Positions 1-64,000 of a DNA stretch of 64,000 bases are shown piece by piece (the first letter of the stretch is position 1; every line of letters begins with the position of its first letter). The DNA lies in contig JAOUEW010000001.1 in assembly GCA_029858505.1 (NCBI GenBank), forward strand, positions 62,001 through 126,000, in the 5' to 3' direction. This DNA comes from Deltaproteobacteria bacterium (GTDB lineage: Bacteria; SAR324; JACQKK01). The notes under the pieces were generated by a model. That model worked only from the letters and a program-made list of their open reading frames with translations, did no database searches and was not told where the DNA came from. A program made the position numbers and the translations under genes.

Positions 1-71
1 CACCGCCCCCAGAATCCTACGACGAGCAGCCCCCCTCCGGCGGTTATGTGGAGGACGACATCCCCTTTTAG
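1..71 (+). CDS. ssb: Single-stranded DNA-binding protein, C-terminal tail only (partial)
   Basis: The window opens inside the last codons of a gene. Read in the frame that ends at TAG 69-71, it gives a Pro/Gly-rich linker followed by the terminal residues GGYVEDDIPF. An acidic tip ending in D-D-I-P-F is the hallmark of bacterial SSB; this tail is the docking site for partners such as RecO, PriA, exonuclease I and the DNA polymerase III chi subunit. The OB-fold is upstream and outside the window, so only the interaction tail is seen. The identification rests on the tail alone, but few other proteins end this way. Confidence 0.85.
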   Translation, partial: PPPESYDEQPPSGGYVEDDIPF

Positions 72-242
72 CGGGCGGTGTTCTCCAACACTCGAATCAC
101 CCGGTGGTTGGGAATCGGCAGATGGAAAACAGAGAGCAAGGAAAGTAAAAAGCAGGGAAATTAAAACGGGCGGGAATCGTTCCTTTCAACAGCAGCCCTG
201 GTGGCTGCGCCGCCTGTCTCCCCCCGTTAAAGGTGGAGAATC

Positions 243-280
243 ACATCCGTTTGATTCATGAAGCCCAACGGAAGCAAGCA
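243..280. repeat. Remnant of the dispersed palindromic repeat (family A)
   Basis: Between ssb and gatC, the string CATCCGTTTG...CAACGGAAGCAAGCAT matches the inner part of the dispersed element that is best preserved at 53379-53819 (CATCCGTTCGG...GACGGAAGCAAGCACAT). A second fragment, ACTCGAATCACCCGGTGG, lies near position 90. The copy is degraded. No gene is seen between 72 and 317. Confidence 0.45.
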
Positions 281-317
281 TCAAATATATAAATATATTA
301 TCTATAGGCATCGAGAA

Positions 318-587
318 ATGACCCGTATTAACATTGAAAAAATTGCCAAACTGGCCAACCTGGACCTCACCGAGGAAGAGAAACACACCTTCCAAACCCA
401 GTTCGATGCCATCCTGGACCATGTGGAGGTACTGTCGAAGGCCCCGGTGGACCCCTCCGCCCAGGAAGAAATTCACACCGGCTCCCGCCTGCGGGATGAC
501 CAAGCCATTCCCTCTCCGGTCACCCCAGAATCCTTCAGCCCCTACCTGGAAAACCACCACTTCAAGGTTCCCCGGGTGATCGAGTAA
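318..587 (+). CDS. gatC: Aspartyl/glutamyl-tRNA amidotransferase subunit C
   Basis: The 89-residue product starts MTRINIEKIAKLANLDLTEE, the standard GatC opening (helix with A-x-L-A-x-L-x-L-T-x-E-E), and continues with a helical hairpin and a C-terminal extended arm with conserved Pro/Asp residues. GatC wraps around GatA and stabilises the GatCAB amidotransferase, which converts Glu-tRNA(Gln) and/or Asp-tRNA(Asn) to the amidated forms in the cytoplasm. ATG 318 gives the canonical N-terminus; the frame is open further upstream to 258, but the extra residues are not GatC-like. gatA and gatB do not follow it here, so the complex must be encoded at separate loci. It sits behind ssb, separated by a repeat remnant. 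Confidence 0.92.
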   Translation: MTRINIEKIAKLANLDLTEEEKHTFQTQFDAILDHVEVLSKAPVDPSAQEEIHTGSRLRDDQAIPSPVTPESFSPYLENHHFKVPRVIE

Positions 588-620
588 TGTTCCTGTGATA
601 CAATAACCCCGTAAGGCCGA

Positions 621-642
621 AACCCCCGTTCAGCAGGGGGTT
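621..642 (+). terminator. Hairpin after gatC, possible terminator
   Basis: AACCCCC (621-627) pairs perfectly with GGGGGTT (636-642) around an 8-base loop, 34 bases past the gatC stop. The run that follows (CTCTTG) is only partly T-rich, so it may be a weak Rho-independent terminator or simply a hairpin in the leader of the next small gene. Confidence 0.4.
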
Positions 643-667
643 CTCTTGAAATGTTCAGGAGCCCGCC

Positions 668-850
668 ATGCGGTTGTGCTACCAATGCCAAAAACCCATC
701 CCCTTGCAGCGGCGGCACCACGCCTTTTGCTCCGACCGTTGCCAGCAGCTTCAGGCCCAGCGGGAAGAAGGAACCCGGCCCGTTCGGCCAGTACGATCTG
801 CCCCAGCTCTCCTTCGTCCAACTCGCCAAGCCCATCCCCCTACCTCGTAG
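668..850 (+). CDS. Small zinc-ribbon-like protein, 60 residues
   Basis: A short gene whose N-terminus holds C-Y-Q-C (Cys4, Cys7) and F-C-S-D-R-C (Cys21, Cys25), a C-x2-C-x13-C-x3-C zinc-binding pattern. The second half, FCSDRCQ, resembles the YacG/DUF329 gyrase-inhibitor knuckle (F-C-S-x-R-C-Q), but the spacing is slightly shorter and the DLGxW stretch that follows in YacG is missing. A clear ribosome-binding site (AGGAG, 656-660) sits 7 bases before ATG 668, which is the main reason to believe the gene. The second half (Arg/Pro-rich) looks unconstrained and could be frameshifted: the other frame continues to about 956. Function is not known. Confidence 0.5.
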   Translation: MRLCYQCQKPIPLQRRHHAFCSDRCQQLQAQREEGTRPVRPVRSAPALLRPTRQAHPPTS

Positions 851-1055
851 ATGGCCTACAAAGTCGGCACTCGAGTTCGAGTGGAGTTGTTTGGGGTTCC
901 CGCCTCCCATCTTCCCTTGCCCAGGTAATAACCCTGGTCATGTAGAATTCTCATGACGCCTGCCGGATTCGAGCTTAGATGCTTTTGAAGAGGGGGCTAG
1001 GTACAATCGAACCTTCACGGAAATTTTTCTCCCCCATCCAATAGACGTAATCTAT
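851..1055. other. Gap before the aldehyde oxidoreductase; tiny ORF 851-928
   Basis: No convincing gene lies here. An ATG directly abuts the previous stop codon and encodes 25 residues beginning MAYKVGTRVRVELFGVP before TAA at 926-928. The phrase VRVELFG recalls the first beta-strand of MoaD/ThiS ubiquitin-like proteins, which often accompany aldehyde:ferredoxin oxidoreductases, but the peptide is far too short to be a working MoaD, so it is at best a relic and may be chance. Confidence 0.2.
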
Positions 1056-2936
1056 ATGGCCGCCGGAAAGGGATACCACGGAACGATTTTGCGGGTGGAT
1101 CTCTCCCGAGGGGAGATTTCAACCGAATCGCCGGATGAGGTGGTGTATCGGCGCTATCTGGGGGGCGGGGGCCTGGGGGCCTATTACTTATTGAAAGAAC
1201 AAGCGCCGGGAACGGACCCCTTGTCACCGGAAGCCCTGTGCGTGGTGGCCACCAGTGTCATGGGATGGGGGCTGCTCAGCGGGGCCAACCATTTTTCCGT
1301 GGTGGCCAAAAGCCCCCTCACCGGAGGGTTTGGAGAGTCGGAGGCGGGGGGCTATTGGGGGCCGGAGTTCAAAGCCACCGGGTTCGACGCCATTCTGCTC
1401 ACCGGCAAAGCCCCCCGGCCAGTGTATTTGTGGATCAGCGATGGCCGGGCCGAGCTGCGAGATGCCGCCCCCTTTTGGGGGCAGGAGGCCCTGGCGGTCC
1501 AGCGGGGGCTGGTGGCCGCCGTGGGAGACCCCCGGGCCCGGGTGCTGCAAACCGGCATTGCCGGAGAAAACCTGGTGCGCTACGCGGCCCTGGTGAATGA
1601 GTGCCGCCACTTCAACGGGCGGGGGGGCATGGGGGCGGTGTGGGGGGCCAAGAACCTGAAAGCCATTGTGGCGCGGGGCACCCGCCGCCTGCGCCCCGCC
1701 GACCCGGAATTGGCGAAGCGGGTGACCGAAGAATTCCGCCGGGTGTACGACCGAGAGCGGGATACCATGCACAAATTTGGCTCCAGCCGGGCGGTGGCGC
1801 GGCTGAACAAAGACGGCATGCTGCCTGTTCGAAACTTTAGGGAGGGAACCCTGCCCGGAGCGGAGGAACTGGGGGGCCAGCGCATGGCCGAAACCATTTT
1901 AAAGCGGCGGGGTACCTGCTTTGGCTGCGCCGTAAGCTGCAAGCGCGAGGTGGAGGTGCCCGAACTGGGCGTTACTCCCCACTACGGCGGACCGGAGTAC
2001 GAGACCATTGCCGCCGTGGGCAGCAACGTGGGGGTGTTGAACCTGAAGGCCGTGGCCTGGGCCAACCAGCTGCTGAATACCTACGTGCTGGATTCCATTT
2101 CCACCGGCATGGTGATTGCCTTTGCCATGGAATGCTGGGAGAAAGGTTTGCTGGGGCCGCAACACACCGACGGCCTGGAACTGACCTGGGGAAACGAACA
2201 GGCCGTGGCGGAACTGATTCGGCGGATAGCCCGGCGGGAAGGAGTGGGGAACCTGCTGGCGGAGGGCGTGCGGCGGGCGGCCCAAACCCTGGGGGGCGGG
2301 GCCGAAACTTTTGCCCTGCACGTGAAGGGGCAAGAAATTCCCATGCACGAACCCCGCGGCAAAAAGGGGGTGGCCCTGGCCTATGCCCTTTCTCCCACCG
2401 GGGCCGACCACATGGAAGCCCCCCACGACCCGGTGTACACCGCCTTTCACCCGGGCACCACCATGCTGCCAGAACTGGAGCTGCATGAATCGGCGCAGCC
2501 CCTGGAACTAAACGCCCATAAGGCCAAGCTGTTCTTTAAGACCCAGCGGGTGTGGAGCCTGTACAACACCGTGGGGCAGTGCGACTTCGCCGCCACCCCC
2601 CACAACCAGATCACCCTGACCATGCTGGCCGACCACCTGCGGGCGGTGACCGGTTGGCCCGCCAGCCTGAGCGAACTGCTCACCGCCGGGGAACGGGCCG
2701 ATGCCATGAGCCGGGTGTTCAACGTGCGGGAAGGGTTCACCCCCGCCGATGACACCCTGCCGGAAAGGTTGTTCCAACCCCTGCCCGGCCCGCTGAACGG
2801 AGAGCGCATTGACCCGGAGGAATTCCAGCAGGCCAAACAGGCCTACTACGCCATCGCCGGGTGGGACCCGGTCACCGGCATGCCCACGGCGGATAAATTG
2901 CTGGAACTGGATTTGGAATGGCTAGTGGAAAAATAA
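1056..2936 (+). CDS. Aldehyde:ferredoxin oxidoreductase (tungsten/molybdenum bis-pterin family)
   Basis: The 626-residue product has the length of AOR-family enzymes, which oxidise aldehydes to carboxylic acids with reduction of ferredoxin, or do the reverse. Visible landmarks are the N-terminal domain with R-Y-L-G-G-G-G-L-G (residues about 32-40), the pterin-binding G-I-A-G-E-N-L-V-R-Y-A segment (about 170-180), and the [4Fe-4S] ligands C-F-G-C-A-V-S-C near residues 288-295 with the fourth Cys in G-Q-C-D-F near 509, matching the family's C-x2-C-x3-C-x(about 210)-C arrangement. The enzyme is cytoplasmic and needs a tungsten or molybdenum pyranopterin. No other pterin or ferredoxin gene is adjacent. 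The exact aldehyde cannot be told; the sequence is a generic AOR rather than a recognisable GOR or FOR. No clear Shine-Dalgarno precedes ATG 1056. Confidence 0.9.
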   Translation: MAAGKGYHGTILRVDLSRGEISTESPDEVVYRRYLGGGGLGAYYLLKEQAPGTDPLSPEALCVVATSVMGWGLLSGANHFSVVAKSPLTGGFGESEAGGYWGPEFKATGFDAILLTGKAPRPVYLWISDGRAELRDAAPFWGQEALAVQRGLVAAVGDPRARVLQTGIAGENLVRYAALVNECRHFNGRGGMGAVWGAKNLKAIVARGTRRLRPADPELAKRVTEEFRRVYDRERDTMHKFGSSRAVARLNKDGMLPVRNFREGTLPGAEELGGQRMAETILKRRGTCFGCAVSCKREVEVPELGVTPHYGGPEYETIAAVGSNVGVLNLKAVAWANQLLNTYVLDSISTGMVIAFAMECWEKGLLGPQHTDGLELTWGNEQAVAELIRRIARREGVGNLLAEGVRRAAQTLGGGAETFALHVKGQEIPMHEPRGKKGVALAYALSPTGADHMEAPHDPVYTAFHPGTTMLPELELHESAQPLELNAHKAKLFFKTQRVWSLYNTVGQCDFAATPHNQITLTMLADHLRAVTGWPASLSELLTAGERADAMSRVFNVREGFTPADDTLPERLFQPLPGPLNGERIDPEEFQQAKQAYYAIAGWDPVTGMPTADKLLELDLEWLVEK

Positions 2937-2952
2937 CGGGACAGTGCCATTC

Positions 2953-3035
2953 CTCGAATCCATCGGTTATTCAATTCATCTGGTTGGAATAAAATAGAAC
3001 AGACGGAAGCAAGCACACAACCCGCTGGATTCGAG
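2953..3035 (+). repeat. Dispersed palindromic repeat, family A
   Basis: Starts CTCGAATCCATCGGTTATTC and ends CCGCTGGATTCGAG, with the internal ACGGAAGCAAGCACA string, so it matches the best-preserved copies at 53379-53819 with scattered substitutions. The end sequences are inverted repeats of each other. It lies just behind the aldehyde oxidoreductase stop codon and is followed by GC-rich hairpin-forming sequence to about 3145. Confidence 0.75.
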
Positions 3036-3170
3036 TTGTTCCCCTCCGCGAAAGGGGCGCTGTCCAGCGGGGACAATATTCAGGCATCTTGGCCCCGCCT
3101 TTCGCGCCAAGAGGGGATGCCCCCGCTGGGGCAGGGGAGGGGTGTTTCGAGTACCCCAGGACAGAACTAA

Positions 3171-3176
3171 TATAAT
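3171..3176 (+). promoter_or_regulatory. Perfect -10 box upstream of the Dabb gene
   Basis: TATAAT at 3171-3176 lies 24 bases before ATG 3200. No good -35 hexamer is visible 16-18 bases upstream, so the assignment is tentative. Confidence 0.35.
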
Positions 3177-3199
3177 GCGACACTATAACGAGAATCCAT

Positions 3200-3499
3200 A
3201 TGATCCGACACATTGTTCGCTGGGAGTTGCAGGCGGAAGCCTTGGGTAAATCCAAATTGGCCAACGCCCAAGAGATGGCCAACCGGCTGCTGGCCCTGCG
3301 GAGCACGGTGCCTTCCATCCGGGAGCTGCACATTCACTTTCCGCCAGAAGTGCCGGAGGGCTTTGACCTGGAGTTGGATTCCCTGTTCGACTCCTGGGCC
3401 GGGCTGGAGGCCTACATGGAGCACCCCGCTCACCAACAAGTAGTGGCCTTTGTGAAACAGGTGGTGGCCCGCCGCGAAGTAGATGACTTTGAGGAATAA
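3200..3499 (+). CDS. Dabb (stress-responsive A/B barrel) domain protein
   Basis: The 99-residue protein begins M-I-R-H-I-V-R-W-E-L and contains the G-K-S-K-L-A-N-A helix, a central beta-strand E-L-H-I-H-F, and the C-terminal A-Y-M-E-H-P-A-H-Q-Q-V-V-A-F-V-K segment. These are the signature positions of the dimeric ferredoxin-like Dabb fold (H-x-V-x-F/W at the start, Y-x-x-H-P-x-H near the end). Members bind small hydrophobic ligands or act in polyketide or aromatic metabolism; many are uncharacterised, so no substrate is proposed. It has its own -10 box and overlaps no earlier gene. The phosphoesterase behind it starts 10 bases after its stop, so the two may be cotranscribed. Confidence 0.75.
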   Translation: MIRHIVRWELQAEALGKSKLANAQEMANRLLALRSTVPSIRELHIHFPPEVPEGFDLELDSLFDSWAGLEAYMEHPAHQQVVAFVKQVVARREVDDFEE

Positions 3500-3509
3500 C
3501 GGAGAACGA

Positions 3510-4469
3510 ATGATGCGACAAGATTGGCCCGGGAGACGTTTGATTGTGAGGTTCATGGTGATGGGGTTATGGTCCTTGGGGATGGTGGCCGGGTTGCCAG
3601 CCTGGGCAGAACCCCCCTGGCCGCCCCCCAGCTGCGGGCGGGAAACCCTGCCCCTCACTTCGGGGAAGCCCCTGCGCTTTGCCGCCCTGGGAGACCAGGG
3701 CAGCGGCGACGCCGACCAGTGGGCGGTGGCCAACTCGCTGAAAGCATGGTGCGAGAAAAAAGGCTGCGACATGGTGCTGCTGCTGGGCGACAACTTCTAC
3801 CCCGGCGGGGTGGTTTCTCAGCAGGACCCCAAGTGGGTAGAAATGTTCAGCGGCCCCTACGGAAAAATCCCCGCGCCGTTTTACGCATTGCTGGGGAACC
3901 ACGACTACAAATCCGATGACCCCAGGCGGGGGGCCGTTCAGTTGGAACGCCATGCCCAGGACCCCCACTGGAACATGCCGGGGAATGCCTATGCCCTGGC
4001 CGCCGGGCCCGCGTTGTTTTTGGCCATGGACACCGTGCGGCTGGAACGGCTGGGAGAAGCGGAGGCCCAGGCCCAGGGCCGGTGCTTGGCCCAGGCCAGG
4101 AAAGAATCTCGGGCACCCTGGACCATTGCCCTGGGGCATTACCCGGTGATGAACAACGGGCGGCATTTGGTCAGCCAAACCTTGAAAGATTTTTACCAGA
4201 AGAATTTGTGCGGCCCCCTTGACCTGGCCCTGGCGGGTCACGACCATAACTTGCAGGTGCTGGATGGACCCCCGGAATGCCCAGGGTTGTTTGTGGTGTC
4301 GGGGGGTGGGGGGAAGGCCATCTATCCGCTGAACGGGTCGGCGCCCCATGTGTTCCAGCGGGAATCCTACGGTTTTGTGTATGGGGTGGTGACCCCCACC
4401 ACCCTGACCCTGACCCTGGTGAACCGCAATGGCCGGGTGCTGTTTGAAAAAACCGTGCAGAAAAAATAA
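3510..4469 (+). CDS. Exported metallophosphoesterase, purple acid phosphatase-like
   Basis: The 319-residue product opens with a signal peptide (hydrophobic MVMGLWSLGMVAGLPAWA, likely cleaved after A-W-A) and then carries all calcineurin-like metallophosphatase motifs: G-D-Q-G, L-L-G-D-N-F-Y-P-x-G-V, L-L-G-N-H-D-Y, A-L-G-H-Y-P-V and L-A-G-H-D-H-N. The G-D-N-F-Y pattern is typical of tartrate-resistant purple acid phosphatases. It probably hydrolyses phosphate esters in the periplasm with a dinuclear metal centre. ATG 3510 is chosen because GGAGAA at 3501-3506 is correctly spaced; the reading frame extends upstream to 3483 inside the previous gene. It ends ahead of a repeat block and converges on glmS. 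Confidence 0.82.
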   Translation: MMRQDWPGRRLIVRFMVMGLWSLGMVAGLPAWAEPPWPPPSCGRETLPLTSGKPLRFAALGDQGSGDADQWAVANSLKAWCEKKGCDMVLLLGDNFYPGGVVSQQDPKWVEMFSGPYGKIPAPFYALLGNHDYKSDDPRRGAVQLERHAQDPHWNMPGNAYALAAGPALFLAMDTVRLERLGEAEAQAQGRCLAQARKESRAPWTIALGHYPVMNNGRHLVSQTLKDFYQKNLCGPLDLALAGHDHNLQVLDGPPECPGLFVVSGGGGKAIYPLNGSAPHVFQRESYGFVYGVVTPTTLTLTLVNRNGRVLFEKTVQKK

Positions 4470-4486
4470 CAGCTGTTCGAAGCAAG

Positions 4487-4714
4487 AACCTCACCCCGCA
4501 CGCTGGCGCGGGCTGCCCCTCTCCCGAAGAGAGGGGCTAAATTCGAATCTACCGGCTATGCCCTTCATCCGTTCGGTTTCACAAACCAAACAAATTCTAT
4601 CTACACTTTTCGGCCTAAGCCGTATTGTCCCTCCACGATGGGGAGGGACAGGCACCGAAGGTGCCAGGGAGGGGTGCCTTAACGGATGAATAGAATAACC
4701 GGTGGCTTCGAGTA
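4487..4714. repeat. Composite family A repeat between convergent genes
   Basis: An outward-facing degenerate end (TTCGAATCTACCGGCTATGC...CATCCGTTCGG, 4541-4575) and a well-preserved inverted end (AACGGATGAATAGAATAACC...CTTCGAGT, 4681-4713) flank the accessory block TTGTCCCTCC...GGGAGGGACAGGC...GGTGCCAGGGAGGGGTGCC. The same block occurs in the opposite orientation at 53467-53528 and 53673-53734. The inverted GTCCCTCC/GGGAGGGAC arms could act as a bidirectional terminator for the phosphoesterase gene and glmS. Confidence 0.7.
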
Positions 4715-4734
4715 ACGGGAGGGGTGCAGGAACT

Positions 4735-6555
4735 TTATCCCACGGTGACGGACTTGGCCAGGTTGCGGGGTTTGTCAATGGCCCGGCCCAATTTGAGGGC
4801 GGCGAAGTAGGAGAACAACTGGGCCACCACCAGCGACATCAAGGGGGCCACCCCGGCGGGCAGCACGGGCAGGGCAATTCCGCCGTCTAGAATCTGGGCG
4901 GCTTCGTGGTCGTTTTCTTGGTAGATGCCAAACACCGGCCCGCTGCGGGCTTTCACTTCTTCCACCGCCGCCAGGGTTTGCTGGTGCAGCCGGGTGGCTG
5001 CCTTGGGGGGGAAGAATGCCAGGGTGGCAAAGTGTTCGTCCACCAGGGCCAGGGTGCCGTGCTTTAAAAAACCCGCCGGAATGCCCTCCACGTGCAGATA
5101 GGTGACCTCCTTCATTTTCAGGGCGGCTTCCATGGCCATGGGGTAATAAATTCCCCGCCCCATGAACAACCAATTTTGGAAGTGGGCGGTTTTTTCGGCC
5201 AGGTTGCGTACGAAGCCAGACATTTCGTTGAGGGTTTTTTGCAGTTGGTCGGGGAAGGCGTCCAGGTCGGCCAGCCAGGCGTTGTGGGCTTGGGGGGTCA
5301 GGCGGCCGTTGGCCAGCCCCAGCTCCAGGGCGGTGCGTACCAGCACGAGCATTTGGCTTAGAGCGGCCTTGGTAGACACCACGCAAATTTCTGGCCCCGA
5401 CCCCTGCATGATGACCTGATCCACCAACCGAGAGAGGGTGGAGCCCATCACGTTGACGATGGCGGCGGTGCGGGCGCCGGAAGTCTTGGCCAGCTCTACC
5501 GCCGAGCGGGTATCGTAGGTCTCGCCCGACTGTGACACCGCCACCACCAGGTCCCCCGGACCCACCACCGCCACTTCGGGGAATTCATCGGAACTGATGA
5601 CCTGCACCAGCACCCCCGCCAGTTGAGAAAAGGCATATTGCCCCAGCAGCCCCACAAAGTAGGTGGTGCCCACCCCCATCAGGGTGGTGGAGCGGGCCTG
5701 CTGAATGGACTGGGCCAGGGCGGCAATTTCTACCCGGGGAATGTGCAGGGCGTTGGTGAGGGTGTGGGGCTGGTCAAAAATCTCTTTCAACATGTAATGG
5801 GAATACCCCCCCTTGCGGGAAGTCTCGGCATCCCACTCGATCATTTGGGGGGGGCGGGTCACCAGGGCGCCGTCGGCCAGGCGGGAGAGGGTGTACCCCT
5901 GGGGGGTCAGCACCGCCATCTCGCCGTCTTCCAGGTACACGGCTTTGCGGGTGAAGGGCAGAAAGGCGTTCACGTCCGAGGCGGCAAAGTTGCGCTGGGG
6001 AGAAAGCCCCAGCACCAGGGGAGAGCCCCCCCGCACCGCGTAAATGTGGTCCGGCTGGTGGGGAGAAATCACCGCCAGGGCATAGGTGCCGTCCAGCTGT
6101 TTCAGCACCGCCCGCAGGGCATCTTCCACGGTTCCAAATTCCAGATAGGCGTTGGCTAGCAGGTGGGCCACCACTTCCGTGTCTGTTTCCGACTGGAATT
6201 CTACCCCCTGGGCTTTGAGCAGGGTTTTCAGTTCTTGATAGTTGTTGATGATGCCGTTGTGCACCACGGCAAACCGTCCGTCATAAGACAGATGGGGGTG
6301 GGCATTGGCCGCCGTTACCCGGCCATGGGTGGCCCAGCGGGTGTGCGAAATACCCGCCGACCCCTGCAGGGCGGTGAGCCGCTCCTTCTGGTTTACTTCA
6401 TCCACCCCGCCGGTGTTTTTGCGCACGGCAATGTCATTCCCTCCCAGCACGGCCATGCCGCAGGAGTCGTAGCCCCGGTATTCCAGATTCCGGATGGACT
6501 CGAACAGCACCGGAATCACATTGCCTTCACCCACTACTCCGCTGATGCCGCACAT
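4735..6555 (-). CDS. glmS: Glutamine--fructose-6-phosphate aminotransferase
   Basis: The 606-residue protein matches GlmS end to end: MCGISGVVG with the N-terminal nucleophile Cys (exposed after Met removal), the glutaminase domain (R-G-Y-D-S-x-G, H-T-R-W-A-T-H-G, N-G-I-I-N-N-Y), two SIS isomerase domains (D-E-F-P...S-Q-S-G-E-T-x-D-T), and the C-terminal K-P-R-N-L-A-K-S-V-T-V-G. It transfers glutamine amide nitrogen to fructose-6-phosphate, giving glucosamine-6-phosphate, the entry to peptidoglycan and lipopolysaccharide amino sugars. Upstream on the same strand is a GlmU-like nucleotidyltransferase, 114 bases away, so the two amino-sugar steps are likely co-regulated. No glmS ribozyme-like sequence was recognised. 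Confidence 0.97.
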   Translation of the reverse strand: MCGISGVVGEGNVIPVLFESIRNLEYRGYDSCGMAVLGGNDIAVRKNTGGVDEVNQKERLTALQGSAGISHTRWATHGRVTAANAHPHLSYDGRFAVVHNGIINNYQELKTLLKAQGVEFQSETDTEVVAHLLANAYLEFGTVEDALRAVLKQLDGTYALAVISPHQPDHIYAVRGGSPLVLGLSPQRNFAASDVNAFLPFTRKAVYLEDGEMAVLTPQGYTLSRLADGALVTRPPQMIEWDAETSRKGGYSHYMLKEIFDQPHTLTNALHIPRVEIAALAQSIQQARSTTLMGVGTTYFVGLLGQYAFSQLAGVLVQVISSDEFPEVAVVGPGDLVVAVSQSGETYDTRSAVELAKTSGARTAAIVNVMGSTLSRLVDQVIMQGSGPEICVVSTKAALSQMLVLVRTALELGLANGRLTPQAHNAWLADLDAFPDQLQKTLNEMSGFVRNLAEKTAHFQNWLFMGRGIYYPMAMEAALKMKEVTYLHVEGIPAGFLKHGTLALVDEHFATLAFFPPKAATRLHQQTLAAVEEVKARSGPVFGIYQENDHEAAQILDGGIALPVLPAGVAPLMSLVVAQLFSYFAALKLGRAIDKPRNLAKSVTVG

Positions 6556-6669
6556 AGGTTATCTATATGATATTGTTAATAAATATATTGATGGAATGTT
6601 GAGTCTCTGCTGAATCTTATGATCCTCCATTCCCTGCCCCCCACCCCCATCTTCTCTTTATCTTCGCTC

Positions 6670-7878
6670 TTACCAGGGTTCGGTGGGGATGGTGACCAAG
6701 TCTGGGGCCTGGAAGCGGGCCCGGATGCGGGAGCCAGGTTCCAGCACGTGCCGGGCCCCGATGGACACATGGTCGCCGATCATGGCCCCCAGTTTGGCCA
6801 TGCCGGTTTTCATGGGGCCTTCAGCCAACTTCACCGAAAGGTCATCCACCCCCTTTTGAAAGTTCACGGTGCACACCCCGGTGCCCAGATGCACGTCTTC
6901 GCCGATCACGCTGTCGCCGATGAAGGACAGCCGCCCCAGCACCGACCGCCCGAACAGCACGCAGTTTTTAAGTTCCGTTCCATAGCCCACCACCGAGTCT
7001 GGCCCCAGGGAGGTGTATTCCCGGATGAGGGTGCTGGAACCGATGTAACTGCCGTGGCCGATGTAGCAGGGTCCCTTGATGACGGACCCGGCCCCGATGA
7101 CCACGTGGGAGCCGATATGCACCGGCCCCTCCAGGTGGACGTTGTTTTCCATGCGCACGGTGTGGTGAACCGAGGCGTTCTCCCATTGGTCCATCAACAT
7201 TCGGTTGGCTTCCAAAATGTGCCAGGGCCGGGTGATGTCCAACCACTCGCCGTCCCACAGGGTGGCGTTCAGTTGTTTTTTCCCAATGAGCTCTTGGAAC
7301 ACCTGCTCCATGTCTCCCCCCTGGGCCTCCAGCAGAGAGAACACTTCGGACGGCAGCAGAAACACCCCCGCCAGCACGTAGTTGGCCAGATGGGGGTCCG
7401 TGGGTTTTTCCACCAGGCGGGTGATCCGCATGTCGGGGTCCAGGTACACATTGCCGAATTCTCCCGAACGCCGGGGCAGGGTCACCGCCGCCACGGCTCC
7501 ACCCATTTCTTGGAACTGTTCCATCACCCGGGGGTAGGGGTTGCCGGTCACCAGCACATCCCCGTAGATCAGCAAGAACGGGCTGCCGTTCATGGCTTCT
7601 TTGCAGCGCAGCAGGGCCCCCCCAATGCCGTCGGGCTGGGGCTGGTGAATGTACTCGATGGACAGGCCGTACTGGTGCCCATGGCCAATTTGTTTCTCGA
7701 TGGTTTCTCGCAGGTGGTTCACCACCACGACCACCTCGGTGACCCCGGCACTTTTCAGGTGGGCAATGGTGTAGTCCAAAATGGTGCGCCCCGCCACCCG
7801 AATCATGGGCTTGGCCCGGGTCTCGGTGAAGGGTTGCAGTTTGTCGCTGGGCGCGGCGGCCAAGATCACAGCTTTCAT
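6670..7878 (-). CDS. GlmU-like sugar-1-phosphate nucleotidyltransferase / left-handed beta-helix acyltransferase
   Basis: The 402-residue protein has an N-terminal nucleotidyltransferase fold (MKAVILAAA..., D-G-I-G-G-A-L-L, Y-G-D-V-L-V, W-L-D-I-T-R-P-W near residue 220) and, from about residue 240, hexapeptide repeats of a left-handed beta-helix (H-I-G-S-H-V-V-I-G-A-G-S-V-I and similar). This is the architecture of the archaeal-type bifunctional GlmU/ST0452 family, which makes UDP-GlcNAc or related nucleotide sugars; proximity to glmS supports that. One oddity: the pyrophosphate-binding loop, normally G-x-G-T-R-L, reads A-P-S-D-K-L, while the later T-E-T-R-A-K-P-M is intact, so the uridylyl activity could be altered or lost. 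ATG 7878 restores the canonical start; the frame runs on to 7995 without homology. Confidence 0.8.
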   Translation of the reverse strand: MKAVILAAAPSDKLQPFTETRAKPMIRVAGRTILDYTIAHLKSAGVTEVVVVVNHLRETIEKQIGHGHQYGLSIEYIHQPQPDGIGGALLRCKEAMNGSPFLLIYGDVLVTGNPYPRVMEQFQEMGGAVAAVTLPRRSGEFGNVYLDPDMRITRLVEKPTDPHLANYVLAGVFLLPSEVFSLLEAQGGDMEQVFQELIGKKQLNATLWDGEWLDITRPWHILEANRMLMDQWENASVHHTVRMENNVHLEGPVHIGSHVVIGAGSVIKGPCYIGHGSYIGSSTLIREYTSLGPDSVVGYGTELKNCVLFGRSVLGRLSFIGDSVIGEDVHLGTGVCTVNFQKGVDDLSVKLAEGPMKTGMAKLGAMIGDHVSIGARHVLEPGSRIRARFQAPDLVTIPTEPW

Positions 7879-8215
7879 GGGTGGGTTGAATTCAAGTGTG
7901 AACGATTGAAGGGGATATTTTTTCCCCAGGTATTTTCCCCCGTCCGGTTTTTCTTCGCACGTTCTATTTTCTCTGTTTATTTTCTCTGCTTTCAATTCCC
8001 GTGCTTTCCGTCTGGCCAGGGGTCGTTGGCAGAATCTTCAACAAAAGAAATCTATCTCAAATCCCTGACCGCTCTTGCTTCCCCCTCATTCCTGCCGGGC
8101 TTTCTATTTTTTCGCTCTCTTATCTATCAACCCCCAGCCTACGGTAAAACAAAGGGGATCCGTATTTCATTCCCATGGGTGATGTTTTTCACACCCACCT
8201 GTGGAACATTCGCCT
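7879..8215. other. Intergenic, no gene seen
   Basis: A 337-base gap between cmk and the nucleotidyltransferase. It is pyrimidine-rich on the plus strand and holds only shadow frames. A short GGGTG/CACCC hairpin with a T-rich loop lies at about 8176-8196, close to the cmk stop codon, and might help end cmk transcription, but no U-run follows on the minus strand. Confidence 0.4.
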
Positions 8216-8893
8216 CTATTTTTCGGCCGTTTCACGCACCCGGCGGATGACCAAGGCCACCACCTGGGCCAGGGTGAGGGAATCGGTTAAGATGATTTCG
8301 GCATCGTCTGCTGGGCGCAGGGGGGCCACATCCCGGGTGGCGTCCCGCTGGTCCCGCGCCTCAATCCCGGCTTGCACAGACTCTAGGGTGGCGGTGGGGT
8401 CCGTGGCCCGCAAATCGGCCAACCGCCGCTGGGCTCGCTTGCGGGGGCTGGCCGTAATGAAAAACTTGGGGCGGGCCTGGGGAAATACCACCGTGCCGCT
8501 GTCTCTACCTTCAACTATCATGCCGGGGAAGGAACCCTCCCGCTCAATCTGTTGGGCCAGCTCCCGCTGAATGCGGTTGGATTCTCCCCGCACCAGGGGC
8601 AGGGCGCTGACCAAACTGGCCAGCCGGGAAAAGCGTTCACCGTGCAGGTTTTCCTCCACGACCACGCCATTCACCCGCACCCCGCCGTGGGAATCTACTC
8701 CCAGGGTAAACCCAGCCACCCAGGCAGGATTCACCGACCTTTCGCCATCCCAGCCCATTCGGTCCAGGTGCCAGCCCAGGGCCCGGTAAATTAACCCGGT
8801 GGAAAGAAAATAGTACCCCAACTGGCGGGCGGCCTCTTTGGCCACCGAACTTTTGCCCGATCCAGCGGGGCCATCCAAGGTAATCAAGCGCAT
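8216..8893 (-). CDS. cmk: Cytidylate kinase
   Basis: The 225-residue product starts MRLITLDGPAGSGKSS, with the Walker A loop G-P-A-G-S-G-K-S, followed by the G-Y-Y-F-L-S-T-G-L-I-Y-R-A CMP-binding region, the insert domain, V-E-G-R-D-S-G-T-V-V-F-P, the lid R-x-x-x-D-x-x-R-x-x-x-P, and the D-A-E-I-I-L-T-D-S-L-T C-terminus. It phosphorylates CMP and dCMP for nucleotide pools. ATG 8893 is preferred over ATG 8899 because the GAGA ribosome-binding element lies about 8 bases from it. The gene is not followed by rpsA as it is in many proteobacteria. A perfect parS site lies 15 bases upstream of this start. Confidence 0.93.
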   Translation of the reverse strand: MRLITLDGPAGSGKSSVAKEAARQLGYYFLSTGLIYRALGWHLDRMGWDGERSVNPAWVAGFTLGVDSHGGVRVNGVVVEENLHGERFSRLASLVSALPLVRGESNRIQRELAQQIEREGSFPGMIVEGRDSGTVVFPQARPKFFITASPRKRAQRRLADLRATDPTATLESVQAGIEARDQRDATRDVAPLRPADDAEIILTDSLTLAQVVALVIRRVRETAEK

Positions 8894-8907
8894 GAACATT
8901 TTCTCAT

Positions 8908-8923
8908 TGTTTCACGTGAAACA
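8908..8923. promoter_or_regulatory. parS: Perfect parS centromere-like site (ParB/Spo0J binding)
   Basis: TGTTTCACGTGAAACA is a perfect 16-base palindrome identical to the bacterial chromosomal parS consensus. Sites of this type load ParB and usually cluster near the replication origin. It lies in the upstream region of cmk, 9 to 15 bases before its possible start codons, and about 260 bases from a ParA-type gene that has no ParB next to it. A perfect 16-base match is very unlikely by chance in 64 kb, and no second copy was noticed in the window. Confidence 0.9.
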
Positions 8924-9077
8924 TTTTTCCGGCCGAAATCCTTCCCAGTATACCCATCCCCTACCAAACATTCCATGCGTTGGGGAGATTCCTGGGAGAA
9001 AATCCTTGTGACCCCAGCGGGTTTCTCTTCCCCCTTGACACCCCCCCGTTCTCCCGTAACTATGATGTTCTCCTATT

Positions 9078-9150
9078 GCGGGTGTAGCTCAGTTGGTAGA
9101 GCATCAGCTTCCCAAGCTGAGGGCCACGGGTTCGAGTCCCGCCACCCGCT
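9078..9150 (+). tRNA. tRNA-Gly (anticodon CCC)
   Basis: The acceptor arm GCGGGTG pairs with CACCCGC. The D-arm is GCTC...GAGC. The anticodon stem TCAGC/GCTGA encloses the loop TTCCCAA, so the anticodon is CCC. The T-loop is TTCGAGT. The T-stem has one A-C mismatch at its base. The discriminator is T and no CCA is encoded (CTT follows), so CCA must be added by nucleotidyltransferase. It is the only tRNA gene seen and lies 34 bases before the ParA-type gene. Confidence 0.95.
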
Positions 9151-9184
9151 CTTTTCTTTTCTCTCATTTTTTTCTCTACGGAAT

Positions 9185-9949
9185 ATGATCCACATCGCCA
9201 TACTTTCCGCCAAGGGCGGAACCGGGAAAACCACCCTGTCGGTGGCGTTGGCCCACCAATACGCATTGGCCAACCCCAACCGCGACATTGTGCTGGTGGA
9301 TGCCGACAACCAGGGGAACGTGGCCATATCCCTGAACCTGAAAAGCGAGCATACCCTGGGCAGCTATCTGTACCAGGCCAGCCCCTCGGTGGATTTGGTG
9401 CAGTACAAAAACCTGTTCTATGTGGTGGAGTCGGGGCGGCTGCACTTGTATGAGGCCGAAAAATCCATCTACCGGGCCGAATCGCCGGAAACCTATTTCC
9501 GGGACCACCTGCTGAAGGAATTCGACCCCCGCTCCCTGATTATCTGGGATCTGCCCCCCACCCTGTCGGTGATCAACGACAACGTGCTGCGCATCGCCGA
9601 TTATATCGTGATCCCCACCCACACAGACTTTCTGTCTCTCACCGGGATTTCCAACCTGATGGGCTACCTGGATCACTTCCGGGCCCAACACCCCGCCCGC
9701 TGCCGGGTGCTGGGGATTGCCATTACCATGCACCGGGAAGGGGTGGTGCAAAACCGGGTCAATAAAGAATCCCTGTATGGGGCCTTCCCCGATTTGATGT
9801 TCAATACGGCCATTCCCCTGTCCACCGCCATCGCCTCCGCCGCCCAGAACCACCAAACCCCCCTGGAATCCCCCGACCAGCGGGCCAGGGAAAGCTATGA
9901 AGCGCTGGTGAAGGAAATTCACCAGCGGATGCTGGCCACCCAAGAATAA
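9185..9949 (+). CDS. Orphan ParA-family (MinD/ParA) ATPase
   Basis: The 254-residue protein begins MIHIAILSAKGGTGKTTLSV, the deviant Walker A motif K-G-G-T-G-K-T-T. It continues with I-V-L-V-D-A-D-N-Q-G-N (Walker A' region) and L-I-I-W-D-L-P-P-T (Walker B), then I-A-D-Y-I-V-I-P-T-H-T-D. These define the ParA/Soj partition ATPases, which form ATP-dependent dimers on DNA or membranes and position cargo. There is no ParB neighbour; instead an unrelated 263-residue gene follows after 20 bases and is probably its partner. ATG 9185 gives the standard start; longer frames run through the tRNA gene and are rejected. It may work on the parS site 260 bases away with a ParB encoded elsewhere, or on a different cargo. 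Confidence 0.88.
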   Translation: MIHIAILSAKGGTGKTTLSVALAHQYALANPNRDIVLVDADNQGNVAISLNLKSEHTLGSYLYQASPSVDLVQYKNLFYVVESGRLHLYEAEKSIYRAESPETYFRDHLLKEFDPRSLIIWDLPPTLSVINDNVLRIADYIVIPTHTDFLSLTGISNLMGYLDHFRAQHPARCRVLGIAITMHREGVVQNRVNKESLYGAFPDLMFNTAIPLSTAIASAAQNHQTPLESPDQRARESYEALVKEIHQRMLATQE

Positions 9950-9969
9950 CCCCTTCCCCCCAGGACCCC

Positions 9970-10761
9970 ATGGCCCGGAAAATTCAATCCGCCGACAACT
10001 TGCTGATGCCCCAGGCCCAACGTTCTCTGGAAAGCACTTCCGTGCGCACGGAAGTGCCCCGCAGCGTGATGCAGATGATCTCCCAGCGGTGGAGCTCCCC
10101 CCTGCCGGCCTCTCCCAGCCAGCTGCTGTTCGACTGGAACAACCGGGAGGCCCTGGAGGATGAAATCCGCTTTGTGAATACGGCCCAGGCCTACTTGGAA
10201 GAAGGGGCGGTGAAGATTGCCCCCTCGGTGTTGCGGATTGTGCTGACCGTGAAGGCCAACCTGGCCGACCCGGCAGACCAGCGGGCCTTTCTGGCCGATC
10301 AACTGGAAATGGACTTTCGGCGGGCCTCGGAACTTTGCATTTTGGCGGAATCTTATGCCCTGCTGGACCCCCACCACCGCATGGACGGCATGCGGGAGAT
10401 TGAAACCTATGGCTGGAGCAAGGCCCTCAAATTGTCGGCGGTGCGGGACCCCCGTGAGCGGGCCGACATTTGGAAGAGGGCCAAGGGCCGGGACGACTCC
10501 GCCAGCTACCGGGCCGTGCTGGAGGAGCTGCGCCGGTTCCGGGAGCGGAAACTGCTGCCCCCTGCCCCGCCGGAACCGGCCAAGGAGGGGGTGCAATCCC
10601 TGTGGAACAAAACCCGGGGCTCGCTGGATGTGCTGAACGTGGCCGTGACCCACCTGGAGTCGAAGAAAGAATGCAAGTCGGCCCTGGACAACTTGAGCCG
10701 TTTGCAGCAGGAGTTGAACCAGATCAAGAAGGCCATTCAAGAAAAAATGAAGGAGCTGTAA
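9970..10761 (+). CDS. Unrecognised partner protein of the ParA-type ATPase
   Basis: The 263-residue product is basic at its N-terminus and mostly helical. The first 60 residues look disordered (Ser/Pro/Gln-rich with R-S-V-M-Q-M-I-S-Q-R-W). Residues about 60-180 form a helical core ending in S-K-A-L-K-L-S-A-V-R-D-P-R-E-R-A, somewhat like the helical region after the helix-turn-helix in KorB/ParB-type proteins, though I cannot identify such a fold. Residues 215-263 form a heptad-rich coiled coil (L-D-N-L-S-R-L-Q-Q-E-L-N-Q-I-K-K-A-I). It starts 20 bases after the ATPase and is surely cotranscribed. Position and size suggest a ParB-like adaptor or cargo factor, but this is inferred from context only. 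Confidence 0.6.
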   Translation: MARKIQSADNLLMPQAQRSLESTSVRTEVPRSVMQMISQRWSSPLPASPSQLLFDWNNREALEDEIRFVNTAQAYLEEGAVKIAPSVLRIVLTVKANLADPADQRAFLADQLEMDFRRASELCILAESYALLDPHHRMDGMREIETYGWSKALKLSAVRDPRERADIWKRAKGRDDSASYRAVLEELRRFRERKLLPPAPPEPAKEGVQSLWNKTRGSLDVLNVAVTHLESKKECKSALDNLSRLQQELNQIKKAIQEKMKEL

Positions 10762-10790
10762 GGGGGGTGAATATTTTACCCGCTCCATTT

Positions 10791-10821
10791 CCCTTCCTTC
10801 TTCCCTTCCTTCTTCCCTTCC
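10791..10821 (+). repeat. Short tandem pyrimidine repeat
   Basis: The 12-base unit CCCTTCCTTCTT occurs twice in tandem and a third copy is cut after 7 bases. The strand is all pyrimidine, so it could form unusual structures or vary in copy number. It lies between the ParA partner gene and the acyltransferase. Confidence 0.85.
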
Positions 10822-11004
10822 ATTTTTCCTCTATCCTCCGTTCCCCCCTGGGGGGAATGTGTTTCCCCGTTTGGCCACCCCGAAGGATTCGATATCTTGA
10901 TGATTTGGCGAGTACCCGGCGCTTAACCAAAACATCCCTCCAAAAAAGGGGCCCAATGGTGTAGGTTTGGGGTGAAGCCGTTCACCTCCTACTCCGTGTT
11001 CGTC

Positions 11005-12393
11005 ATGGTCCGTTTTCGCTCTATGGAAGAACTTCCCCTGGAAACCCCCGGCTGGTTGCAGCGGGGATGGCTGTTGTTTTGCCGGGGCCTGGTGCGGGCC
11101 CACTACCGCCGGGTGGAAGTGAAAGGGCTGGAGAACCTGCCCCCGCGGGGGCCGTTGCTGGTGGCGGCCAACCATGGCAACGGACTGGCGGATCCCATTT
11201 TGCTGCAGGCCGTGTCTCCCCGCCCCCTGCACCCCCTGGCCCGCAGCACCCTGTTTCGCAACCCTCTGGCGTGGCCCTTTCTCAAAGTCATCCAAGCCGT
11301 GCCCATTTACCGGCGGGTGGATGCCCAGGCCCAGATGGACCGTAACGCCGATTCCTTCCGCCGCTGCTATGAACTGTCGGACCGGGGCGGGGTGGTGTTG
11401 ATCTTCCCCGAGGGGGTGACCCACCACAACCCCAAGTTGATGCCCTTCAAGGCTGGGGCTGCCCGTCTGATTTTGGGGTATCGCCAGGCCAGGGGCCTGC
11501 CCCTGGCGGTGGTGCCCGCCGGGTTGTTCTATGCCGACAAGGGCCGCTACCGCTCCGACGTGTTGGTGTCTTTCGGCACCCCCTTTTACCCAGAACAGGC
11601 TGCGGTGGAAACAGAAGAAGAGGCGGCGGCCCGCATCACCGCCGACCTGCAGCGGCGGCTGGAGGCCATGGTGCCGGGGGCCGACAGTTGGGAAGAACTG
11701 GCCCTGTTTCGCCGGATGGAGCGGTTGTTCGCCCTGCGGCGGGGGCGTTACCGGGTGCGCTCGTTGGAATCCCGGGTGCGGAAAATTCAAGCCCTGCTGC
11801 ACACCCATGGGTTGGTGGCTCGCCATCACCCGGAACGGTTGGAGGCCTTTCAGGGAGAGTTGGCCCGCTTTGATGAACTGTGCGGGTTATGGGGGGTGAA
11901 GGACTATCACCTGAATTTTGAGTACACGCCCCTCACCGTGGCGGGGTTCTTAACCCGGGCCTTTTTCCGGTTGACCCTGGCGGTGCCCCTGGCCCTGTGG
12001 GGCTTGGTCAATTCCCTGGCGCCCTTTGTGTTGGTGCGGCTGATCGCTCCCTGGGTCAGCCGCGATGCCTATCAACTGGACGTGGCCAAGATGTCGCTGG
12101 GGATGTTTTTCTTTGGCTTGTTCTGGGGAACCCAAACCTGGTGGGTGGCCCAGCAGGCCGGGGGTTGGCCCGCCCTGGGGTACTTGTTGTCTCTTCCCCC
12201 CGCCACCACCCTGGCGGTGTTCTTGGCGGGGGAGCGCCGCCGCACCTGGGTGAACATTCGGGTGTTCCTGTTGTTCTTGCGTAAGCGGCGGTTGCGGGGC
12301 TACCTGCGCACCCAGCGCGACAGCCTGGAAAAAGAACTGGGGCAGCTTACCCGCTTGGCCATCCGCCTGAGCGCCCAGCAGCGGAATGCCTGA
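11005..12393 (+). CDS. PlsC-like glycerol-phosphate/lysophosphatidate acyltransferase with C-terminal membrane domain
   Basis: The product (462 residues from ATG 11005) has the acyltransferase block N-H-G-N-G-L-A-D-P, an H-x5-D form as in the yeast Gpt2/Sct1 family, followed by R-S-T-L-F, the P-I-Y-R-R substrate motif and F-P-E-G-V-T-H-H-N-P. Residues about 310-340 and 360-410 are strongly hydrophobic and should be two or three membrane helices; the C-terminal tail is basic and helical. It likely acylates glycerol-3-phosphate or lysophosphatidic acid in the inner membrane for phospholipid synthesis. The start is uncertain: GTG 10972 (with AGG upstream), ATG 11005 and ATG 11023 are all possible and none has a strong ribosome-binding site. 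Confidence 0.8.
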   Translation: MVRFRSMEELPLETPGWLQRGWLLFCRGLVRAHYRRVEVKGLENLPPRGPLLVAANHGNGLADPILLQAVSPRPLHPLARSTLFRNPLAWPFLKVIQAVPIYRRVDAQAQMDRNADSFRRCYELSDRGGVVLIFPEGVTHHNPKLMPFKAGAARLILGYRQARGLPLAVVPAGLFYADKGRYRSDVLVSFGTPFYPEQAAVETEEEAAARITADLQRRLEAMVPGADSWEELALFRRMERLFALRRGRYRVRSLESRVRKIQALLHTHGLVARHHPERLEAFQGELARFDELCGLWGVKDYHLNFEYTPLTVAGFLTRAFFRLTLAVPLALWGLVNSLAPFVLVRLIAPWVSRDAYQLDVAKMSLGMFFFGLFWGTQTWWVAQQAGGWPALGYLLSLPPATTLAVFLAGERRRTWVNIRVFLLFLRKRRLRGYLRTQRDSLEKELGQLTRLAIRLSAQQRNA

Positions 12394-12446
12394 TTCTAGC
12401 GCCGCCTGAAATCCCGTGATACCCTATGGGAACCAGCAATAATTTT

Positions 12447-12461
12447 CATATCATTGATATG
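12447..12461. promoter_or_regulatory. Palindrome upstream of prfB
   Basis: CATATCA-T-TGATATG is a perfect 7+1+7 inverted repeat inside an AT-rich stretch (12434-12480) that otherwise contrasts with GC-rich surroundings, 48 bases before the prfB start. It could be an operator or part of the prfB promoter. Confidence 0.4.
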
Positions 12462-12509
12462 ATTGATGATATTATTTTGTCTCCACCCTTTTGCAGAGCC
12501 CATTGCACC

Positions 12510-13608
12510 ATGCAGGATATCCAAGAGTTGTTGGCTTCGGTTCGAGAGCGCCAAGCCTCCCTCGGGAGGTTTCTTTGACCTGGAGGAACGCCAGAAAAAA
12601 TTAAAGGTGTTGGAGGAACAATCCGCCTCCGAGGGGTTTTGGAACCGCCCCAACGAAGAGAGAACAAATGTTCTCCGAGAGGTGCGGCTGATCCAATTGA
12701 TTATGGAAGATTGGCAGAAGCTGGCCGGGATGGTGGAAGAACTGGAGACCGGCGTGGGGCTGGCCAAGGAAGCCGAAGATGCCAGCCTGCTGACCGAAAT
12801 GAACCAGTTGGGAGAAACCATTGCCCAGCGGTTGGAGCAGCTGGAAATGAAAAACCTGCTGGGGGGAGAGCACGACCAAAAGGACGCCATCGTGATGGTG
12901 CATTCCGGGGCGGGGGGAACCGAGTCGGCGGACTGGACGGCCATGCTGTACCGCATGTACACCCGCTGGGTCGAGGATCACGGCTACAAGTTGACCGAGG
13001 TGGATTTTCAGCCGGGGGAAGAAGCGGGCATCCGCTCGGTGACCTTTGAGGTGGCCGGAGAGTTTGCCTATGGCTACCTGAAAGCCGAGGTGGGGGTGCA
13101 CCGGCTGGTGCGCATTTCTCCCTTCGATTCCGCCAAGCGCCGCCACACGTCTTTCGCCTCGGTGTTCGTGTACCCCGACATCGAAGCCTCCATGGACATC
13201 GAAATTTTGGAGTCCGACCTGCAGATTGACACCTACCGGGCCCAGGGGGCGGGGGGCCAGCACGTCAACACCACCGATTCCGCCGTGCGCATTACCCACC
13301 GGCCTTCGGGCATTGTGGTGGCCTGTCAAAACGAACGCAGCCAACACAAGAACCGTTCCACCGCCATGAAGGTGCTGAAGGCCAAACTGTATGACAAGCG
13401 GGTGAAAGAACTGGAAGCCGAGCGGGACAAACGCAACTCCACCAAGCGCACCATTTCTTGGGGCAGCCAAATTCGCTCTTACGTGCTGCACCCCTACCAA
13501 ATGGTGAAAGACCACCGCACCGACGAAGAAACCAGCGCCACCCAAGCTGTGTTAGACGGCCACATTGACCACTTTATTCACCAGGCCCTGATGAAAAAGG
13601 TGGTGTAG
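12510..13608 (+). CDS. prfB: Peptide chain release factor 2, with programmed +1 frameshift
   Basis: Translation starts at ATG 12510 (MQDIQELLASVRERQ...) and meets an in-frame TGA at 12576-12578 after 22 codons. The site reads GGGAGG-TTT-CTT-TGA-C: the CTT-TGA slippery stop preceded by a Shine-Dalgarno-like element, as in most bacterial RF2 genes. A +1 shift continues as D-L-E-E-R-Q to the stop at 13608, giving about 365 residues. The body has the R-I-S-P-F-D-S tripeptide region that reads UGA/UAA and the catalytic G-A-G-G-Q-H-V-N motif. Low RF2 levels favour the shift, so RF2 autoregulates. rimO begins 2 bases after the stop, so the two are cotranscribed. Confidence 0.97.
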
Positions 13609-13610
13609 CC

Positions 13611-14957
13611 ATGAAACGCGTGTATTTAGAAACCCTGGGCTGTGCCAAGAACCGGGTAGACACCGAACTGATGCTGGGTTCCCTGCAGGCGGAAGGCTAC
13701 CAATACGCTTCCGACCCGGCCCAGGCAGAAGTCATCATCGTGAACACCTGCGGGTTTTTGTCGGCGGCGGCCCAAGAGTCGGTGGACCGCATTTTGGAGC
13801 TGGCCGATCAAAAAACCCAGGGCCGCTGCGAGAAGCTGATCTCCGCGGGTTGCATGAGCGAGCGCTACCGGGAATCCCTGCTGGAGGAAATTCCCGAACT
13901 GGACGGTTTGTATGGGTCGTCGGACTTTACCCAGCTGGGCGGCTGGCTGGCGGGCCTGTACCAAGGCCGTTCCCCCCAGGCCCACTTGGCCCCCAAGCCC
14001 CACTACGCTTGGCGAGAGGAAGCCCCCCGGGTGCGCTCCACCCCAGGCCATTACGCTTACCTAAAGGTGGCGGAGGGTTGCTCCAACATGTGCACCTTTT
14101 GCAATATTCCCAAGCTGCGGGGGGGGTTCTCCAGCCGCCCCCTGGCGGCGGTGCAGGCAGAGGCGGCCGGGCTGGTGGCCGCCGGGGTGCGGGAGATCAA
14201 CTTGGTGGCTCAAGATTCTTCTTCGTATGGCATCGACTTGGCCGACGGCACGGACTTGGCCGGGTTGATTCGGGCCCTGGGGGAAATTCCCCCCCCGGCC
14301 CATGGGGAAGGTTTTTGGGTGCGGCTGTTCTACACCTACCCCAACCGGTTCGGGGAGCGGGAGTTGACCGCCCTGGCGGAATCGCCCTGGGTGGTGCCCT
14401 ATGTAGACATGCCCTTTCAGCACATCTCCGACCCTGTGCTAAAGGCCATGAACCGCAAAATCACCGAAGGAGAAATCCGGTCCAAGCTGGAAGCCCTGCG
14501 GGGGCGGCTGCCCCAGGGGGCCCTGCGTACCACTTTCATCACGGGCTTTCCCACCGAGACCGAGGCCGACTTTGAACGGCTGCTGGCCTTTGTGAAAGAG
14601 GGCTGGTTTGACCATGTGGGGGTGTTTACCTATTCTCACGAGGACAATATCCCCTCGGCCCGGCTGGGGGACCCGGTGCCCCCTGCGGTGAAAGAACGGC
14701 GGCGGAAAGAATTGATGGCCGCCCAAGAGCAGGTCTCCACCGCCCGCAACCAAAGCCGGGTGGGCAGCACCCTCAAGGTGCTGGTGGAGGGGGTCTCGGA
14801 GGAGTCGGAACTGCTGCTGCAGGGCCGGGCGGCCTTTCAGGGGCCAGAGGTGGACGGGGTGGTGCTGATCAACGACGGCACGGCGGTGCCCGGCACCTTT
14901 CGGCAGGTTGAAATCACCCAGGCCCTTCCCTATGATTTGGTGGGAAGATTGGTGTAG
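13611..14957 (+). CDS. rimO: Ribosomal protein S12 methylthiotransferase
   Basis: The 448-residue protein starts MKRVYLETLGCAKNRVDTE, the UPF0004 domain with Cys ligands in L-G-C-A-K-N, V-N-T-C-G-F and S-A-G-C-M. The radical SAM motif C-S-N-M-C-T-F-C is at about residues 157-164, and a C-terminal TRAM-like region follows. The L-G-C-x-K-N-x-V-D opening and C-x3-C-x2-C read as RimO rather than MiaB (which has C-x-M-N-x-x-D). It adds a methylthio group to the conserved aspartate of ribosomal protein S12 using SAM and two [4Fe-4S] clusters. It directly follows prfB, so two translation-related genes share a transcript. Confidence 0.95.
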   Translation: MKRVYLETLGCAKNRVDTELMLGSLQAEGYQYASDPAQAEVIIVNTCGFLSAAAQESVDRILELADQKTQGRCEKLISAGCMSERYRESLLEEIPELDGLYGSSDFTQLGGWLAGLYQGRSPQAHLAPKPHYAWREEAPRVRSTPGHYAYLKVAEGCSNMCTFCNIPKLRGGFSSRPLAAVQAEAAGLVAAGVREINLVAQDSSSYGIDLADGTDLAGLIRALGEIPPPAHGEGFWVRLFYTYPNRFGERELTALAESPWVVPYVDMPFQHISDPVLKAMNRKITEGEIRSKLEALRGRLPQGALRTTFITGFPTETEADFERLLAFVKEGWFDHVGVFTYSHEDNIPSARLGDPVPPAVKERRRKELMAAQEQVSTARNQSRVGSTLKVLVEGVSEESELLLQGRAAFQGPEVDGVVLINDGTAVPGTFRQVEITQALPYDLVGRLV

Positions 14958-15025
14958 ACGAAAACTTGGGTCATGATTAGAACGTGAACAGGGAAAACCG
15001 GAAAAATTCGGAGAATCTGGAAGCA

Positions 15026-15056
15026 GGGGGAATGGGGGGCGAAGCCCCCCAATAAA
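15026..15056. repeat. Dispersed GC hairpin repeat (family B), copy 1
   Basis: GGGGGAATGGGGGGCGAAGC followed by CCCCCAATAAA: GGGGGGC and GCCCCCC form a perfect 7-pair stem with a GAA loop. The same string is at 31129-31160 and a diverged copy at 32598-32630. It lies behind rimO, where it could end transcription; read on the other strand, it would also be followed by a T-rich stretch. Confidence 0.8.
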
Positions 15057-15161
15057 AGATGTCCTAAGGGCGTTGTACAGGTATTCAAACGCAGGGAAAA
15101 AACCGGAAAAAATTTTTGACCGTGGTGTTGTTCCATCCTATTCACCCACACAGGAAACGTT

Positions 15162-15911
15162 ATGTCTGGTCATAGCAAATGGTCCACGATTAAACACAAA
15201 AAAGGCCTGGCCGACGCCAAGCGCAGCAAAATATTCACCAAGCTGATCCGGGAGATTACCGTGGCGGCCCGGCTGGGCGGCGGAGACCTGGACGGAAACC
15301 CCCGCCTGCGGGCGGCGGTGCTCACCGCCCGGGGCAGCAACATGTCCTCCGACACCATTCAGCGGGCTATCAAAAAAGGCTCCGGCGCCCAAGAGGGGGA
15401 AGACTACACCGAGATGACTTATGAAGGATACGGCCCGGGCAACGTGGCCATCGTGGTGGAAACCCTCACCGATAACAAAAATCGCACCGCCGGAAACGTT
15501 CGCGCCATTTTCACCAAAAACGGGGGCAGTTTGGGCACCACCAATTCGGTGTTGTTCATGTTCGACCGGTTGGGGCTGATGGAAGTGGAAAAAAAGGACC
15601 TGTCGGAAGACCAACTGATGGAATACGTGATTGAAGGCGGCGGCCAGGACCTGGATACCCAAGGCCCCTGCTATTTGGTCAGCTCCCAACTGGAGACCTT
15701 TCACGGGCTGAAGGATTATTTGGACAAGCACCAAGTGCAGGTGAAGTCGAGCACCCTGGCCTGGGTGCCCAAGGCCAAAACGGAGATTTCCGACAAAGAA
15801 ACCGCCGAGAAGGTGCTGCACTTCATTGACCTGCTGGAAGACGATGACGACGTGCAAAAGGTGTTCACCAATTTTGAAATTACCGATGAGGTGGTGAAGC
15901 AGTTGTCGTAA
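15162..15911 (+). CDS. yebC: YebC/TACO1-family protein
   Basis: The 249-residue product starts MSGHSKWSTIKHKKGLADAK, the unmistakable YebC N-terminus, followed by the I-R-E-I-T-V-A-A-R-L-G-G-G-D segment and N-P-R-L-R-A. The acidic C-terminal domain ends L-L-E-D-D-D-D-V-Q-K-V-F-T-N-F. Members are known as transcriptional regulators or as ribosome-associated factors that help translate polyproline stretches. ATG 15162 is preceded by an AGGAAA ribosome-binding element. Length and motifs are normal. Confidence 0.96.
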   Translation: MSGHSKWSTIKHKKGLADAKRSKIFTKLIREITVAARLGGGDLDGNPRLRAAVLTARGSNMSSDTIQRAIKKGSGAQEGEDYTEMTYEGYGPGNVAIVVETLTDNKNRTAGNVRAIFTKNGGSLGTTNSVLFMFDRLGLMEVEKKDLSEDQLMEYVIEGGGQDLDTQGPCYLVSSQLETFHGLKDYLDKHQVQVKSSTLAWVPKAKTEISDKETAEKVLHFIDLLEDDDDVQKVFTNFEITDEVVKQLS

Positions 15912-15939
15912 GGCGGGGTTCTAAGCGGGTTCCCCCGCC
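15912..15939 (+). terminator. GC hairpin immediately after yebC
   Basis: GGCGGGG (15912-15918) pairs with CCCCGCC (15933-15939), starting on the base after the stop codon. No U-run follows directly (GCGAAAG), though CCCTTTTTC comes about 15 bases later. It may be a weak or Rho-assisted terminator. Confidence 0.35.
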
Positions 15940-16025
15940 GCGAAAGATAGGCTACCCTTTTTCAATTGATCTGATGATTTGGTTTGACCCCGATTTGAAC
16001 AGGCATCACCCCTTTCAGGCCATCC

Positions 16026-17081
16026 ATGATTATTCCCAAAGTCAGCAAACTGACCCCCGAACAAGAAGCCGAACTCATCCGCGTGACTGGAGAGTTTGGC
16101 GTGTCGTTGCAAACCATTCGGGGTGAAAGCCAGACCATCTACGCCATGAAAGGCGATGAAACCAGCGAACTGCTGGTGGCCCGCATTGAGGGGTTGGAGT
16201 ACATCGACCGGGTGGACCGCATTCAGACCCCCTACAAACTGATGGCCCGCAACAACGAGCTGTCCAAGCATAAAATTCGGGTGGGGTCCAAAATCATTGG
16301 CCAAGACTTTGTGGTGATGGCCGGGCATTGCACCATTGACCCCAAAAACCCCACGGCCTTTTTTGAAACCGCCATGGCGGTGAAGGAAGCCGGGGCCGAC
16401 GTGGTGCGGGGAGGCATTTGGAAGCCCCGCACCAACCCCCATTCTTACCAGGGAGACGCCCAGGCGTTGGACGTGCTGATGGACGCCCGGGCTAAAACCG
16501 GCCTGCCGGTCATCACCGAAGTGATGGATGAACAGCAGTTGGTGCTGGCGGTGGAGCGGGGGGTGGACATGCTGCAGATTGGCGCCCGCAACGCCCTGAA
16601 TTATAGTCTGCTGAGAGAGGTGGGGCGGCAGGTGTTTGGCAAGCCCATCACCGTGCTGCTGAAGCGGGGGATGCACATGGGGCGCATCGAGGAATTTTTG
16701 CTGGCCGCAGAATATATTGTCTCCGGCGGTAACCCCAACATTCTGCTCACCCCCCGGGGCACCCTGCCCGCCATGGATGGCTACCGCAACCATCCCGATG
16801 AGTGCATCACCCCCCTGCTGAAAGAAAAAACCTGGGCGCCAGTGGTGGTGGATCCCTCTCACTCGGTGGGCAAGGCGGCCTATGTTCCGTTCTCCGCCCT
16901 GGCGGCGGTGGCCTATGGGGCCGACGGCTTGATTGTGGAAACCCACGTGAACCCCAAGACCGGCATTGGCGACGACCCCAAGCAGGCCATTACCCCAGAG
17001 GTGCTGGCCAAGTTGATTCAAGACAGCCGGGCGGTTCATGCCATGATGCGGGGGCCGGTGCAACTGGTGGCCAAGGGGTAA
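16026..17081 (+). CDS. aroF: 3-deoxy-7-phosphoheptulonate (DAHP) synthase, type I-beta with N-terminal ferredoxin-like domain
   Basis: The 351-residue protein has a 70-85 residue N-terminal domain (V-T-G-E-F-G-V-S-L-Q-T-I-R-G), as in the Thermotoga-type AroF whose ferredoxin-like domain mediates feedback inhibition. The TIM barrel follows: V-M-A-G-H-C-T-I-D (here H-C, where the family often has P-C), G-A-D-V-V-R-G-G-I-W-K-P-R-T-N-P, Q-I-G-A-R-N, L-L-K-R-G-M, D-P-S-H-S-V-G-K and V-E-T-H-V-N-P. It condenses PEP and erythrose-4-phosphate, the first step of aromatic biosynthesis; aroA is at 42.97 kb. No obvious operon partner is present. Confidence 0.92.
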   Translation: MIIPKVSKLTPEQEAELIRVTGEFGVSLQTIRGESQTIYAMKGDETSELLVARIEGLEYIDRVDRIQTPYKLMARNNELSKHKIRVGSKIIGQDFVVMAGHCTIDPKNPTAFFETAMAVKEAGADVVRGGIWKPRTNPHSYQGDAQALDVLMDARAKTGLPVITEVMDEQQLVLAVERGVDMLQIGARNALNYSLLREVGRQVFGKPITVLLKRGMHMGRIEEFLLAAEYIVSGGNPNILLTPRGTLPAMDGYRNHPDECITPLLKEKTWAPVVVDPSHSVGKAAYVPFSALAAVAYGADGLIVETHVNPKTGIGDDPKQAITPEVLAKLIQDSRAVHAMMRGPVQLVAKG

Positions 17082-17167
17082 ACGTTTTCCCCTTTCTTAA
17101 AATTTTGGTTCTCCAAATTCGTATGTAACGCCTTCCCAAAAAATTCCCCCTAAACCGCTCAGCTCTC

Positions 17168-18058
17168 ATGTCCATGCCTCTATTATTTCCCGTGCTGCAA
17201 GCCGCCGACCTGACCGCGGCGGCTTCCGATTCGATGAATGTGATGCAGGCCCTGGTGCTGGGGGTGGTGCAGGGTTTAACCGAATACATTCCGGTCAGCT
17301 CCACCGCGCACTTGAGAATTGTGCCAGCCCTGCTGGGCTGGGGCGACCCTGGGGCGGCGTTCTCGGCGGTGATTCAGTTGGGAACCCTGGCGGCGGTGCT
17401 GGTGTACTTCATGAAAGACATCCAGCGGCTGGCCCTGGGGGCGGTGTTGGGCCGGGTGCAGCGCCACCGCCAAGCCGACGGCCTGCTGGCCTGGAAAATT
17501 GCCCTGGGCAACGTGCCCATTGTGGTGATGGGCTTAGCCTTTAAGCACAAGATTGAAAACGAGGCCCGCTCGTTAATCCTGATTGCCGCCATGCTGATGG
17601 CGGTGGCGGTGGTGATGGTGCTGGCGGATCGGCTGGCCAAGGGCCGGGGGGGCATGACCGGGCTCAGCTGGACCCGGGCTCTGGCCATCGGCTTGTTCCA
17701 GGCGCTGGCGCTCATCCCTGGCACGTCCCGCTCGGGTATTACCATTGTGGGGGGGTTGTTTCTGGGGCTGGAGCGCAGCGAAGCCGCCCGGTTTTCTTTT
17801 CTGTTGGGCATCCCCGCCATTTTGGGCAGCGGGCTGTTCGAGTTAAAGGCGTTGGTTCAGTTGTGGGGGCAGGGCGGCACGGCTGGGCAGGGGGCTGCCT
17901 TGGCGGCGGGGGTGGCCGGGGCCGCGGTGGTGGGGTACCTCACCATTGGGTTTCTGCTGAACTGGCTAAAGAGCCATTCCATGGGGGTGTTCGCTGGTTA
18001 CCGGCTGGCCCTGGGGGGGTTGATTCTGTGGCTGGCCACGGCTGGGATGATCCAATAA
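17168..18058 (+). CDS. uppP: Undecaprenyl-diphosphate phosphatase
   Basis: The 296-residue integral membrane protein carries Q-G-L-T-E-Y-I-P-V-S-S-T-A-H-L near residues 35-48, with catalytic Glu and Ser, and the second signature P-G-T-S-R-S-G near residue 183. Alternating hydrophobic segments fit the family's membrane-embedded reentrant fold. It recycles the bactoprenol carrier by dephosphorylating undecaprenyl diphosphate for peptidoglycan and other envelope polymers. The first 20 residues before the core may be a start extension: M-N-V-M-Q-A-L at about residue 24 is an alternative beginning. It converges with the Fe-S oxidoreductase gene. Confidence 0.95.
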   Translation: MSMPLLFPVLQAADLTAAASDSMNVMQALVLGVVQGLTEYIPVSSTAHLRIVPALLGWGDPGAAFSAVIQLGTLAAVLVYFMKDIQRLALGAVLGRVQRHRQADGLLAWKIALGNVPIVVMGLAFKHKIENEARSLILIAAMLMAVAVVMVLADRLAKGRGGMTGLSWTRALAIGLFQALALIPGTSRSGITIVGGLFLGLERSEAARFSFLLGIPAILGSGLFELKALVQLWGQGGTAGQGAALAAGVAGAAVVGYLTIGFLLNWLKSHSMGVFAGYRLALGGLILWLATAGMIQ

Positions 18059-18085
18059 AAGTTGATTCCAAGGGTTGAGAAAATC

Positions 18086-18108
18086 GGGGGGTGAGAATTC
18101 GACCCCCC
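18086..18108. terminator. Hairpin between convergent uppP and Fe-S oxidoreductase genes
   Basis: GGGGGGT (18086-18092) pairs with ACCCCCC (18102-18108). It lies between two convergent genes and could act on either strand, but no good T-run flanks it on either side. Confidence 0.4.
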
Positions 18109-18151
18109 CTCCTGCGTGTTCAAAATTTTCCACTAGGCTAAGATTCTTCCG

Positions 18152-20257
18152 TTATGATTTCCCCACGGATTTTTCTACGGCGTTCAGCATTACCTCGGCC
18201 ACGTCCATCACTTTCAGGTTTCCCTCTCGGCCAGTGCTTTTCACCGCGTCTTCCATCATGGTCATGCAGAAGGGGCAGCCGGTGACCACTGTGTTGGCAC
18301 CCGTTTGAGCGGCTTGGGCCAAGCGGGTTTCGTTGATGCGGGTGCCGAGTTTTTCTTCCATCCACATGCGGGCGCCCCCTGCCCCACAGCACACGGCCTC
18401 CCGTTTGGTGAAGGCCATTTCCTTCAGGCCGGGGGTGCTTTTGGCCAGCAGGTCACGGGGGGCCTGGGTCTGGCCGTGGTAGCGGGCCAGGTAACAGGGG
18501 TCGTGGTAGGTATAGCTGCCCGTGTCTCCAGCCACGGGAGCGGGGGAAAGTTTTCCTTCCAGCACCAAGTCTTCCAAAAATTCGGTGTGGTGAAGCACCT
18601 CCATCTGGTGTTCCAGTTGGGGGTATTCGTTTTTCAGGGCGTTTAGGCAGTGGGGGCAGGCGGTCACCACCTTCACGGCACCGGCTTGTTTCAGGGTGTC
18701 TTGGTTTTCTCCCGCCAGGGTTTGGAACAGCATTTCGTTGCCCGCCCGCCGGGCCAAGTCGCCGGTGCATTTTTCTTTGTTGCCCAGCACGGCAAACTTC
18801 ACCCCGGCTTTGGCCATCAGGGCGGCGGTGGCCCGGGCGGTTTTTTGGGCGCGCTTGTCGAAGGACCCCATGCACCCCACCCAAAACACCACGTCGTAAT
18901 GTTTGGCTTCGCCCGGTTGAGACAGCACCGGCAGGTTCAGCTCGGCGGCCCATTGGGCCCGTTGGTCGTAACCCAGGCCCCAGGGGTTGCCGTTTCTCTC
19001 CAGGCCCTTGAAGGCGTTGTCCAGTTCTTTGGGGTAGCTTTCGCGCATCAGGGTTTGGCCCTGGCGCAGCTGCAAAATGCGGGGAACCTGCTCGATGGAC
19101 ACCGGGCACACTTCCTCGCAGGCGCGGCAGGTGGTGCAGGCCCACAGGGTGTCGGGGGAAATGGCTCCCCCCACCAGGTCTTCTCCCAGGCCCTTTCCGG
19201 TTTTCAGCAGGGCACCGGTGTTTTTACGCAGTTCCGCCCGAATGGCCAAGTTCACCATTTTCAGGGTGAGGGGCTTGCCAGTGAGGTAGGTAGGGCACAC
19301 ATCGTAACAGCGGCCGCATTCCGTGCAGCTCAACACGTCCAGCCCTTGTTTCCAGGTCAGTTGCTCCACCCGGGCCACCCCCAGCCGCTCTTCCTCCCAG
19401 GCTTTCTCGTCTTCCAGGTTCAGCCACACCGGGGGGGCGTGGGGGCGGTTCAGGGGGCCAAAGAACACGTTGGGCAGGGCGGTGATCTCGTGAAACTGTT
19501 TGGTGTTGGGCAGCACGTTCAAAAAGATGAGCATCACCGCCACGTGGGCCCATTGCAGCACTTCGTAGAGCACGCCATTCAGGGCGGCCCCCTGGTCGCT
19601 CACCAAAAGCCAAGCCAGCCCTTCTGATACGGGCATCCAGTCTAATTCGTTGCCCCAGGCTGGGTTGTGTAAATGGGGGAACGCTTGGCCATACACCATC
19701 ACCCCGTTGTAGCGCACGGCATCGAACCACAGGTCCGTGGCCACGATGGCGAAGATAAACAGCAGAACGTAAATGCCCTCCCAGTTCAGGGCCAGCCGCT
19801 TGGGGCGGGTGGCCAGCCGCCGGAACAGGGCGTACAGAATCATCACGGCAATGGCCCCTTCCGCCACGTTGTAAACCCCCACGTACCAATAACCCAGGGG
19901 GCCGTCTCCCCCCATCCAGGGCAGCGACTCGGGCAAGGGCGTGGTGAAGGCTCCGGCAAAGAACCCGGCCAGCATTTGGCGGACTCCCTCTCCCAGCAGA
20001 ATGACTTCTCGTAAACCAATGGCCAGGGCCCCCCAGAAAATCACCCCGTGCATCACCCCAGACATCCACTCCCGGCGGCGGCCCACCATTTTGCGCTGGG
20101 CCAGACCCAGCTTTAACACCAGCCCCAGCCGGGCCAGGGGGCGATTGAAACGGTTTTCCGGAGCCATGCGGAACAGCACCCCCAGCCGCCAGACCATCTG
20201 CCCAAAAAACAACCCAAAGAAAAATGTGTACATCAACAAAATGAACATCGGTTCCAT
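18152..20257 (-). CDS. Membrane Fe-S oxidoreductase, ETF:quinone oxidoreductase type (NarI/HdrDE-like)
   Basis: The 701-residue protein has an N-terminal membrane domain of about five or six helices (residues 1-240, NarI/HdrE-like), then a ferredoxin-type domain with C-T-E-C-G-R-C-Y-D-V-C-P and C-T-T-C-R-A-C-E-E-V-C-P ([4Fe-4S] ligands). Two CCG (HdrD-type) modules follow: C-x-G-C-M-G-S...A-C-P-H-C-L-N and H-D-P-C-Y-L-A-R...C-C-G-A-G-G. This is the layout of the Fe-S membrane proteins next to etfBA in anaerobes and deltaproteobacteria, which take electrons from reduced ETF to quinone. On the same strand lie etfA, etfB, fadA and fadB, but an AT-rich plus-strand module separates it from etfA. 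The quinone role is inferred from context and architecture. Confidence 0.85.
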   Translation of the reverse strand: MEPMFILLMYTFFFGLFFGQMVWRLGVLFRMAPENRFNRPLARLGLVLKLGLAQRKMVGRRREWMSGVMHGVIFWGALAIGLREVILLGEGVRQMLAGFFAGAFTTPLPESLPWMGGDGPLGYWYVGVYNVAEGAIAVMILYALFRRLATRPKRLALNWEGIYVLLFIFAIVATDLWFDAVRYNGVMVYGQAFPHLHNPAWGNELDWMPVSEGLAWLLVSDQGAALNGVLYEVLQWAHVAVMLIFLNVLPNTKQFHEITALPNVFFGPLNRPHAPPVWLNLEDEKAWEEERLGVARVEQLTWKQGLDVLSCTECGRCYDVCPTYLTGKPLTLKMVNLAIRAELRKNTGALLKTGKGLGEDLVGGAISPDTLWACTTCRACEEVCPVSIEQVPRILQLRQGQTLMRESYPKELDNAFKGLERNGNPWGLGYDQRAQWAAELNLPVLSQPGEAKHYDVVFWVGCMGSFDKRAQKTARATAALMAKAGVKFAVLGNKEKCTGDLARRAGNEMLFQTLAGENQDTLKQAGAVKVVTACPHCLNALKNEYPQLEHQMEVLHHTEFLEDLVLEGKLSPAPVAGDTGSYTYHDPCYLARYHGQTQAPRDLLAKSTPGLKEMAFTKREAVCCGAGGARMWMEEKLGTRINETRLAQAAQTGANTVVTGCPFCMTMMEDAVKSTGREGNLKVMDVAEVMLNAVEKSVGKS

Positions 20258-20414
20258 GGTGCCGGGCAGATGAAGGGTGAACGTAGGATGGGGTTACGCC
20301 CAGGTTTGGCATACCCCGGGACGGTCTTGTGTTGAATATACGAAGGAATGGCCGGAAAGGGAAACGGGGGAATGGGGTGTAACAACATGAACGACAAAAC
20401 TCTTGACTTTTTGT

Positions 20415-20443
20415 TTGGTGGACTTTTAGGGGGCGTTTATAAT
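20415..20443 (+). promoter_or_regulatory. Probable sigma70 promoter of the PIN module
   Basis: TTGGTG (20415-20420), 17 bases, then a perfect TATAAT (20438-20443), 40 bases before ATG 20483. The -35 matches only the first three consensus bases; a TTGACT at 20403 is spaced too far away. Confidence 0.55.
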
Positions 20444-20482
20444 AAAGTACTAGCCCGTATTCCATTCTGAACAGGGGCTGAC

Positions 20483-21235
20483 ATGCCGATTGATCCAAAA
20501 GATATTTCTACCGTCCTAACCCTTGAGTTAGATGAGGAGGAAATCTCCATAAAAAGTTTTCTTAACGCATTTGAAAGTTTTATGGGATTGGTCAATGAAA
20601 TAGAAAAAACGGTGGGTAAAGAGGGTTTCAAATCCCATTGGTTAGTGAAAGTTTATCCGGGCAGCGCGGGAATTGGGATTTTTCCAACGCCGGGGTCACT
20701 GAGATCAGATCAAGTTAACGAAATTTGCTCGATTCTTTTTGATGGGCTGAAGACGATTGAAAAAGGGGAGCGCCCCGCAAATTATAGTGACAGCGCTATT
20801 AACTACGGAATAAAACTGTCTGGCGCTTTCGGAGACAAAGCCATTTATCCAAAGATACGAATTTGGCATCAAAATAACCCATCCTATACCGTAACGCGTG
20901 GATTGGCAGAAAATGCTAAAGCCCTGCTTTCTTCCGCATACCAATCGGAAGGTACCGTTGATGGTTATCTTGAGAAATTGAATGCCCACGGTAAATTTGA
21001 GTTTGTGGTTTATGATGCCTTTGATCAACATGCGATTACCTGCGATGTGGGGCCAGATATGCTTTCTTCCGCATGGAAATCCTTTAACCGCCGGGTTGAA
21101 GTAGAGGGCGTTGTGAGTTATCGAGCGGATGGAAAACCAACCCGCGTGAAGGCCAAAAAAATCGTGCCTTTTCCGGGCAAAGATGAAGTGCCTTCTCTTG
21201 CGGAAATGAGGGATATATTTTTGGGGAGGGTGTAA
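20483..21235 (+). CDS. Unrecognised 250-residue protein upstream of a PIN-domain gene (candidate antitoxin or partner)
   Basis: I do not recognise this protein. It is acidic at the N-terminus (L-E-L-D-E-E-E-I-S-I), has a mixed alpha/beta middle, and a C-terminal segment V-E-G-V-V-S-Y-R-A-D-G-K-P-T-R-V-K-A-K-K that looks like a small beta-domain with a basic tail, a possible nucleic-acid surface. A/T in third codon positions and overall AT content differ strongly from flanking genes, suggesting recent transfer. Its stop codon is 2 bases before the GTG start of the PIN gene, so they are one operon, with GGGGAGGG at the end of this gene as the ribosome-binding site of the next. Known antitoxins are usually much shorter, so an antitoxin role is uncertain. 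Confidence 0.55.
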   Translation: MPIDPKDISTVLTLELDEEEISIKSFLNAFESFMGLVNEIEKTVGKEGFKSHWLVKVYPGSAGIGIFPTPGSLRSDQVNEICSILFDGLKTIEKGERPANYSDSAINYGIKLSGAFGDKAIYPKIRIWHQNNPSYTVTRGLAENAKALLSSAYQSEGTVDGYLEKLNAHGKFEFVVYDAFDQHAITCDVGPDMLSSAWKSFNRRVEVEGVVSYRADGKPTRVKAKKIVPFPGKDEVPSLAEMRDIFLGRV

Positions 21236-21237
21236 TT

Positions 21238-21714
21238 GTGAAGAAAACAATTTACTGGGACTCAAATACTTTTTTGGGGCTTCTCAATCACGAGGACGAA
21301 CCAGAAAACTCGCAAATGTGCGAAAGCGTATGGAAATCAGCGGAACAGGGCTTATCCACGCTGCTGACATCAACATTGACGATTGCTGAGGTTATTCATA
21401 TCAAAGGGAGGGAGAAATTAAACCCGAGCCATCGTGAAAAAGTAAATCTATTTTTCCGTGCGGAGCATATTGTTTTAAGGCCATTGACCAGGGAGATTGC
21501 ACAGTTGGCAAGAGATGTTGTATGGGACAATGCGATTAAGCCGAAGGATGCCATTCATGTCGCAACGGCGGCATACTTCAAACTCCCCGAATTACAGACC
21601 CTTGATAAGGGGTTGTTGGCAAAAGGTCGTGTTGAAATAAAAGGTTTCTCAGTGATGTTAAAAGAACCTAGTGGTACCTATCAGACCAGCGCCCCCTTAG
21701 GTGACCAATCTTAG
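21238..21714 (+). CDS. PIN-domain ribonuclease-like protein (VapC-type)
   Basis: The 158-residue protein shows the four acidic positions of PIN nucleases: D8 in Y-W-D-S-N-T-F, E in T-I-A-E-V-I, D in K-P-K-D-A-I-H-V-A-T-A and D in L-Q-T-L-D-K-G-L. The first Y-W-D-S-N and the P-K-D-A-I-H phrase are typical of the VapC-like toxin branch, which cleaves specific RNAs with Mg2+. It starts with GTG, after a strong ribosome-binding site, 2 bases behind its partner. Low GC sets it apart from its neighbours. The pair may be a toxin-antitoxin module or a defence gene pair. The last 10 residues look like read-out into flanking sequence. Confidence 0.82.
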   Translation: MKKTIYWDSNTFLGLLNHEDEPENSQMCESVWKSAEQGLSTLLTSTLTIAEVIHIKGREKLNPSHREKVNLFFRAEHIVLRPLTREIAQLARDVVWDNAIKPKDAIHVATAAYFKLPELQTLDKGLLAKGRVEIKGFSVMLKEPSGTYQTSAPLGDQS

Positions 21715-21745
21715 AGTATTTCGGAACGTCATTACAAAAGCCTCC

Positions 21746-22705
21746 CTACTTCTTCAGCCTTCCCAATTCTTCCAGCCACACCGGCAGCACTTTGAACAAG
21801 TCTCCCACCACGCCGTAGTCGGCCACGGAGAAGATGGGGGCTTCCGGGTCTTTGTTCACCGCCACGATTTTTTTAGAGCCGCTCATGCCAGCCAGGTGCT
21901 GGATGGCGCCGGAGACCCCCACGGCCAGATAGATTTCTGGGGCCACCGACCGCCCGGTTTGGCCCACTTGGCTGGAGTGAGGCCGCCAGCCGCTGTCGAC
22001 CACGGCCCGGGTGGAGCCATACCCGGCCCCCAGGGCGTCGGCCAGTTTTTTTACAAAGGCCACCCCGTCGGGGTCTTTGGCCCCCCGGCCCACGGTCACG
22101 ATGACCCTGGCTTCCCCCAAGTCCACCTCGCCTTTTTGTTCTTCCACGGCCACTTCTTTGAGAGACAATTGGGGGTTGACCGGAGGCGGGGGCAGGGTTT
22201 CGGTTTGGGCGGCCTTGGGGGCGCCACCCGCTTCAAACGCTCCAGAGGAAAACACCATCACCTGAAAGGGGCCGGAGAGTTTGATTTTTTGCACCACCTT
22301 GGTGGCCATGGCTTGGCGGGTGCCCGTCCAGCCCGCGCCATCGGCCTGCAGGCTGTTCAGCCCAGAGGCATAGCTGCCTCCCTTGCGGGCGGCCAGGGCC
22401 GGGGCCGCCGCCCGGCTGACTTCCGAGGGGCTGAACCACACCATCGTGGCCGAGGATTTTCCTGCCGCCGTGTCGGCCAGCTGGGTGATCTGCCCCGGAA
22501 AGGGGGTCTTCAGGGAGGGGTCATCACTCACGTAAACCTTGGCGGCTCCGTGGCCCGCCAGGGTGTCGGCCAGTGTAGACACTCCAGCCCCCGCCAGCAG
22601 GGCGTGGGCTTCCAGCCCCAACCGCCCGGCCTGGGCCAGCAGTTCCAGGGTGGGTTTGCGCACCTCTCCGTTTTTGATTTCGGCAACAATCAGCACCACG
22701 GCCAT
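21746..22705 (-). CDS. etfA: Electron transfer flavoprotein, alpha subunit
   Basis: The 319-residue protein ends in the EtfA FAD-binding signature: [20 protein letters not shown], then [25 protein letters not shown]. The N-terminal domain has normal length. It pairs with EtfB to carry electrons from acyl-CoA dehydrogenases to a membrane quinone oxidoreductase. It lies 136 bases downstream of etfB on the same strand. The oxidoreductase would be next but for the inserted PIN module, whose last gene stops 31 bases past the etfA stop codon in converging orientation. Confidence 0.96.
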
Positions 22706-22841
22706 GGGATGTCCTTTGGTTCAGGTCGGTTTCAGGTTCGAAGGATCCTTGGGGTCTGCTCCCAAGTTTCAGGCTTGCACAATCAAACGAATCTCTTGCC
22801 CCCGTGTTCTTACCTCTGGGGCTGGTTATTCTCCAGAAAAC

Positions 22842-23624
22842 TTACCCCACCAACTTGGCTTCTTTCACCAGCAGGTCAAACACTTCTTTGGCAATTACTT
22901 CTGGCTCGCCGGTGAACTTGCGGCCAGCGGCCCTGGCGGCGGGGGGTTGAAACTCGGCGATTTGGGTAAGGGCATGGGCGGCCCCGGCCACCCCCGCCGC
23001 CCCCAGGTTTTCCAGGGTAAGGGTGTCCATGGGTTTTTTCTTGGCCATCATAATGCCCTTGAGGGAAGCCAGCCGGGGCTGGTTCAGGCTGTCGTTGGCG
23101 GTGATCAGGGCGGGCAGGGTAACGGCGATGACCTCTCGGCCCTGGTCGCCCCGGCGGTGGATGGTGAGGGTTGGGCCGGTGCCCTCGATTTTGGTGACGT
23201 TGGACAGGCAGGGAATGCCCATCAGTTCCGCCGTCATGGGGCCCACGCCCCCCATGTCGGTGTCTTGGGCCTGCAGCCCGGCAAGAATGAGATCGGGTTT
23301 TTCTTTGGCGCCCAGGGCGGCCAGCACCCGGGCCACCCCCAGGCTGTCGCTGCCGTCGGCGGCGGGGTCCAGCACGTGCACGGCCCGGTCGGCTCCCATG
23401 GCCATGGCCTTGCGCAGGGTTTCGCCAGCGCTTTCCGGCCCCACGGTCACCACCACCACTTCGCTGGCTGTTCCGGCTTCCTTCAATTGGACGGCGGCTT
23501 CCAGGGCGTTTTCATCCCACTTGCTCAACACCAGGGTCATGCCGTCTTCCACCACCTTTCCGGCGGCCACGCGCACGTTCAGCTCCACGTCCATCACCTG
23601 TTTGACCGGTACCAGAATTTTCAC
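22842..23624 (-). CDS. etfB: Electron transfer flavoprotein, beta subunit
   Basis: The 260-residue product begins with GTG as MKILVPVKQVMDVELNVRV and includes the AMP-binding signature region A-G-L-Q-A-Q-D-T-D-M-G-G-V-G-P, plus the recognition loop A-N-D-S-L-N-Q-P-R-L-A-S-L-K-G-I-M that contacts acyl-CoA dehydrogenases. GTG is supported by GGAGAAAACC directly upstream, a ribosome-binding segment also found before fadA. EtfB and EtfA form the soluble FAD/AMP heterodimer. A block of family A repeat separates it from fadA. Confidence 0.95.
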   Translation of the reverse strand: MKILVPVKQVMDVELNVRVAAGKVVEDGMTLVLSKWDENALEAAVQLKEAGTASEVVVVTVGPESAGETLRKAMAMGADRAVHVLDPAADGSDSLGVARVLAALGAKEKPDLILAGLQAQDTDMGGVGPMTAELMGIPCLSNVTKIEGTGPTLTIHRRGDQGREVIAVTLPALITANDSLNQPRLASLKGIMMAKKKPMDTLTLENLGAAGVAGAAHALTQIAEFQPPAARAAGRKFTGEPEVIAKEVFDLLVKEAKLVG

Positions 23625-23669
23625 AAGGTTTTCTCCAGGTTAAAAAATTGTACGAGGGTTCTTAAAAAA

Positions 23670-23790
23670 GGCTTCACCCTTCAGCCCAAGCCGTTTTATC
23701 CCTCCCATTCGGGGAGGGGAACGGCTGAAGCCGGGGGGTTGCTTGCTTCCTTCCGGCTTCACAAACCGAACGGAAACAGGCGGAACCCCA
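23670..23790. repeat. Family A related inverted-repeat block between fadA and etfB
   Basis: AGCCGTT (23689-23695) and AACGGCT (23720-23726) flank CCCTCCC/GGGAGGG, giving a nested, near-perfect cruciform. The motif GGCTTCACAAACCGAAC near 23755 recurs at 4574-4590 (GGTTTCACAAACCAAAC). It is a diverged member of the dispersed family, downstream of fadA. Confidence 0.6.
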
Positions 23791-23853
23791 ACGAACTTGA
23801 ACTCCCCCTCTCTTCGGGAGAGGGGGCCGGGGGGTGAGGTCCGAACGAAAGCA

Positions 23854-25053
<1,200 letters not shown>

Positions 25054-25250
25054 TTAAATAAGTTGGCAACCTGGTGATGAAAGCGTATTTCGAACGACCG
25101 GTATCTTTCTAAAACACCCTTGGCCGCTGCGCGGGCATCCCTGCAGGGGGAACAACCCAAAGCGGATGGGCGATGTTTTGTCTTCCTTTCGGCTTCACCC
25201 TCCCCACGGATTTTGTTTCCACCAATCGGCTTAAGCCATATTGCCCCGAT

Positions 25251-25330
25251 ACTCGAATCCAGTGGCGATATCTTTATCATCCGTACAGACGGTTGAGCCG
25301 GATACAAACCCATCACTCGTCGGATTCAAG
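25251..25330 (+). repeat. Dispersed palindromic repeat, family A (diverged)
   Basis: Starts ACTCGAATCCAGTGGCGATA, carries CATCCGTACAGACGG and ends CACTCGTCGGATTCAAG, keeping both inverted ends. It lies between the methyltransferase and fadA genes, inside the beta-oxidation transcription unit. Confidence 0.65.
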
Positions 25331-25347
25331 TGATTCTATGCTCTTGC

Positions 25348-26046
25348 CTAGATTTTTTCTGCCAGCCATCCGCCAAAATGCAGTGCCTGAAAGAACAACC
25401 GGGGGGGCTTGAACCCGGCCTGGGTCAGCAATTCCTGCTGGCGTGCCTGGCTAACCAACTGCAGCTTGCCTTTGCGGTCGGCCATTTTTTCGGCCACTTC
25501 TTCAGGGCTGCCCCAGCCCTTTTTCACGGCATACTGCCCCCAGGCTTGGTATTTCAAATCTTCATCCGGATCGCCCTGCTCCCGGAACAAGTTGACCAGC
25601 ACCAGGGTGCCTCCCGGTTTCAGCCGGGCGGAGATTTCTTGCAGAAACGCCAGTTTTTCCCCGTTGTCGGGGATGAAGTGCCACACCAGCAGGGCGGTGG
25701 CGGCGTGGTAGGGTTGCCCCCGGTGCAGGTTCTTCAGATCTCCCTGGGCCAGCTTCACCCGTTGGGTCAGCCCCAGAGATTCGGCTTCCTTCCCGGCGTA
25801 TTCCAGCATGGCCGCCGAGGGATCTACCCCGGTGAGGGTCCATTGGTTGTCCGGCCCCAGCAGGGCCCCCAATTCTTTGCCAGTGCCAATGCCCACCACC
25901 AAAATCCGGGCCTGGGGGGGCAACAGGGGGTCCAGCACCACTCGGGTCAGCCGGTGCAAATCCTCGTAGGCCGGAATAAACAGGTGGGCCCGGCGCACGT
26001 AATCTTTGGCCCGCTCGGCGTCAAAGGATCCAAGGTCGCGGGTCAT
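25348..26046 (-). CDS. Class I SAM-dependent methyltransferase
   Basis: The 232-residue product has motif I I-L-V-V-G-I-G-T-G-K-E-L, an acidic motif II (L-T-G-V-D-P-S-A-A-M-L), Q-G-D-L-K-N-L, and A-T-A-L-L-V-W-H-F-I followed by L-K-P-G-G-T-L-V-L-V-N, the usual small-molecule methyltransferase order. The UbiE-like reading cannot be refined to a substrate. It begins 4 bases after the fadB stop codon and is therefore in the fadB operon, which is unusual; it may belong to the beta-oxidation transcript only by position. The C-terminal third is Arg/Lys-rich and variable. Confidence 0.8.
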   Translation of the reverse strand: MTRDLGSFDAERAKDYVRRAHLFIPAYEDLHRLTRVVLDPLLPPQARILVVGIGTGKELGALLGPDNQWTLTGVDPSAAMLEYAGKEAESLGLTQRVKLAQGDLKNLHRGQPYHAATALLVWHFIPDNGEKLAFLQEISARLKPGGTLVLVNLFREQGDPDEDLKYQAWGQYAVKKGWGSPEEVAEKMADRKGKLQLVSQARQQELLTQAGFKPPRLFFQALHFGGWLAEKI

Positions 26047-26050
26047 TCCG

Positions 26051-28207
26051 TTACCCCAACGGGGGGTGAAAGGTTTTTTTCTGTTCGGCCAGTTGTTTCA
26101 TTTGCTTTGTGGGTTCGTACCCCTTGCCCAGGTCTTTGTATTTTTCGGCGGCTTTCACCAGGTGCTCCAGCCCCAGGCTGTCGGCCCAGGCCAGCAGCCC
26201 GCCGCGGAAGGGGGGGAAGCCCAGGCCGTACACCAGAGACATATCCAGCTCCACCGGGGTTTCCACAATGCGGTCTTCCAGGCAGCGGCTGGCTTCGATG
26301 ATCATGGGCAGCATCATCCGTTCCACAATGTCGTCGGCGGAAATGTTCTCCGCGCCGCCGGTAATCACCGGTTTCAAAATTGTCATCACCGCCGGGTCAT
26401 ATTTTTTCTGGGGTTTGCCCTTTTTATCTTTGGTGTATTGGTAGAACCCCTTGTCGTTCTTCTGCCCGAAGTACCCGGCCTTCACCAGGGCATCGACCGG
26501 AGACTGGGTGCGCTTCTGGATCATGTCGGGGCGGGTTTCGGCCAGCACGTCGGCCACGTGGGCGGCGGTGTCTAACCCCACCACGTCGGACAGGTAGGCC
26601 GGGCCCATGGGCCAACCCCAGCCCTCCATGGTTTTATCCACGGTGGGGATGTCGGCCCCCTGGGCCACCAGGGCCTGGAAGGCAAACAGGTAGGGGAACA
26701 GAATGCGGTTCACCAAAAACCCTGGGCCGTCGTTCACCACCACCGGGGTTTTACCCATGGTTTGGGCATAGGCCACCACCGTGGCCAGGGCCTGGGGGCT
26801 GGTGGCCTTGCCCCGGATGACCTCCACCAGGGGCATGCGGTGCACCGGGTTAAAGAAGTGCATCCCCAAGAACCGTTCGGGTTTTTTCAGGGCCTGGGCC
26901 AGAAAGTCTACCGAGATGGTGGAGGTGTTGGTGGCAATCACCGCGGCATCGCCCATGGCGCCTTCCACGTCGGCCAGCACTTGTTTTTTCACCTTGGGGT
27001 TTTCCACCACGGCTTCCACCGCCAGGTCTACCCGCTGAAAATCTCCGTAGCTCATGGTGGCCTGCACCCGGGTGAGAATGGTAGAGGCCTCTTCGGCGGA
27101 GAGTTTGCCCCGCTTTACCTGCCCCCCCAGCAGCCGGGAAATTTCTTCGTAGCCGTGCTCAATGGCTTTGGGGGCAATGTCTTTCATGAGGATGGGAACG
27201 CCTTTGTAGGCCGACTGATAGGCCACCCCGCCCCCCATAATGCCCGCCCCCAGCACGGCGGCCTGCTTCACCGGTTGGGCCTGGGCGGCATATTCTTTGG
27301 CCCGCTTTTTTAGGAACAAGTCCCCCAAGAAAATGCGTACCAAGTTGGCGGCGGTGGGGGTGATGGCCAATTGGGCGAAGGTTTTGATTTCCGGTTCTTG
27401 GGCGGCGTCGCGGGATTTGTCGGCCCCGGCTTCCATGACCTCCACCGCTTTCAGGGGGGCGGGGTAATGGGGCCCGGCTTGGTCGGCCACCATCATTTTG
27501 GCCAGCCCAAACACCATCAGCCGTTCGATGCCGTTCAGCTTGAGGGGGCTCTTCTTTTTTTCCACCATGGCCTGCCAGCTTCCCTGCTCCCCGTTTAAAA
27601 TCAGGGCCAGGGCGGCGGCTTCGAGTTTGTCGGCCTTCACCACGGCTTGAACCAGGCGTTTTTTGTGGGCCTCCTCGGCCAGCATGTCCCGCCCGGTGGC
27701 GATGATTTCAATGGCATGGTCGGCGCCAATCAAGCGGGGCAACCGCACGCAGCCCCCCCAGCCGGGGATGAGCCCCAGCTTGATTTCCGGCTGGCCAAAG
27801 CGGGTGCCTTCCGCCGCCACCCGAAAGGTGGTTGACATGCAAAGTTCCATGCCGCCCCCATACACAATCCCTTGCAGCGCCGCCACGGTGGGGAAGGGCA
27901 GGTCTTCGATTCGGTTGTACAGCCCGTGAACCACTTTAAGGTTTTTATCAACAATGGCCTGTTCACCCCCCTGGAACACCCCCAGAAATTCCTTCACGTT
28001 GGCCCCGGCGGCAAAATCTTTTTTCCCGGTGGAAAGAATCATGCCCTTCAGGCCCTTTTCTTTTTCCAGCAGGTCCAGGGCCTGGGCCAGTTCCGCCATG
28101 GGCTGGCTGCCCAGGGTGTTCATCGACTCTCCCTGCAGGTCAAACACCAACCGGGCCACGCCATCGGACCCTTTGGACAACTGAAAACATTTTCCTTGGA
28201 ATTTCAT
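26051..28207 (-). CDS. fadB: Fatty-acid oxidation complex alpha subunit (enoyl-CoA hydratase / 3-hydroxyacyl-CoA dehydrogenase)
   Basis: The 718-residue bifunctional protein aligns by eye with E. coli FadB throughout. The hydratase domain holds the catalytic glutamates in G-G-G-M-E-L-C (about residue 118) and Q-P-E-I-K-L-G (about 138). The NAD-binding loop is A-A-V-L-G-A-G-I-M-G-G-G-V-A-Y-Q, and the dehydrogenase active site has V-E-A-V-V-E-N-P-K-V-K-K, S-N/T-S-T-I and H-F-F-N-P-V-H-R-M-P-L-V-E (His near 449). It converts trans-2-enoyl-CoA to 3-ketoacyl-CoA for FadA. The start codon has CGGAG upstream. It is the first gene of the minus-strand cluster. Confidence 0.96.
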   Translation of the reverse strand: MKFQGKCFQLSKGSDGVARLVFDLQGESMNTLGSQPMAELAQALDLLEKEKGLKGMILSTGKKDFAAGANVKEFLGVFQGGEQAIVDKNLKVVHGLYNRIEDLPFPTVAALQGIVYGGGMELCMSTTFRVAAEGTRFGQPEIKLGLIPGWGGCVRLPRLIGADHAIEIIATGRDMLAEEAHKKRLVQAVVKADKLEAAALALILNGEQGSWQAMVEKKKSPLKLNGIERLMVFGLAKMMVADQAGPHYPAPLKAVEVMEAGADKSRDAAQEPEIKTFAQLAITPTAANLVRIFLGDLFLKKRAKEYAAQAQPVKQAAVLGAGIMGGGVAYQSAYKGVPILMKDIAPKAIEHGYEEISRLLGGQVKRGKLSAEEASTILTRVQATMSYGDFQRVDLAVEAVVENPKVKKQVLADVEGAMGDAAVIATNTSTISVDFLAQALKKPERFLGMHFFNPVHRMPLVEVIRGKATSPQALATVVAYAQTMGKTPVVVNDGPGFLVNRILFPYLFAFQALVAQGADIPTVDKTMEGWGWPMGPAYLSDVVGLDTAAHVADVLAETRPDMIQKRTQSPVDALVKAGYFGQKNDKGFYQYTKDKKGKPQKKYDPAVMTILKPVITGGAENISADDIVERMMLPMIIEASRCLEDRIVETPVELDMSLVYGLGFPPFRGGLLAWADSLGLEHLVKAAEKYKDLGKGYEPTKQMKQLAEQKKTFHPPLG

Positions 28208-28261
28208 GGGGCTCCGGAGAATGAAGGAACGGGCGACGGGTTTTGGCCAAATGACAGTGGT

Positions 28262-28271
28262 TAGACGTCTA
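28262..28271. promoter_or_regulatory. Palindrome upstream of fadB
   Basis: TAGACGTCTA is a perfect 10-base palindrome in the AT-rich region 55 bases before the fadB start, where an operator for a fatty-acid responsive repressor would be expected. It does not match the FadR or PsrA consensus sequences that I know. Confidence 0.3.
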
Positions 28272-28383
28272 GTTTATCAAATCAACCAGGGGTTGGCATC
28301 TTTACTATTGTTTAATGAACCATCCGTGTTTTTCAGATAGGTCTCTTACTCGAATCCAACGCTCAAGAGTAAAAAAAAGAGGG

Positions 28384-29223
28384 TCATTCCCCCAGCACTT
28401 TGGGGGTGACGGTCAGGTCATCGTCATCCATGTCGAGAATATGATAGGCCGGGAAATTTCCAAAGGTGGGGGTAATGGCACTGGCCCCCGAATTCACGTG
28501 GGTGATCACTCCCTTGGGCACCCCCTGATACACCACCCAACTGCGGTGCACATGGCCGTGCAGATAGGCTTGCACCGGGTTTTTCCCCACCCAATCCAAC
28601 GCCTCTGAGATGTTCACCAGCTCATGGTTGGGGCGGGGTTGGTAATGGCCGGGAAACAACAGGGGGTAATGGTTGGCCACCACCAGTTTGCTTTTGGGGG
28701 GCAGGGTGGCCAGCCATTGGCTGGTGGCCGCCAGGGTTTGGGGGCGAATGTGCCCTTGGGGGCGGAACACCGGGGTGGGGCGGGTGGAGTCCCAGCCCGC
28801 CAAGTACCAGCGGCCCCGCAGGGGGCGGGTCAAGATTTCCTGGGTGGTGAAAAACCCCCCAAAGTAATTCATGAACCAGTCTTGCCCCTGTTCGGGCCAT
28901 ACATAGCGGTCGTGGTTGCCTGGCACCATGGCAATTTTATTCATCCCCCGTTCCAGCAGGGGAGCCAGGTTTTTCCAGGCCAGGTCAAACTCCTCTTCCA
29001 ATCCCAGTTGGGTCAGGTCTCCGGTAATCACCAAAAAGTCCCAGTCCATATTGGCCAGTTCCCGCACCAGGGCCTGCACCCGCGACAGGGGGAACCGCCG
29101 GGCCCGCCGCAGCTGCATGTTGGCCGCGCCAAAAAACCGGCGAGACAACCATTGATCCCACCGGCGGGGGATTTGGTGAAAGTGCAGATCAGAGAGGTGA
29201 ATGAGCCGAAAGGGTGCGGTCAT
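28384..29223 (-). CDS. Calcineurin-like metallophosphoesterase
   Basis: The 279-residue protein starts M-T-A-P-F-R-L-I-H-L-S-D-L-H-F and has all family blocks: D-L-H, V-I-T-G-D-L-T, V-P-G-N-H-D-R, a V-A-N-H-Y-P-L and L-H-G-H-V-H-R. This set fits the CpdA/YfcE-like class III cyclic nucleotide phosphodiesterase superfamily with two metal ions. There is no signal peptide, so it should be cytoplasmic. The substrate is not recognisable: it could be a cyclic nucleotide, UDP-diacylglucosamine-like lipid (LpxH/LpxI group), or other phosphoester. It is divergent from the coiled-coil gene at 29467. Confidence 0.85.
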   Translation of the reverse strand: MTAPFRLIHLSDLHFHQIPRRWDQWLSRRFFGAANMQLRRARRFPLSRVQALVRELANMDWDFLVITGDLTQLGLEEEFDLAWKNLAPLLERGMNKIAMVPGNHDRYVWPEQGQDWFMNYFGGFFTTQEILTRPLRGRWYLAGWDSTRPTPVFRPQGHIRPQTLAATSQWLATLPPKSKLVVANHYPLLFPGHYQPRPNHELVNISEALDWVGKNPVQAYLHGHVHRSWVVYQGVPKGVITHVNSGASAITPTFGNFPAYHILDMDDDDLTVTPKVLGE

Positions 29224-29466
29224 GGAAGGCAGCCGTGGAAACTTGAAGCCTTTGGGGCCCCGGAATGGGGGAAGAAAAGGGGACGGTTGCTGTTTTGCCC
29301 CGGGTTGGAGATAAACTACTAAACTCCATGGCGTATGCCAACCGCCAAACCGTTGGAAGCTCTGCCCCTGGAAAGATCCCCCTGGGGCCTAGAATTTCTG
29401 CTGAGAGTAGGGGGGGGTGGAGAATGGGGTAGGGGGGATGCCCGGGAATTTCTTTCTTGAGAGGGT

Positions 29467-30879
29467 ATGGAAACCGCGCTGAATATTGCCACCTATTTGT
29501 TTATGCTCACCTTTTTGTCTGGGGTGGGGTTGCTGGGCTACATTCTGATTTCGGTTTATCACTATCGGCGGCCCCTGCCCCGGCCCAAGCTGGAGCGCCC
29601 CCCCGCCCGGGCTTTGGAGCGGGCCGGAGAGAAATTGGAACTTCTGAAGGCGAAATATTATCGCAGCGGACCGGGGGACCGGGTGGAGTTGACCCAAGAA
29701 ATCCGCCGGCTGGAAAGCCGGATTCAGCAAATTCGGCAGCGCACCACCGATGAGCAATATGATTACGTTCATTTGTTTCGCAAGCTGGAAAAAAAATGGG
29801 AGGACTGGAAGGAACTGTCTGAAAAACTAGCCAAGGCCCCGCGGGAAGAACGGGCCAAACAGCAAAAACACGTGGCCCAGGCCGTGAAGGCCGTGTTGGA
29901 AACCCAGGCCCGGTTGGATCAGGAATGGAAGCGGGTGGACACCCTGGATCATTTGCACGTGGAAGAACTGGCGGCTCAAGGGGTGATCGAAGCCCAGCCA
30001 AACCCGTGGAAGGTCCGCGCCGATCGTTCCGCCCAGGCCCCAGGCGTATCCGCGGAACCTGCCTGGGAGGCCTCGCTGGGAGACCTGCCTCCGTTATCTG
30101 CTGCCCACTCTTCCGGTCCGTCTTCTGCCCAGTTAGCCCGTCAGCCTTCTGGGCGGCCTTCCGCTCCGGCGGCGCCCGTGGCGGCTCTGACCGAACGGCC
30201 CGCCCCGTTTGTTTTAGCCACCAAGGATGAAAGCCAAGGTCGAAAGAACGCACATGGGGGAGAATCCTTTGGCCTGGGAGACTTGAACCTGGGGTTGGAA
30301 GACATGGCCGGGGAAACGGGCCTGTGGGCCGACCCAGTGCCGGAAGGGTTTGCCGATCAGGGGCGGTTCCCCCTGGCGGTGGTGGGGGTGTTGTCTCAGG
30401 CGGGCATGGCCGACCCCGCCCGCGCCAAATCCGCCATGCGCTACACCGATGAAGAACTCTCCCTGGAGTTTTCTCCCCAGCGCCTGATGGTGGGGGCGGA
30501 TTTTCAGGGAACGGATTTTTCTGGGGTGCGGTTCACCGGTGCCCACCGGTACAAAGAATGCGATTTTACCGGGGGCGACTTGGCGGGTGTCCTCCTGCCC
30601 CGGGCCGAGCAGCCCCATCGGTTCATTGGCTGCCGCCTGCGGGGGGCCAGGATGGCGGGCTGCCGCATGGATTCGGTGGTGTTTTCCGATTGCGATTTGG
30701 CCGCCACCGATTGGAGCGGGGCGGTGCTGCACCGGGTGAAGTTTGTGAACTGCGACGTGACGGGAACGGTGTGGGACAAGGCCGACCTGGGGTTGGCGGT
30801 GTTTTCCGCCGAGACCGCCGCCGGGGCCGATTTTTCCCGGGCGCTCACCTATCCCCGAATCATTTCCGGCGGGAATTAA
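29467..30879 (+). CDS. Membrane-anchored coiled-coil protein with C-terminal pentapeptide-like repeats
   Basis: The 470-residue protein has one N-terminal transmembrane helix (residues about 6-34, N-I-A-T-Y-L-F-M-L-T-F-L-S-G-V-G-L-L-G-Y), a basic patch and then a long charged coiled coil (about 45-165). A Pro/Ser/Ala-rich linker (about 190-260) leads to repeats of the form A-x-F-x-x / D-F-x-G (for example A-D-F-Q-G-T-D-F-S-G-V-R-F-T-G-A, about 340-465), the pattern of right-handed quadrilateral beta-helix pentapeptide proteins. Such proteins mimic DNA or act as scaffolds. It probably faces the cytoplasm on the inner membrane. It stands alone, with no operon partner. Confidence 0.7.
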   Translation: METALNIATYLFMLTFLSGVGLLGYILISVYHYRRPLPRPKLERPPARALERAGEKLELLKAKYYRSGPGDRVELTQEIRRLESRIQQIRQRTTDEQYDYVHLFRKLEKKWEDWKELSEKLAKAPREERAKQQKHVAQAVKAVLETQARLDQEWKRVDTLDHLHVEELAAQGVIEAQPNPWKVRADRSAQAPGVSAEPAWEASLGDLPPLSAAHSSGPSSAQLARQPSGRPSAPAAPVAALTERPAPFVLATKDESQGRKNAHGGESFGLGDLNLGLEDMAGETGLWADPVPEGFADQGRFPLAVVGVLSQAGMADPARAKSAMRYTDEELSLEFSPQRLMVGADFQGTDFSGVRFTGAHRYKECDFTGGDLAGVLLPRAEQPHRFIGCRLRGARMAGCRMDSVVFSDCDLAATDWSGAVLHRVKFVNCDVTGTVWDKADLGLAVFSAETAAGADFSRALTYPRIISGGN

Positions 30880-31244
30880 ACGGAAAGACCATTTGAAGGC
30901 GATGACTTCTCCCGATTCCCCAGGATTCCATTCCAGCGGGTAAGGCAACGTCGTCCTTCAAGTTGTTTCCGTCTAAACGGTGAATCCCCGGGGGATTCGA
31001 TTTGCGTCGAAGGGGTGATCGCCCCCAGGGCATCGAAAACAGGTGTGTTAGAATGGTTTTCCCCCCATGGGTGAAAAAAATTAACGCAATTGAGATATCT
31101 GCATAACCCGAGTTTTAGTCGTGAACATGGGGGAATGGGGGGCGAAGCCCCCCAATAAAATCATCCCCGTTCCCTTAGGGAGGGGGGATGGGAAAATAAA
31201 CGTTACGCGAAGGTTTCTCCATTTTTTTTCTGGAATGGTCTGCC
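30880..31244. other. Intergenic with hairpin repeat (family B, copy 2) at 31129-31160
   Basis: No gene is seen. A perfect hairpin (GGGGGGC-GAA-GCCCCCC) flanked by GGGGGAAT and AATAAAA occupies 31129-31160 and is identical to the copy at 15026-15056; it sits about 85 bases before proA. A fragment that resembles the family A end (GGGGGATTCGATTTG) is at about 30988. Confidence 0.7.
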
Positions 31245-32546
31245 ATGAGCAACCCCCAACCCGATGCCGCCCACCGGGCTTTTGTGGAAGACAAAGCCCG
31301 CAAGGTGCGGGAAGCCGCCCGCCTTGTGGCGGCTCTTTCTACCGAGGACAAGAACAAGGCCCTGGAGGCCATGGCCCGCCAGTTGCGGGCCCACCAGGGG
31401 GCCATTCTGGCGGCCAACGCCCAAGACATGGCCGCCGGGGAAGCGGCGGGGCTGGGCACCAAGCTGGACCGGCTGCTGCTAACCCCGGAACGGTTGGAGG
31501 CCATGCTGCATGAAATTGAACAGGTGAAGAACTTGCCAGACCCAGTGGGGCAAGAGATAGACCACCGCCAGCGGCCCAACGGGCTAGACATCCGGCGGGT
31601 GCGCGCCCCCCTGGGGGTGGTGGGGATCATCTACGAAGCCCGCCCCAACGTAACGGTAGACGCGGCAGCCCTGTGCCTAAAGAGCGGCAACGGGGTTGTG
31701 CTGAAGGGGGGATCGGACGCGGTGCATTCCAACCGGGCCCTGGTGGCCGCCATTCGCCAGGGCCTGGCCGACAGCCGGGTGCCCCCCAACGCGGTGGACT
31801 TGTTAGATTCCATTGACCGGGGCGTGACGGCGGCCTTTTTGCGGATGCGGGGGCTGATTGACGTGATCATTCCCCGGGGGGGGAAGGCGCTGATTGAGTT
31901 CGCCGTGGAAAACAGCTTGGTGCCGGTCATTGAAACCGGGGCGTCGGTGGTGCATGTGTATGTGGATGCCGCCGTGAACGCTCCCATGGCGGTGGAGGTG
32001 ATCTTGAACTCCAAGACCCGGCGGGTGTCCATCTGCAACGCCTTGGATACCCTGCTGCTGCACCGAGATGCCCTGGAAGCCGTGGGAGACCCCCTGGCCC
32101 AGCGGCTGGCGGCCAGCCAACCGCCAGTGGAGGTGCGGGCCGACCCGGCGGCTTTGCCGGTGTTCGCCCGGCACCTGCCGCAAGAGCGGCTGAAACCGGT
32201 GAACCCCAACGAAGACTATGACACGGAGTTTTTGGACTACCGCATGGCGGTGCGGGTGGTGGACTCCCTGGACGAGGCCCTGGATCACATCCGTCGCCAT
32301 TCCCTGAACCACACCGAGGGGGTATTGACCGACAACCCCCAGGTGGCCGAGCGCTTTCTGCGGGAGGTGGACGCCGCCTGCGTGATGCACAACGCCTCCA
32401 CCCAGTTCACCGACGGCGGGCAGTTTGGGCTGGGGGCCGAGATTGGCATTTCTACCCAGCGGCTGCACGTGCGGGGGCCCTTTGCCCTGGAAGGGCTGAC
32501 CACCATGAAATGGCTGGTGCGGGGCAGCGGCCAAACCCGGCCCTAA
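31245..32546 (+). CDS. proA: Gamma-glutamyl phosphate reductase
   Basis: The 433-residue enzyme shows the ProA motifs G-V-V-G-I-I-Y-E-A-R-P-N-V-T-V-D-A-A, L-K-G-G-S-D-A, the catalytic Cys in S-I-C-N-A-L-D-T-L-L (about residue 263), and the C-terminal F-T-D-G-G-Q-F-G-L-G-A-E-I-G-I-S-T-Q. It reduces gamma-glutamyl phosphate with NADPH in proline synthesis. proB is not adjacent. The ribosome-binding site is weak (TGGAATGG 11 bases before ATG). Hairpin repeats of family B flank the gene on both sides. Confidence 0.96.
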   Translation: MSNPQPDAAHRAFVEDKARKVREAARLVAALSTEDKNKALEAMARQLRAHQGAILAANAQDMAAGEAAGLGTKLDRLLLTPERLEAMLHEIEQVKNLPDPVGQEIDHRQRPNGLDIRRVRAPLGVVGIIYEARPNVTVDAAALCLKSGNGVVLKGGSDAVHSNRALVAAIRQGLADSRVPPNAVDLLDSIDRGVTAAFLRMRGLIDVIIPRGGKALIEFAVENSLVPVIETGASVVHVYVDAAVNAPMAVEVILNSKTRRVSICNALDTLLLHRDALEAVGDPLAQRLAASQPPVEVRADPAALPVFARHLPQERLKPVNPNEDYDTEFLDYRMAVRVVDSLDEALDHIRRHSLNHTEGVLTDNPQVAERFLREVDAACVMHNASTQFTDGGQFGLGAEIGISTQRLHVRGPFALEGLTTMKWLVRGSGQTRP

Positions 32547-32597
32547 CGGAACAAGATTTTTGATCTCGGGAAACCGTGACAGGGGTTGCCGTGAAAA

Positions 32598-32672
32598 GGG
32601 GGAATGGGGGGCAACACCTCCCAAAAAATAATCCCCCATCCCGGCAGGGGGATAGGGAATAGGGATAGGGGG
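32598..32672 (+). repeat. Hairpin repeat (family B, copy 3) and following GC inverted repeat
   Basis: A diverged copy (GGGGGAATGGGGGGCAACAC, then CTCCCAAAAAATA) at 32598-32630 is followed by CCCCCATCCC/GGGGGATAGGG. It lies just behind proA and may act as its terminator. Confidence 0.55.
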
Positions 32673-32731
32673 AAAAAATGATTTAGAGGTCTCATTTTAT
32701 AAAATGGGAGAACAGGGAGCCGTGAGCATTC

Positions 32732-35700
32732 ATGCTGGATATTAACTTCGATCTGATCTCCCTGGATGACGCTGACCGGGAGGAATTGGCCCGGCAGGCG
32801 GCATTGTTGTCGCGCCGCCGGCAGTTGCCCCCCGTTCCGCCCTCCCGTCACGGCCGGTTCGCCGTGGTGAACCCCGACGCGGGGTCCTCTCTTCATCAAA
32901 TTCCCTACGATTTACGCAAGCCCCTGCGCCGGGTGATGGTGCCGGTGATGGAAGCCGGACGAAATCTTTCCGCCGATGCCGTGGCGGAACGGGTGCTGGC
33001 CGAAACCGGCGAGCCCCTCCACGGCCTGCTGATTGAACTGCACAACGATTTTCCCGCCCTGGATGATTTCCTCAACCTGCTGCCCATGGTGGCCGAGCGC
33101 CAGCCGGGGTGCCTGTTTTACCTGCATGGCGACGGCCCCCGAATCAACGCGCTCATCCGCCGCTTGGTGGAAGGCAACGCTCCCGGCCGGCCCAAGGCCG
33201 CCCTGGGCTTTCCCCTGGACCCGGCCTGGATTCCCCTGGAGACCCCCGATCAACTGGGGCCAGTGTTTGCTTCCCCTCCCCGCTATCCCACCTTTCCCGG
33301 GCAAACCTTCAGCCTCATTCAGGTGCGGGGTGAAAACGGCCAAGTCCATACCATTACCCCGGCCAATGCCCGCAAGTTTGTTCCCATGTATGGAATGAAC
33401 AATCTGGAGGAACTGGACCTGCCGGAAGTGCAGCGAGAGGCCCTGCAAGCCCTGGAAATTCCCCTCCAACGGGTGGTGTCGGTGCGGATGGCCGCCCCGC
33501 CCCCCCGCAACCTGGCCGGGGTGGTGATGGGAGGGATGGCGGTGGGGGCGCCCCGCTTTGCCGAAAAAGGGCTGACGGAGCATGACATTCCTCTGGAGCG
33601 GCTGACGGCTTTGGTGCGCAAACGGCAGGTGCATCAGCCAGAGTCCATTCCCCTGGCCCGCTGCCGGTCCTTGAGAATGCTTTGCCGCGACGGTTCGCTC
33701 ACCCTGGTGTGGCGGCCTGCGGCAGATTATCTGCCGTTGCAAGATTTGGAGCGGCTGCGCCTGACCTGGGGGGAGGGAGAAGCCGCCCGCAGCCTGGCTT
33801 TCCGCCAGGTGGTGGTGACCGAACCGGCCCAGCCCCATCCGGCCCGCATTCAGGGGGCCATCCGCCAGGGGTTTTTGGAAACCCTGTATTCCATGAATTT
33901 GGTTCACACCATCAAGCTAAAAAAATACGCCCGCAATTTAAAGATCGCCTGCCTGGGACCCATGGCCGCCCAAACCCTGAAGATGATTCTTCCCCTGGGG
34001 TTGAAGCCCTATCTTCCGCCGACCGGATTTTATTTTCTCACCGATCAAATGGAGGAAATGGCGAATTATCAAACCTTCCAGCGGCGGGTAGAGGAATTGT
34101 ATACCCAGCTCATCCGGCAACTGGGTGAACTGTTTGCCCGCCACCCAGACAATCCCTTTGACCCCGCCGGGGTCAACCACCGCATGCCCCACCTGCTGGA
34201 CTGGGTGGAGGGCCAAGCCCCGGCCTTTTCCGCCCTCAACCGCGAGATGTTGGACAACCTCTACAATGAAATCCGCTCGTTTTTAGATTACTGCGAAACC
34301 ACCTATACCCATGCCGACCCCCGCATGGGCGATGGAGAGGATTTGCTGAACCGGCTGGACCTGTGCCACTCCAGCCTGCTGCTTACCCGCCAGCTGGCCA
34401 ATTTGGTTTCTGGGCGGTACGGGCGGTTTTTTCAAGAGGGGGAATACCCCGACTTTGTGTTTTTTGGTACCGGGGTAGAAATGAAGGTGAACGGTCAATC
34501 CTGGTTTCTGCCGGGCATGGCCCTGGACAACATGTTTCCTCCGGGTGCCGTGGGCCAGCAGTTTTCCCGGGGAGATTACGGGTTTTCTTTGTTTGTGGAA
34601 GACCAAATGGCCATTGTGGAAAGCCTGCGGCGCCAGGAGATGGATTTCCAGATGTCTCAAAAATCGGTGGATCAATACTTTCAGCAGCGGCGGGAGGAAG
34701 CCCGTGGGCGGTTGAACGAATTGATCCACGCCGCCCAGCCGGAACACCAAGAAAACTCGGCCCAGTGGACCGCCAATTACCAACGCATGGAACAAACCCA
34801 CCGCCGGGAGGAACAGCGGGTGAAGGAAGACTTAGAAAAAGTTCGCCACGCTTTGGCCCAGGCCGAGTCGGCCTACTTTGACGTGCTGGCGGAAGTTCAC
34901 CGATATTTAGAGGCCGAAACCCACCACTTGGACGCCGATGAGCTGCTGGCTGGGACCGACTACATGGACAACCTAGACAAACGGTTAAGCCACCACGGAG
35001 AAAAACTGGCCGAGCGGTTGTTCGAGGCCCAGACCGAGGCCCTGGAGCAGATTGGCCAAGAAACGGCCGCCCGGCGGGAGGAATTGACCCACTTTTTGGA
35101 GGCCTTTGCCGAGGCCCAAAAGGCCCTGTTCCCGTTTTTCAAGGCCGATCATGCCCGGCAAGAGCAGGCCCTGCTGGCCGACTCCATGGGGGGGCTGCTG
35201 GCCCGGCTGACCCAATTGGCCCAATTGCCCAACGCCCAATTAGAGCAGGCCGCCAACGACATTCAACACCGGCGGCAAGACGTGCAGCGAGAGATGAACC
35301 GCCTGAACAACCACCTGGACCAGGTAACGGCCAAAAGCCAGCAGGCCATGATGAACGTGGGAGAAAAAATGGACCGGGTGCGCCAGCGCCTGGAACCCAT
35401 TACCGTGTACAAAGGGGGCGGCATGCTGCCGGAAGACATGGCCGGAGAAATGCGCCGCCGCCGGGGAGAAGCCGCGGACTTGCTGAAAGAAGTGGCCGCC
35501 ACGGCCAAAGAAAGCCACGAGGCCCTGGCCAACGCCCTGAAAGCCCTGTATCAAAACCAGCGGGAGAAAAACCGGCTGCTGTACCAAACCGCCAACGAAC
35601 TGGCCATGGTTAAAATGGCGGCGGAAGGAAACCGCCCGCGGACGGTGACCGCCCCCCTGGTTCCCCTGCCAGCCCCCACGGTGGTGAAGGGGCAGGACCA

Positions 35701-36709
35701 AGCCGGAGAAAATTTATCAAAGGCCAGAACTCGGCTGAACACCCTGGGCGAAAATATCTCCCGGCCCTGGGAAGACCCCCCCTCTACCGCCCGGCTGGTG
35801 CGGGCGGCCCAAGAAACCCACGCTTTTCAAGAAGAGTTTTTGAAGTTCATGCGGGCCGTGCGGGAAAAACGGCGGCTGCAACAGGGGGCGTTGGCTTTGG
35901 CGGGCCGGCTGGAGAAACTGCGGGCCGACCAAGCGGCCCTGCCCCGGCTGATTCGGGAGCGCATGATTCCGGCCTATCAGCGGTTGTGCCACCGGTTTTT
36001 CATTCCCCAGGCCGAAGAACGGATGACCCACTTTACCCTGGCGGGAGAGTTTCTTTCCCAGGCCATGAAGCTGAACTATCCAGAGTTTCAAAAGGCCTTT
36101 CTAGACCGCGCGGTGTTCCGCCGCTTTCACCGGGCCCAATTCAAACGGGGGGCCCAATATGGCCTGGACCCGGACCATCCCTTATTTCTGCGGCTGCGCA
36201 ACATTCCCCCGGCGCTGGCGCTGTTCTTCCGGGCGGCCAAGTTGTCGCTGGAGGACCCCCAGGGCAAGACCGGCCAAGTTATTACCGACAAACTGCCCAT
36301 GGCCCATCCCGATGAAATCTTGGCCTGGGTGGAGCAGCAAAGCAAAGCCAAGCAGGACCAGCGTTACGGATATTTGGTGCTGCCGCCTTCTCTGTCGCTG
36401 CCCCAGGCGCTGGAAATAATTTTGCGCAAAGAGCGGATCATGAAGGGGCTTCCCCGGCTGGTGGTGATGTACGTGAGCGCCTTCAATCACCAAGTGCTGC
36501 AAGAAAACCAAGAACTGCGGGATAAATATTTTCAGGCGGTTCATCACAACGTGATCGTGAACATTCTGGGGCCGGGGATGGTGAACAACCCGGCGGCCAT
36601 TGGCCAAGTGCTGATTGCCAACACCCTGGGCAGCGCCTTTGACCTGGAACGAGTGCAGCAGCCGGAAGAATTGCTGCGGGGCACGGTGGGAGGGATGGCC
36701 CCGGCATGA
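32732..36709 (+). CDS. Unrecognised 1325-residue protein with long central coiled coil
   Basis: I do not recognise the family. The N-terminal 300 residues are predicted alpha/beta with Pro-rich spots. Residues about 300-620 are mixed with a helical hairpin rich in Leu, and about 640-970 is a continuous charged coiled coil (Q-Q-R-R-E-E-A-R, E-R-L-F-E-A-Q-T-E-A-L-E-Q and so on). The C-terminal 340 residues are again globular and helical, and end V-N-I-L-G-P-G-M-V-N-N-P-A-A-I-G-Q. No ATPase, nuclease, protease or membrane motif was seen, and no signal peptide. Codon use matches the neighbours, so it looks native. Its stop overlaps the start of an MFS transporter by 4 bases (ATGA), so the two are translationally coupled and probably act together. 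Confidence 0.65.
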   Translation: MLDINFDLISLDDADREELARQAALLSRRRQLPPVPPSRHGRFAVVNPDAGSSLHQIPYDLRKPLRRVMVPVMEAGRNLSADAVAERVLAETGEPLHGLLIELHNDFPALDDFLNLLPMVAERQPGCLFYLHGDGPRINALIRRLVEGNAPGRPKAALGFPLDPAWIPLETPDQLGPVFASPPRYPTFPGQTFSLIQVRGENGQVHTITPANARKFVPMYGMNNLEELDLPEVQREALQALEIPLQRVVSVRMAAPPPRNLAGVVMGGMAVGAPRFAEKGLTEHDIPLERLTALVRKRQVHQPESIPLARCRSLRMLCRDGSLTLVWRPAADYLPLQDLERLRLTWGEGEAARSLAFRQVVVTEPAQPHPARIQGAIRQGFLETLYSMNLVHTIKLKKYARNLKIACLGPMAAQTLKMILPLGLKPYLPPTGFYFLTDQMEEMANYQTFQRRVEELYTQLIRQLGELFARHPDNPFDPAGVNHRMPHLLDWVEGQAPAFSALNREMLDNLYNEIRSFLDYCETTYTHADPRMGDGEDLLNRLDLCHSSLLLTRQLANLVSGRYGRFFQEGEYPDFVFFGTGVEMKVNGQSWFLPGMALDNMFPPGAVGQQFSRGDYGFSLFVEDQMAIVESLRRQEMDFQMSQKSVDQYFQQRREEARGRLNELIHAAQPEHQENSAQWTANYQRMEQTHRREEQRVKEDLEKVRHALAQAESAYFDVLAEVHRYLEAETHHLDADELLAGTDYMDNLDKRLSHHGEKLAERLFEAQTEALEQIGQETAARREELTHFLEAFAEAQKALFPFFKADHARQEQALLADSMGGLLARLTQLAQLPNAQLEQAANDIQHRRQDVQREMNRLNNHLDQVTAKSQQAMMNVGEKMDRVRQRLEPITVYKGGGMLPEDMAGEMRRRRGEAADLLKEVAATAKESHEALANALKALYQNQREKNRLLYQTANELAMVKMAAEGNRPRTVTAPLVPLPAPTVVKGQDQAGENLSKARTRLNTLGENISRPWEDPPSTARLVRAAQETHAFQEEFLKFMRAVREKRRLQQGALALAGRLEKLRADQAALPRLIRERMIPAYQRLCHRFFIPQAEERMTHFTLAGEFLSQAMKLNYPEFQKAFLDRAVFRRFHRAQFKRGAQYGLDPDHPLFLRLRNIPPALALFFRAAKLSLEDPQGKTGQVITDKLPMAHPDEILAWVEQQSKAKQDQRYGYLVLPPSLSLPQALEIILRKERIMKGLPRLVVMYVSAFNHQVLQENQELRDKYFQAVHHNVIVNILGPGMVNNPAAIGQVLIANTLGSAFDLERVQQPEELLRGTVGGMAPA

Positions 36710-37989
36710 CAGACCAACCGTCCCATACGTCGAGCCCCTGGCAGGCCAATGCCCGGGTGCTGGCTCTGGCCAGTGTGGTGGTGACCACGGGCTTTGGGGT
36801 GTTCTTTCCGTATGTTCCCTTGATGCTGACCGACCTGGGGGTGACGGGCCACCTGGAAACCTGGGTGGGGGTTTCGTCTGGGGTGTTTTTTTTGCTGAGT
36901 TTTTTTTTGCAGCCGGTGTGGGGCCAGTTGGCCGACCATTACGGCAAGAAGCCCATGGTGCTGCGGGCATCGCTGGGCATGGGGGTGCTGTTTTGCCTGC
37001 TGCCCTTTCCTCGGTCGCTGCCGGTGTTTCTGGGGCTGTTTGTGCTGTTGGGGGTCACCAACGGTTTTACGGCGGCGGCCCTGGCCCTGGTGGCTTCTCA
37101 AGCCCCCGCGGGAAAATCTGGCCCCCCCATGTCGCTGGTGCAGATGGGGGGCATGGCGGGCAACGCCCTGGGGCCCCTGGCCGGGGCGGTGGCGGTGTTG
37201 TGGATTGCCCGGCACCAAGATTTGTTTTGGATTTCTGGCGGGCTGGCTTTGCTGGGGGGGGCGATGATTTTACTGCTGGTGAAAGAGACCCCGGCCCCCC
37301 GCGAACACGGGCCGGTGTTCAATCCGTTGAGCGGCCTGGGGGAGCTGTGGCGGGCTCCGGGGGCCAGGGCGCTGTTTCTGGGGCAATTTTTGTGGGGGGT
37401 GGTGTTCTTCGGGGCCGTGCCGATGGTATCGGTGTTCACCCTGCAATTGGCCAAAGATACATTGGCCAAAAATACTTTGGCCAGAGAGATGGGTTCCCTG
37501 CCTGCGTTCAGCGGAGGGCACGATGCCCTGGTGGATGGCCTGGCGGTGGATACCTGGGTGGGGCTGGTGGTGACCGCCACCACCCTGGCCAGCGCCGTAA
37601 GCGCCTGGCTGTGGGGGCGGCTCACCCTGCCCCCCCAGCGGATGCTGGCCCTGGCCCTGGGGCTGACCGCCCTGACTCTGCTGCCGGTGGCCCTGGCCCA
37701 GTCTCCCGCCCAGCTCACCGTGGCCAGGGCGGTGTATGGCCTGGCCGCCATGGGCATGGCCGTGAGCTTGGTGGTGCTGATGGCCCAGCGGGCCCCCCAG
37801 GGCATGACCGCCCGCATGATGGCTGTGGGCAACGCCTTTGCCATGCTGGGGGTGGGGGCTGGACCTTTGGCGGGGGGGGTGATTGGCCCGCTGTTTGGGC
37901 TGCGGGCCTTCTTTGGTCTGCAAGCCCTGGCCCTGGGGGCCATGGCCTGGTGGTGGTGGCGAAACAACCGGTCATCCACATTTTCTTAA
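36706..37989 (+). CDS. Major facilitator superfamily transporter
   Basis: The 427-residue protein has about 12 hydrophobic segments and the MFS motif A, G-Q-L-A-D-H-Y-G-K-K-P, between helices 2 and 3, with L-P-x-F-S-G-G-H as the central cytoplasmic loop. The first helix holds F-F-P-Y-V-P. It looks like a drug:proton antiporter (DHA1-like) family member, but its substrate is unknown. ATG 36706 overlaps the stop of the giant gene in the ATGA form. The GC-rich, alanine-glycine-leucine content is normal for this genome. Confidence 0.85.
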   Translation: MTDQPSHTSSPWQANARVLALASVVVTTGFGVFFPYVPLMLTDLGVTGHLETWVGVSSGVFFLLSFFLQPVWGQLADHYGKKPMVLRASLGMGVLFCLLPFPRSLPVFLGLFVLLGVTNGFTAAALALVASQAPAGKSGPPMSLVQMGGMAGNALGPLAGAVAVLWIARHQDLFWISGGLALLGGAMILLLVKETPAPREHGPVFNPLSGLGELWRAPGARALFLGQFLWGVVFFGAVPMVSVFTLQLAKDTLAKNTLAREMGSLPAFSGGHDALVDGLAVDTWVGLVVTATTLASAVSAWLWGRLTLPPQRMLALALGLTALTLLPVALAQSPAQLTVARAVYGLAAMGMAVSLVVLMAQRAPQGMTARMMAVGNAFAMLGVGAGPLAGGVIGPLFGLRAFFGLQALALGAMAWWWWRNNRSSTFS

Positions 37990-38116
37990 AATAAATCTGT
38001 TCGCTAAAAACAAGTTCCTGATGGTCTCGTGCCAATCACAACGTGTTGGATATTCTTTGTTTGAATTTTTCCAGGGCCAAACCGTTCACCACCCCCATCC
38101 CAGAAAACTTGCCCTG

Positions 38117-39040
38117 TTAGCTCACCTGGATGACCACGGACCCCCGCTTGTGCCCTTGGTCCACATAGCGGTGGGCTTCGGCCAATTCCTCCAGCCGATA
38201 GGTCCGGTCCAGCACCGGTTTTAATTTTCCAGATTCAACCAGTTCTTTAAGGACCATTAAATCATCGGCGCCAAATTTAACATGCCCGGATGTCGCCACG
38301 GAAATATACTTTCCCTCCGGTTTGAGGATGTTCTGGCAGCGCGCCCGTGAAATTTTTCCCACGCAGTCAAAAATGAGATCGAATGAAGCATGGCCAGCGG
38401 TGAAATCTTCTTGGGTGTAGTCCATCACCGCGTCGGCCCCCAGCGATTTCACCATACCCAGATTCGCCGTTCCGCACACGCCCGTCACCTTGGCTTCAAA
38501 AGAGTTGGCAATCTGCACGGCAGAGACACCGACTGCCCCGGAAGCCCCGTAGATCAACACATTCTGCCCCCGTTGGATTCCATGCTTTCTAAGAAAATAC
38601 AACGCCGTGACCCCTCCAAACGGAATGGCCACGGCTTCTTCGAAAGAAAGATTGGCGGGCTTGAGGGCCATCCGGCTTTTTTCAGACTGGCAGGTAAATT
38701 GGGCATAAGCGCCAAACTTCAAATCGGGCGTTCGGGCGACCACCTGATCGCCGGGCTTAAACTTCGTAACCGATTTCCCCACGGCCTCGATTTCTCCCGC
38801 CAGCCACAGCCCCTGAATGGGGTTTCTTGGTTTTGAAATCCCCAACACCAGCCGGGCCAAGACGCGCTGAAGAAACGGAACGCCGGAAAGATTACAGCTC
38901 CGCGCCCGGCAATCTCCAGACTCCACGGTTGTGGCGTGGATTTTTATCAGCACTTCATGGCGCCGGGGGGATGGTTTTTCCACCTGTTGGAGTTGTAGAA
39001 CCTCCGGCGGGCCGTATTTTGTGGTGACCATGGCTTTCAT
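38117..39040 (-). CDS. Zinc-type alcohol dehydrogenase / quinone oxidoreductase-like protein (MDR family)
   Basis: The 307-residue protein begins MKAMVTTKYGPPEVLQLQQV, followed by the P-x-P-x-x-x-E-V-L-I-K-I-H-A GroES-like domain, the A-I-P-F-G-G-V-T-A-L-Y element and the NADPH-binding loop I-Y-G-A-S-G-A-V-G-V-S-A-V-Q-I-A. It lacks the catalytic zinc ligands (no G-H-E), as is usual for quinone oxidoreductases. It reduces a quinone, enone or aldehyde with NADPH. The DNA is visibly less GC-rich than its neighbours, and third positions are A/T-richer, so it may have been acquired. ATG 39040 matches the family start; the open frame continues to 39397 on sequence overlapping dnaE. Confidence 0.82.
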   Translation of the reverse strand: MKAMVTTKYGPPEVLQLQQVEKPSPRRHEVLIKIHATTVESGDCRARSCNLSGVPFLQRVLARLVLGISKPRNPIQGLWLAGEIEAVGKSVTKFKPGDQVVARTPDLKFGAYAQFTCQSEKSRMALKPANLSFEEAVAIPFGGVTALYFLRKHGIQRGQNVLIYGASGAVGVSAVQIANSFEAKVTGVCGTANLGMVKSLGADAVMDYTQEDFTAGHASFDLIFDCVGKISRARCQNILKPEGKYISVATSGHVKFGADDLMVLKELVESGKLKPVLDRTYRLEELAEAHRYVDQGHKRGSVVIQVS

Positions 39041-39189
39041 GAAGGCTGCTCGGTTTTCAGGTGGATCTTCCCGGCCCCGTTTATGGTGCCGCTTAGGAGT
39101 AGAGAGTTTCCGGTCAAGGGGATGTTTTGGTTTACAGGGTTTGTTCCGGGAACAGCCCCGGCATCCAGCGGGAAGCCAGCGCTGGGGCC

Positions 39190-42100
39190 TTAGGCCGTCT
39201 TCCGCTCTTTTCCCCCGTTTCGTTTGGCAGACACGGCCTCGGCGGAGTAGGTGAAGCGGGGGGTGGTGCCCCCCAGCAGGGTTTCCAGTTCTTCCACCAG
39301 GGCCTCGGTGGGAGACACCGCCGCCCCAGAGCGGACCAGCACCCTGGCCCCGTTGGCGGCGGCCACGTCGAAGAATACTTCGCAGCTGCCCGGCCACTGG
39401 CTTAAGAACCCCAGCAGCCGCCGAAGCCGCTCCTCCGATTCCGAACCGCTGTTTCCCTCCGTGCCAAGGCGTTCCAGTGGAATCACCATTTTCCGGGCTT
39501 CTTGCTGGCGGAACAGGCTGAGGGAGCGCACCTCGTTGGCCTGAACGCTCACTTCCTCGTCGCGGCGGTTGACCCGGCCCTTGATCAGCAGGGGCTGGTC
39601 GGCCACCAACAGGGGCGCCGCCTCGGCGTACAGCCGGGAGAAGACCGGCACCTCGATGCTGCCCCGCTGGTCTTCTAGCCGCACAATGGCGAATTTCTCG
39701 CTGGATTTGTTCAGCCGCACCGTGGGGGGCTGGGCCACTACGCCCGCCACCAGCACTTCCGCGCCGTCCGGCAGGTCACCCTCCCGCACCGCCACGGTGG
39801 TCAGGGTCACCCGCGACAATTCCGAGGCGTAGCCATCCATGGGGTGGCCAGAGATATAAAACCCCAGGGCTTCTTTTTCCAGCTTTAAGCGGGCTTTGGG
39901 CCGGAAGGCGGGGGTGGGGGTTAAGTCCAGCCGCAGGTCGGCCTTGGCGGCTTCTTCCGGGGCCAGCAGGCCCAGCAGGTCCCCCTGGCCTTCCACCCGG
40001 TGGCGGTGATAGGCCATGCCCCCTGCCATGATGTTCTCTAGGTTGGCCAGCAGTTCCGCCCGGTTGGCATACAGGCTGTCGAAGGCCCCGCATTTGATCA
40101 GGGCTTCCATCACCCGTTTGTTTACCCGGTACAAGTCCACCGATTTTACAAAGGTGGTGAGATCGGGGAAGCGCCCCCCCGGCTGGGCCGCCCTGGCCGC
40201 CAGAATGACCTCGGCGGCGTTGGCCCCCACGTTCTTCACGGCGTTCAGCCCAAAGCGCACCGCCCGCCCATGAATGGTGAAATCTTGGCCCGACTGGTTG
40301 ACGTCGGGGGGGAGAACCTCCACCCCCATCTCGCGGCATTCGGCAATGAAGTTCACCACCTTGTCGGTGTCGTTCATGTCGGACGACAGCAGGGCCGCCA
40401 TGAACTCCACCGGGTAATGGGCTTTTAACCAAGCGGTTTGATAGGCCACCAGCCCATAGGCCGCCGAGTGGGATTTGTTGAAGCCGTATCCAGAGAAGTA
40501 ATCAATCAGGTCGAAAATTTCGTTGGCCTTGGCGGCGGAGATGTCGTTCACCGCGCAGCCCTCCACGAATTTTTCCCGCTGGCGGGCCAACTCTTCGGGA
40601 ATTTTCTTGCCGATGGCCCGGCGCAGCAGGTCGGCCTGGCCCAGAGAGAACCCCGCCAGCACCCGCACGGCTTCCATGACCTGCTCTTGGTACACCATCA
40701 CCCCATAGGTTTCTTTCAGCACCCCCGCCAGCAGGGGGTGGGGGTAGGCAATGGGCTTCTGGCCGTTCTTGCACTTCACAAAGTCGTCCACCATGCCCGA
40801 GCCCAGGGGGCCTGGGCGGTACAAAGCCAAAATGGCCACCAGGTCCTCAAAGCAGCTGGGTTTCATCTGGGCCAGCAGGCGCCGCATGCCACCAGATTCC
40901 AACTGGAACACCCCGGTGGTGTCTCCCCGGCCCAGCAGCTCAAAGGTCTTGGGGTCATCCAGCGGCAGGGTGTCCACGTTCACGGGGTCGGCGCGGCCTT
41001 TGTTCACCAGGGCCAGGGCCGCCTCGATGATGGTGAGGTTTAGCAGCCCCAGGAAGTCGAACTTCACGGCGCCCTGGTCTTCGGCCCACTTCATGCCGTA
41101 CTGGCTTTGAAAGCCCTCGCCATTGGCCGTTTGGCACAGGGGCAACACGTCCACGATGTCGGTGTCCATGATGATGACCCCGGCGGCATGGGTCGACATC
41201 TTATCGTTCAGCCCTTCCAGGGCCTTGCCATAGGCGATCAGTTTTTTCTCCCGGTCGCTGCCGTCGCGCTCCAGCCGGGCCAATTCCGGCTCCAGGGCAA
41301 TGGCTTCGTCTAGGGTAATGCCCAGGCGGTTTGGGATGAGCTTGGCGATTTTGTCGGCCTCGGCGTAGGGAAAGTCCATCACCCGGGCCACCCCCCGCAG
41401 GGCCGCCTTGGCCCCCAGGCTGCCAAAGGTGGAAATTTGGCACACCCGGTTCTCGCCGTATTTTTGTTTCACGTGGTCAATCACGGCGTCGCGGCCCAGC
41501 ACGTCGAAGTCAATATCAAAGTCGGGCAGGCTTACCCGCTCGGGGTTCAAAAAGCGCTCGAACAGCAGGCCGTGTTTCAGGGGGTCCAGGTCCGTGATGC
41601 GCAGGGCATAGGCCACCAAGCTTCCCGCCCCCGAACCCCGGCCGGGGCCCACCCGCACCGGGGGGTTTAGGTTGCCCTGGTTTTCTTTGGCCCAGTTGAT
41701 GAACTCCGCCACGATCAAAAAATATCCGGGGTACTTCATTTGCAAAATGGTGTTCAGCTCATAGTCCAGCCGCCGATGATAGGGCCCGCGAAATTCTTCT
41801 CGTTTGTCCGGCGATATGCCGTAGAGGGGTTCCAGGGTGTCCAGCCGCCGTTCCAGGCCCTCGGCCGCGGCTTTGCGGAACCAGCTTTCTTCGTCGTATC
41901 CCTGGGGAATGTCGAACCGGGGAAGATAGAATTTTTTGTTGTCCAAAGAGACATCGCAAGACTGAGCGATGGCCCAGGTGTTGTCGTAGGCCTCGGCCGG
42001 GTAGGGGGCCAGGGTGTGGGCCATTTCTTCGGGGGTTTTCAGGTACAGGTTTTTGTCGACAAAGGGGTCCACCCCCGGATCGGTGACTTTCTTCTGCCAG

Positions 42101-42861
42101 CCCATCAACTGCAATATGTAATGGGGATAGGCTTCCTCGGGGCGAAGGTAATGGCAGTCGTTGGTGCCCACCAGGGGAATGCCCTCGGTTTGGGCGGTGT
42201 GCAATAAAAATGGATTCAGCCGCTGGTCGTCGGGCTGGCCGTGGTCCTGAATTTCCAAATAAAACCGGCCGGGGAACGTTTTGGCCCCCCAGCGGGCGGC
42301 TTCCAGGGCCTTGGCTTCTTGGCCTTCCATGAAGGGCCGGGCCACCATGCCCCCCATGCAGGCCGACAGGGCAATCAATCCTTCCTGGTATTCTTCCAGC
42401 AGTTCCCGGTCCATGCGGGGCACGTAATATTTGCCTTCCAGGGCGGCCCGGCTGGCCAGCTTCATCAAGTTTTTGTAGCCCTGCTGGGTTTTGCACAGCA
42501 GCACCAAGTGGTGGGCATTGGGGCCGGGGCGGTCGTAACGGCGGTTGGCGCGGTGATCCACCGCCACATAGGCCTCCATGCCCAGAATGGGCTGGATGCC
42601 CTTCTTCTTCAGGGCGTGGTGAAACTCCACCGCCCCAAACAAATTGCCGTGGTCGGTAATGGCGCAGGCTTGGTAGCCCGCCTTGGCCAGGGCCCCCGGC
42701 AGTTCCTTGATGCGGATGGCCCCGTCCAGAATGGAATACTGGGTGTGCAGATGCAGATGAGCAAACGGCTTAGGGCCTTGGGCAGCAGAGCCCTGGGGCA
42801 AAGAGCCGGGGGCCGGAGGATTCCCGTTGGGTGGATGGGGCGTGTGGGAGGATTCAGTCAT
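39190..42861 (-). CDS. dnaE: DNA polymerase III alpha subunit
   Basis: The roughly 1223-residue replicative polymerase has the N-terminal PHP domain (H-L-H-T-Q-Y-S-I-L-D-G-A and D-H-G-N-L-F-G), the catalytic Asp pair in L-P-D-F-D-I-D-F-D near residue 445, the G-P-G-R-G-S-G-A-G-S-L-V-A-Y-A palm loop, the tandem helix-hairpin-helix, and the C-terminal OB-fold. It copies the chromosome as part of the polymerase III holoenzyme. ATG 42861 (MTESS) is preferred to GTG 42867. The first 30 residues are a Pro/Ser-rich extension before the PHP domain. It is divergently oriented to aroA, with about 104 bases between their starts. Confidence 0.97.
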   Translation of the reverse strand: MTESSHTPHPPNGNPPAPGSLPQGSAAQGPKPFAHLHLHTQYSILDGAIRIKELPGALAKAGYQACAITDHGNLFGAVEFHHALKKKGIQPILGMEAYVAVDHRANRRYDRPGPNAHHLVLLCKTQQGYKNLMKLASRAALEGKYYVPRMDRELLEEYQEGLIALSACMGGMVARPFMEGQEAKALEAARWGAKTFPGRFYLEIQDHGQPDDQRLNPFLLHTAQTEGIPLVGTNDCHYLRPEEAYPHYILQLMGWQKKVTDPGVDPFVDKNLYLKTPEEMAHTLAPYPAEAYDNTWAIAQSCDVSLDNKKFYLPRFDIPQGYDEESWFRKAAAEGLERRLDTLEPLYGISPDKREEFRGPYHRRLDYELNTILQMKYPGYFLIVAEFINWAKENQGNLNPPVRVGPGRGSGAGSLVAYALRITDLDPLKHGLLFERFLNPERVSLPDFDIDFDVLGRDAVIDHVKQKYGENRVCQISTFGSLGAKAALRGVARVMDFPYAEADKIAKLIPNRLGITLDEAIALEPELARLERDGSDREKKLIAYGKALEGLNDKMSTHAAGVIIMDTDIVDVLPLCQTANGEGFQSQYGMKWAEDQGAVKFDFLGLLNLTIIEAALALVNKGRADPVNVDTLPLDDPKTFELLGRGDTTGVFQLESGGMRRLLAQMKPSCFEDLVAILALYRPGPLGSGMVDDFVKCKNGQKPIAYPHPLLAGVLKETYGVMVYQEQVMEAVRVLAGFSLGQADLLRRAIGKKIPEELARQREKFVEGCAVNDISAAKANEIFDLIDYFSGYGFNKSHSAAYGLVAYQTAWLKAHYPVEFMAALLSSDMNDTDKVVNFIAECREMGVEVLPPDVNQSGQDFTIHGRAVRFGLNAVKNVGANAAEVILAARAAQPGGRFPDLTTFVKSVDLYRVNKRVMEALIKCGAFDSLYANRAELLANLENIMAGGMAYHRHRVEGQGDLLGLLAPEEAAKADLRLDLTPTPAFRPKARLKLEKEALGFYISGHPMDGYASELSRVTLTTVAVREGDLPDGAEVLVAGVVAQPPTVRLNKSSEKFAIVRLEDQRGSIEVPVFSRLYAEAAPLLVADQPLLIKGRVNRRDEEVSVQANEVRSLSLFRQQEARKMVIPLERLGTEGNSGSESEERLRRLLGFLSQWPGSCEVFFDVAAANGARVLVRSGAAVSPTEALVEELETLLGGTTPRFTYSAEAVSAKRNGGKERKTA

Positions 42862-42965
42862 AACCACGGGTGTGGGGGGTTTGCCCTGGGGCGTTCTATT
42901 CCCTACAGCATAGCAAAATAGATGGGGGGATTCACCCCCGAGAAAAACAGGCTACAATTTCTTCC

Positions 42966-44324
42966 ATGACACCCCGCCCCGAAAAACTCACGCTGGCCCC
43001 CATCGCCCGTTTTCAGGGCGAACTGGCCCTGCCTGGCTCTAAAAGCCTGTCTAACCGGGTGCTGCTGCTGGCGGCCCTGGCCCAGGGAGAGACCGTGGTG
43101 GACAACCTGCTGGACAGCGACGACGTGGGGGTGATGCTGGCGGCGCTGGAAATGCTGGGGGTGCCCATTGCCCGGCAGCCCAAGGCACCCCAGGCTCAAG
43201 ACACCACGGATGGACCCCGCTGGGGGTCTGGTCCGGCGGAATCGCTGCGGGTGACGGGGCGGGGGGGGGCGTTGAATGGGGGGGGGCGCACGCTGTTTTT
43301 GGGCAACGCCGGCACGGCCATGCGGCCCCTGGCGGCGGTGCTGGCGGCGGGGGCCAGCGCGGCCACCTTGACCGGGGTGCCCCGCATGCACCAGCGGCCC
43401 ATTGGGGACCTGGTGGAAGGGTTGGGGCAGTTGGGGGCCGCCATTGGTTACCTGGGGCAGCAGGGGTATCCTCCCCTGAAAATTGAAGGCGGGGGATTGG
43501 CCGGGGGCACCGCCCGGGTGAAGGGCACCACCAGCAGTCAGTTTCTCACGGCGTTGCTGCTGGCCGCCCCCCTGGCCCGGGGGCCGGTGGAACTGGCCAT
43601 TGCCGATCGGCTGGTGTCTCGGCCCTATGTGGACATGACCCGTCGGCTGATGGCCCAGTTTGGGGTGAAGGTGGAGGAAATCCAGGGAGGCGAAGCCCCG
43701 GTGTACCGGGTGGCGGCCCCCCAAACCTACCGCTCGCCGGGGCGGGTGCTGGTGGAGGGCGATGCCTCCACCGCCAGTTATTTTTTGGCCGGGGCGGCCA
43801 TCACCGGCGGGCGGGTGCGAGTGACCGGGGTGGGGTCCCGCAGTTTGCAGGGAGACGCCCAGTTTGCCCAGGTGCTGGAACAGATGGGGGCCGGGGTGCG
43901 CTGGGAAGAGGGGGCCATTACGGTGGAGGGCCAGGGCCCCCTGACCGGGGTGGATGCCGACATGGTGGCCATGCCCGATGCCGCCATGACCCTGGCGGTG
44001 GCGGCCCTGTTTGCCCGGGGAGAAACCCGCATTCGGGGAATTGCCAACTGGCGGGTGAAGGAAACCGACCGCATGGCCGCCGTGGCGGCAGAGCTGGAAC
44101 GCCTGGGGGCCAACACCCTGGTGGAAGAAGACACCCTCACGATTTTCCCCCCGGAAAAAATTCGCTCAGCGGACATTCAAACCTATGATGACCACCGCAT
44201 GGCCATGGCCTTTTCGCTGGCGGCCTGCGGGGGGGTGCCGGTGACCATTCTGGACCCCCTGTGCGTGTCGAAGACCTTTCCGGAATATTTTTTAGCCTTG
44301 GAAAAACTCACGGTCAGGGTTTGA
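42966..44324 (+). CDS. aroA: 3-phosphoshikimate 1-carboxyvinyltransferase (EPSP synthase)
   Basis: The 452-residue product carries the class I signature L-P-G-S-K-S-L-S-N-R, L-G-N-A-G-T-A-M-R-P-L, G-T-T-S-S-Q-F-L-T-A-L-L, E-G-D-A-S-T-A-S-Y, the R-I-R-G-I-x-N-W-R-V-K-E-T-D-R catalytic loop and Y-D-D-H-R-M-A-M. It transfers the enolpyruvyl group of PEP to shikimate-3-phosphate, the sixth step of the shikimate pathway begun by the DAHP synthase at 16.0 kb. ATG 42966 is chosen because homology starts there; the open frame reaches 42870 but overlaps dnaE. Its last 11 bases overlap the convergent HEPN-like gene. Confidence 0.96.
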   Translation: MTPRPEKLTLAPIARFQGELALPGSKSLSNRVLLLAALAQGETVVDNLLDSDDVGVMLAALEMLGVPIARQPKAPQAQDTTDGPRWGSGPAESLRVTGRGGALNGGGRTLFLGNAGTAMRPLAAVLAAGASAATLTGVPRMHQRPIGDLVEGLGQLGAAIGYLGQQGYPPLKIEGGGLAGGTARVKGTTSSQFLTALLLAAPLARGPVELAIADRLVSRPYVDMTRRLMAQFGVKVEEIQGGEAPVYRVAAPQTYRSPGRVLVEGDASTASYFLAGAAITGGRVRVTGVGSRSLQGDAQFAQVLEQMGAGVRWEEGAITVEGQGPLTGVDADMVAMPDAAMTLAVAALFARGETRIRGIANWRVKETDRMAAVAAELERLGANTLVEEDTLTIFPPEKIRSADIQTYDDHRMAMAFSLAACGGVPVTILDPLCVSKTFPEYFLALEKLTVRV

Positions 44325-44769
44325 AGAACCGCTTTTTGTTGTCGGTCAAATATCCCCGCACCCCCTCCAATACTTCCGCCGATTCCACCAAGCATTTGCC
44401 CGCCAAGGCATGCAGGTCGGGCTGGGCTTGGGTTTCGGTTGGCCCGGCGGCAGGTGAACCCGGCGGGGCAAAAGGGTCCAGTTCCACCGCTTCTCGCAGG
44501 GAGGACACCTGGTCGGTCAAGGCCAAGAACCGGGGGTCAGACTCCCCGGCCAAGTTCAGCATTTCGCCCAGGTCGTGCAAGGGCACCAGCAGCAGGCCGT
44601 TCAACCGGCACACCACCCACAGGGCGTTGGCTGCCGCCTGCACCGCCAAGAAGCAAGCCTGAATGGGCTCTCCCCGGGACAGACCCCGGGCCTGCTTCCA
44701 GTCGGCCTGGGTTTGCTCCCAGGTCAGGCGGCAGCGGCGCAGGGTTTCGGGAGAAGGGTTGCCGGTCAT
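44314..44769 (-). CDS. HEPN-domain-like small protein overlapping pyrE
   Basis: The 151-residue product has a helical N-terminal half whose A-C-F-L-A-V-Q-A-A-A-N-A-L-W-V-V...P-L-H-D-L-G-E-M-L-N-L-A matches the HEPN fold pattern (A-x-x-A-Q-x-A-A-x-x-A-L...H-D-L-x-x-L-L). The classical R-x(4-6)-H nuclease motif is not present in the right spacing (R-L-N-G-L-L-L-V-P-L-H is too long), so it may not be a nuclease. Its ATG overlaps the pyrE stop by 4 bases, so translation is coupled to pyrE. A nucleotidyltransferase partner, common for HEPN proteins, is absent. Known MNT/HEPN toxin systems do not usually sit behind pyrE. Confidence 0.5.
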   Translation of the reverse strand: MTGNPSPETLRRCRLTWEQTQADWKQARGLSRGEPIQACFLAVQAAANALWVVCRLNGLLLVPLHDLGEMLNLAGESDPRFLALTDQVSSLREAVELDPFAPPGSPAAGPTETQAQPDLHALAGKCLVESAEVLEGVRGYLTDNKKRFFKP

Positions 44770-45488
44770 GAACCCGCTCCATCCTCAATCCCATATTGTT
44801 GGCGGTAGGCACGGATGGCCGTCAGCACTTGGGTTCGGTCGGCGCCCTGGGTTTCCAAAGCGCTTTGCAGCAGGGGGCTGTTGTGTTCCAGGGTGTGCTC
44901 CAGCCGGGCCAACGAAAACAGCGCCGCCACGGGAATGCCGGTTTCACGAGTAAAGGCTTGCACCGCGTTGTGGCCCTGGGGGTCTTTCTCCATGCGGTCA
45001 AAGGCAATGACCAACCCGTCGATGGGGGCGGGGAAGGCCCGGCGCAGGGCCGCCACGGCTTGGCGTTTGGTTTCCCCATCGGTCATCACATCGTCCACCA
45101 ACACCAGCCGGTCTTCCGGGCCGGGCTCTCGCCCCACCCAGGGGCCCTTGTCTCCGTGGGTTTTGGCCTCTTTGCGGTCGAACAGCCAGCCGGTTTCCCG
45201 GCCAGAGAATTTTTCCACCGCTTGGGCCGCCGACAGGGCCAGGGGAATGCCTTTGTAGGCCGGCCCATACACGATGGTGGCCTGGGGGGCCAGCCGCAGA
45301 ATCACCCGGGCATAGGCCTCTCCCAGCCGGGTCAACTGCCCCCCGGTTTCAAACCGGGCCGTGTTAAAAAAATACGGCGACCGGCGGCCGCTCTTCAGGG
45401 TGAACTCTCCAAACCGCAGGGCGCCGCACTCCAGCAGAAAGGCCAAAAACGCGGTCTCTTGTTCGGGCTCCAGCCAGGCGGGTTTCAT
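44766..45488 (-). CDS. pyrE: Orotate phosphoribosyltransferase
   Basis: The 240-residue enzyme has F-T-L-K-S-G-R-R-S-P-Y-F-F-N, the Y-G-P-A-Y-K-G-I-P-L-A loop and the PRPP-binding signature V-L-V-D-D-V-M-T-D-G-E-T-K-R (about residues 122-135). It makes OMP from orotate and PRPP in pyrimidine biosynthesis. It is somewhat longer than the E. coli enzyme (213 residues) and has an insert before the PRPP loop, as in the archaeal and other longer forms. It is cotranscribed with a HEPN-like gene that overlaps its stop codon. A -35/-10-like pair (TTACAA, then TAGGAA) may lie at about 45560-45590 on the minus strand. Confidence 0.93.
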   Translation of the reverse strand: MKPAWLEPEQETAFLAFLLECGALRFGEFTLKSGRRSPYFFNTARFETGGQLTRLGEAYARVILRLAPQATIVYGPAYKGIPLALSAAQAVEKFSGRETGWLFDRKEAKTHGDKGPWVGREPGPEDRLVLVDDVMTDGETKRQAVAALRRAFPAPIDGLVIAFDRMEKDPQGHNAVQAFTRETGIPVAALFSLARLEHTLEHNSPLLQSALETQGADRTQVLTAIRAYRQQYGIEDGAGS

Positions 45489-45728
45489 GTCGCGGGCTCC
45501 AATAGATCGGCGAAAAACAGCGAAGTGGAAGGGGAAAAACCCCTGTGACTCAGATGACCCACTATTCCTATTGCACTTGCCTATATATTGTAAGTGTCAC
45601 CCTGGGCTTAAGTCCATGCTCAAGCCTATCCTCCAGTTCATGGTTCCCCCCAGAATCCAGGGAAAATCCCCTCCCCCTTGACTTCCTTCCCCTAACCCTT
45701 TAAGACAAACAAGAATGTCCTGATGTCA

Positions 45729-45787
45729 CCTTTCCCGGCCTTTTTCCGGCAACCCTGGAAACAGGAAAGGGTTTCGTTTTTTTGAGC
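45729..45787 (+). terminator. Intrinsic terminator or attenuator in the leader of the 358-residue gene
   Basis: CCTTTCC (45730-45736) and GGAAAGG (45764-45770) pair around an inner CCGG/CCGG arm, and a GTTTCGTTTTTTT tract follows directly. The stem is 7 pairs, 110 bases upstream of the next gene and facing it, so it may be a transcription attenuator. The remaining part of the 408-base gap (45489-45896) has no gene. Confidence 0.55.
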
Positions 45788-45896
45788 TGTTGATCGTGGC
45801 TGTTCATCGCCAGGATATGAACCTGAAAAAATATAAAAGTTTAAACGATTTCAATGCCTTATTCGTCATACATTCAGATCGAAAGGAGTATCGTCC

Positions 45897-46973
45897 ATGA
45901 GGCCTTCTACCTGGGAACTTGAGCAACGGGGTGCTGGGCGCACCTATCAACTCCCCAAAGACTTGGTTATTAAGTACGAGGATCGCACCCCGATTCTTGA
46001 GTTCATCATGCCCCAGCTGAAGGATTTCGTGAAACTGGAATCCTCCGTGCGCTTGGTGCTGGACAGCCCCTACGTGAACGGCAACGTCACCACCATCGCC
46101 GTCCCCTTCGAGGGCGAAGATGACACCATCTATCGCAACTTGGCCTTGATGGTGGCCGAGCAATTGTGGGGCTACTACCTGTCTGCCGACCCCCAGGGCA
46201 CCCACCACGGGTTGTCTAACCTGGTGTTCGACGGCGGCGTGACCAACCTGATCCGCCGCGAAACCGAAAAATTCTTGACCATGATTCGCACCCGCAACGA
46301 TATGGCTGCCCGGCTGATGAACGGCTACACCATGGCTTGCGAAACCGATTCGTTCGAAAAAGACGTGTTCTTGAAGCACGTGGTCAAAGATTCCCTCAAC
46401 ATTCACCTGGGTGTGCGCATGTACACCTATGGGTTGGGCGTGAATCGGGTGACCTCCTTCCTGCCCATCGCAGACGGCGGTGACGCGGTGGATCGCGTGT
46501 ACTACAACCTGGAGCACATCATTCACCAAAACTTGGTGGCCTACGATGAGCTTCACCCCCACGCCCTGCCGGTTTCGGAAGAATTGATCCTGCGGGAACT
46601 GGAATCGGTGCTGGATCGGGCCCGCTCCAAGCAGAACACCCGGCTGAAGGTCATCAACGGCCTGAAGCTGCACACGGTGCTGCTGGACGACGCCTCCGCC
46701 ATCCAAAGCAAAGACGCCGCCGATATGTACTACGACAAAATCTACCGCGTGGACCTGATGGAAGAAGCCAGCCAGCGGTCTCGTGACATGTTTGCCACCT
46801 CGCTCATTCGCTCCACCGAAATTACCCAGGACGCCCTGGGCAAAAACGTGGACAACCTGAAGATGGACGAGCGGGTGTACATCGAGCGCCCCGCGGCCAA
46901 AGACATCACCCAAGAGCGGGAAACCGTGGCGGTGTCGGTGACCACCTACAAAGACGGTCTGTCGGAGCTGTAA
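45897..46973 (+). CDS. Unrecognised 358-residue soluble protein, isolated and well expressed
   Basis: No family was recognised. The protein is soluble, without signal peptide or membrane segment, and has balanced charged residues: N-terminal beta-rich part (E-L-E-Q-R-G-A-G-R-T-Y), a helix-rich middle (Y-R-N-L-A-L-M-V-A-E-Q-L-W-G-Y-Y), a D-G-G-V-T-N-L-I-R-R-E-T loop and a final helical section. AAAGGAG stands 8 bases before ATG 45897, a strong ribosome-binding site. The gene is a single transcription unit between an attenuator-like hairpin and one of the window's strongest terminators (47123), and it prefers C-ending codons (GTC, GAC, AAC), which suggests high expression. No neighbour gives a function. 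Confidence 0.6.
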   Translation: MRPSTWELEQRGAGRTYQLPKDLVIKYEDRTPILEFIMPQLKDFVKLESSVRLVLDSPYVNGNVTTIAVPFEGEDDTIYRNLALMVAEQLWGYYLSADPQGTHHGLSNLVFDGGVTNLIRRETEKFLTMIRTRNDMAARLMNGYTMACETDSFEKDVFLKHVVKDSLNIHLGVRMYTYGLGVNRVTSFLPIADGGDAVDRVYYNLEHIIHQNLVAYDELHPHALPVSEELILRELESVLDRARSKQNTRLKVINGLKLHTVLLDDASAIQSKDAADMYYDKIYRVDLMEEASQRSRDMFATSLIRSTEITQDALGKNVDNLKMDERVYIERPAAKDITQERETVAVSVTTYKDGLSEL

Positions 46974-47122
46974 TCTGGGCTGTTTGCCCCAGGTTCCGGG
47001 CGGCTGGTTGGTGGAGCCTGGATGGCAACCTGACTAGGTGAAAGATTGGGAGACCGACTGGAAAAATATCGCGGTTAACATGTTGCGATAAAATGAAGGT
47101 CAGTCAAAAACAGTGCTTTTCT

Positions 47123-47160
47123 AAACAGGGTCGAAGCTAGGCTTCGACCCTGTTTTTTTT
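47123..47160 (+). terminator. Strong Rho-independent terminator
   Basis: A 15-base perfect stem, AAACAGGGTCGAAGC (47123-47137) with its complement 47141-47155, TAG loop, followed by an unbroken T-run (TGTTTTTTTT). It ends the 358-residue gene; the PNPOx-like gene begins 12 bases later, so a new promoter must lie within or before it. Confidence 0.95.
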
Positions 47161-47171
47161 CAGGAGAATCC

Positions 47172-47714
47172 ATGGGTCAGAGATTTCCCACCATACAGCC
47201 AGAACATCGGGGCTTCATTCAGGCCCAGCCAATGTTTTTCGTGGCCACCGCCCCGCCCCAGGGGCGGATCAACCTGTCTCCCAAGGGGCTAGACACCCTG
47301 CGGGTGGTGGATGAACGCACCGTGGTGTGGATGAACCTGACCGGCAGCGGCAACGAAACGGCGGCCCACCTGCTGGCCGATGGACGGATGACCTTGATGT
47401 TTTGCGCGTTTGAGGGGAAGCCCCTTATTCTGCGGCTGTATGGCCGGGGTTCGGTGGTGCACCCAGGGCAAAACGCTTGGGGCCGCTGGGCCGGGCTGTT
47501 CCCTCCCCTGGAGGGGGTGCGCCAAGCCATGGTGATGACGGTGGAGGAAGTGCAAACTTCTTGCGGGTACGGCGTGCCGAGGATGGACTATGTGGAGCAG
47601 CGGGAGATTTTGCCCAAATTCCTTCAGGGCAAAGGAGAGGAAGGCTTGAAGCAATACCGCCAGCAGAAAAACCGGGTGAGCCTGGATGGCCTGCCCACCG
47701 GCCTGCCGGAATAA
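47172..47714 (+). CDS. Pyridoxamine 5'-phosphate oxidase family protein
   Basis: The 180-residue protein has the split-barrel FMN-binding pattern of the PNPOx-like group: Q-P-M-F-F-V-A-T-A-P-P, G-R-I-N-L-S-P-K-G, W-M-N-L-T-G-S-G-N-E-T, G-R-M-T-L-M-F-C-A-F. The S-P-K-G-x-x-T-x-x-x-x-D and G-S-G-N-E-T segments are typical of the flavin-binding general stress proteins/nitroreductase-type PNPOx members rather than of PdxH itself. It begins with AGGAGA 6 bases before ATG. It likely binds FMN or F420/haem; the exact reaction cannot be stated. Confidence 0.75.
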   Translation: MGQRFPTIQPEHRGFIQAQPMFFVATAPPQGRINLSPKGLDTLRVVDERTVVWMNLTGSGNETAAHLLADGRMTLMFCAFEGKPLILRLYGRGSVVHPGQNAWGRWAGLFPPLEGVRQAMVMTVEEVQTSCGYGVPRMDYVEQREILPKFLQGKGEEGLKQYRQQKNRVSLDGLPTGLPE

Positions 47715-47717
47715 ACC

Positions 47718-48584
47718 CTACCGGTAAATTCCCCCCAGATAACCCACGAAATTGGCGGCGTCTTCTCCGGCCACATCGGCGGAGGAAGTGTGGTCCAGCA
47801 GGTGAAACGCCAGCCCCTGCTGGTGGGCCATCCAGTGGCAGGCCGCCGCCGCCCCGGCGGAGCAGGCGTTGTGGCGGGCGCGGGCGGTGTCTAGCAGGTC
47901 TTGGGGGGTGCCCCGTTCCAACGCTTGGATGAAGGCCCGGTCGTTTTCTTCCCGCGCCCAGGTGAGGGCGGCCAAACCAGACCCCTTGGGGGTGAACTGG
48001 TAGTTGGGGCCGTAATGGGTTAAGTCGGTGGAGGCCACCACCACGTATCGCAGGCCGCTGTTTTCCAGGTAGTCTGCCAAAGCCTGGGCGGTGGCGGTCG
48101 CCAGGGCCGAGGGTGGCAGCCGCAGGGGCAGCAGCTCGGCCTGGGGGTAGCGCCGCTTGGCAAAGGGCAGCTGCAATTCGGTGGAGTTGTCTTTTTGGTA
48201 ACGGGCGGGGGTTTCTAAGTACAGGCTGCCCGCGCAGGTTTTTTCCAGGGCCGGGCGAAAGCCGGAATGAATGGCCATGGGGCCAAAGGGGGTGTTCCAG
48301 GCGCCTTCGGTCATGGCCACCACGGGGTCCGCGGTTGCCAAGTGGCCCCCCAGCACCACCACCAGGTCCAGTTCGGGGTTTTCCCACAGGTGTTGAAACA
48401 CCCGGCCCGCCACCCGGCCGGAATAAAACCACCCGGCGTGGGGAACCACGCCATAGCGGGCGGTATGACCCTGGGGCGGGGGGTTCTCCTCCTCAAACAA
48501 ATCCATTTCCCGCTGGCAATTGTCTCGCAGGGCGGGGTACCAGCTGCCGCCAAAGGCCATGGGGCGAATCTGGGCTTGGTTCAT
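47718..48584 (-). CDS. MEMO-family protein (AmmeMemoRadiSam system protein B)
   Basis: The 288-residue product starts with P-M-A-F-G-G-S-W-Y-P and carries V-V-P-H-A-G-W-F-Y-S-G, the L-G-G-H block and S-T-D-L-T-H-Y-G, the metal-site histidine positions of MEMO1 relatives. This protein family is related to class III non-heme iron dioxygenases. In many bacteria it is one of three adjacent genes (AMMECR1, MEMO, radical SAM). Here neither the AMMECR1 nor the radical SAM member is visible in the neighbourhood, so it stands alone. It converges with the PNPOx-like gene, with only 3 bases between their ends. Confidence 0.85.
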   Translation of the reverse strand: MNQAQIRPMAFGGSWYPALRDNCQREMDLFEEENPPPQGHTARYGVVPHAGWFYSGRVAGRVFQHLWENPELDLVVVLGGHLATADPVVAMTEGAWNTPFGPMAIHSGFRPALEKTCAGSLYLETPARYQKDNSTELQLPFAKRRYPQAELLPLRLPPSALATATAQALADYLENSGLRYVVVASTDLTHYGPNYQFTPKGSGLAALTWAREENDRAFIQALERGTPQDLLDTARARHNACSAGAAAACHWMAHQQGLAFHLLDHTSSADVAGEDAANFVGYLGGIYR

Positions 48585-48659
48585 GGTTGCTCTCGTAAAC
48601 CGTCCGGCTTTTGAACTCCCCCCCAGATTTTTCGGGTGCGATGGTTTCTTGGTTGTTGG

Positions 48660-48995
48660 TTAACCGCTCTTCTCTTGGCCCTGCGCGGAACGGGTGCCTG
48701 GGTTGGGACCCTGGCCATAGGCTTCGGCGCAGGCTTGGCTGCAAAAAAACAGGGTGCCGTTGCCCACCTTGCGGGAGATGGCTTCGCGGTTGTCCACGTA
48801 CAGCCCGCAATGGGGGTCCTTCACCAGGGTGGCTCCCGGAACACTCTTGGGTTGGGGTCCCGCGGCAGGGGGAAAGATCAACCTCCGCAGCAGGCCGTAG
48901 GCCAGCCACAACAATACCCCAAACACGATCAATCTGAACAAGCCCATCCGGCCCCTTGAAAAAAGAGAAGTGTTTTCTTCACTAGTTTCATCCAA
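48660..48995 (-). CDS. Membrane-anchored YHS/TRASH-like metal-binding protein
   Basis: The 111-residue protein has an N-terminal membrane helix (F-R-L-I-V-F-G-V-L-L-W-L-A-Y-G-L-L) and then the YHS/TRASH pattern L-V-K-D-P-H-C-G-L-Y-V...L-F-F-C-S-Q-A-C-A-E-A-Y, with Cys in D-P-H-C and F-C-S-x-x-C. Such domains bind transition metals and often accompany copper-handling or haem proteins. The C-terminal tail is Gly/Gln-rich and variable. It is upstream of the MEMO gene on the same strand, 75 bases away. Confidence 0.72.
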   Translation of the reverse strand: MDETSEENTSLFSRGRMGLFRLIVFGVLLWLAYGLLRRLIFPPAAGPQPKSVPGATLVKDPHCGLYVDNREAISRKVGNGTLFFCSQACAEAYGQGPNPGTRSAQGQEKSG

Positions 48996-49069
48996 ACGAA
49001 TAAAAAATCCCAGCGGAATTATTTTCGGACATTCAATGGAGGCTACACACAGATTGGATGGAAGAACTC

Positions 49070-49173
49070 TCTACATCCTGCGGCTTCATGGCGTTCCCCT
49101 TCACGAAGGGGATGGCCAGGGGTGCTGTTGATTCAGCCGAACGGCAGCAAACAAATCGCTTGTTGGATTCGAG
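49070..49173. repeat. Dispersed palindromic repeat, family A (one end preserved)
   Basis: The right end TGTTGGATTCGAG (49161-49173) and the internal ACGGCAGCAAACAAATCG are retained after a palindromic GTTCCCCTTCACGAAGGGGATGG block; the left end is degenerate. It lies in the 265-base gap between the YHS and CDGSH genes. Confidence 0.55.
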
Positions 49174-49260
49174 GGTAGGGGTGTTGTTTGGAGGGGCTAA
49201 GATATGTTGCCGTTGGGGCGGGTCATGATTGAACCGACATCGTTCCCCCCCCCAACGAAC

Positions 49261-49497
49261 CTATAAACTTTTGTGGGTTTCATCGCAGAAAGGCTTGTTC
49301 TTGCTGTGCTTGCACTGGCACCAGGTCACGGTTTTCTTTTCGGTGATGTGCACCTTTACCGGTGAAAACCCGGTGCCCTTGTGAGAGCTGTCGCAGTAGG
49401 GTTGTTTTTTCGAACGCCCGCAGGAACACCAGAACCGATAACCGGGTTCTTCTTCCCGCACGGCGGGGCCTTTGTGGGCAATCACGGGTTCGTCCAT
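49261..49497 (-). CDS. CDGSH iron-sulfur domain protein with two motifs
   Basis: The 78-residue product has two CDGSH-type units: C-S-C-G-R-S-K-K-Q-P-Y-C-D-S-S-H and C-Q-C-K-H-S-K-N-K-P-F-C-D-E-T-H. Each follows C-x-C-x(8-9)-P-x-C-D-x-x-H and supplies three Cys and one His to a [2Fe-2S] cluster. It is a soluble electron or cluster carrier. There is no membrane helix. The gene is alone in its transcription unit. Confidence 0.92.
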   Translation of the reverse strand: MDEPVIAHKGPAVREEEPGYRFWCSCGRSKKQPYCDSSHKGTGFSPVKVHITEKKTVTWCQCKHSKNKPFCDETHKSL

Positions 49498-49812
49498 GGG
49501 GGCGCTCTATTTTGGGGTGATAGGGTAATGGGGTGGTGGGGTAACGGGAAGATGGCGTGAAAGATTGAACGAGCGAACCGCTGGAAATGTTCAGTTGATT
49601 TCAATGGGGCGTTTCCCCATAGGCTCCTGTTCTTTCTCTTTCTCTTTCTCCATTGTCTCGCCCAAAAGCATGGCGATACAAAGCATGATTTTCTATCTGT
49701 ATTTTTTGTGAATCCTTGTTTTCTAAGCCCCTGGGAACCCGGCCAGCCAACAAATTTTTAGACGTATGGAGCAGGAGTATCCCGTACCTGTAAAACGATC
49801 ACCCGTTCCGGA
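49498..49812. other. Intergenic, no gene seen; short TTTCTC repeats
   Basis: The gap between the CDGSH gene and hom is AT-richer than average. It contains a short hexamer repeat (TTTCTC repeated about three times, 49633-49651) and GGGG-rich tracts near 49530. No protein, RNA or clear hairpin was seen. Confidence 0.5.
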
Positions 49813-51129
49813 TTATCCCCCCAGCCGTTCGATGCGGATCAACTGGGTTTTCCCCAGCACGAAATCCAGCGGCTCGATTTCTTTCAGGCTGCCCGCCACG
49901 TCGCGCTCTTTGGCCTGATGGGTGATGAGGATGACCTGCACCGGGTCTTCCGGGTGTTCTGCCTGAGAGGGCTGGAACATGGACTGGATGGAGATGCCCC
50001 GGCTGCCCAGCACGCTGGTGATTTTGGCCAGGGTGCCTGGGCGGTCCAGCACCTGAAAGCGCAGGTAGTATTCGCTGGAGATGTCTTCGATGGGCAAGAT
50101 GGCTGGGCGAATCAACTGGTCTTTTTTCACCCCCAGCGGCGGCACTTTGCTTTTCACCCCGGCCAGCAGGTCCCGGGCGATATCCATAATGTCCGACACC
50201 ACCGCCGATCCGGTGGGTTCGGCCCCAGCCCCCCGGCCGTAAGACAGGCTGGCCCCCACGTTGTCGCCGGTTAAATACACCGCGTTAAACACGCCGTTCA
50301 CCTGGCTGAGCAGATGATTGTGGGCCACCAGGGTGGGGTGCACCCGGGCCTCCACTTTGTCTCCCACCCGCTTGCCGATGGCCAGCAGCTTGATGGTGTA
50401 ACCCAATTGCTTGGCGTATTCGATGTCGAGGGGGGTAATGCCGCGGATGCCCTCTTTGTAAATGTCGGGGTAATGAACCATGGCCCCATAGGCCAAGTTC
50501 ACCAGCACCGCCAGTTTCTGGGCGGTGTCGTGGCCGTCCACGTCGAAGGTGGGGTCGGCTTCGGCATAGCCCAGTTTTTGGGCTTCGGCCAGCACCGGGC
50601 CAAAGGCCGCGCCTTCCTGGGTCATTTTGGTCAAAATGTAATTGCAGGTGCCGTTGACGATGCCGCACACTTCTTCGATGTGGTCGGCGGCCAGGCCCTC
50701 CCGCAGGGCCCTCAGTACCGGCACCCCGCCCGCCACCGAGGCCTCAATGCCCAGGGGCAGGCCCGTTTCGTAGGCTTTGGGGAAGATCTCCGCCGCCCGC
50801 ACCGCCAGCAGGGCTTTGTTGGCGGTCACCACCGGCTTGCCGGCGTTCAGGGCCCCCAGCACCACCTGGGCCGCCAGGTCGGTGCCGCCCATCAGTTCCA
50901 CGACAATATCAATTTCCGGATCGTTCAAAATATCGTTGGGGTCGGTGGTCACCTTCACGCCATCCAGGGGCAGGCCCCGGGTTTTTTTGGGGTCCCGCAC
51001 CACGGCGCGGCTGATTTTAAGGGCCGCGCCCAACCGGGCCTGGATCAACTCCTGGTTGCGGTGCAGGATGTGGGCGACCCCGCCCCCCACGACTCCCAGA
51101 CCATACAGCCCCAAATGAATCGTTTTCAT
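49813..51129 (-). CDS. hom: Homoserine dehydrogenase with C-terminal ACT domain
   Basis: The 438-residue enzyme begins M-K-T-I-H-L-G-L-Y-G-L-G-V-V-G-G-G-V (NAD(P)-binding loop), followed by V-E-L-M-G-G-T-D, V-T-A-N-K-A-L-L-A, G-I-E-A-S-V-A-G-G-V-P-V-L, G-I-V-N-G-T-C-N-Y-I-L-T-K-M and P-T-F-D-V-D-G-H-D-T-A-Q-K-L. The last 90 residues form an ACT regulatory domain (Y-Y-L-R-F-Q-V-L-D-R-P-G-T-L-A-K-I). It reduces aspartate semialdehyde to homoserine for threonine and methionine synthesis. It is a stand-alone gene here; no thrB/thrC is adjacent. Confidence 0.96.
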   Translation of the reverse strand: MKTIHLGLYGLGVVGGGVAHILHRNQELIQARLGAALKISRAVVRDPKKTRGLPLDGVKVTTDPNDILNDPEIDIVVELMGGTDLAAQVVLGALNAGKPVVTANKALLAVRAAEIFPKAYETGLPLGIEASVAGGVPVLRALREGLAADHIEEVCGIVNGTCNYILTKMTQEGAAFGPVLAEAQKLGYAEADPTFDVDGHDTAQKLAVLVNLAYGAMVHYPDIYKEGIRGITPLDIEYAKQLGYTIKLLAIGKRVGDKVEARVHPTLVAHNHLLSQVNGVFNAVYLTGDNVGASLSYGRGAGAEPTGSAVVSDIMDIARDLLAGVKSKVPPLGVKKDQLIRPAILPIEDISSEYYLRFQVLDRPGTLAKITSVLGSRGISIQSMFQPSQAEHPEDPVQVILITHQAKERDVAGSLKEIEPLDFVLGKTQLIRIERLGG

Positions 51130-51414
51130 GGAAATTTCAGCATTGTGTGGGTGGATGATGAGCGGTTGATTTCACAGTGGGCTTCGCCGCCCTCGTTTTT
51201 CGAAATCACCACTGGTGACGCAGAGAACTCGAAAAGGTACAGAAGAACGAAAGATTTCTTCCAGGATTTTTCATGATTCCACAACCTGAACTGGTGTACC
51301 ACTTGGCCGGGGGCAAGGAAAGGCCCGCGGGATGGAGGTTTTCCAACGGTTCCGGCTATAATCGTCCGGTCGTCAGTTCCAACCGCCCCCCCTGGGCCAA
51401 CCCCTGGTGATTCC

Positions 51415-51900
51415 ATGCCCCGCTGGCTGATCTATCTGGTGTTCTCCACCATCACCATTTTGGCCATGGCCGAATCGGTGGTGTTTTTGGCGGTGGGGAA
51501 CCGTTTTGGCACCAACTGGACCATGGCCTGGGTGGTGTTCACGTTTTTTTTAGGCTACTTCATTCTGCGGGTTCAGGGAATCAAAAGCCTGTACCGGATT
51601 CACTTGAAGCTCCAGGCCGACCTTCCCCCCACCAAAGAGATGATGGATGGGATTCTGGTGGTGGCGGGGTCGGTGGGGCTGATGGTGCCGGGGTACCTGT
51701 CGGATGTGGGGGGGGTGCTGCTGTTGTTTCCCCCCACCCGAATTCTTACCCGCCAGCTCATTTTTTATGTTTTTCGCAACCGGTTTAGCTTGAACCGCCC
51801 TATGGGGTATCCCGCGGTGTCATACGAAACCGTGGTGGAGGCGCACGCCACGCGCCAGAAACAAAAAAAGAACACCAAGAAAAAGAAAACCCAGCGTTAA
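51415..51900 (+). CDS. fxsA: FxsA family membrane protein
   Basis: The 161-residue protein has two hydrophobic N-terminal segments (L-V-F-S-T-I-T-I-L-A-M-A-E-S-V-V-F-L-A-V and M-A-W-V-V-F-T-F-F-L-G-Y-F) and then the FxsA core L-V-V-A-G-S-V-G-L-M-V-P-G-Y-L-S-D-V-G-G-V-L-L-L-F-P-P-T-R. The C-terminal tail is very Lys-rich. FxsA is an inner-membrane protein first named as a suppressor of F-plasmid exclusion of phage T7; its native role is unclear. It is 16 bases from thiE on the same strand, a likely operon. Confidence 0.9.
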   Translation: MPRWLIYLVFSTITILAMAESVVFLAVGNRFGTNWTMAWVVFTFFLGYFILRVQGIKSLYRIHLKLQADLPPTKEMMDGILVVAGSVGLMVPGYLSDVGGVLLLFPPTRILTRQLIFYVFRNRFSLNRPMGYPAVSYETVVEAHATRQKQKKNTKKKKTQR

Positions 51901-51916
51901 TCCCCAGAGTTCTTCT

Positions 51917-52504
51917 ATGGCCCAGATGTATGCCATTGTGTCCTCCCTAGACAAAGCCCGGTTTTTTTTAGAGCAGCAGGTTCCCTGGCTTCAGCTCCGC
52001 CTGAAAGAAACCCCCCTCCAGCCCCATTTGGCCGAAATTTCCCGCTGGGCGGCCAAGTACCCCCGAACCCGGCTGGTGATCAACGATGACCCCGATTTTG
52101 CCCGCCAGGCGGGGGCCTGGGGGGTGCACCTGGGGCAGGAAGACTTGACCCGGTTGGGGTGGACCCCTGGTAGGGCCGAGGGCCTGGGATTGGGTATTTC
52201 TACCCATACCCCCCAAGAAATCGCCCGGGCCCTGGCCTTGTCTCCCGATTACATCGGCTTTGGCCCGATTTTTCCCACGTCTTCCAAACAGGTGGCCCAC
52301 CCCCCCCAGGGGGTGGGCCGGTTGGCCCAGGTTGTCCAGCAGGCTGGGGCAATGGGGGTTCCCGTGGCGGCCATCGGGGGAATCCACTGGGGCAACCTTC
52401 CCCAGGTCACTGCCACCAAAGTGGGCATGGTGGCTCTCCTTTCGGCCTGTGACAATATCACAAAAGCAGAAGATATACGCAACTGGATGGATATGATGGC
52501 CTGA
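51917..52504 (+). CDS. thiE: Thiamine-phosphate synthase family protein
   Basis: The 195-residue product shows the ThiE barrel motifs L-Q-L-R-L-K-E, L-V-I-N-D-D, W-G-V-H-L-G-Q-E-D-L, L-G-I-S-T-H-T-P-Q-E, Y-I-G-F-G-P-I-F-P-T-S-S-K and A-A-I-G-G-I. It condenses the thiazole and pyrimidine moieties into thiamine monophosphate, or acts as the related TenI-type isomerase. At 195 residues it is slightly short for ThiE (about 210), so TenI is an alternative. It follows fxsA in one operon. Confidence 0.85.
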   Translation: MAQMYAIVSSLDKARFFLEQQVPWLQLRLKETPLQPHLAEISRWAAKYPRTRLVINDDPDFARQAGAWGVHLGQEDLTRLGWTPGRAEGLGLGISTHTPQEIARALALSPDYIGFGPIFPTSSKQVAHPPQGVGRLAQVVQQAGAMGVPVAAIGGIHWGNLPQVTATKVGMVALLSACDNITKAEDIRNWMDMMA

Positions 52505-52830
52505 AACTTGAAGAGAATTTGCTCTCCCTTCCTGTGTGCCTACATCATGGGCACCCCCTGCCGACCTAATTTGCCAACATCGTGGGCATATCCGAACTCC
52601 ACCTAAATTTCACAATTCCCCCGTATTCACCATATATGTTATATAATATGAATAGGATAGGTATGTTGACACAATTCATTTTGCGTCTCATGCCGTTTTC
52701 ATTCTTCATGCCATGGCACAGGGCCACTGGACATGGGGGTGTTTTGGTTCCTCGCGGAATATTTTTATAGTCTTTACATATCAGCATCATACCAATGATT
52801 ACGAAGATATATCCAAAACAATTCCCCAAA
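52505..52830. other. AT-rich intergenic stretch, no gene seen
   Basis: This stretch is much AT-richer than the rest of the window (for example TATATGTTATATAATATGAA near 52632). It has a TATAAT at about 52644 and a TTGACA at about 52665, but no -35/-10 pair with proper spacing. Minus-strand frames over it are shadows. Confidence 0.5.
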
Positions 52831-52846
52831 TGGCACGGGCCTTGAA
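52831..52846 (+). promoter_or_regulatory. Sigma54-like promoter
   Basis: TGGCACG-GGCC-TTGAA fits the sigma54 (RpoN) consensus TGGCACG-N4-TTGCW with one change, A for C at -12. The -24 GG is at 52832-52833. A start near 52857 would place the structured leader (52866-53086) at the 5' end of the transcript, whose first gene is at 53090. The -12 C is usually well conserved, so the call is tentative; no activator site was identified. Confidence 0.45.
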
Positions 52847-52865
52847 AATGGTATAGGCATGAACG

Positions 52866-53089
52866 AGACAAGGAGGCCGCAAGGCTTCCGGTGAGGGAAG
52901 CCCCCCCACCCCGTTGAGTAACCCCGGAAAAAGAAACCGGTTCCCGTTCCCGTCTCCCCTGCCCAAGCCCGGCGGAAACGGGGACCGGTCTCTTCACCAG
53001 GGTTCCTTCTTCGGACTCCCTATCATCCAACCATCGGCTCTGGGTCACCGATGGGTCCCACTTAGCAGGAAGGCCTGAAGGAGGCCGCC
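52866..53089 (+). ncRNA. Strongly structured 5' leader (candidate regulatory RNA)
   Basis: Three solid hairpins lie in order before the 56-residue gene. The first is GGAGGCC-GCAA-GGCTTCC (52872-52889), a GNRA tetraloop with one G-U pair. The second is a 17-position stem, 52936-52952 with 52973-52989, one mismatch and one wobble, enclosing a 20-base C-rich loop. The third is CCATCGG/CCGATGG (53031-53037 and 53048-53054). Finally GGCCT (53072-53076) pairs with AGGCC (53082-53086), burying part of the AGGAGG ribosome-binding site (53079-53084). The sequence matches no riboswitch or 6S, SRP or RNase P core that I know. Confidence 0.6.
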
Positions 53090-53260
53090 ATGATGAAAGC
53101 CCACGTCACTCACGATCAGGTGTTGAATGCCATTCAAAAGTTCCAGGCTCAAGGTGGAATTATTCACAAGCTGCCGGAACAAAAAATCATTCGCGCCGAA
53201 ATGTTGGGGGAGGAAAAGCACAACCCGTTTGAGACCCTGACCAACATCATGCCGATGTAA
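53090..53260 (+). CDS. 56-residue orphan protein behind a structured leader
   Basis: The product begins MMKAHVTHDQVLNAIQKF and includes Q-G-G-I-I-H-K-L-P-E-Q (residues 21-31) and a C-terminal H-N-P-F-E-T-L-T-N-I-M-P-M. The G-G-x-I-x-K-L-P phrase resembles one found in assorted small bacterial proteins, but I cannot assign a family. AGGAGG lies 5 bases before the first ATG; a second ATG follows directly. A perfect stem with T-run (53297-53337) ends the transcript and the next 600 bases are repeats, so this is a one-gene transcript. The minus-strand frame over it lacks those signals. Confidence 0.75.
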   Translation: MMKAHVTHDQVLNAIQKFQAQGGIIHKLPEQKIIRAEMLGEEKHNPFETLTNIMPM

Positions 53261-53296
53261 GGGAAGGTTCGGGTTGTTAGACAGTTCCTCCGAAAC

Positions 53297-53337
53297 AACA
53301 TGCCGGATGGGAAAACCCATCCGGCATGTTTGTTTTT
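53297..53337 (+). terminator. Strong Rho-independent terminator of the 56-residue gene
   Basis: AACATGCCGGATGGG (53297-53311) and its exact complement (53316-53330) form a 15-pair stem with an AAAA loop, followed by TGTTTTT. It is 36 bases after the stop codon. Confidence 0.95.
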
Positions 53338-53378
53338 ACCCCAAATATTATTTCCCTCGCTTACCTGCCCCTCCCTTT

Positions 53379-53819
53379 ACTCGAATCCACTGGTTATTCT
53401 ATTCATCCGTTCGGAAAACACAGACTGGACGGAAGCAAGCACATCACCCACCGGATTCGAGCGAATCCCGTAAAGCACCCCTCCCTGGCACCTGTGGTGC
53501 CCGTCCCTCCCCATCGGAGAGGGACAATACTCGAATCCACTGGTTATTCTATTCATCCGTTCGGGAAACATAGGCTGGACGGAAGAAAGCACATCACCCA
53601 CTGGATTCGATTTAATTCCCCTCCACGAAGGGGAGGGGATGCCCCCGCAGGGGGTAGGGGAGGGGTGCTGTTCCCGTAAAGCACCCCTCCCTGGCACCTG
53701 TGGTGCCCGTCCCTCCCCATCGGAGAGGGACAATGCTCGAATCCACCGGTTATTCTATTCATCCGTTCGGAAAACACAGACTGGACGGAAGAAAGCACAT
53801 CACCCACTGGATTCGAGTA
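53379..53819 (+). repeat. Tandem array of three family A elements with identical spacers
   Basis: Units lie at 53379-53461, 53529-53610 and 53735-53819. Each starts CTCGAATCCACTGG (or CACCGG), continues TTATTCTATTCATCCGTTCGG and ends CACTGGATTCGA(G). Two 62-base spacers (53467-53528 and 53673-53734) are identical and carry TCCCTCCCC/GGGAGGG arms. A third section (53611-53672) differs. The ends are inverted repeats, so each unit can fold back. It fills the 728-base gap 53261-53988 together with the terminator. Confidence 0.9.
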
Positions 53820-53988
53820 CTGGGGTGTTGTTTTGGCTAGCCCGTAACACAAATAGTTTTATTGATACAAATAGATATCTAACATTAGGTGGCTTGTCGG
53901 CTACTTGGACTCGGTTTTGCAAAACTTCTGATAACTGCCCTCAACAACCCTGTATGGCTATTTTGCAATGAACCGGAAAGGAACCCCC

Positions 53989-54831
53989 ATGGCTTCGGAT
54001 ACCCTGACCCCATTCGACACACCTGAAGACAGTGCCCCCCGGAAAAAATCCGGATCGGACACCCCCGGCCCCCTGCGGGTGGATTATCTGCCCAAAATGA
54101 ACCGCCCGGTGCTGGTGGCAGCCTTCGACGGCTGGAACGACGCGGGCCAAGCGGCCACCCGGGCCGTGGCCCATTTGGTTCGCACCTTGGGGGCCCAGTC
54201 GTTTGCCCATTTGGCTGCCGATGAGTTTTATTTGTTCTCTCAGAACCGCCCCAGGGTGCGGTTAGACGCCGAGGGCCGCCGCCGGGTACGCTGGCAGCCC
54301 AACGAGTTCTATCACGCCAAAGCCGCCGATGGCACCGACATCGTGCTGTTTTTGGGCACCGAACCCAACCTGCGCTGGCAGACCTATGGGTCGGCCTTGA
54401 TGGCCATGATTCATCGGCTGGGGATTGAGCGGGTGTACCTGCTGGGGGCTTATCTTTCCGACGCGTTGTACACGGACCCGGTGGAGGTTCAGCAGCACGC
54501 GTATGGCGTGGGCTTGCCGCCAGAGATGGCCCCGTTTAATTACGAGGGGGAAACCGGAATTGTGGGCCTGATGGCCGCCGCCCTGGAGGAGGCCCGCCAG
54601 CCCATGGTGAACCTGTGGGCATCGGTGCCCTATTACATCACGTTGGCCAATCCACGGGCTTCTTTGGCTTTGTTGAGGCATGTCGAGTCGCTGACGGGGA
54701 CGACCTTCAACTTGAAGGATTTAGAAAAAGAAGCCGAGGATTTTCAAGAGAAAGTAGCCGGAGCCATGGCTGCCGACCCCCAGGCCGTGGGGTTTTTGAA
54801 GGAAATGAAAAAGCAGGGTGTGTTGAACTAA
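53989..54831 (+). CDS. PAC2 family protein
   Basis: The 280-residue product (from ATG 53989) has the PAC2-type core: M-N-R-P-V-L-V-A-A-F-D-G-W-N-D-A-G-Q-A-A-T, the R-P-R-V segment, L-G-T-E-P-N-L-R-W-Q-T-Y, V-Y-L-L-G-A-Y-L-S-D, and Y-E-G-E-T-G-I-V-G-L. Members relate to proteasome assembly chaperones but bacterial ones are uncharacterised ATP-grasp-like or carboxylate-amine-associated proteins. GGAAAGGAA at about 53975-53983 supports ATG 53989 over 53968. The N-terminal 35 residues are Ser/Pro/Asp-rich and likely disordered. It stands between two repeat blocks. Confidence 0.85.
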   Translation: MASDTLTPFDTPEDSAPRKKSGSDTPGPLRVDYLPKMNRPVLVAAFDGWNDAGQAATRAVAHLVRTLGAQSFAHLAADEFYLFSQNRPRVRLDAEGRRRVRWQPNEFYHAKAADGTDIVLFLGTEPNLRWQTYGSALMAMIHRLGIERVYLLGAYLSDALYTDPVEVQQHAYGVGLPPEMAPFNYEGETGIVGLMAAALEEARQPMVNLWASVPYYITLANPRASLALLRHVESLTGTTFNLKDLEKEAEDFQEKVAGAMAADPQAVGFLKEMKKQGVLN

Positions 54832-54940
54832 TGTTGGAAATTGGGCGGGTCTCCCAACAACACATCTCCCCCCTGCCCCCCTCCCCAGTCAGGGAGGGAC
54901 AGGCGGCGTAGCTGCCAGGTTGGAGTGTTGTTGGGGAACA

Positions 54941-55114
54941 ACTCAAATCCGAAAAGTTACGCGCTTGCTTCCGTCCAGTCTTCACCATCCGAACAATTGA
55001 AGAGATAGCCGGTGGATTCGAGCATTGTCCCTGTCGGGGAGGGACGGGCACTGAAGCCGCCAGGGAGGGGTGTTGTTGCGGAACGGATGAATAGAATCAC
55101 CAGTGGATTCGAGT
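54941..55114. repeat. Two adjacent family A ends in opposite contexts
   Basis: ACTCAAATCC...GCTTGCTTCCGTCCAG...GGTGGATTCGAG (54941-55022), then the accessory block CATTGTCCCTGTCGGGGAGGGACGGGC (55023-55049) and an inverted end AACGGATGAATAGAATCACC...GGATTCGAG (55082-55112). It lies between PAC2 and the IHF-like gene, in the 314-base gap 54832-55145, which has no gene. Confidence 0.75.
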
Positions 55115-55145
55115 AGCGGGGCAGCCACAAACAAATACGCCCGGT

Positions 55146-55445
55146 TTAGCCCCGGGCGTTGCTTTGAAAGTGATCGGCAATTTCTTGCCGCCACACGTTG
55201 GAGGGATAAAACGTGACCACGGTACGGGGGGAGATTTCGTATTCTTCTTTGGTTTTGGGATTACGGCCCACCCGTGCTTTTTTCTCCCGCACTTTCCATT
55301 GGCCAAAGCCGCTGATCAGCACGGAGTCTCCGCCCGTGAGGGAGTCTTTGATCAGGTTGAGGACTCCCTCCACCTGGGCGGTGGCTTCGTCGTGGGAGAG
55401 GTTCAACCGTAGTTCGATTGCTCGAATTAAATCCGCCTTCACCAT
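55146..55445 (-). CDS. ihfA: HU/IHF-family DNA-bending protein (IHF alpha-like)
   Basis: The 99-residue protein starts MVKADLIRAIELRLNLSHDE and has the family arm motif G-R-N-P-K-T-K-E-E-Y, preceded by I-S-G-F-G-Q-W-K-V-R. G-R-N-P-K-T and the R-x-V-V-T-F-Y-P end region are closest to IHF alpha, though HU cannot be ruled out. It bends DNA and organises the nucleoid, replication starts and recombination sites. ATG 55445 gives the usual length; the open frame extends to 55502 with unrelated residues. Confidence 0.85.
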   Translation of the reverse strand: MVKADLIRAIELRLNLSHDEATAQVEGVLNLIKDSLTGGDSVLISGFGQWKVREKKARVGRNPKTKEEYEISPRTVVTFYPSNVWRQEIADHFQSNARG

Positions 55446-55623
55446 GGTGGTTGCATCCTTCAAATCGAAAGGTGGATGGTTGGCGGCTTGGGTGAATAGC
55501 ACCCCTGCCGCCGTTTCATCGAAAACGGCGCCTTCCGTGGCGGTGTCGCAGTGCTAGATGAGTTCCAGGTTGAATTTCAACCGAAATCACCCGGTGATGT
55601 CAAGCCGTTATCTTCAATGGCGT

Positions 55624-56121
55624 TTAGTAGCCCCGGCGGAAGGTGTTGTGGCCGCACTTGGGGCATTCGGGAATTAGGCTGGCTTTGGTTAACTTCACCT
55701 TGGCGCCGCACTTGGCGCAGGTAAGGGTTCCCGCCCCCGTGACCTCTCCGGTATGGCAGGTGATTTTGTCGTTCAGTTTGTCGGCAAAATGATCGAGACC
55801 CACCCCAACCGTTTTGGCCACCCGTTGGGTCAGGGAGAGAATTCCCGCTCCCAACCGCTCCAGGTTCAATCCTTTTTTGGTTTCTTCGGTGGCTTTGGTC
55901 AAGCGGCTTTGGAAGTCTCGGCGGAGAGCGTCAGCGGCTTTTTGCACTTCTGGCCCGTATTTTACTTTTTGTTTGGCGGCCCAGGCTTTGGATTCTTTGA
56001 TGGCTTTTTCCAAAGCTTCTTCGGTGACCACCTCGGCTTTGTCCAGGTTCTTTTTCACAATCACGCTCATTTTTTCGTACACTTCCACCAATTTTTTCTT
56101 GGCATCGTCTTTTGTGGCCAT
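55624..56121 (-). CDS. DUF1451 (YbeL-like) zinc-ribbon protein
   Basis: The 165-residue protein has a long charged helix (residues 1-100) and ends with the DUF1451 zinc ribbon C-H-T-G-E-V-T-G-A-G-T-L-T-C-A-K-C-G...I-P-E-C-P-K-C-G-H-N-T-F-R-R. The H-x-G-E-V-x-G-x-G-x-L-x-C-x-x-C and C-P-K-C-G-H-x-x-F-x-R-R blocks match E. coli YbeL by eye. Function is unknown in all members. It is a single gene, converging with nothing; the next gene upstream is divergent. Confidence 0.8.
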   Translation of the reverse strand: MATKDDAKKKLVEVYEKMSVIVKKNLDKAEVVTEEALEKAIKESKAWAAKQKVKYGPEVQKAADALRRDFQSRLTKATEETKKGLNLERLGAGILSLTQRVAKTVGVGLDHFADKLNDKITCHTGEVTGAGTLTCAKCGAKVKLTKASLIPECPKCGHNTFRRGY

Positions 56122-56417
56122 GGCCGGTGATTCCTAGAGAATAGGTTCAGGTTGATGGGTTGAAAGGAGGGGGAGACCCCCCTTGTTTCCCCCCCAAGGA
56201 AACAATCTATGTTTACTTTGGAATATCAGATATTTTGAAAAAAGGAAATGGTCCCTGGAAAAACCCCATGTTTTTCTGATGGCGGTTGGGTGCGGTTTCT
56301 GGCCGCTGGTTTGCCAGCCGCCAAGCACCCTGGGCATAATGAATGTATCCATGAACGAATGTTTCGCCCAAAACGCTTCATTCTTTCTATTTATTTCATC
56401 TTTTTCCAAACCCTGCC

Positions 56418-57641
56418 ATGAGCGACAAACCCCACACCATTCAACTGGCCGCCCGGATGGGCCTGCTGCCCGATTACATGTTTGCCAAACTGAACGCTCT
56501 GCGGCAGGCCAAGCGCCAAGCGGGCATGGACTTGATTGACATGGCCATGGGCAACCCCAAGGACCCCACCCCCCAGCCCATCGTGGATAAACTCACCGAG
56601 GTGGTGCAAGACGCCCGTAACCACCGTTATTCGGTGGCGTCGGGCATTTACAACCTGCGTAACGAGCTCGCCAAGTATTACCAAGCCCAATATGGCGTGG
56701 GGTTGAACCCGGAAGAGGAAGTCATTTTCACCATCGGTTCGAAAGAGGGATTTTCGCATCTGTGTTTGGCGTTGATTGGCCCCGGCGACAAGGCCATGAT
56801 TCCTTCGCCGTCCTTTCCCATTCATTCCTACGCGGTCATTTTGGCGGGGGGAGAAACCGTCAGCCTGCCGGTGATGGATGACGAAGCCTTTTTGCGGGGG
56901 ATTGACGATGCCTGCAGTAAAATTCATCCACCCCCCAAAGTGTTGTTCATGAATTACCCCCACAACCCCACCGGAAAAACGGTGGAAATCGCCTTCTTCA
57001 ACGAGGTGGTGAAACTGGCCCGCAAGCACAACCTGATCGTGGTGCACGACTTTGCTTACAGCCGGTTGAGTTACGACGGGTTCGAGGCCCCCAGCTTTTT
57101 GCAGGCCGAGGGGGCCAAGGAAGTGGGGGTGGAATTTGGCACCATGTCCAAGGCGTTCAACATGGCGGGCTGGCGCATTGGTTACGCCCTGGGCAACAAA
57201 GACATCATCAAGGCCCTGGCCCGCATTAAAGGTTATTACGATTACGGCATCTTCCAGGCCATCCAAATCGCCAGCATCATCGCCCTGCGGGAATGCCAAG
57301 ACTATGTGGTGAAGCAGGTGGAGATTTACCAAAAGCGCCGCGACGTGGTGCTGGCGGGGCTGCGCTCCGCCGGGTGGGAGGTGGAAACTCCCAAGGGCGG
57401 CATGTTTGTGTGGGTGAAAATTCCCCAGCCCTGGGCCCAAGAGGGTTCCACCAATTTTGCCCTGCGGCTGATTGAAGAAGCTGAACTGGTGGCCTCTCCC
57501 GGCGCGGGGTTTGGGCCCGAGGGCGAGGGCTGGCTGCGGATGGCCTTTGTGGAAAACGAGCAGCGGCTGAAGCAGGCCATGCGTAACCTGAAGCAGGCTT
57601 TCAACGTGCCGGGCGGATTGAAAAAAGCTCAGGGGCAGTAA
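56418..57641 (+). CDS. alaC: Class I aminotransferase, AlaC-type (glutamate--pyruvate)
   Basis: The 407-residue PLP enzyme has I-D-M-A-M-G-N-P, Y-S-V-A-S-G-I-Y-N-L-R, G-S-K-E-G-F-S-H-L, P-H-N-P-T-G-K and the lysine in T-M-S-K-A-F-N-M-A-G-W-R-I-G (about residue 244). By eye it is very close to E. coli AlaC (G-S-K-E-G, A-L-A-R-I-K-x-Y-x-D-Y-G). It interconverts alanine/pyruvate and glutamate/2-oxoglutarate. It precedes the PPDK-like gene by 55 bases, which would also act on pyruvate. Confidence 0.9.
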   Translation: MSDKPHTIQLAARMGLLPDYMFAKLNALRQAKRQAGMDLIDMAMGNPKDPTPQPIVDKLTEVVQDARNHRYSVASGIYNLRNELAKYYQAQYGVGLNPEEEVIFTIGSKEGFSHLCLALIGPGDKAMIPSPSFPIHSYAVILAGGETVSLPVMDDEAFLRGIDDACSKIHPPPKVLFMNYPHNPTGKTVEIAFFNEVVKLARKHNLIVVHDFAYSRLSYDGFEAPSFLQAEGAKEVGVEFGTMSKAFNMAGWRIGYALGNKDIIKALARIKGYYDYGIFQAIQIASIIALRECQDYVVKQVEIYQKRRDVVLAGLRSAGWEVETPKGGMFVWVKIPQPWAQEGSTNFALRLIEEAELVASPGAGFGPEGEGWLRMAFVENEQRLKQAMRNLKQAFNVPGGLKKAQGQ

Positions 57642-57696
57642 AGGGGCGCAGGGTGTAACGGTATACCGGAAGTTTTGGGAAACCAGCGAGCCTGCC

Positions 57697-60435
57697 ATGG
57701 GAAACAACCCGAACATCCCAAAGAATCCGCCAGAATCTCCGCTGCCTGGAGGGCTGGCCATCGGTTGGCCCGGCCCTCTGGGGTTGGGCTTTGTGGACGA
57801 TTGGGAGAAACAAGGCCCCCGGGTGTTGGGGCAAAAGGGCTGGGCCTGGGCCCGCATGGCCAGGGCAGGCGCCCCGGTGCCGCCGGGTTTTATCATCCCC
57901 GCTCCCCAAGTGGCACAGCTGGCCAGGCCAACGGGGGAAGAGGAGACAGAGGAGAAAGATAGCCAAAGGGAAACCCGCCTGTTGGAGCTGTGGGGCTCCC
58001 TGGAGGCTATGCTGACGGGTCTGGAGCGGCACGGGGGGGTGCCCCTGGGTGCCCCCACAAACCGGCCGCCCCTGCTGCTGGCTCTGCGTTCCAGCCCTGT
58101 TCCTGCTCGGCAACTGCCTTCGTTTCTGTCCACATCCCATTCTTCGTTTTCAACTCAGTCTTCTTCCCAGTCCTCCTTCCTGTCCTCTATTCCGTTGCTT
58201 GTTCCAGCGCCGGTTCCTTCCGCGATGTTGATGGTGGGGTTGACCTGGGAGGCCGCCGCCCGCTGGGCGGAAACAGACCCCGCCGCATGGGATGCTCTGG
58301 CCCGGTTGTGGGTGGGCTGGGGGGAATGGTTTGGCGCTCCGCCCCCTGGCTTAGATCGGCTGGAAGAATATCTTTTGGGAGAAGACGGGGAACAGCCCAG
58401 GAGTTCGGGTGCTCCGGCGGGGTTGGCCCAGCGGCGGGACCCTTCTCAACCGCCCGAAAATCCCAGGGAGCAATTTCGCCAGGCCGTAAGCCAGATGGCC
58501 CGGCGATTGGCAGCCCAGCCCGCCGCCCTGATGGTGCAGGCCATGGTGTATCCCACGCTGGGGGGCAAACGGGGTTGGGCCGGAACGTACTTCACCCGTC
58601 ACCCGGCCACGGGATTAGCGGCGCCCTATGGCCATGGGTTGGCCGGGGGCATGGGGGAAGATTTAAAGCGGGGCCGCCGGATGAGCGGCCCGTTGGAACT
58701 CCCCCCGCCCGTGTTGGAAACCTTGACCGGTTGGGGCAAGCGCCTGGAAGCGGAATTCCATGACGCCCTGGAATTGGATTTTGGCATGGAAGGAGAGAAC
58801 CTGTGGCTGACTGGAGCACGGCCCGCTGGGCGCACGGCCGTGGCTTCCTTTGCCCTGGCCGAAGGGCTGCTGGCCATGGGCCTGGCCACGGTGGAGCAAA
58901 TTTTGCCGGGGCTGGACCCGGCCCAACTGGACCGCATGCTCCACCCCATGCTGGACCCCGCCGCTCCCCGGCAGCGGCTGGCCCAGGGCCTGGGGGTGTC
59001 TCCCGGATCGGCGGTGGGGCAGGTGGTGTTCACAGCGGCCGAGGCGGTGGAATTGGCGGGGCACGGCCAGCCGGTGATTCTGGTGAGGAACGACACCACC
59101 CCCGAAGACATGGACGGCCTGAAATGCGCCCAGGGCATTCTGACCACCAGCGGCGGGGCCACCTCTCACGCGGCGGTGGTGGCCCGGGGCATGGGTAAGT
59201 GCTGCGTGGTGGGGGCCCAAGACATTCACCTGGATGAACACCTGCAAGAGATGACCGCCGGGGGGCGCACCGTGGCCCGGCGGGGGTGGGTGAGCCTGGA
59301 TGGCTCCACGGGAGAGGTGTTTCTGGGGCAATTGCCGGTGGTGCCCCCCCGTATGGCGGAAGGCCCCGCCCGCTGGCTGGCCCAGGCCGACGGCTTGCGC
59401 CGCCTGGGGGTGATGGCCAACGCCGACACCCCCCAGGACGCGGCCAAGGCCCTGGAACTGGGGGCCCAGGGCATTGGGCTGTGCCGCACCGAGCACATGT
59501 TTTTCCAGCCGGAGCGGATTTTGCTTTTTCGCAAGATGATTCTGGCCCGCAGTGGGGAGGAACGCCGCGCCGCCCTGGAGGAGTTAAAGCCCCTGCAAGA
59601 GGAAGATTTTCTGGCCATGTTCCGGGTGCTGGCCGGGCGACCCATGACGGTGCGGCTGCTGGACCCACCGCTGCACGAGTTTTTGCCCCAAGACCCCCAG
59701 GCCGCCGCCCGACTGGCCAGGGCCATGGGGCTGGGGGTGGAGGTGGTGCGGGCCAGGGTTCGGCAACTGCGAGAAGCCAACCCCATGCTGGGGCACCGGG
59801 GCTGCCGGTTGGGGGTAACGGACCCGGATATATACATCATGCAAACCGAAGCCCTGGTGGGGGCGGCTTGCCGGGCGGTGAAGGGGGGGGTGGCGGTTCA
59901 CCCTGAAATCATGGTTCCCTTAATCTCAACCGCCGAAGAACTGGCCCTGTTGCGGCAGGTCATTTTGCGGGCGGTGGAAGGGGTGTTGAAGCGGGAGGGG
60001 ATGGGCTTTCCGGTGGCGGTGGGAACCATGATCGAAACCCCCCGGGCGGCCCTGCGGGCCGATGACATTGCCCGCCACGCCGACTTCTTTTCCTTCGGCA
60101 CCAACGACCTGACCCAGATGACCTATGGCTTTTCCAGAGACGACGCGGCGGGCTTTTTGCCCGCCTACGCGGCCCAGGGGCTGCTGGCCCAAGACCCCTT
60201 TGTCTCGCTCGACACCCACGGGGTGGGAGAACTGCTATACTTGGCGGTGACCCGGGGCCGGGGGGCCCATCCGGCTCTCACCATTGGCATCTGTGGAGAA
60301 CACGGCGGAGACCCCGCCAGTGTGCGCTTTGCCCATTTCCTGGGGTTGAACTACGTCAGTTGCTCCCCTTATCGCATTCCCATCGCCCGGCTGGCGGCGG
60401 CCCAGGCGGCTCTTGAGGAACGAGACCATGGTTGA
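57697..60435 (+). CDS. Divergent pyruvate phosphate dikinase-like protein
   Basis: The 912-residue protein has intact C-terminal modules: the phosphohistidine swivel G-G-A-T-S-H-A-A-V-V-A-R-G (His about 491), a PEP-binding barrel with G-L-C-R-T-E-H, G-H-R-G-C-R-L, and the catalytic Cys in G-I-C-G-E-H-G-G-D-P (about 865). The N-terminal nucleotide domain is unusual: the expected R-S-G-A-x-x-S-M-P-G-M-M-D-T loop is replaced by L-R-S-S-P-V-P-A-R-Q and a Ser-rich insert (residues about 138-165), and E-D-L-K-R-G replaces the G-E-D-V-V-A-G-I-R-T region. It may not bind ATP normally. The next gene overlaps its stop by 8 bases. Confidence 0.75.
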   Translation: MGNNPNIPKNPPESPLPGGLAIGWPGPLGLGFVDDWEKQGPRVLGQKGWAWARMARAGAPVPPGFIIPAPQVAQLARPTGEEETEEKDSQRETRLLELWGSLEAMLTGLERHGGVPLGAPTNRPPLLLALRSSPVPARQLPSFLSTSHSSFSTQSSSQSSFLSSIPLLVPAPVPSAMLMVGLTWEAAARWAETDPAAWDALARLWVGWGEWFGAPPPGLDRLEEYLLGEDGEQPRSSGAPAGLAQRRDPSQPPENPREQFRQAVSQMARRLAAQPAALMVQAMVYPTLGGKRGWAGTYFTRHPATGLAAPYGHGLAGGMGEDLKRGRRMSGPLELPPPVLETLTGWGKRLEAEFHDALELDFGMEGENLWLTGARPAGRTAVASFALAEGLLAMGLATVEQILPGLDPAQLDRMLHPMLDPAAPRQRLAQGLGVSPGSAVGQVVFTAAEAVELAGHGQPVILVRNDTTPEDMDGLKCAQGILTTSGGATSHAAVVARGMGKCCVVGAQDIHLDEHLQEMTAGGRTVARRGWVSLDGSTGEVFLGQLPVVPPRMAEGPARWLAQADGLRRLGVMANADTPQDAAKALELGAQGIGLCRTEHMFFQPERILLFRKMILARSGEERRAALEELKPLQEEDFLAMFRVLAGRPMTVRLLDPPLHEFLPQDPQAAARLARAMGLGVEVVRARVRQLREANPMLGHRGCRLGVTDPDIYIMQTEALVGAACRAVKGGVAVHPEIMVPLISTAEELALLRQVILRAVEGVLKREGMGFPVAVGTMIETPRAALRADDIARHADFFSFGTNDLTQMTYGFSRDDAAGFLPAYAAQGLLAQDPFVSLDTHGVGELLYLAVTRGRGAHPALTIGICGEHGGDPASVRFAHFLGLNYVSCSPYRIPIARLAAAQAALEERDHG

Positions 60436-61375
60436 TTTTACTTTGCTGACGTACGCCGGGCGGTTTTTGTTCATGCAGCCGCTGTCTCATTATTTGGTGT
60501 TAGACCCCTGGCATCAGCTGTTGGTGTTGGGGGTGCTGGCGGCCCTGGCCGGGGTGGGGGTGCATCACCTGCTGGGGTGGGTGGCTGGCTGGTACAAGGT
60601 GTCGGGGAGCCATTCCTACCTGCTGGCCCTTTCTACCCAATGGCTGTTGGTGGCCTGGGTGGTGCTGCTGGCTGCGTCTTACGAGGTGGGGTGGCGTTCC
60701 CCGCTGCTGGTTGACTACGCCATTCTGCCCCCCGGCGAGGTTACCGATCAGGTTTCATCCAAGGTGGGGGAACGGCTGCTGGCCCCGGCCCTGGACAAAA
60801 ATCCCCGCATGATGGACCAAGGCTCCCGGTTTACCCGAGTGCAGTTGGACATTGCCCTCCACGATTTGGCCCCCGACACCTATCGCCAAGCCTTGGGAGA
60901 AGCGGCCGACGGTTTGGCCTATGGTCCCTCTGCCGATGGGGTGACGGTGATGGCGGCCATGGCCCTGCATTGGGTGTCTCGCCCCGGCCAAACGCCCCCG
61001 CCCTGGTACAAATATTCCGAACCGGAAATGGCCGAGGGAGATTTCCCCATGGCCGACTTTCTGGCGGCGCTGGCCAAGGAAATCCCCCGAGACGAAGTGC
61101 TGACCCGGGCCGAATGGGAATATGTGACCGGAAAGAACTTTTTGCTGTTGGTGGAAAAACCCCTGCTGGTGGGGTATCTGCGCTACTACGCCGCCACCTC
61201 CGCCGTTTTGGTGACCCTGTTGCTGATGTTGTATTTGTCCAACGCGGCCCGGGTGAAACGCTGGCTGCGGCGCCGGGCAGAACGCCGAGACTTGGAGCTG
61301 GGGCTGGTGGGGCCCGCCCTGAAAAAGAAATTCCGGCGGAAGGGAGACAAGCCCCAGAAACCGGCCAAGGAATAA
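60428..61375 (+). CDS. Unknown membrane protein coupled to the PPDK-like gene
   Basis: The 315-residue protein has two or three hydrophobic segments near the N-terminus (L-L-V-L-G-V-L-A-A-L-A-G-V-G-V-H-H-L-L; S-T-Q-W-L-L-V-A-W-V-V-L-L-A-A-S) and one at about 255-275 (A-T-S-A-V-L-V-T-L-L-L-M-L-Y). A periplasmic or cytoplasmic domain of about 170 residues lies between, and the C-terminus is very basic (K-K-K-F-R-R-K-G-D-K-P-Q-K-P). No family was recognised. It begins inside the end of the PPDK-like gene (8-base overlap), so they are translationally coupled. Confidence 0.6.
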   Translation: MVDFTLLTYAGRFLFMQPLSHYLVLDPWHQLLVLGVLAALAGVGVHHLLGWVAGWYKVSGSHSYLLALSTQWLLVAWVVLLAASYEVGWRSPLLVDYAILPPGEVTDQVSSKVGERLLAPALDKNPRMMDQGSRFTRVQLDIALHDLAPDTYRQALGEAADGLAYGPSADGVTVMAAMALHWVSRPGQTPPPWYKYSEPEMAEGDFPMADFLAALAKEIPRDEVLTRAEWEYVTGKNFLLLVEKPLLVGYLRYYAATSAVLVTLLLMLYLSNAARVKRWLRRRAERRDLELGLVGPALKKKFRRKGDKPQKPAKE

Positions 61376-61439
61376 GTTGGGCATAAGTCTGGTGTATTGT
61401 AGAAGGGTGGAGGTTTGGCTTTGAGTTGCTTCCGAACAA

Positions 61440-61535
61440 CACCCCGCCCGCAGACGCGGGGTGCCCCTCTCCCCAATTCTTTTCGACCGTTCGGTGGGTG
61501 AAGTCGGAAGGATCCTATCACCCATCGGATTCGAG
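61440..61535 (+). repeat. Dispersed repeat, family A (right end preserved)
   Basis: Contains the palindrome CCCCGCCCGCAGACGCGGGG, GACCGTTCGGTGGGTGAAGTCGGAAGGATC and the end CACCCATCGGATTCGAG. It runs to 16 bases before ATG 61551 and supplies most of its upstream sequence, with GGGAG just after the repeat as ribosome-binding site. Confidence 0.6.
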
Positions 61536-61550
61536 GAACGGGAGACCGGC

Positions 61551-62033
61551 ATGGCCAACCGAACCCTGGTGATTCTGGCGGGAATGACCGCCCTGCTGCT
61601 GACCAGTGCTTGGGCGATTCATTATGATAAAAATCAACCCCCGCCGCCCCCGCCCCCGGCGTGGAACCTCCCTCCAGAATCTTTGCGAGAGGTGGGGCTG
61701 GCTTGGGTGAGCCCAGCCGGTGACCCCGTGAAGGCCCGTTGGACCCCCCGGTACCCCGGCTGGGCGGAACTGGCCCGCCGGGCCGCCCACGTTCCCGTGC
61801 GGATGGATCTGGGCCCCTTGACCGGTGTGCCGGAAGATTTTGTGGGAGCCCCCTACGGCTTGGATCAACGGTGGGGGCTGTGGGTGACGGACGCCGCCGG
61901 AAAAATGTATTCTCTGGGGCTGGGGAACACGGCTTACTTGGCCCTGCCGGGCCGTTATGCCAAATATGAATCCCAGCTGTTGGTGGTGGATGAAAGCTGG
62001 CTCTATTTCTTCCGGCAAGAAGCCTCCCGTTGA
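61551..62033 (+). CDS. Small membrane-anchored or exported protein with Pro-rich linker
   Basis: The 160-residue protein has an N-terminal hydrophobic segment (T-L-V-I-L-A-G-M-T-A-L-L-L-T-S-A-W-A), which may be a signal peptide cleaved after S-A-W-A, then seven prolines in a row (P-P-P-P-P-P-P) and a globular domain with conserved-looking Trp residues (R-W-T-P-R-Y-P-G-W, R-W-G-L-W-V-T-D). No family was recognised. GGGAG sits 6 bases upstream of ATG. It precedes hslO and lptD by 54 bases and might be part of the same envelope-stress transcript. Confidence 0.55.
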   Translation: MANRTLVILAGMTALLLTSAWAIHYDKNQPPPPPPPAWNLPPESLREVGLAWVSPAGDPVKARWTPRYPGWAELARRAAHVPVRMDLGPLTGVPEDFVGAPYGLDQRWGLWVTDAAGKMYSLGLGNTAYLALPGRYAKYESQLLVVDESWLYFFRQEASR

Positions 62034-62087
62034 ATCACAACATTCCGGCTCCAATAGATTCTTTTCCCCAAACCCTTCCGGACGGCC

Positions 62088-62963
62088 ATGGACGATTTGC
62101 TCCTGCGGGGGCTGTTCCCAGAACATGAGGTTCGTTTCTCCCTGGTCCAGGCCCCCGGACTATGCAGCGAAGCCATGGGCATTCACGGCTCCGACGCGGT
62201 GTCGGGCTGGCTGCTGAGCGAGGCCCTGGTTTCGGCGGCGCTGCTTTCCACCTCGGTAAAAGACGATGAAAAACTCACCCTGCGCTGGATGTACCCCGGC
62301 CCGGTGGGAACCATTCTGGCCGACCTGAACGAACGGGGCGAGGTGCGGGGCTACACCCAGCGGGTTACCCTGCTGCCAGAGGTGGACACCCTGGCCGAGG
62401 CCCTGGGGGGAGACGGCCGGCTGTCGGTGGTTCAGCACACCGCTGGGCGGGTGATTCGCACCGGGATTACCCAAGCGTTCTTCCGGGACCTGCCCCGGGA
62501 CCTGTCTTACTTCTTGTCCATGTCCCATCAAATTGAAACCGCCCTTACGGTGGGGCTGATTCTGCCGTTGGCTCTTCCCCTGCAGGCGCGGTCGGCCCTG
62601 GGGTTAATGATTCAGCCCCTGCCGGGGGCTTCGCTGGAGGTTTTTGACCAGGCCCGCAACCGGGTGGAAGGCCCCGCCTTTCGCGCTTGGTTGGAAGACG
62701 CCCCCCGAGATCCGCTGGAAGTGCTGGAACGGGTAGAACTGGGGCGGGCCGAGGTGCTGGGGCAGGGGGTGCCCGCCTACGGGTGCGGCTGTTCCAGGGA
62801 AAAAATCCACGGTCTGCTCACCAGCCTGCCCCCCGGTGAACTGGGAGACATGGTGCGGCGGGGAGAAGACACCACCATCACCTGCCACTTTTGCGGGCGG
62901 CGTTACAACCTGCCCCCGGGAGAAATTCAACAGCTGCTGGACCAAATGGAGAAGGGGCCATGA
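62088..62963 (+). CDS. hslO: Redox-regulated chaperone Hsp33
   Basis: The 291-residue protein carries the four zinc Cys at about 235, 237, 265 and 268 (G-C-G-C-S...C-H-F-C-G-R-R-Y), nearly the same numbers as E. coli Hsp33 (232, 234, 265, 268). The N-terminal E-A-L-V-S-A-A-L-L and the Q-H-T region fit the chaperone core. It is activated by oxidative unfolding when zinc is lost, protecting proteins in the cytoplasm. Its stop overlaps the lptD start by 4 bases. Confidence 0.95.
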   Translation: MDDLLLRGLFPEHEVRFSLVQAPGLCSEAMGIHGSDAVSGWLLSEALVSAALLSTSVKDDEKLTLRWMYPGPVGTILADLNERGEVRGYTQRVTLLPEVDTLAEALGGDGRLSVVQHTAGRVIRTGITQAFFRDLPRDLSYFLSMSHQIETALTVGLILPLALPLQARSALGLMIQPLPGASLEVFDQARNRVEGPAFRAWLEDAPRDPLEVLERVELGRAEVLGQGVPAYGCGCSREKIHGLLTSLPPGELGDMVRRGEDTTITCHFCGRRYNLPPGEIQQLLDQMEKGP

Positions 62964-64000
62964 CCCGGATGATCTCCCGCGGGTTCCCATGGAAACTGGG
63001 GCTGTTGGCGTGCTGCCTGGTCTGGGGGCTTCCAGGGGTTCTGTGGGCCCAGGATATTCAAATTGATTCCCCTTCCTTTGAATTCAACCAAGAAACCCAA
63101 ACCTATACCTATCACGATGCCCGCATCCGGGTGAAAGACCTGATCATAGACGCCGAAACCGTGGTGATTCAAAGCGGCACGGGAAAGGTATCGGCCTTTG
63201 GCCGGGTGCGCTTTCAAGAGAAGACTTTGTCCGGCATCGCCGACCGGTTGGAACTGAATGCCAACGACAACACTGGGGTGCTTTACGGGGTGCGGATGTA
63301 TGACTCCAAGACCGGATACTACCTGAACGCGGAAAAGGTGGAACGAACCAGTGCCGACGCGTTTGAAGCCACGGGATGCACCCTAACCAACTGCCCCCCC
63401 GACCGCGGCGGCTGGCGCCTGCGCAGCGGCAGCATTGTGTACCGTCCAGATCAGTTTGCCGTGACCTACAACACGGCCTTGGAACTGGGCGGCGTGCCGG
63501 TGCTGTGGGTGCCGGTGTCGGCCTGGCCCACGGTGTTAGAGCGGCGCACGGGGGTGCTCATGCCCACCTTGAGTTTTGAGTATTCTTCGCTGAAGAGATT
63601 GAATCTGGGCAGCCGCACATCGGTTCCGTTGTTTTTGAACCTGGGGGTGGACCACGACCTGACCGTGACTCCCCAATCCATTCAAAACCGGGGAACGGCC
63701 ATGGACCTGGAATACAACTACGCGTTTTGGGCCGATCAAAAAGGAAAGTTGCGGGCCTGGGGGATTGACGAAGACAACCCCCGGAACGCACTGAACGAGA
63801 ACACCAACTTTACGGCTGCCCCCCCGCCGGTGGTGACCCCCAACCTGCGGCCCCGCCGTTATGTGTTGAAGTGGGAACACAACCAGGGCTTTGGCAACAC
63901 CGGGCGGCTGGTATTTCGAATGGACCAAACCAGCGACGGACAGGTGCTGCGGGAGTATGAAAAAATTTCCGAATATCGCCCGGAGCAGGTGTATCACGGT
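62960..64000 (+). CDS. lptD: LPS-assembly protein LptD, N-terminal part (runs off the window)
   Basis: The 347 codons visible begin M-T-R-M-I-S-R-G-F-P-W-K with a signal peptide (L-L-A-C-C-L-V-W-G-L-P-G-V-L-W-A, likely cleaved before Q-D). They continue with the LptA/OstA-like domain (I-D-S-P-S-F-E-F-N...A-R-I-R-V-K-D...G-I-A-D-R-L-E-L-N, D-G/S-K-T-G-Y-Y-L) and then the A-T-G-C-T-L-T-N-C-P-P-D-R-G-G-W segment with an intradomain Cys pair, into the beta-barrel region. It is the outer-membrane translocon for lipopolysaccharide. ATG 62960 overlaps the hslO stop (ATGA). The frame stays open to the window end. Confidence 0.92.
   Translation, partial: MTRMISRGFPWKLGLLACCLVWGLPGVLWAQDIQIDSPSFEFNQETQTYTYHDARIRVKDLIIDAETVVIQSGTGKVSAFGRVRFQEKTLSGIADRLELNANDNTGVLYGVRMYDSKTGYYLNAEKVERTSADAFEATGCTLTNCPPDRGGWRLRSGSIVYRPDQFAVTYNTALELGGVPVLWVPVSAWPTVLERRTGVLMPTLSFEYSSLKRLNLGSRTSVPLFLNLGVDHDLTVTPQSIQNRGTAMDLEYNYAFWADQKGKLRAWGIDEDNPRNALNENTNFTAAPPPVVTPNLRPRRYVLKWEHNQGFGNTGRLVFRMDQTSDGQVLREYEKISEYRPEQVYHG

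Follow-up and report, generated by a model that had tools for sequence, protein, structure and literature searches.

A SutA-RBD-like small-protein family of the SAR324 phylum and a conserved sigma54-like motif upstream of one of its genes

The window analysed here, a 64,000-nucleotide stretch of DNA from the SAR324 lineage, contains a compact locus (Table 1) which the initial annotation described as a self-contained unit with nothing else in the area, encoding an orphan protein behind a leader that might act as a regulatory switch or small RNA. The question is whether these signals belong to an isolated, RNA-controlled gene or to something more widely shared. The observation itself is confirmed and its interpretation is partly supported: the gene belongs to a conserved protein family, lies in conserved synteny and is preceded by a conserved promoter motif, and in the present genome it is followed by a strong terminator. 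What makes the locus interesting is the protein family with its conserved promoter motif, and not the RNA.

Table 1. Features of the locus (positions in the window)
Feature	Position	Strand	Basis or remark
thiE-like gene (TMP synthase), conserved upstream neighbour	51917..52504	+	synteny
sigma54-like promoter motif TGGCACGGGCCTTGAA (GG-N10-GA)	52831..52846	+	conserved upstream of all syntenic orthologs; p=0.004
predicted 5' leader	52857..53089	+	predicted start 12 nt past the -12 element; stable, not conserved in orthologs
hairpin GGAGGCC-GCAA-GGCTTCC, GNRA-type loop	52872..52889	+	sequence, folding
long hairpin, 4+13+5 pairs	52931..52994	+	folding; single copy in genome
7-pair hairpin CCATCGG/CCGATGG	53031..53054	+	sequence, folding
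5-pair stem GGCCT/AGGCC, overlaps half of RBS AAGGAGG (53078-53084)	53072..53086	+	sequence, folding
56-codon gene, SAR324 GG-x-I-x-KLP small-protein family, SutA-RBD-like	53090..53260	+	ORF, alignment, synteny, profile search
intrinsic terminator, 15-pair stem, AAAA loop, T-rich tail	53297..53340	+	terminator scan
PAC2-family gene, conserved downstream neighbour	53968..54831	+	synteny

Judged from its open reading frame and its relatives, the 56-codon gene is real. When the 56 residues are compared with 58 related genomes, a check which the initial annotation had proposed, matches are found in 28 of them, often several per genome. The aligned members, which are about 55-65 residues long, share the signature ITHxExxxAxxxFxxxGGxIxKLPxQ...VGxxKxxxYE and are defined in the present analysis as the SAR324 GG-x-I-x-KLP family. 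A profile built from 24 members finds the family in 51 of the 52 SAR324-phylum genomes examined, with one to 12 copies in each, which refutes the description of the protein as an orphan. The window's own genome has six profile matches, among them the window protein at E=1.5e-22 (the 24 rows of the profile include this protein), and this protein carries the family-defining residues G22, G23, L28 and P29 as well as A14, F18, I25, G40 and E48. The SAR324-phylum genomes are of marine and groundwater origin, and named records with the same loci are MAGs assigned to the SAR324 cluster, to Lambdaproteobacteria or to 'Deltaproteobacteria', which places the window in a SAR324 bacterium. Across five close pairs within the family pS is always above pN, most clearly between G013 and G024 (0.47 versus 0.03), and a tblastn search with a close family member found no phage homologues.

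The surroundings of the gene are shared as well, contrary to the statement that the area is otherwise empty: the order hom-fxsA-thiE-[small gene]-PAC2 is conserved in seven related genera. The small gene is flanked by thiE and/or PAC2 in G002, G003, G004, G005, G006, G008 and G009, some contigs ending inside the neighbourhood, and it therefore forms a syntenic ortholog group, which excludes a chance open reading frame. In G005 about 1.6 kb of extra, largely coding-looking sequence separates thiE from the small gene. Paralogs in the window's own genome lie elsewhere, one (L035, G000:C1:70000-77500) between a RelA/SpoT-like gene and serS (seryl-tRNA synthetase), these names being assigned by eye, and another with a pmbA/pcnB pair on one side and a ribonucleotide reductase gene on the other, named from sequence recognition. 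The RelA/SpoT-like neighbour is suggestive in that it fits a starvation-related or stringent-response role, without amounting to proof. G008 holds two closely related copies (L038 and L055), each close to a contig end.

On sequence comparison, the sigma54-like site is the best-conserved regulatory feature of the locus. The near-consensus RpoN site of the initial annotation is present, TGGCACGGGCCTTGAA differing from TGGCAC-N5-TTGCW at one position (with canonical consensus weights fixed beforehand, p=0.004 against shuffles), and the motif is kept upstream of all syntenic orthologs. The small gene is supported as a transcription unit of its own. In the orthologous intergenic regions it takes the form GGCAY-N5-NTGWA and lies 123-258 nt upstream of each start codon. 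When gapped patterns were enumerated blindly in the eight orthologous upstream regions, GGCA-N7-TG-N-A alone was present in every one; in 100 shuffled sets no pattern went beyond four or five of eight. The window site has the sigma54 core TGGCAC, with GG at -24 and the exact 10-nucleotide spacing; the GC expected at -12 reads GA.

The GGCAC core and the exact GG-N10-G spacing are common to RpoN promoters (consensus YTGGCACG-N4-TTGCW), but at -12 every ortholog has A or T in place of the C, so that GC is replaced by GA or GT in nine of nine upstream regions, and because of this only the sites of the window and of G002 are significant in the canonical sigma54 model. Genome-wide, the motif occurs at background level in the window's own genome with no enrichment, so that a different factor may be what binds there; the motif also precedes the paralog on contig C14 and is absent upstream of 17 other paralogs. 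The amtB promoters, taken as a yardstick of sigma54 preference, gave no clear sites. The main rival on the promoter is accordingly that GGCAY-N5-NTGWA is bound by a dedicated regulator, or by another sigma factor, serving one gene, and this is quite possible, if somewhat short of even. The spacing and core speak against it, as does the presence in the genome of RpoN and of enhancer-binding proteins (six full-length sigma54-activator matches, two of them identical copies). Two family members outside the syntenic group, L059 (G012:C14) and L063 (G001:C9), moreover have near-canonical sigma54 sites, CGGCACGTTAGTTGCT and TGGCAAGCGGATTGCA, about 180-220 nt upstream, which, with TTGCT and TTGCA, come near the full consensus. 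The balance tips slightly towards a variant sigma54 promoter at the locus.

The function of the peptide is approached through its likeness to SutA of Pseudomonas aeruginosa (PF20661, NF041490; PDB 7f0r, 7xl3, 7xl4), with which it has in common a helix, a Gly-Gly turn and a strand. The Pfam SutA-RBD model (PF20661) matches 12 of the 24 family members at E<=0.1, the best at 6.7e-6, and among NCBIfam models SutA matches three of 24 and PFL_1563 ten of 24; searched with the family profile, the whole PDB gives SutA (7f0r) as its first match, which is weak (E=0.16). In the SutA-RNAP structures the beta-protrusion is contacted by L67, M71, F74, L75, G78/G79, V81 and I84 (PMC9300723). Of these L67, M71, F74, G78, G79, V81 and I84 align with V11, I15, F18, G22, G23, I25 and L28, positions which are hydrophobic or Gly in all 24 members, so that seven of the eight contact positions are kept in the window protein, the exception being SutA L75, which is Q19. 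An AF2 model predicts a single confident helix at residues 8-20, in agreement with the layout of the SutA-RBD, and the remainder has low confidence. Since the family matches, the contact positions and the predicted helix all agree with the SutA-RBD, the window peptide is best described as a putative RBD-only SutA-like protein, which would bind RNAP.

By score it falls short of a SutA equivalog. The members that were rescored individually all fall below the curated cut-offs: the best A1 member reaches 25.8 bits against 29.3 for PF20661 and 13.9 against 145 for NF041490, and the window protein by itself matches neither a SutA model in Pfam or NCBIfam nor PFL_1563 (NF058628). The polar residues K60 and R64 of SutA are absent at the aligned positions. 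In contrast to SutA, the family proteins are about half as long, exist in multiple copies, have a conserved C-terminal VGxxKxxxYE of their own and lack the D/E-rich N-terminal arm, only seven mostly neutral or basic residues preceding the helix of the window protein. The PFL_1563 family is of similar size (a 51-position model) and its similarity covers the N-terminal 30 residues of the matching members, but these reach only 13-22 bits (best 22.2) against a cut-off of 60. An alternative reading is that the short A-x-x-x-F-x-x-x-GG-x-I-x-x-LP module of this same family resembles the SutA-RBD only through the shared layout of helix, Gly-Gly turn and strand, and that the protein has a different binding partner, for which the conserved VGxxKxxxYE segment provides the specificity. 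The missing direct match of the window protein is in its favour, as are the conservation of a C-terminal segment which the SutA matches, confined to helix, turn and strand, do not cover, and PHROGs of unknown function that match equally weakly. Among Pfam families it is SutA-RBD that most members match, and seven SutA contact positions fall on conserved family columns, which makes this reading rather unlikely. SrpA (PMC5945682) was also considered and rejected, as it is an HTH_XRE protein. A separate observation is a short frame in the own genome (L126, G000:C12, near 26200) that exceeds the Pfam SutA-RBD cut-off (30.9 versus 29.3 bits), in surroundings that look like a prophage region.

The preferred reading, held at about even confidence, is that the locus is a regulated, monocistronic gene for a stand-alone SutA-RBD-like RNAP accessory peptide of SAR324, with RNAP binding and sigma54 dependence as its inferred parts. 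RNAP-sigma54, turned on by an enhancer-binding protein, would transcribe the small gene under a starvation-type signal, and the amphipathic helix (residues 8-20) of the peptide, the Gly-Gly turn and the following strand would dock on the RNAP beta protrusion like the SutA RBD. Activation by SutA requires its acidic D/E-rich N-terminal arm (PMC9300723), and because the peptide is without this arm it would probably tune or compete at the beta protrusion rather than wedge the lobe open as SutA does. SutA has been described as occurring in most Alteromonadales and Pseudomonadales, with no homologue among other characterised proteins (PMC9300723). If the reading is true, RBD-only relatives throughout an abundant uncultured lineage would give the beta-protrusion docking module a longer history and a wider use than has been recognised, and would supply naturally reduced forms in which docking could be studied apart from activation. 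A bolder and, taken as a whole, unlikely extension is that such stand-alone peptides, phylum-wide and multi-copy in SAR324, occupy the RNAP beta protrusion, and that the copy between thiE and PAC2, under a variant sigma54 promoter (GG-N10-GW), would constitute a sigma54-triggered RNAP switch in slow-growing ocean bacteria.

The leader is as structured as first described. All three stable hairpins were found in place, including the one with the GNRA-type loop; the hairpin given as 17 positions is a 13+4-pair helix extended by five more pairs, and the small stem does cover half of the RBS. The 11-nt string AAGGAGGCCGC occurs twice, at 52870-52880 and 53078-53088, as claimed, although only 10 of its letters had been written out. 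The folding energy has a z-score of -2.7, one of 200 shuffles being as stable. The hairpins, the repeated AAGGAGGCCGC and the half-buried RBS do not recur in the orthologs; the eight orthologous leaders compared, at between-genus distance, are about 120 to 250 nt long with differing folds and z-scores from -3.8 (G008 copies) to +0.35, and no common structure was found among them. In blastn comparisons with the orthologs almost only the coding region matches. The stems are thus not conserved in related genomes at this distance, the outcome set beforehand as speaking against the initial annotation. The RBS is no more hidden than elsewhere, with a mean unpaired probability of 0.55 that is mid-range among the orthologs (0.27-0.85). 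There is no Rfam match at the gathering threshold and, in leaders that are not alignable, no covariation of the kind that marks a riboswitch or known RNA family. That the leader is a lineage-specific switch or attenuator of the small gene, in which pairing partners are swapped between the two AAGGAGGCCGC copies and the RBS stem, would suit its stability, its repeated 11-mer and its half-paired RBS, but is very unlikely given this divergence, the ordinary RBS accessibility and the empty Rfam search. A riboswitch or sRNA reading has no comparative support at between-genus distance. In the preferred reading, the main effect of the hairpins, in the present species, would be on how stable the transcript is or how fast it is translated. 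Weak Rfam matches at permissive thresholds were set aside as chance-level, mostly minus-strand hairpin look-alikes, and the leader was rejected as a repeat element, being single-copy in the genome. The leaders of L038 and L055 in G008 are strongly folded (z about -3.6 and -3.8), and one stem shows by eye an apparent compensatory change from A-U to G-C.

At the other end of the unit the 15-pair terminator with its T tail was recovered, and it is the one exception to terminator and sigma70 scans that otherwise gave near chance counts. Directly behind it, at 53316-53816, lie three copies of an interspersed palindromic repeat of about 95-145 bp, CTCGAATCCACTGG...CCACTGGATTCGAG, which has 50 matches in the own genome and looks like a MITE/REP-type element. 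Contigs C6 and C11 of assembly G000 give identical matches at identical coordinates (e.g. 15929-16429 and 57093-57184), which suggests that one stretch of contig is present twice in the assembly.
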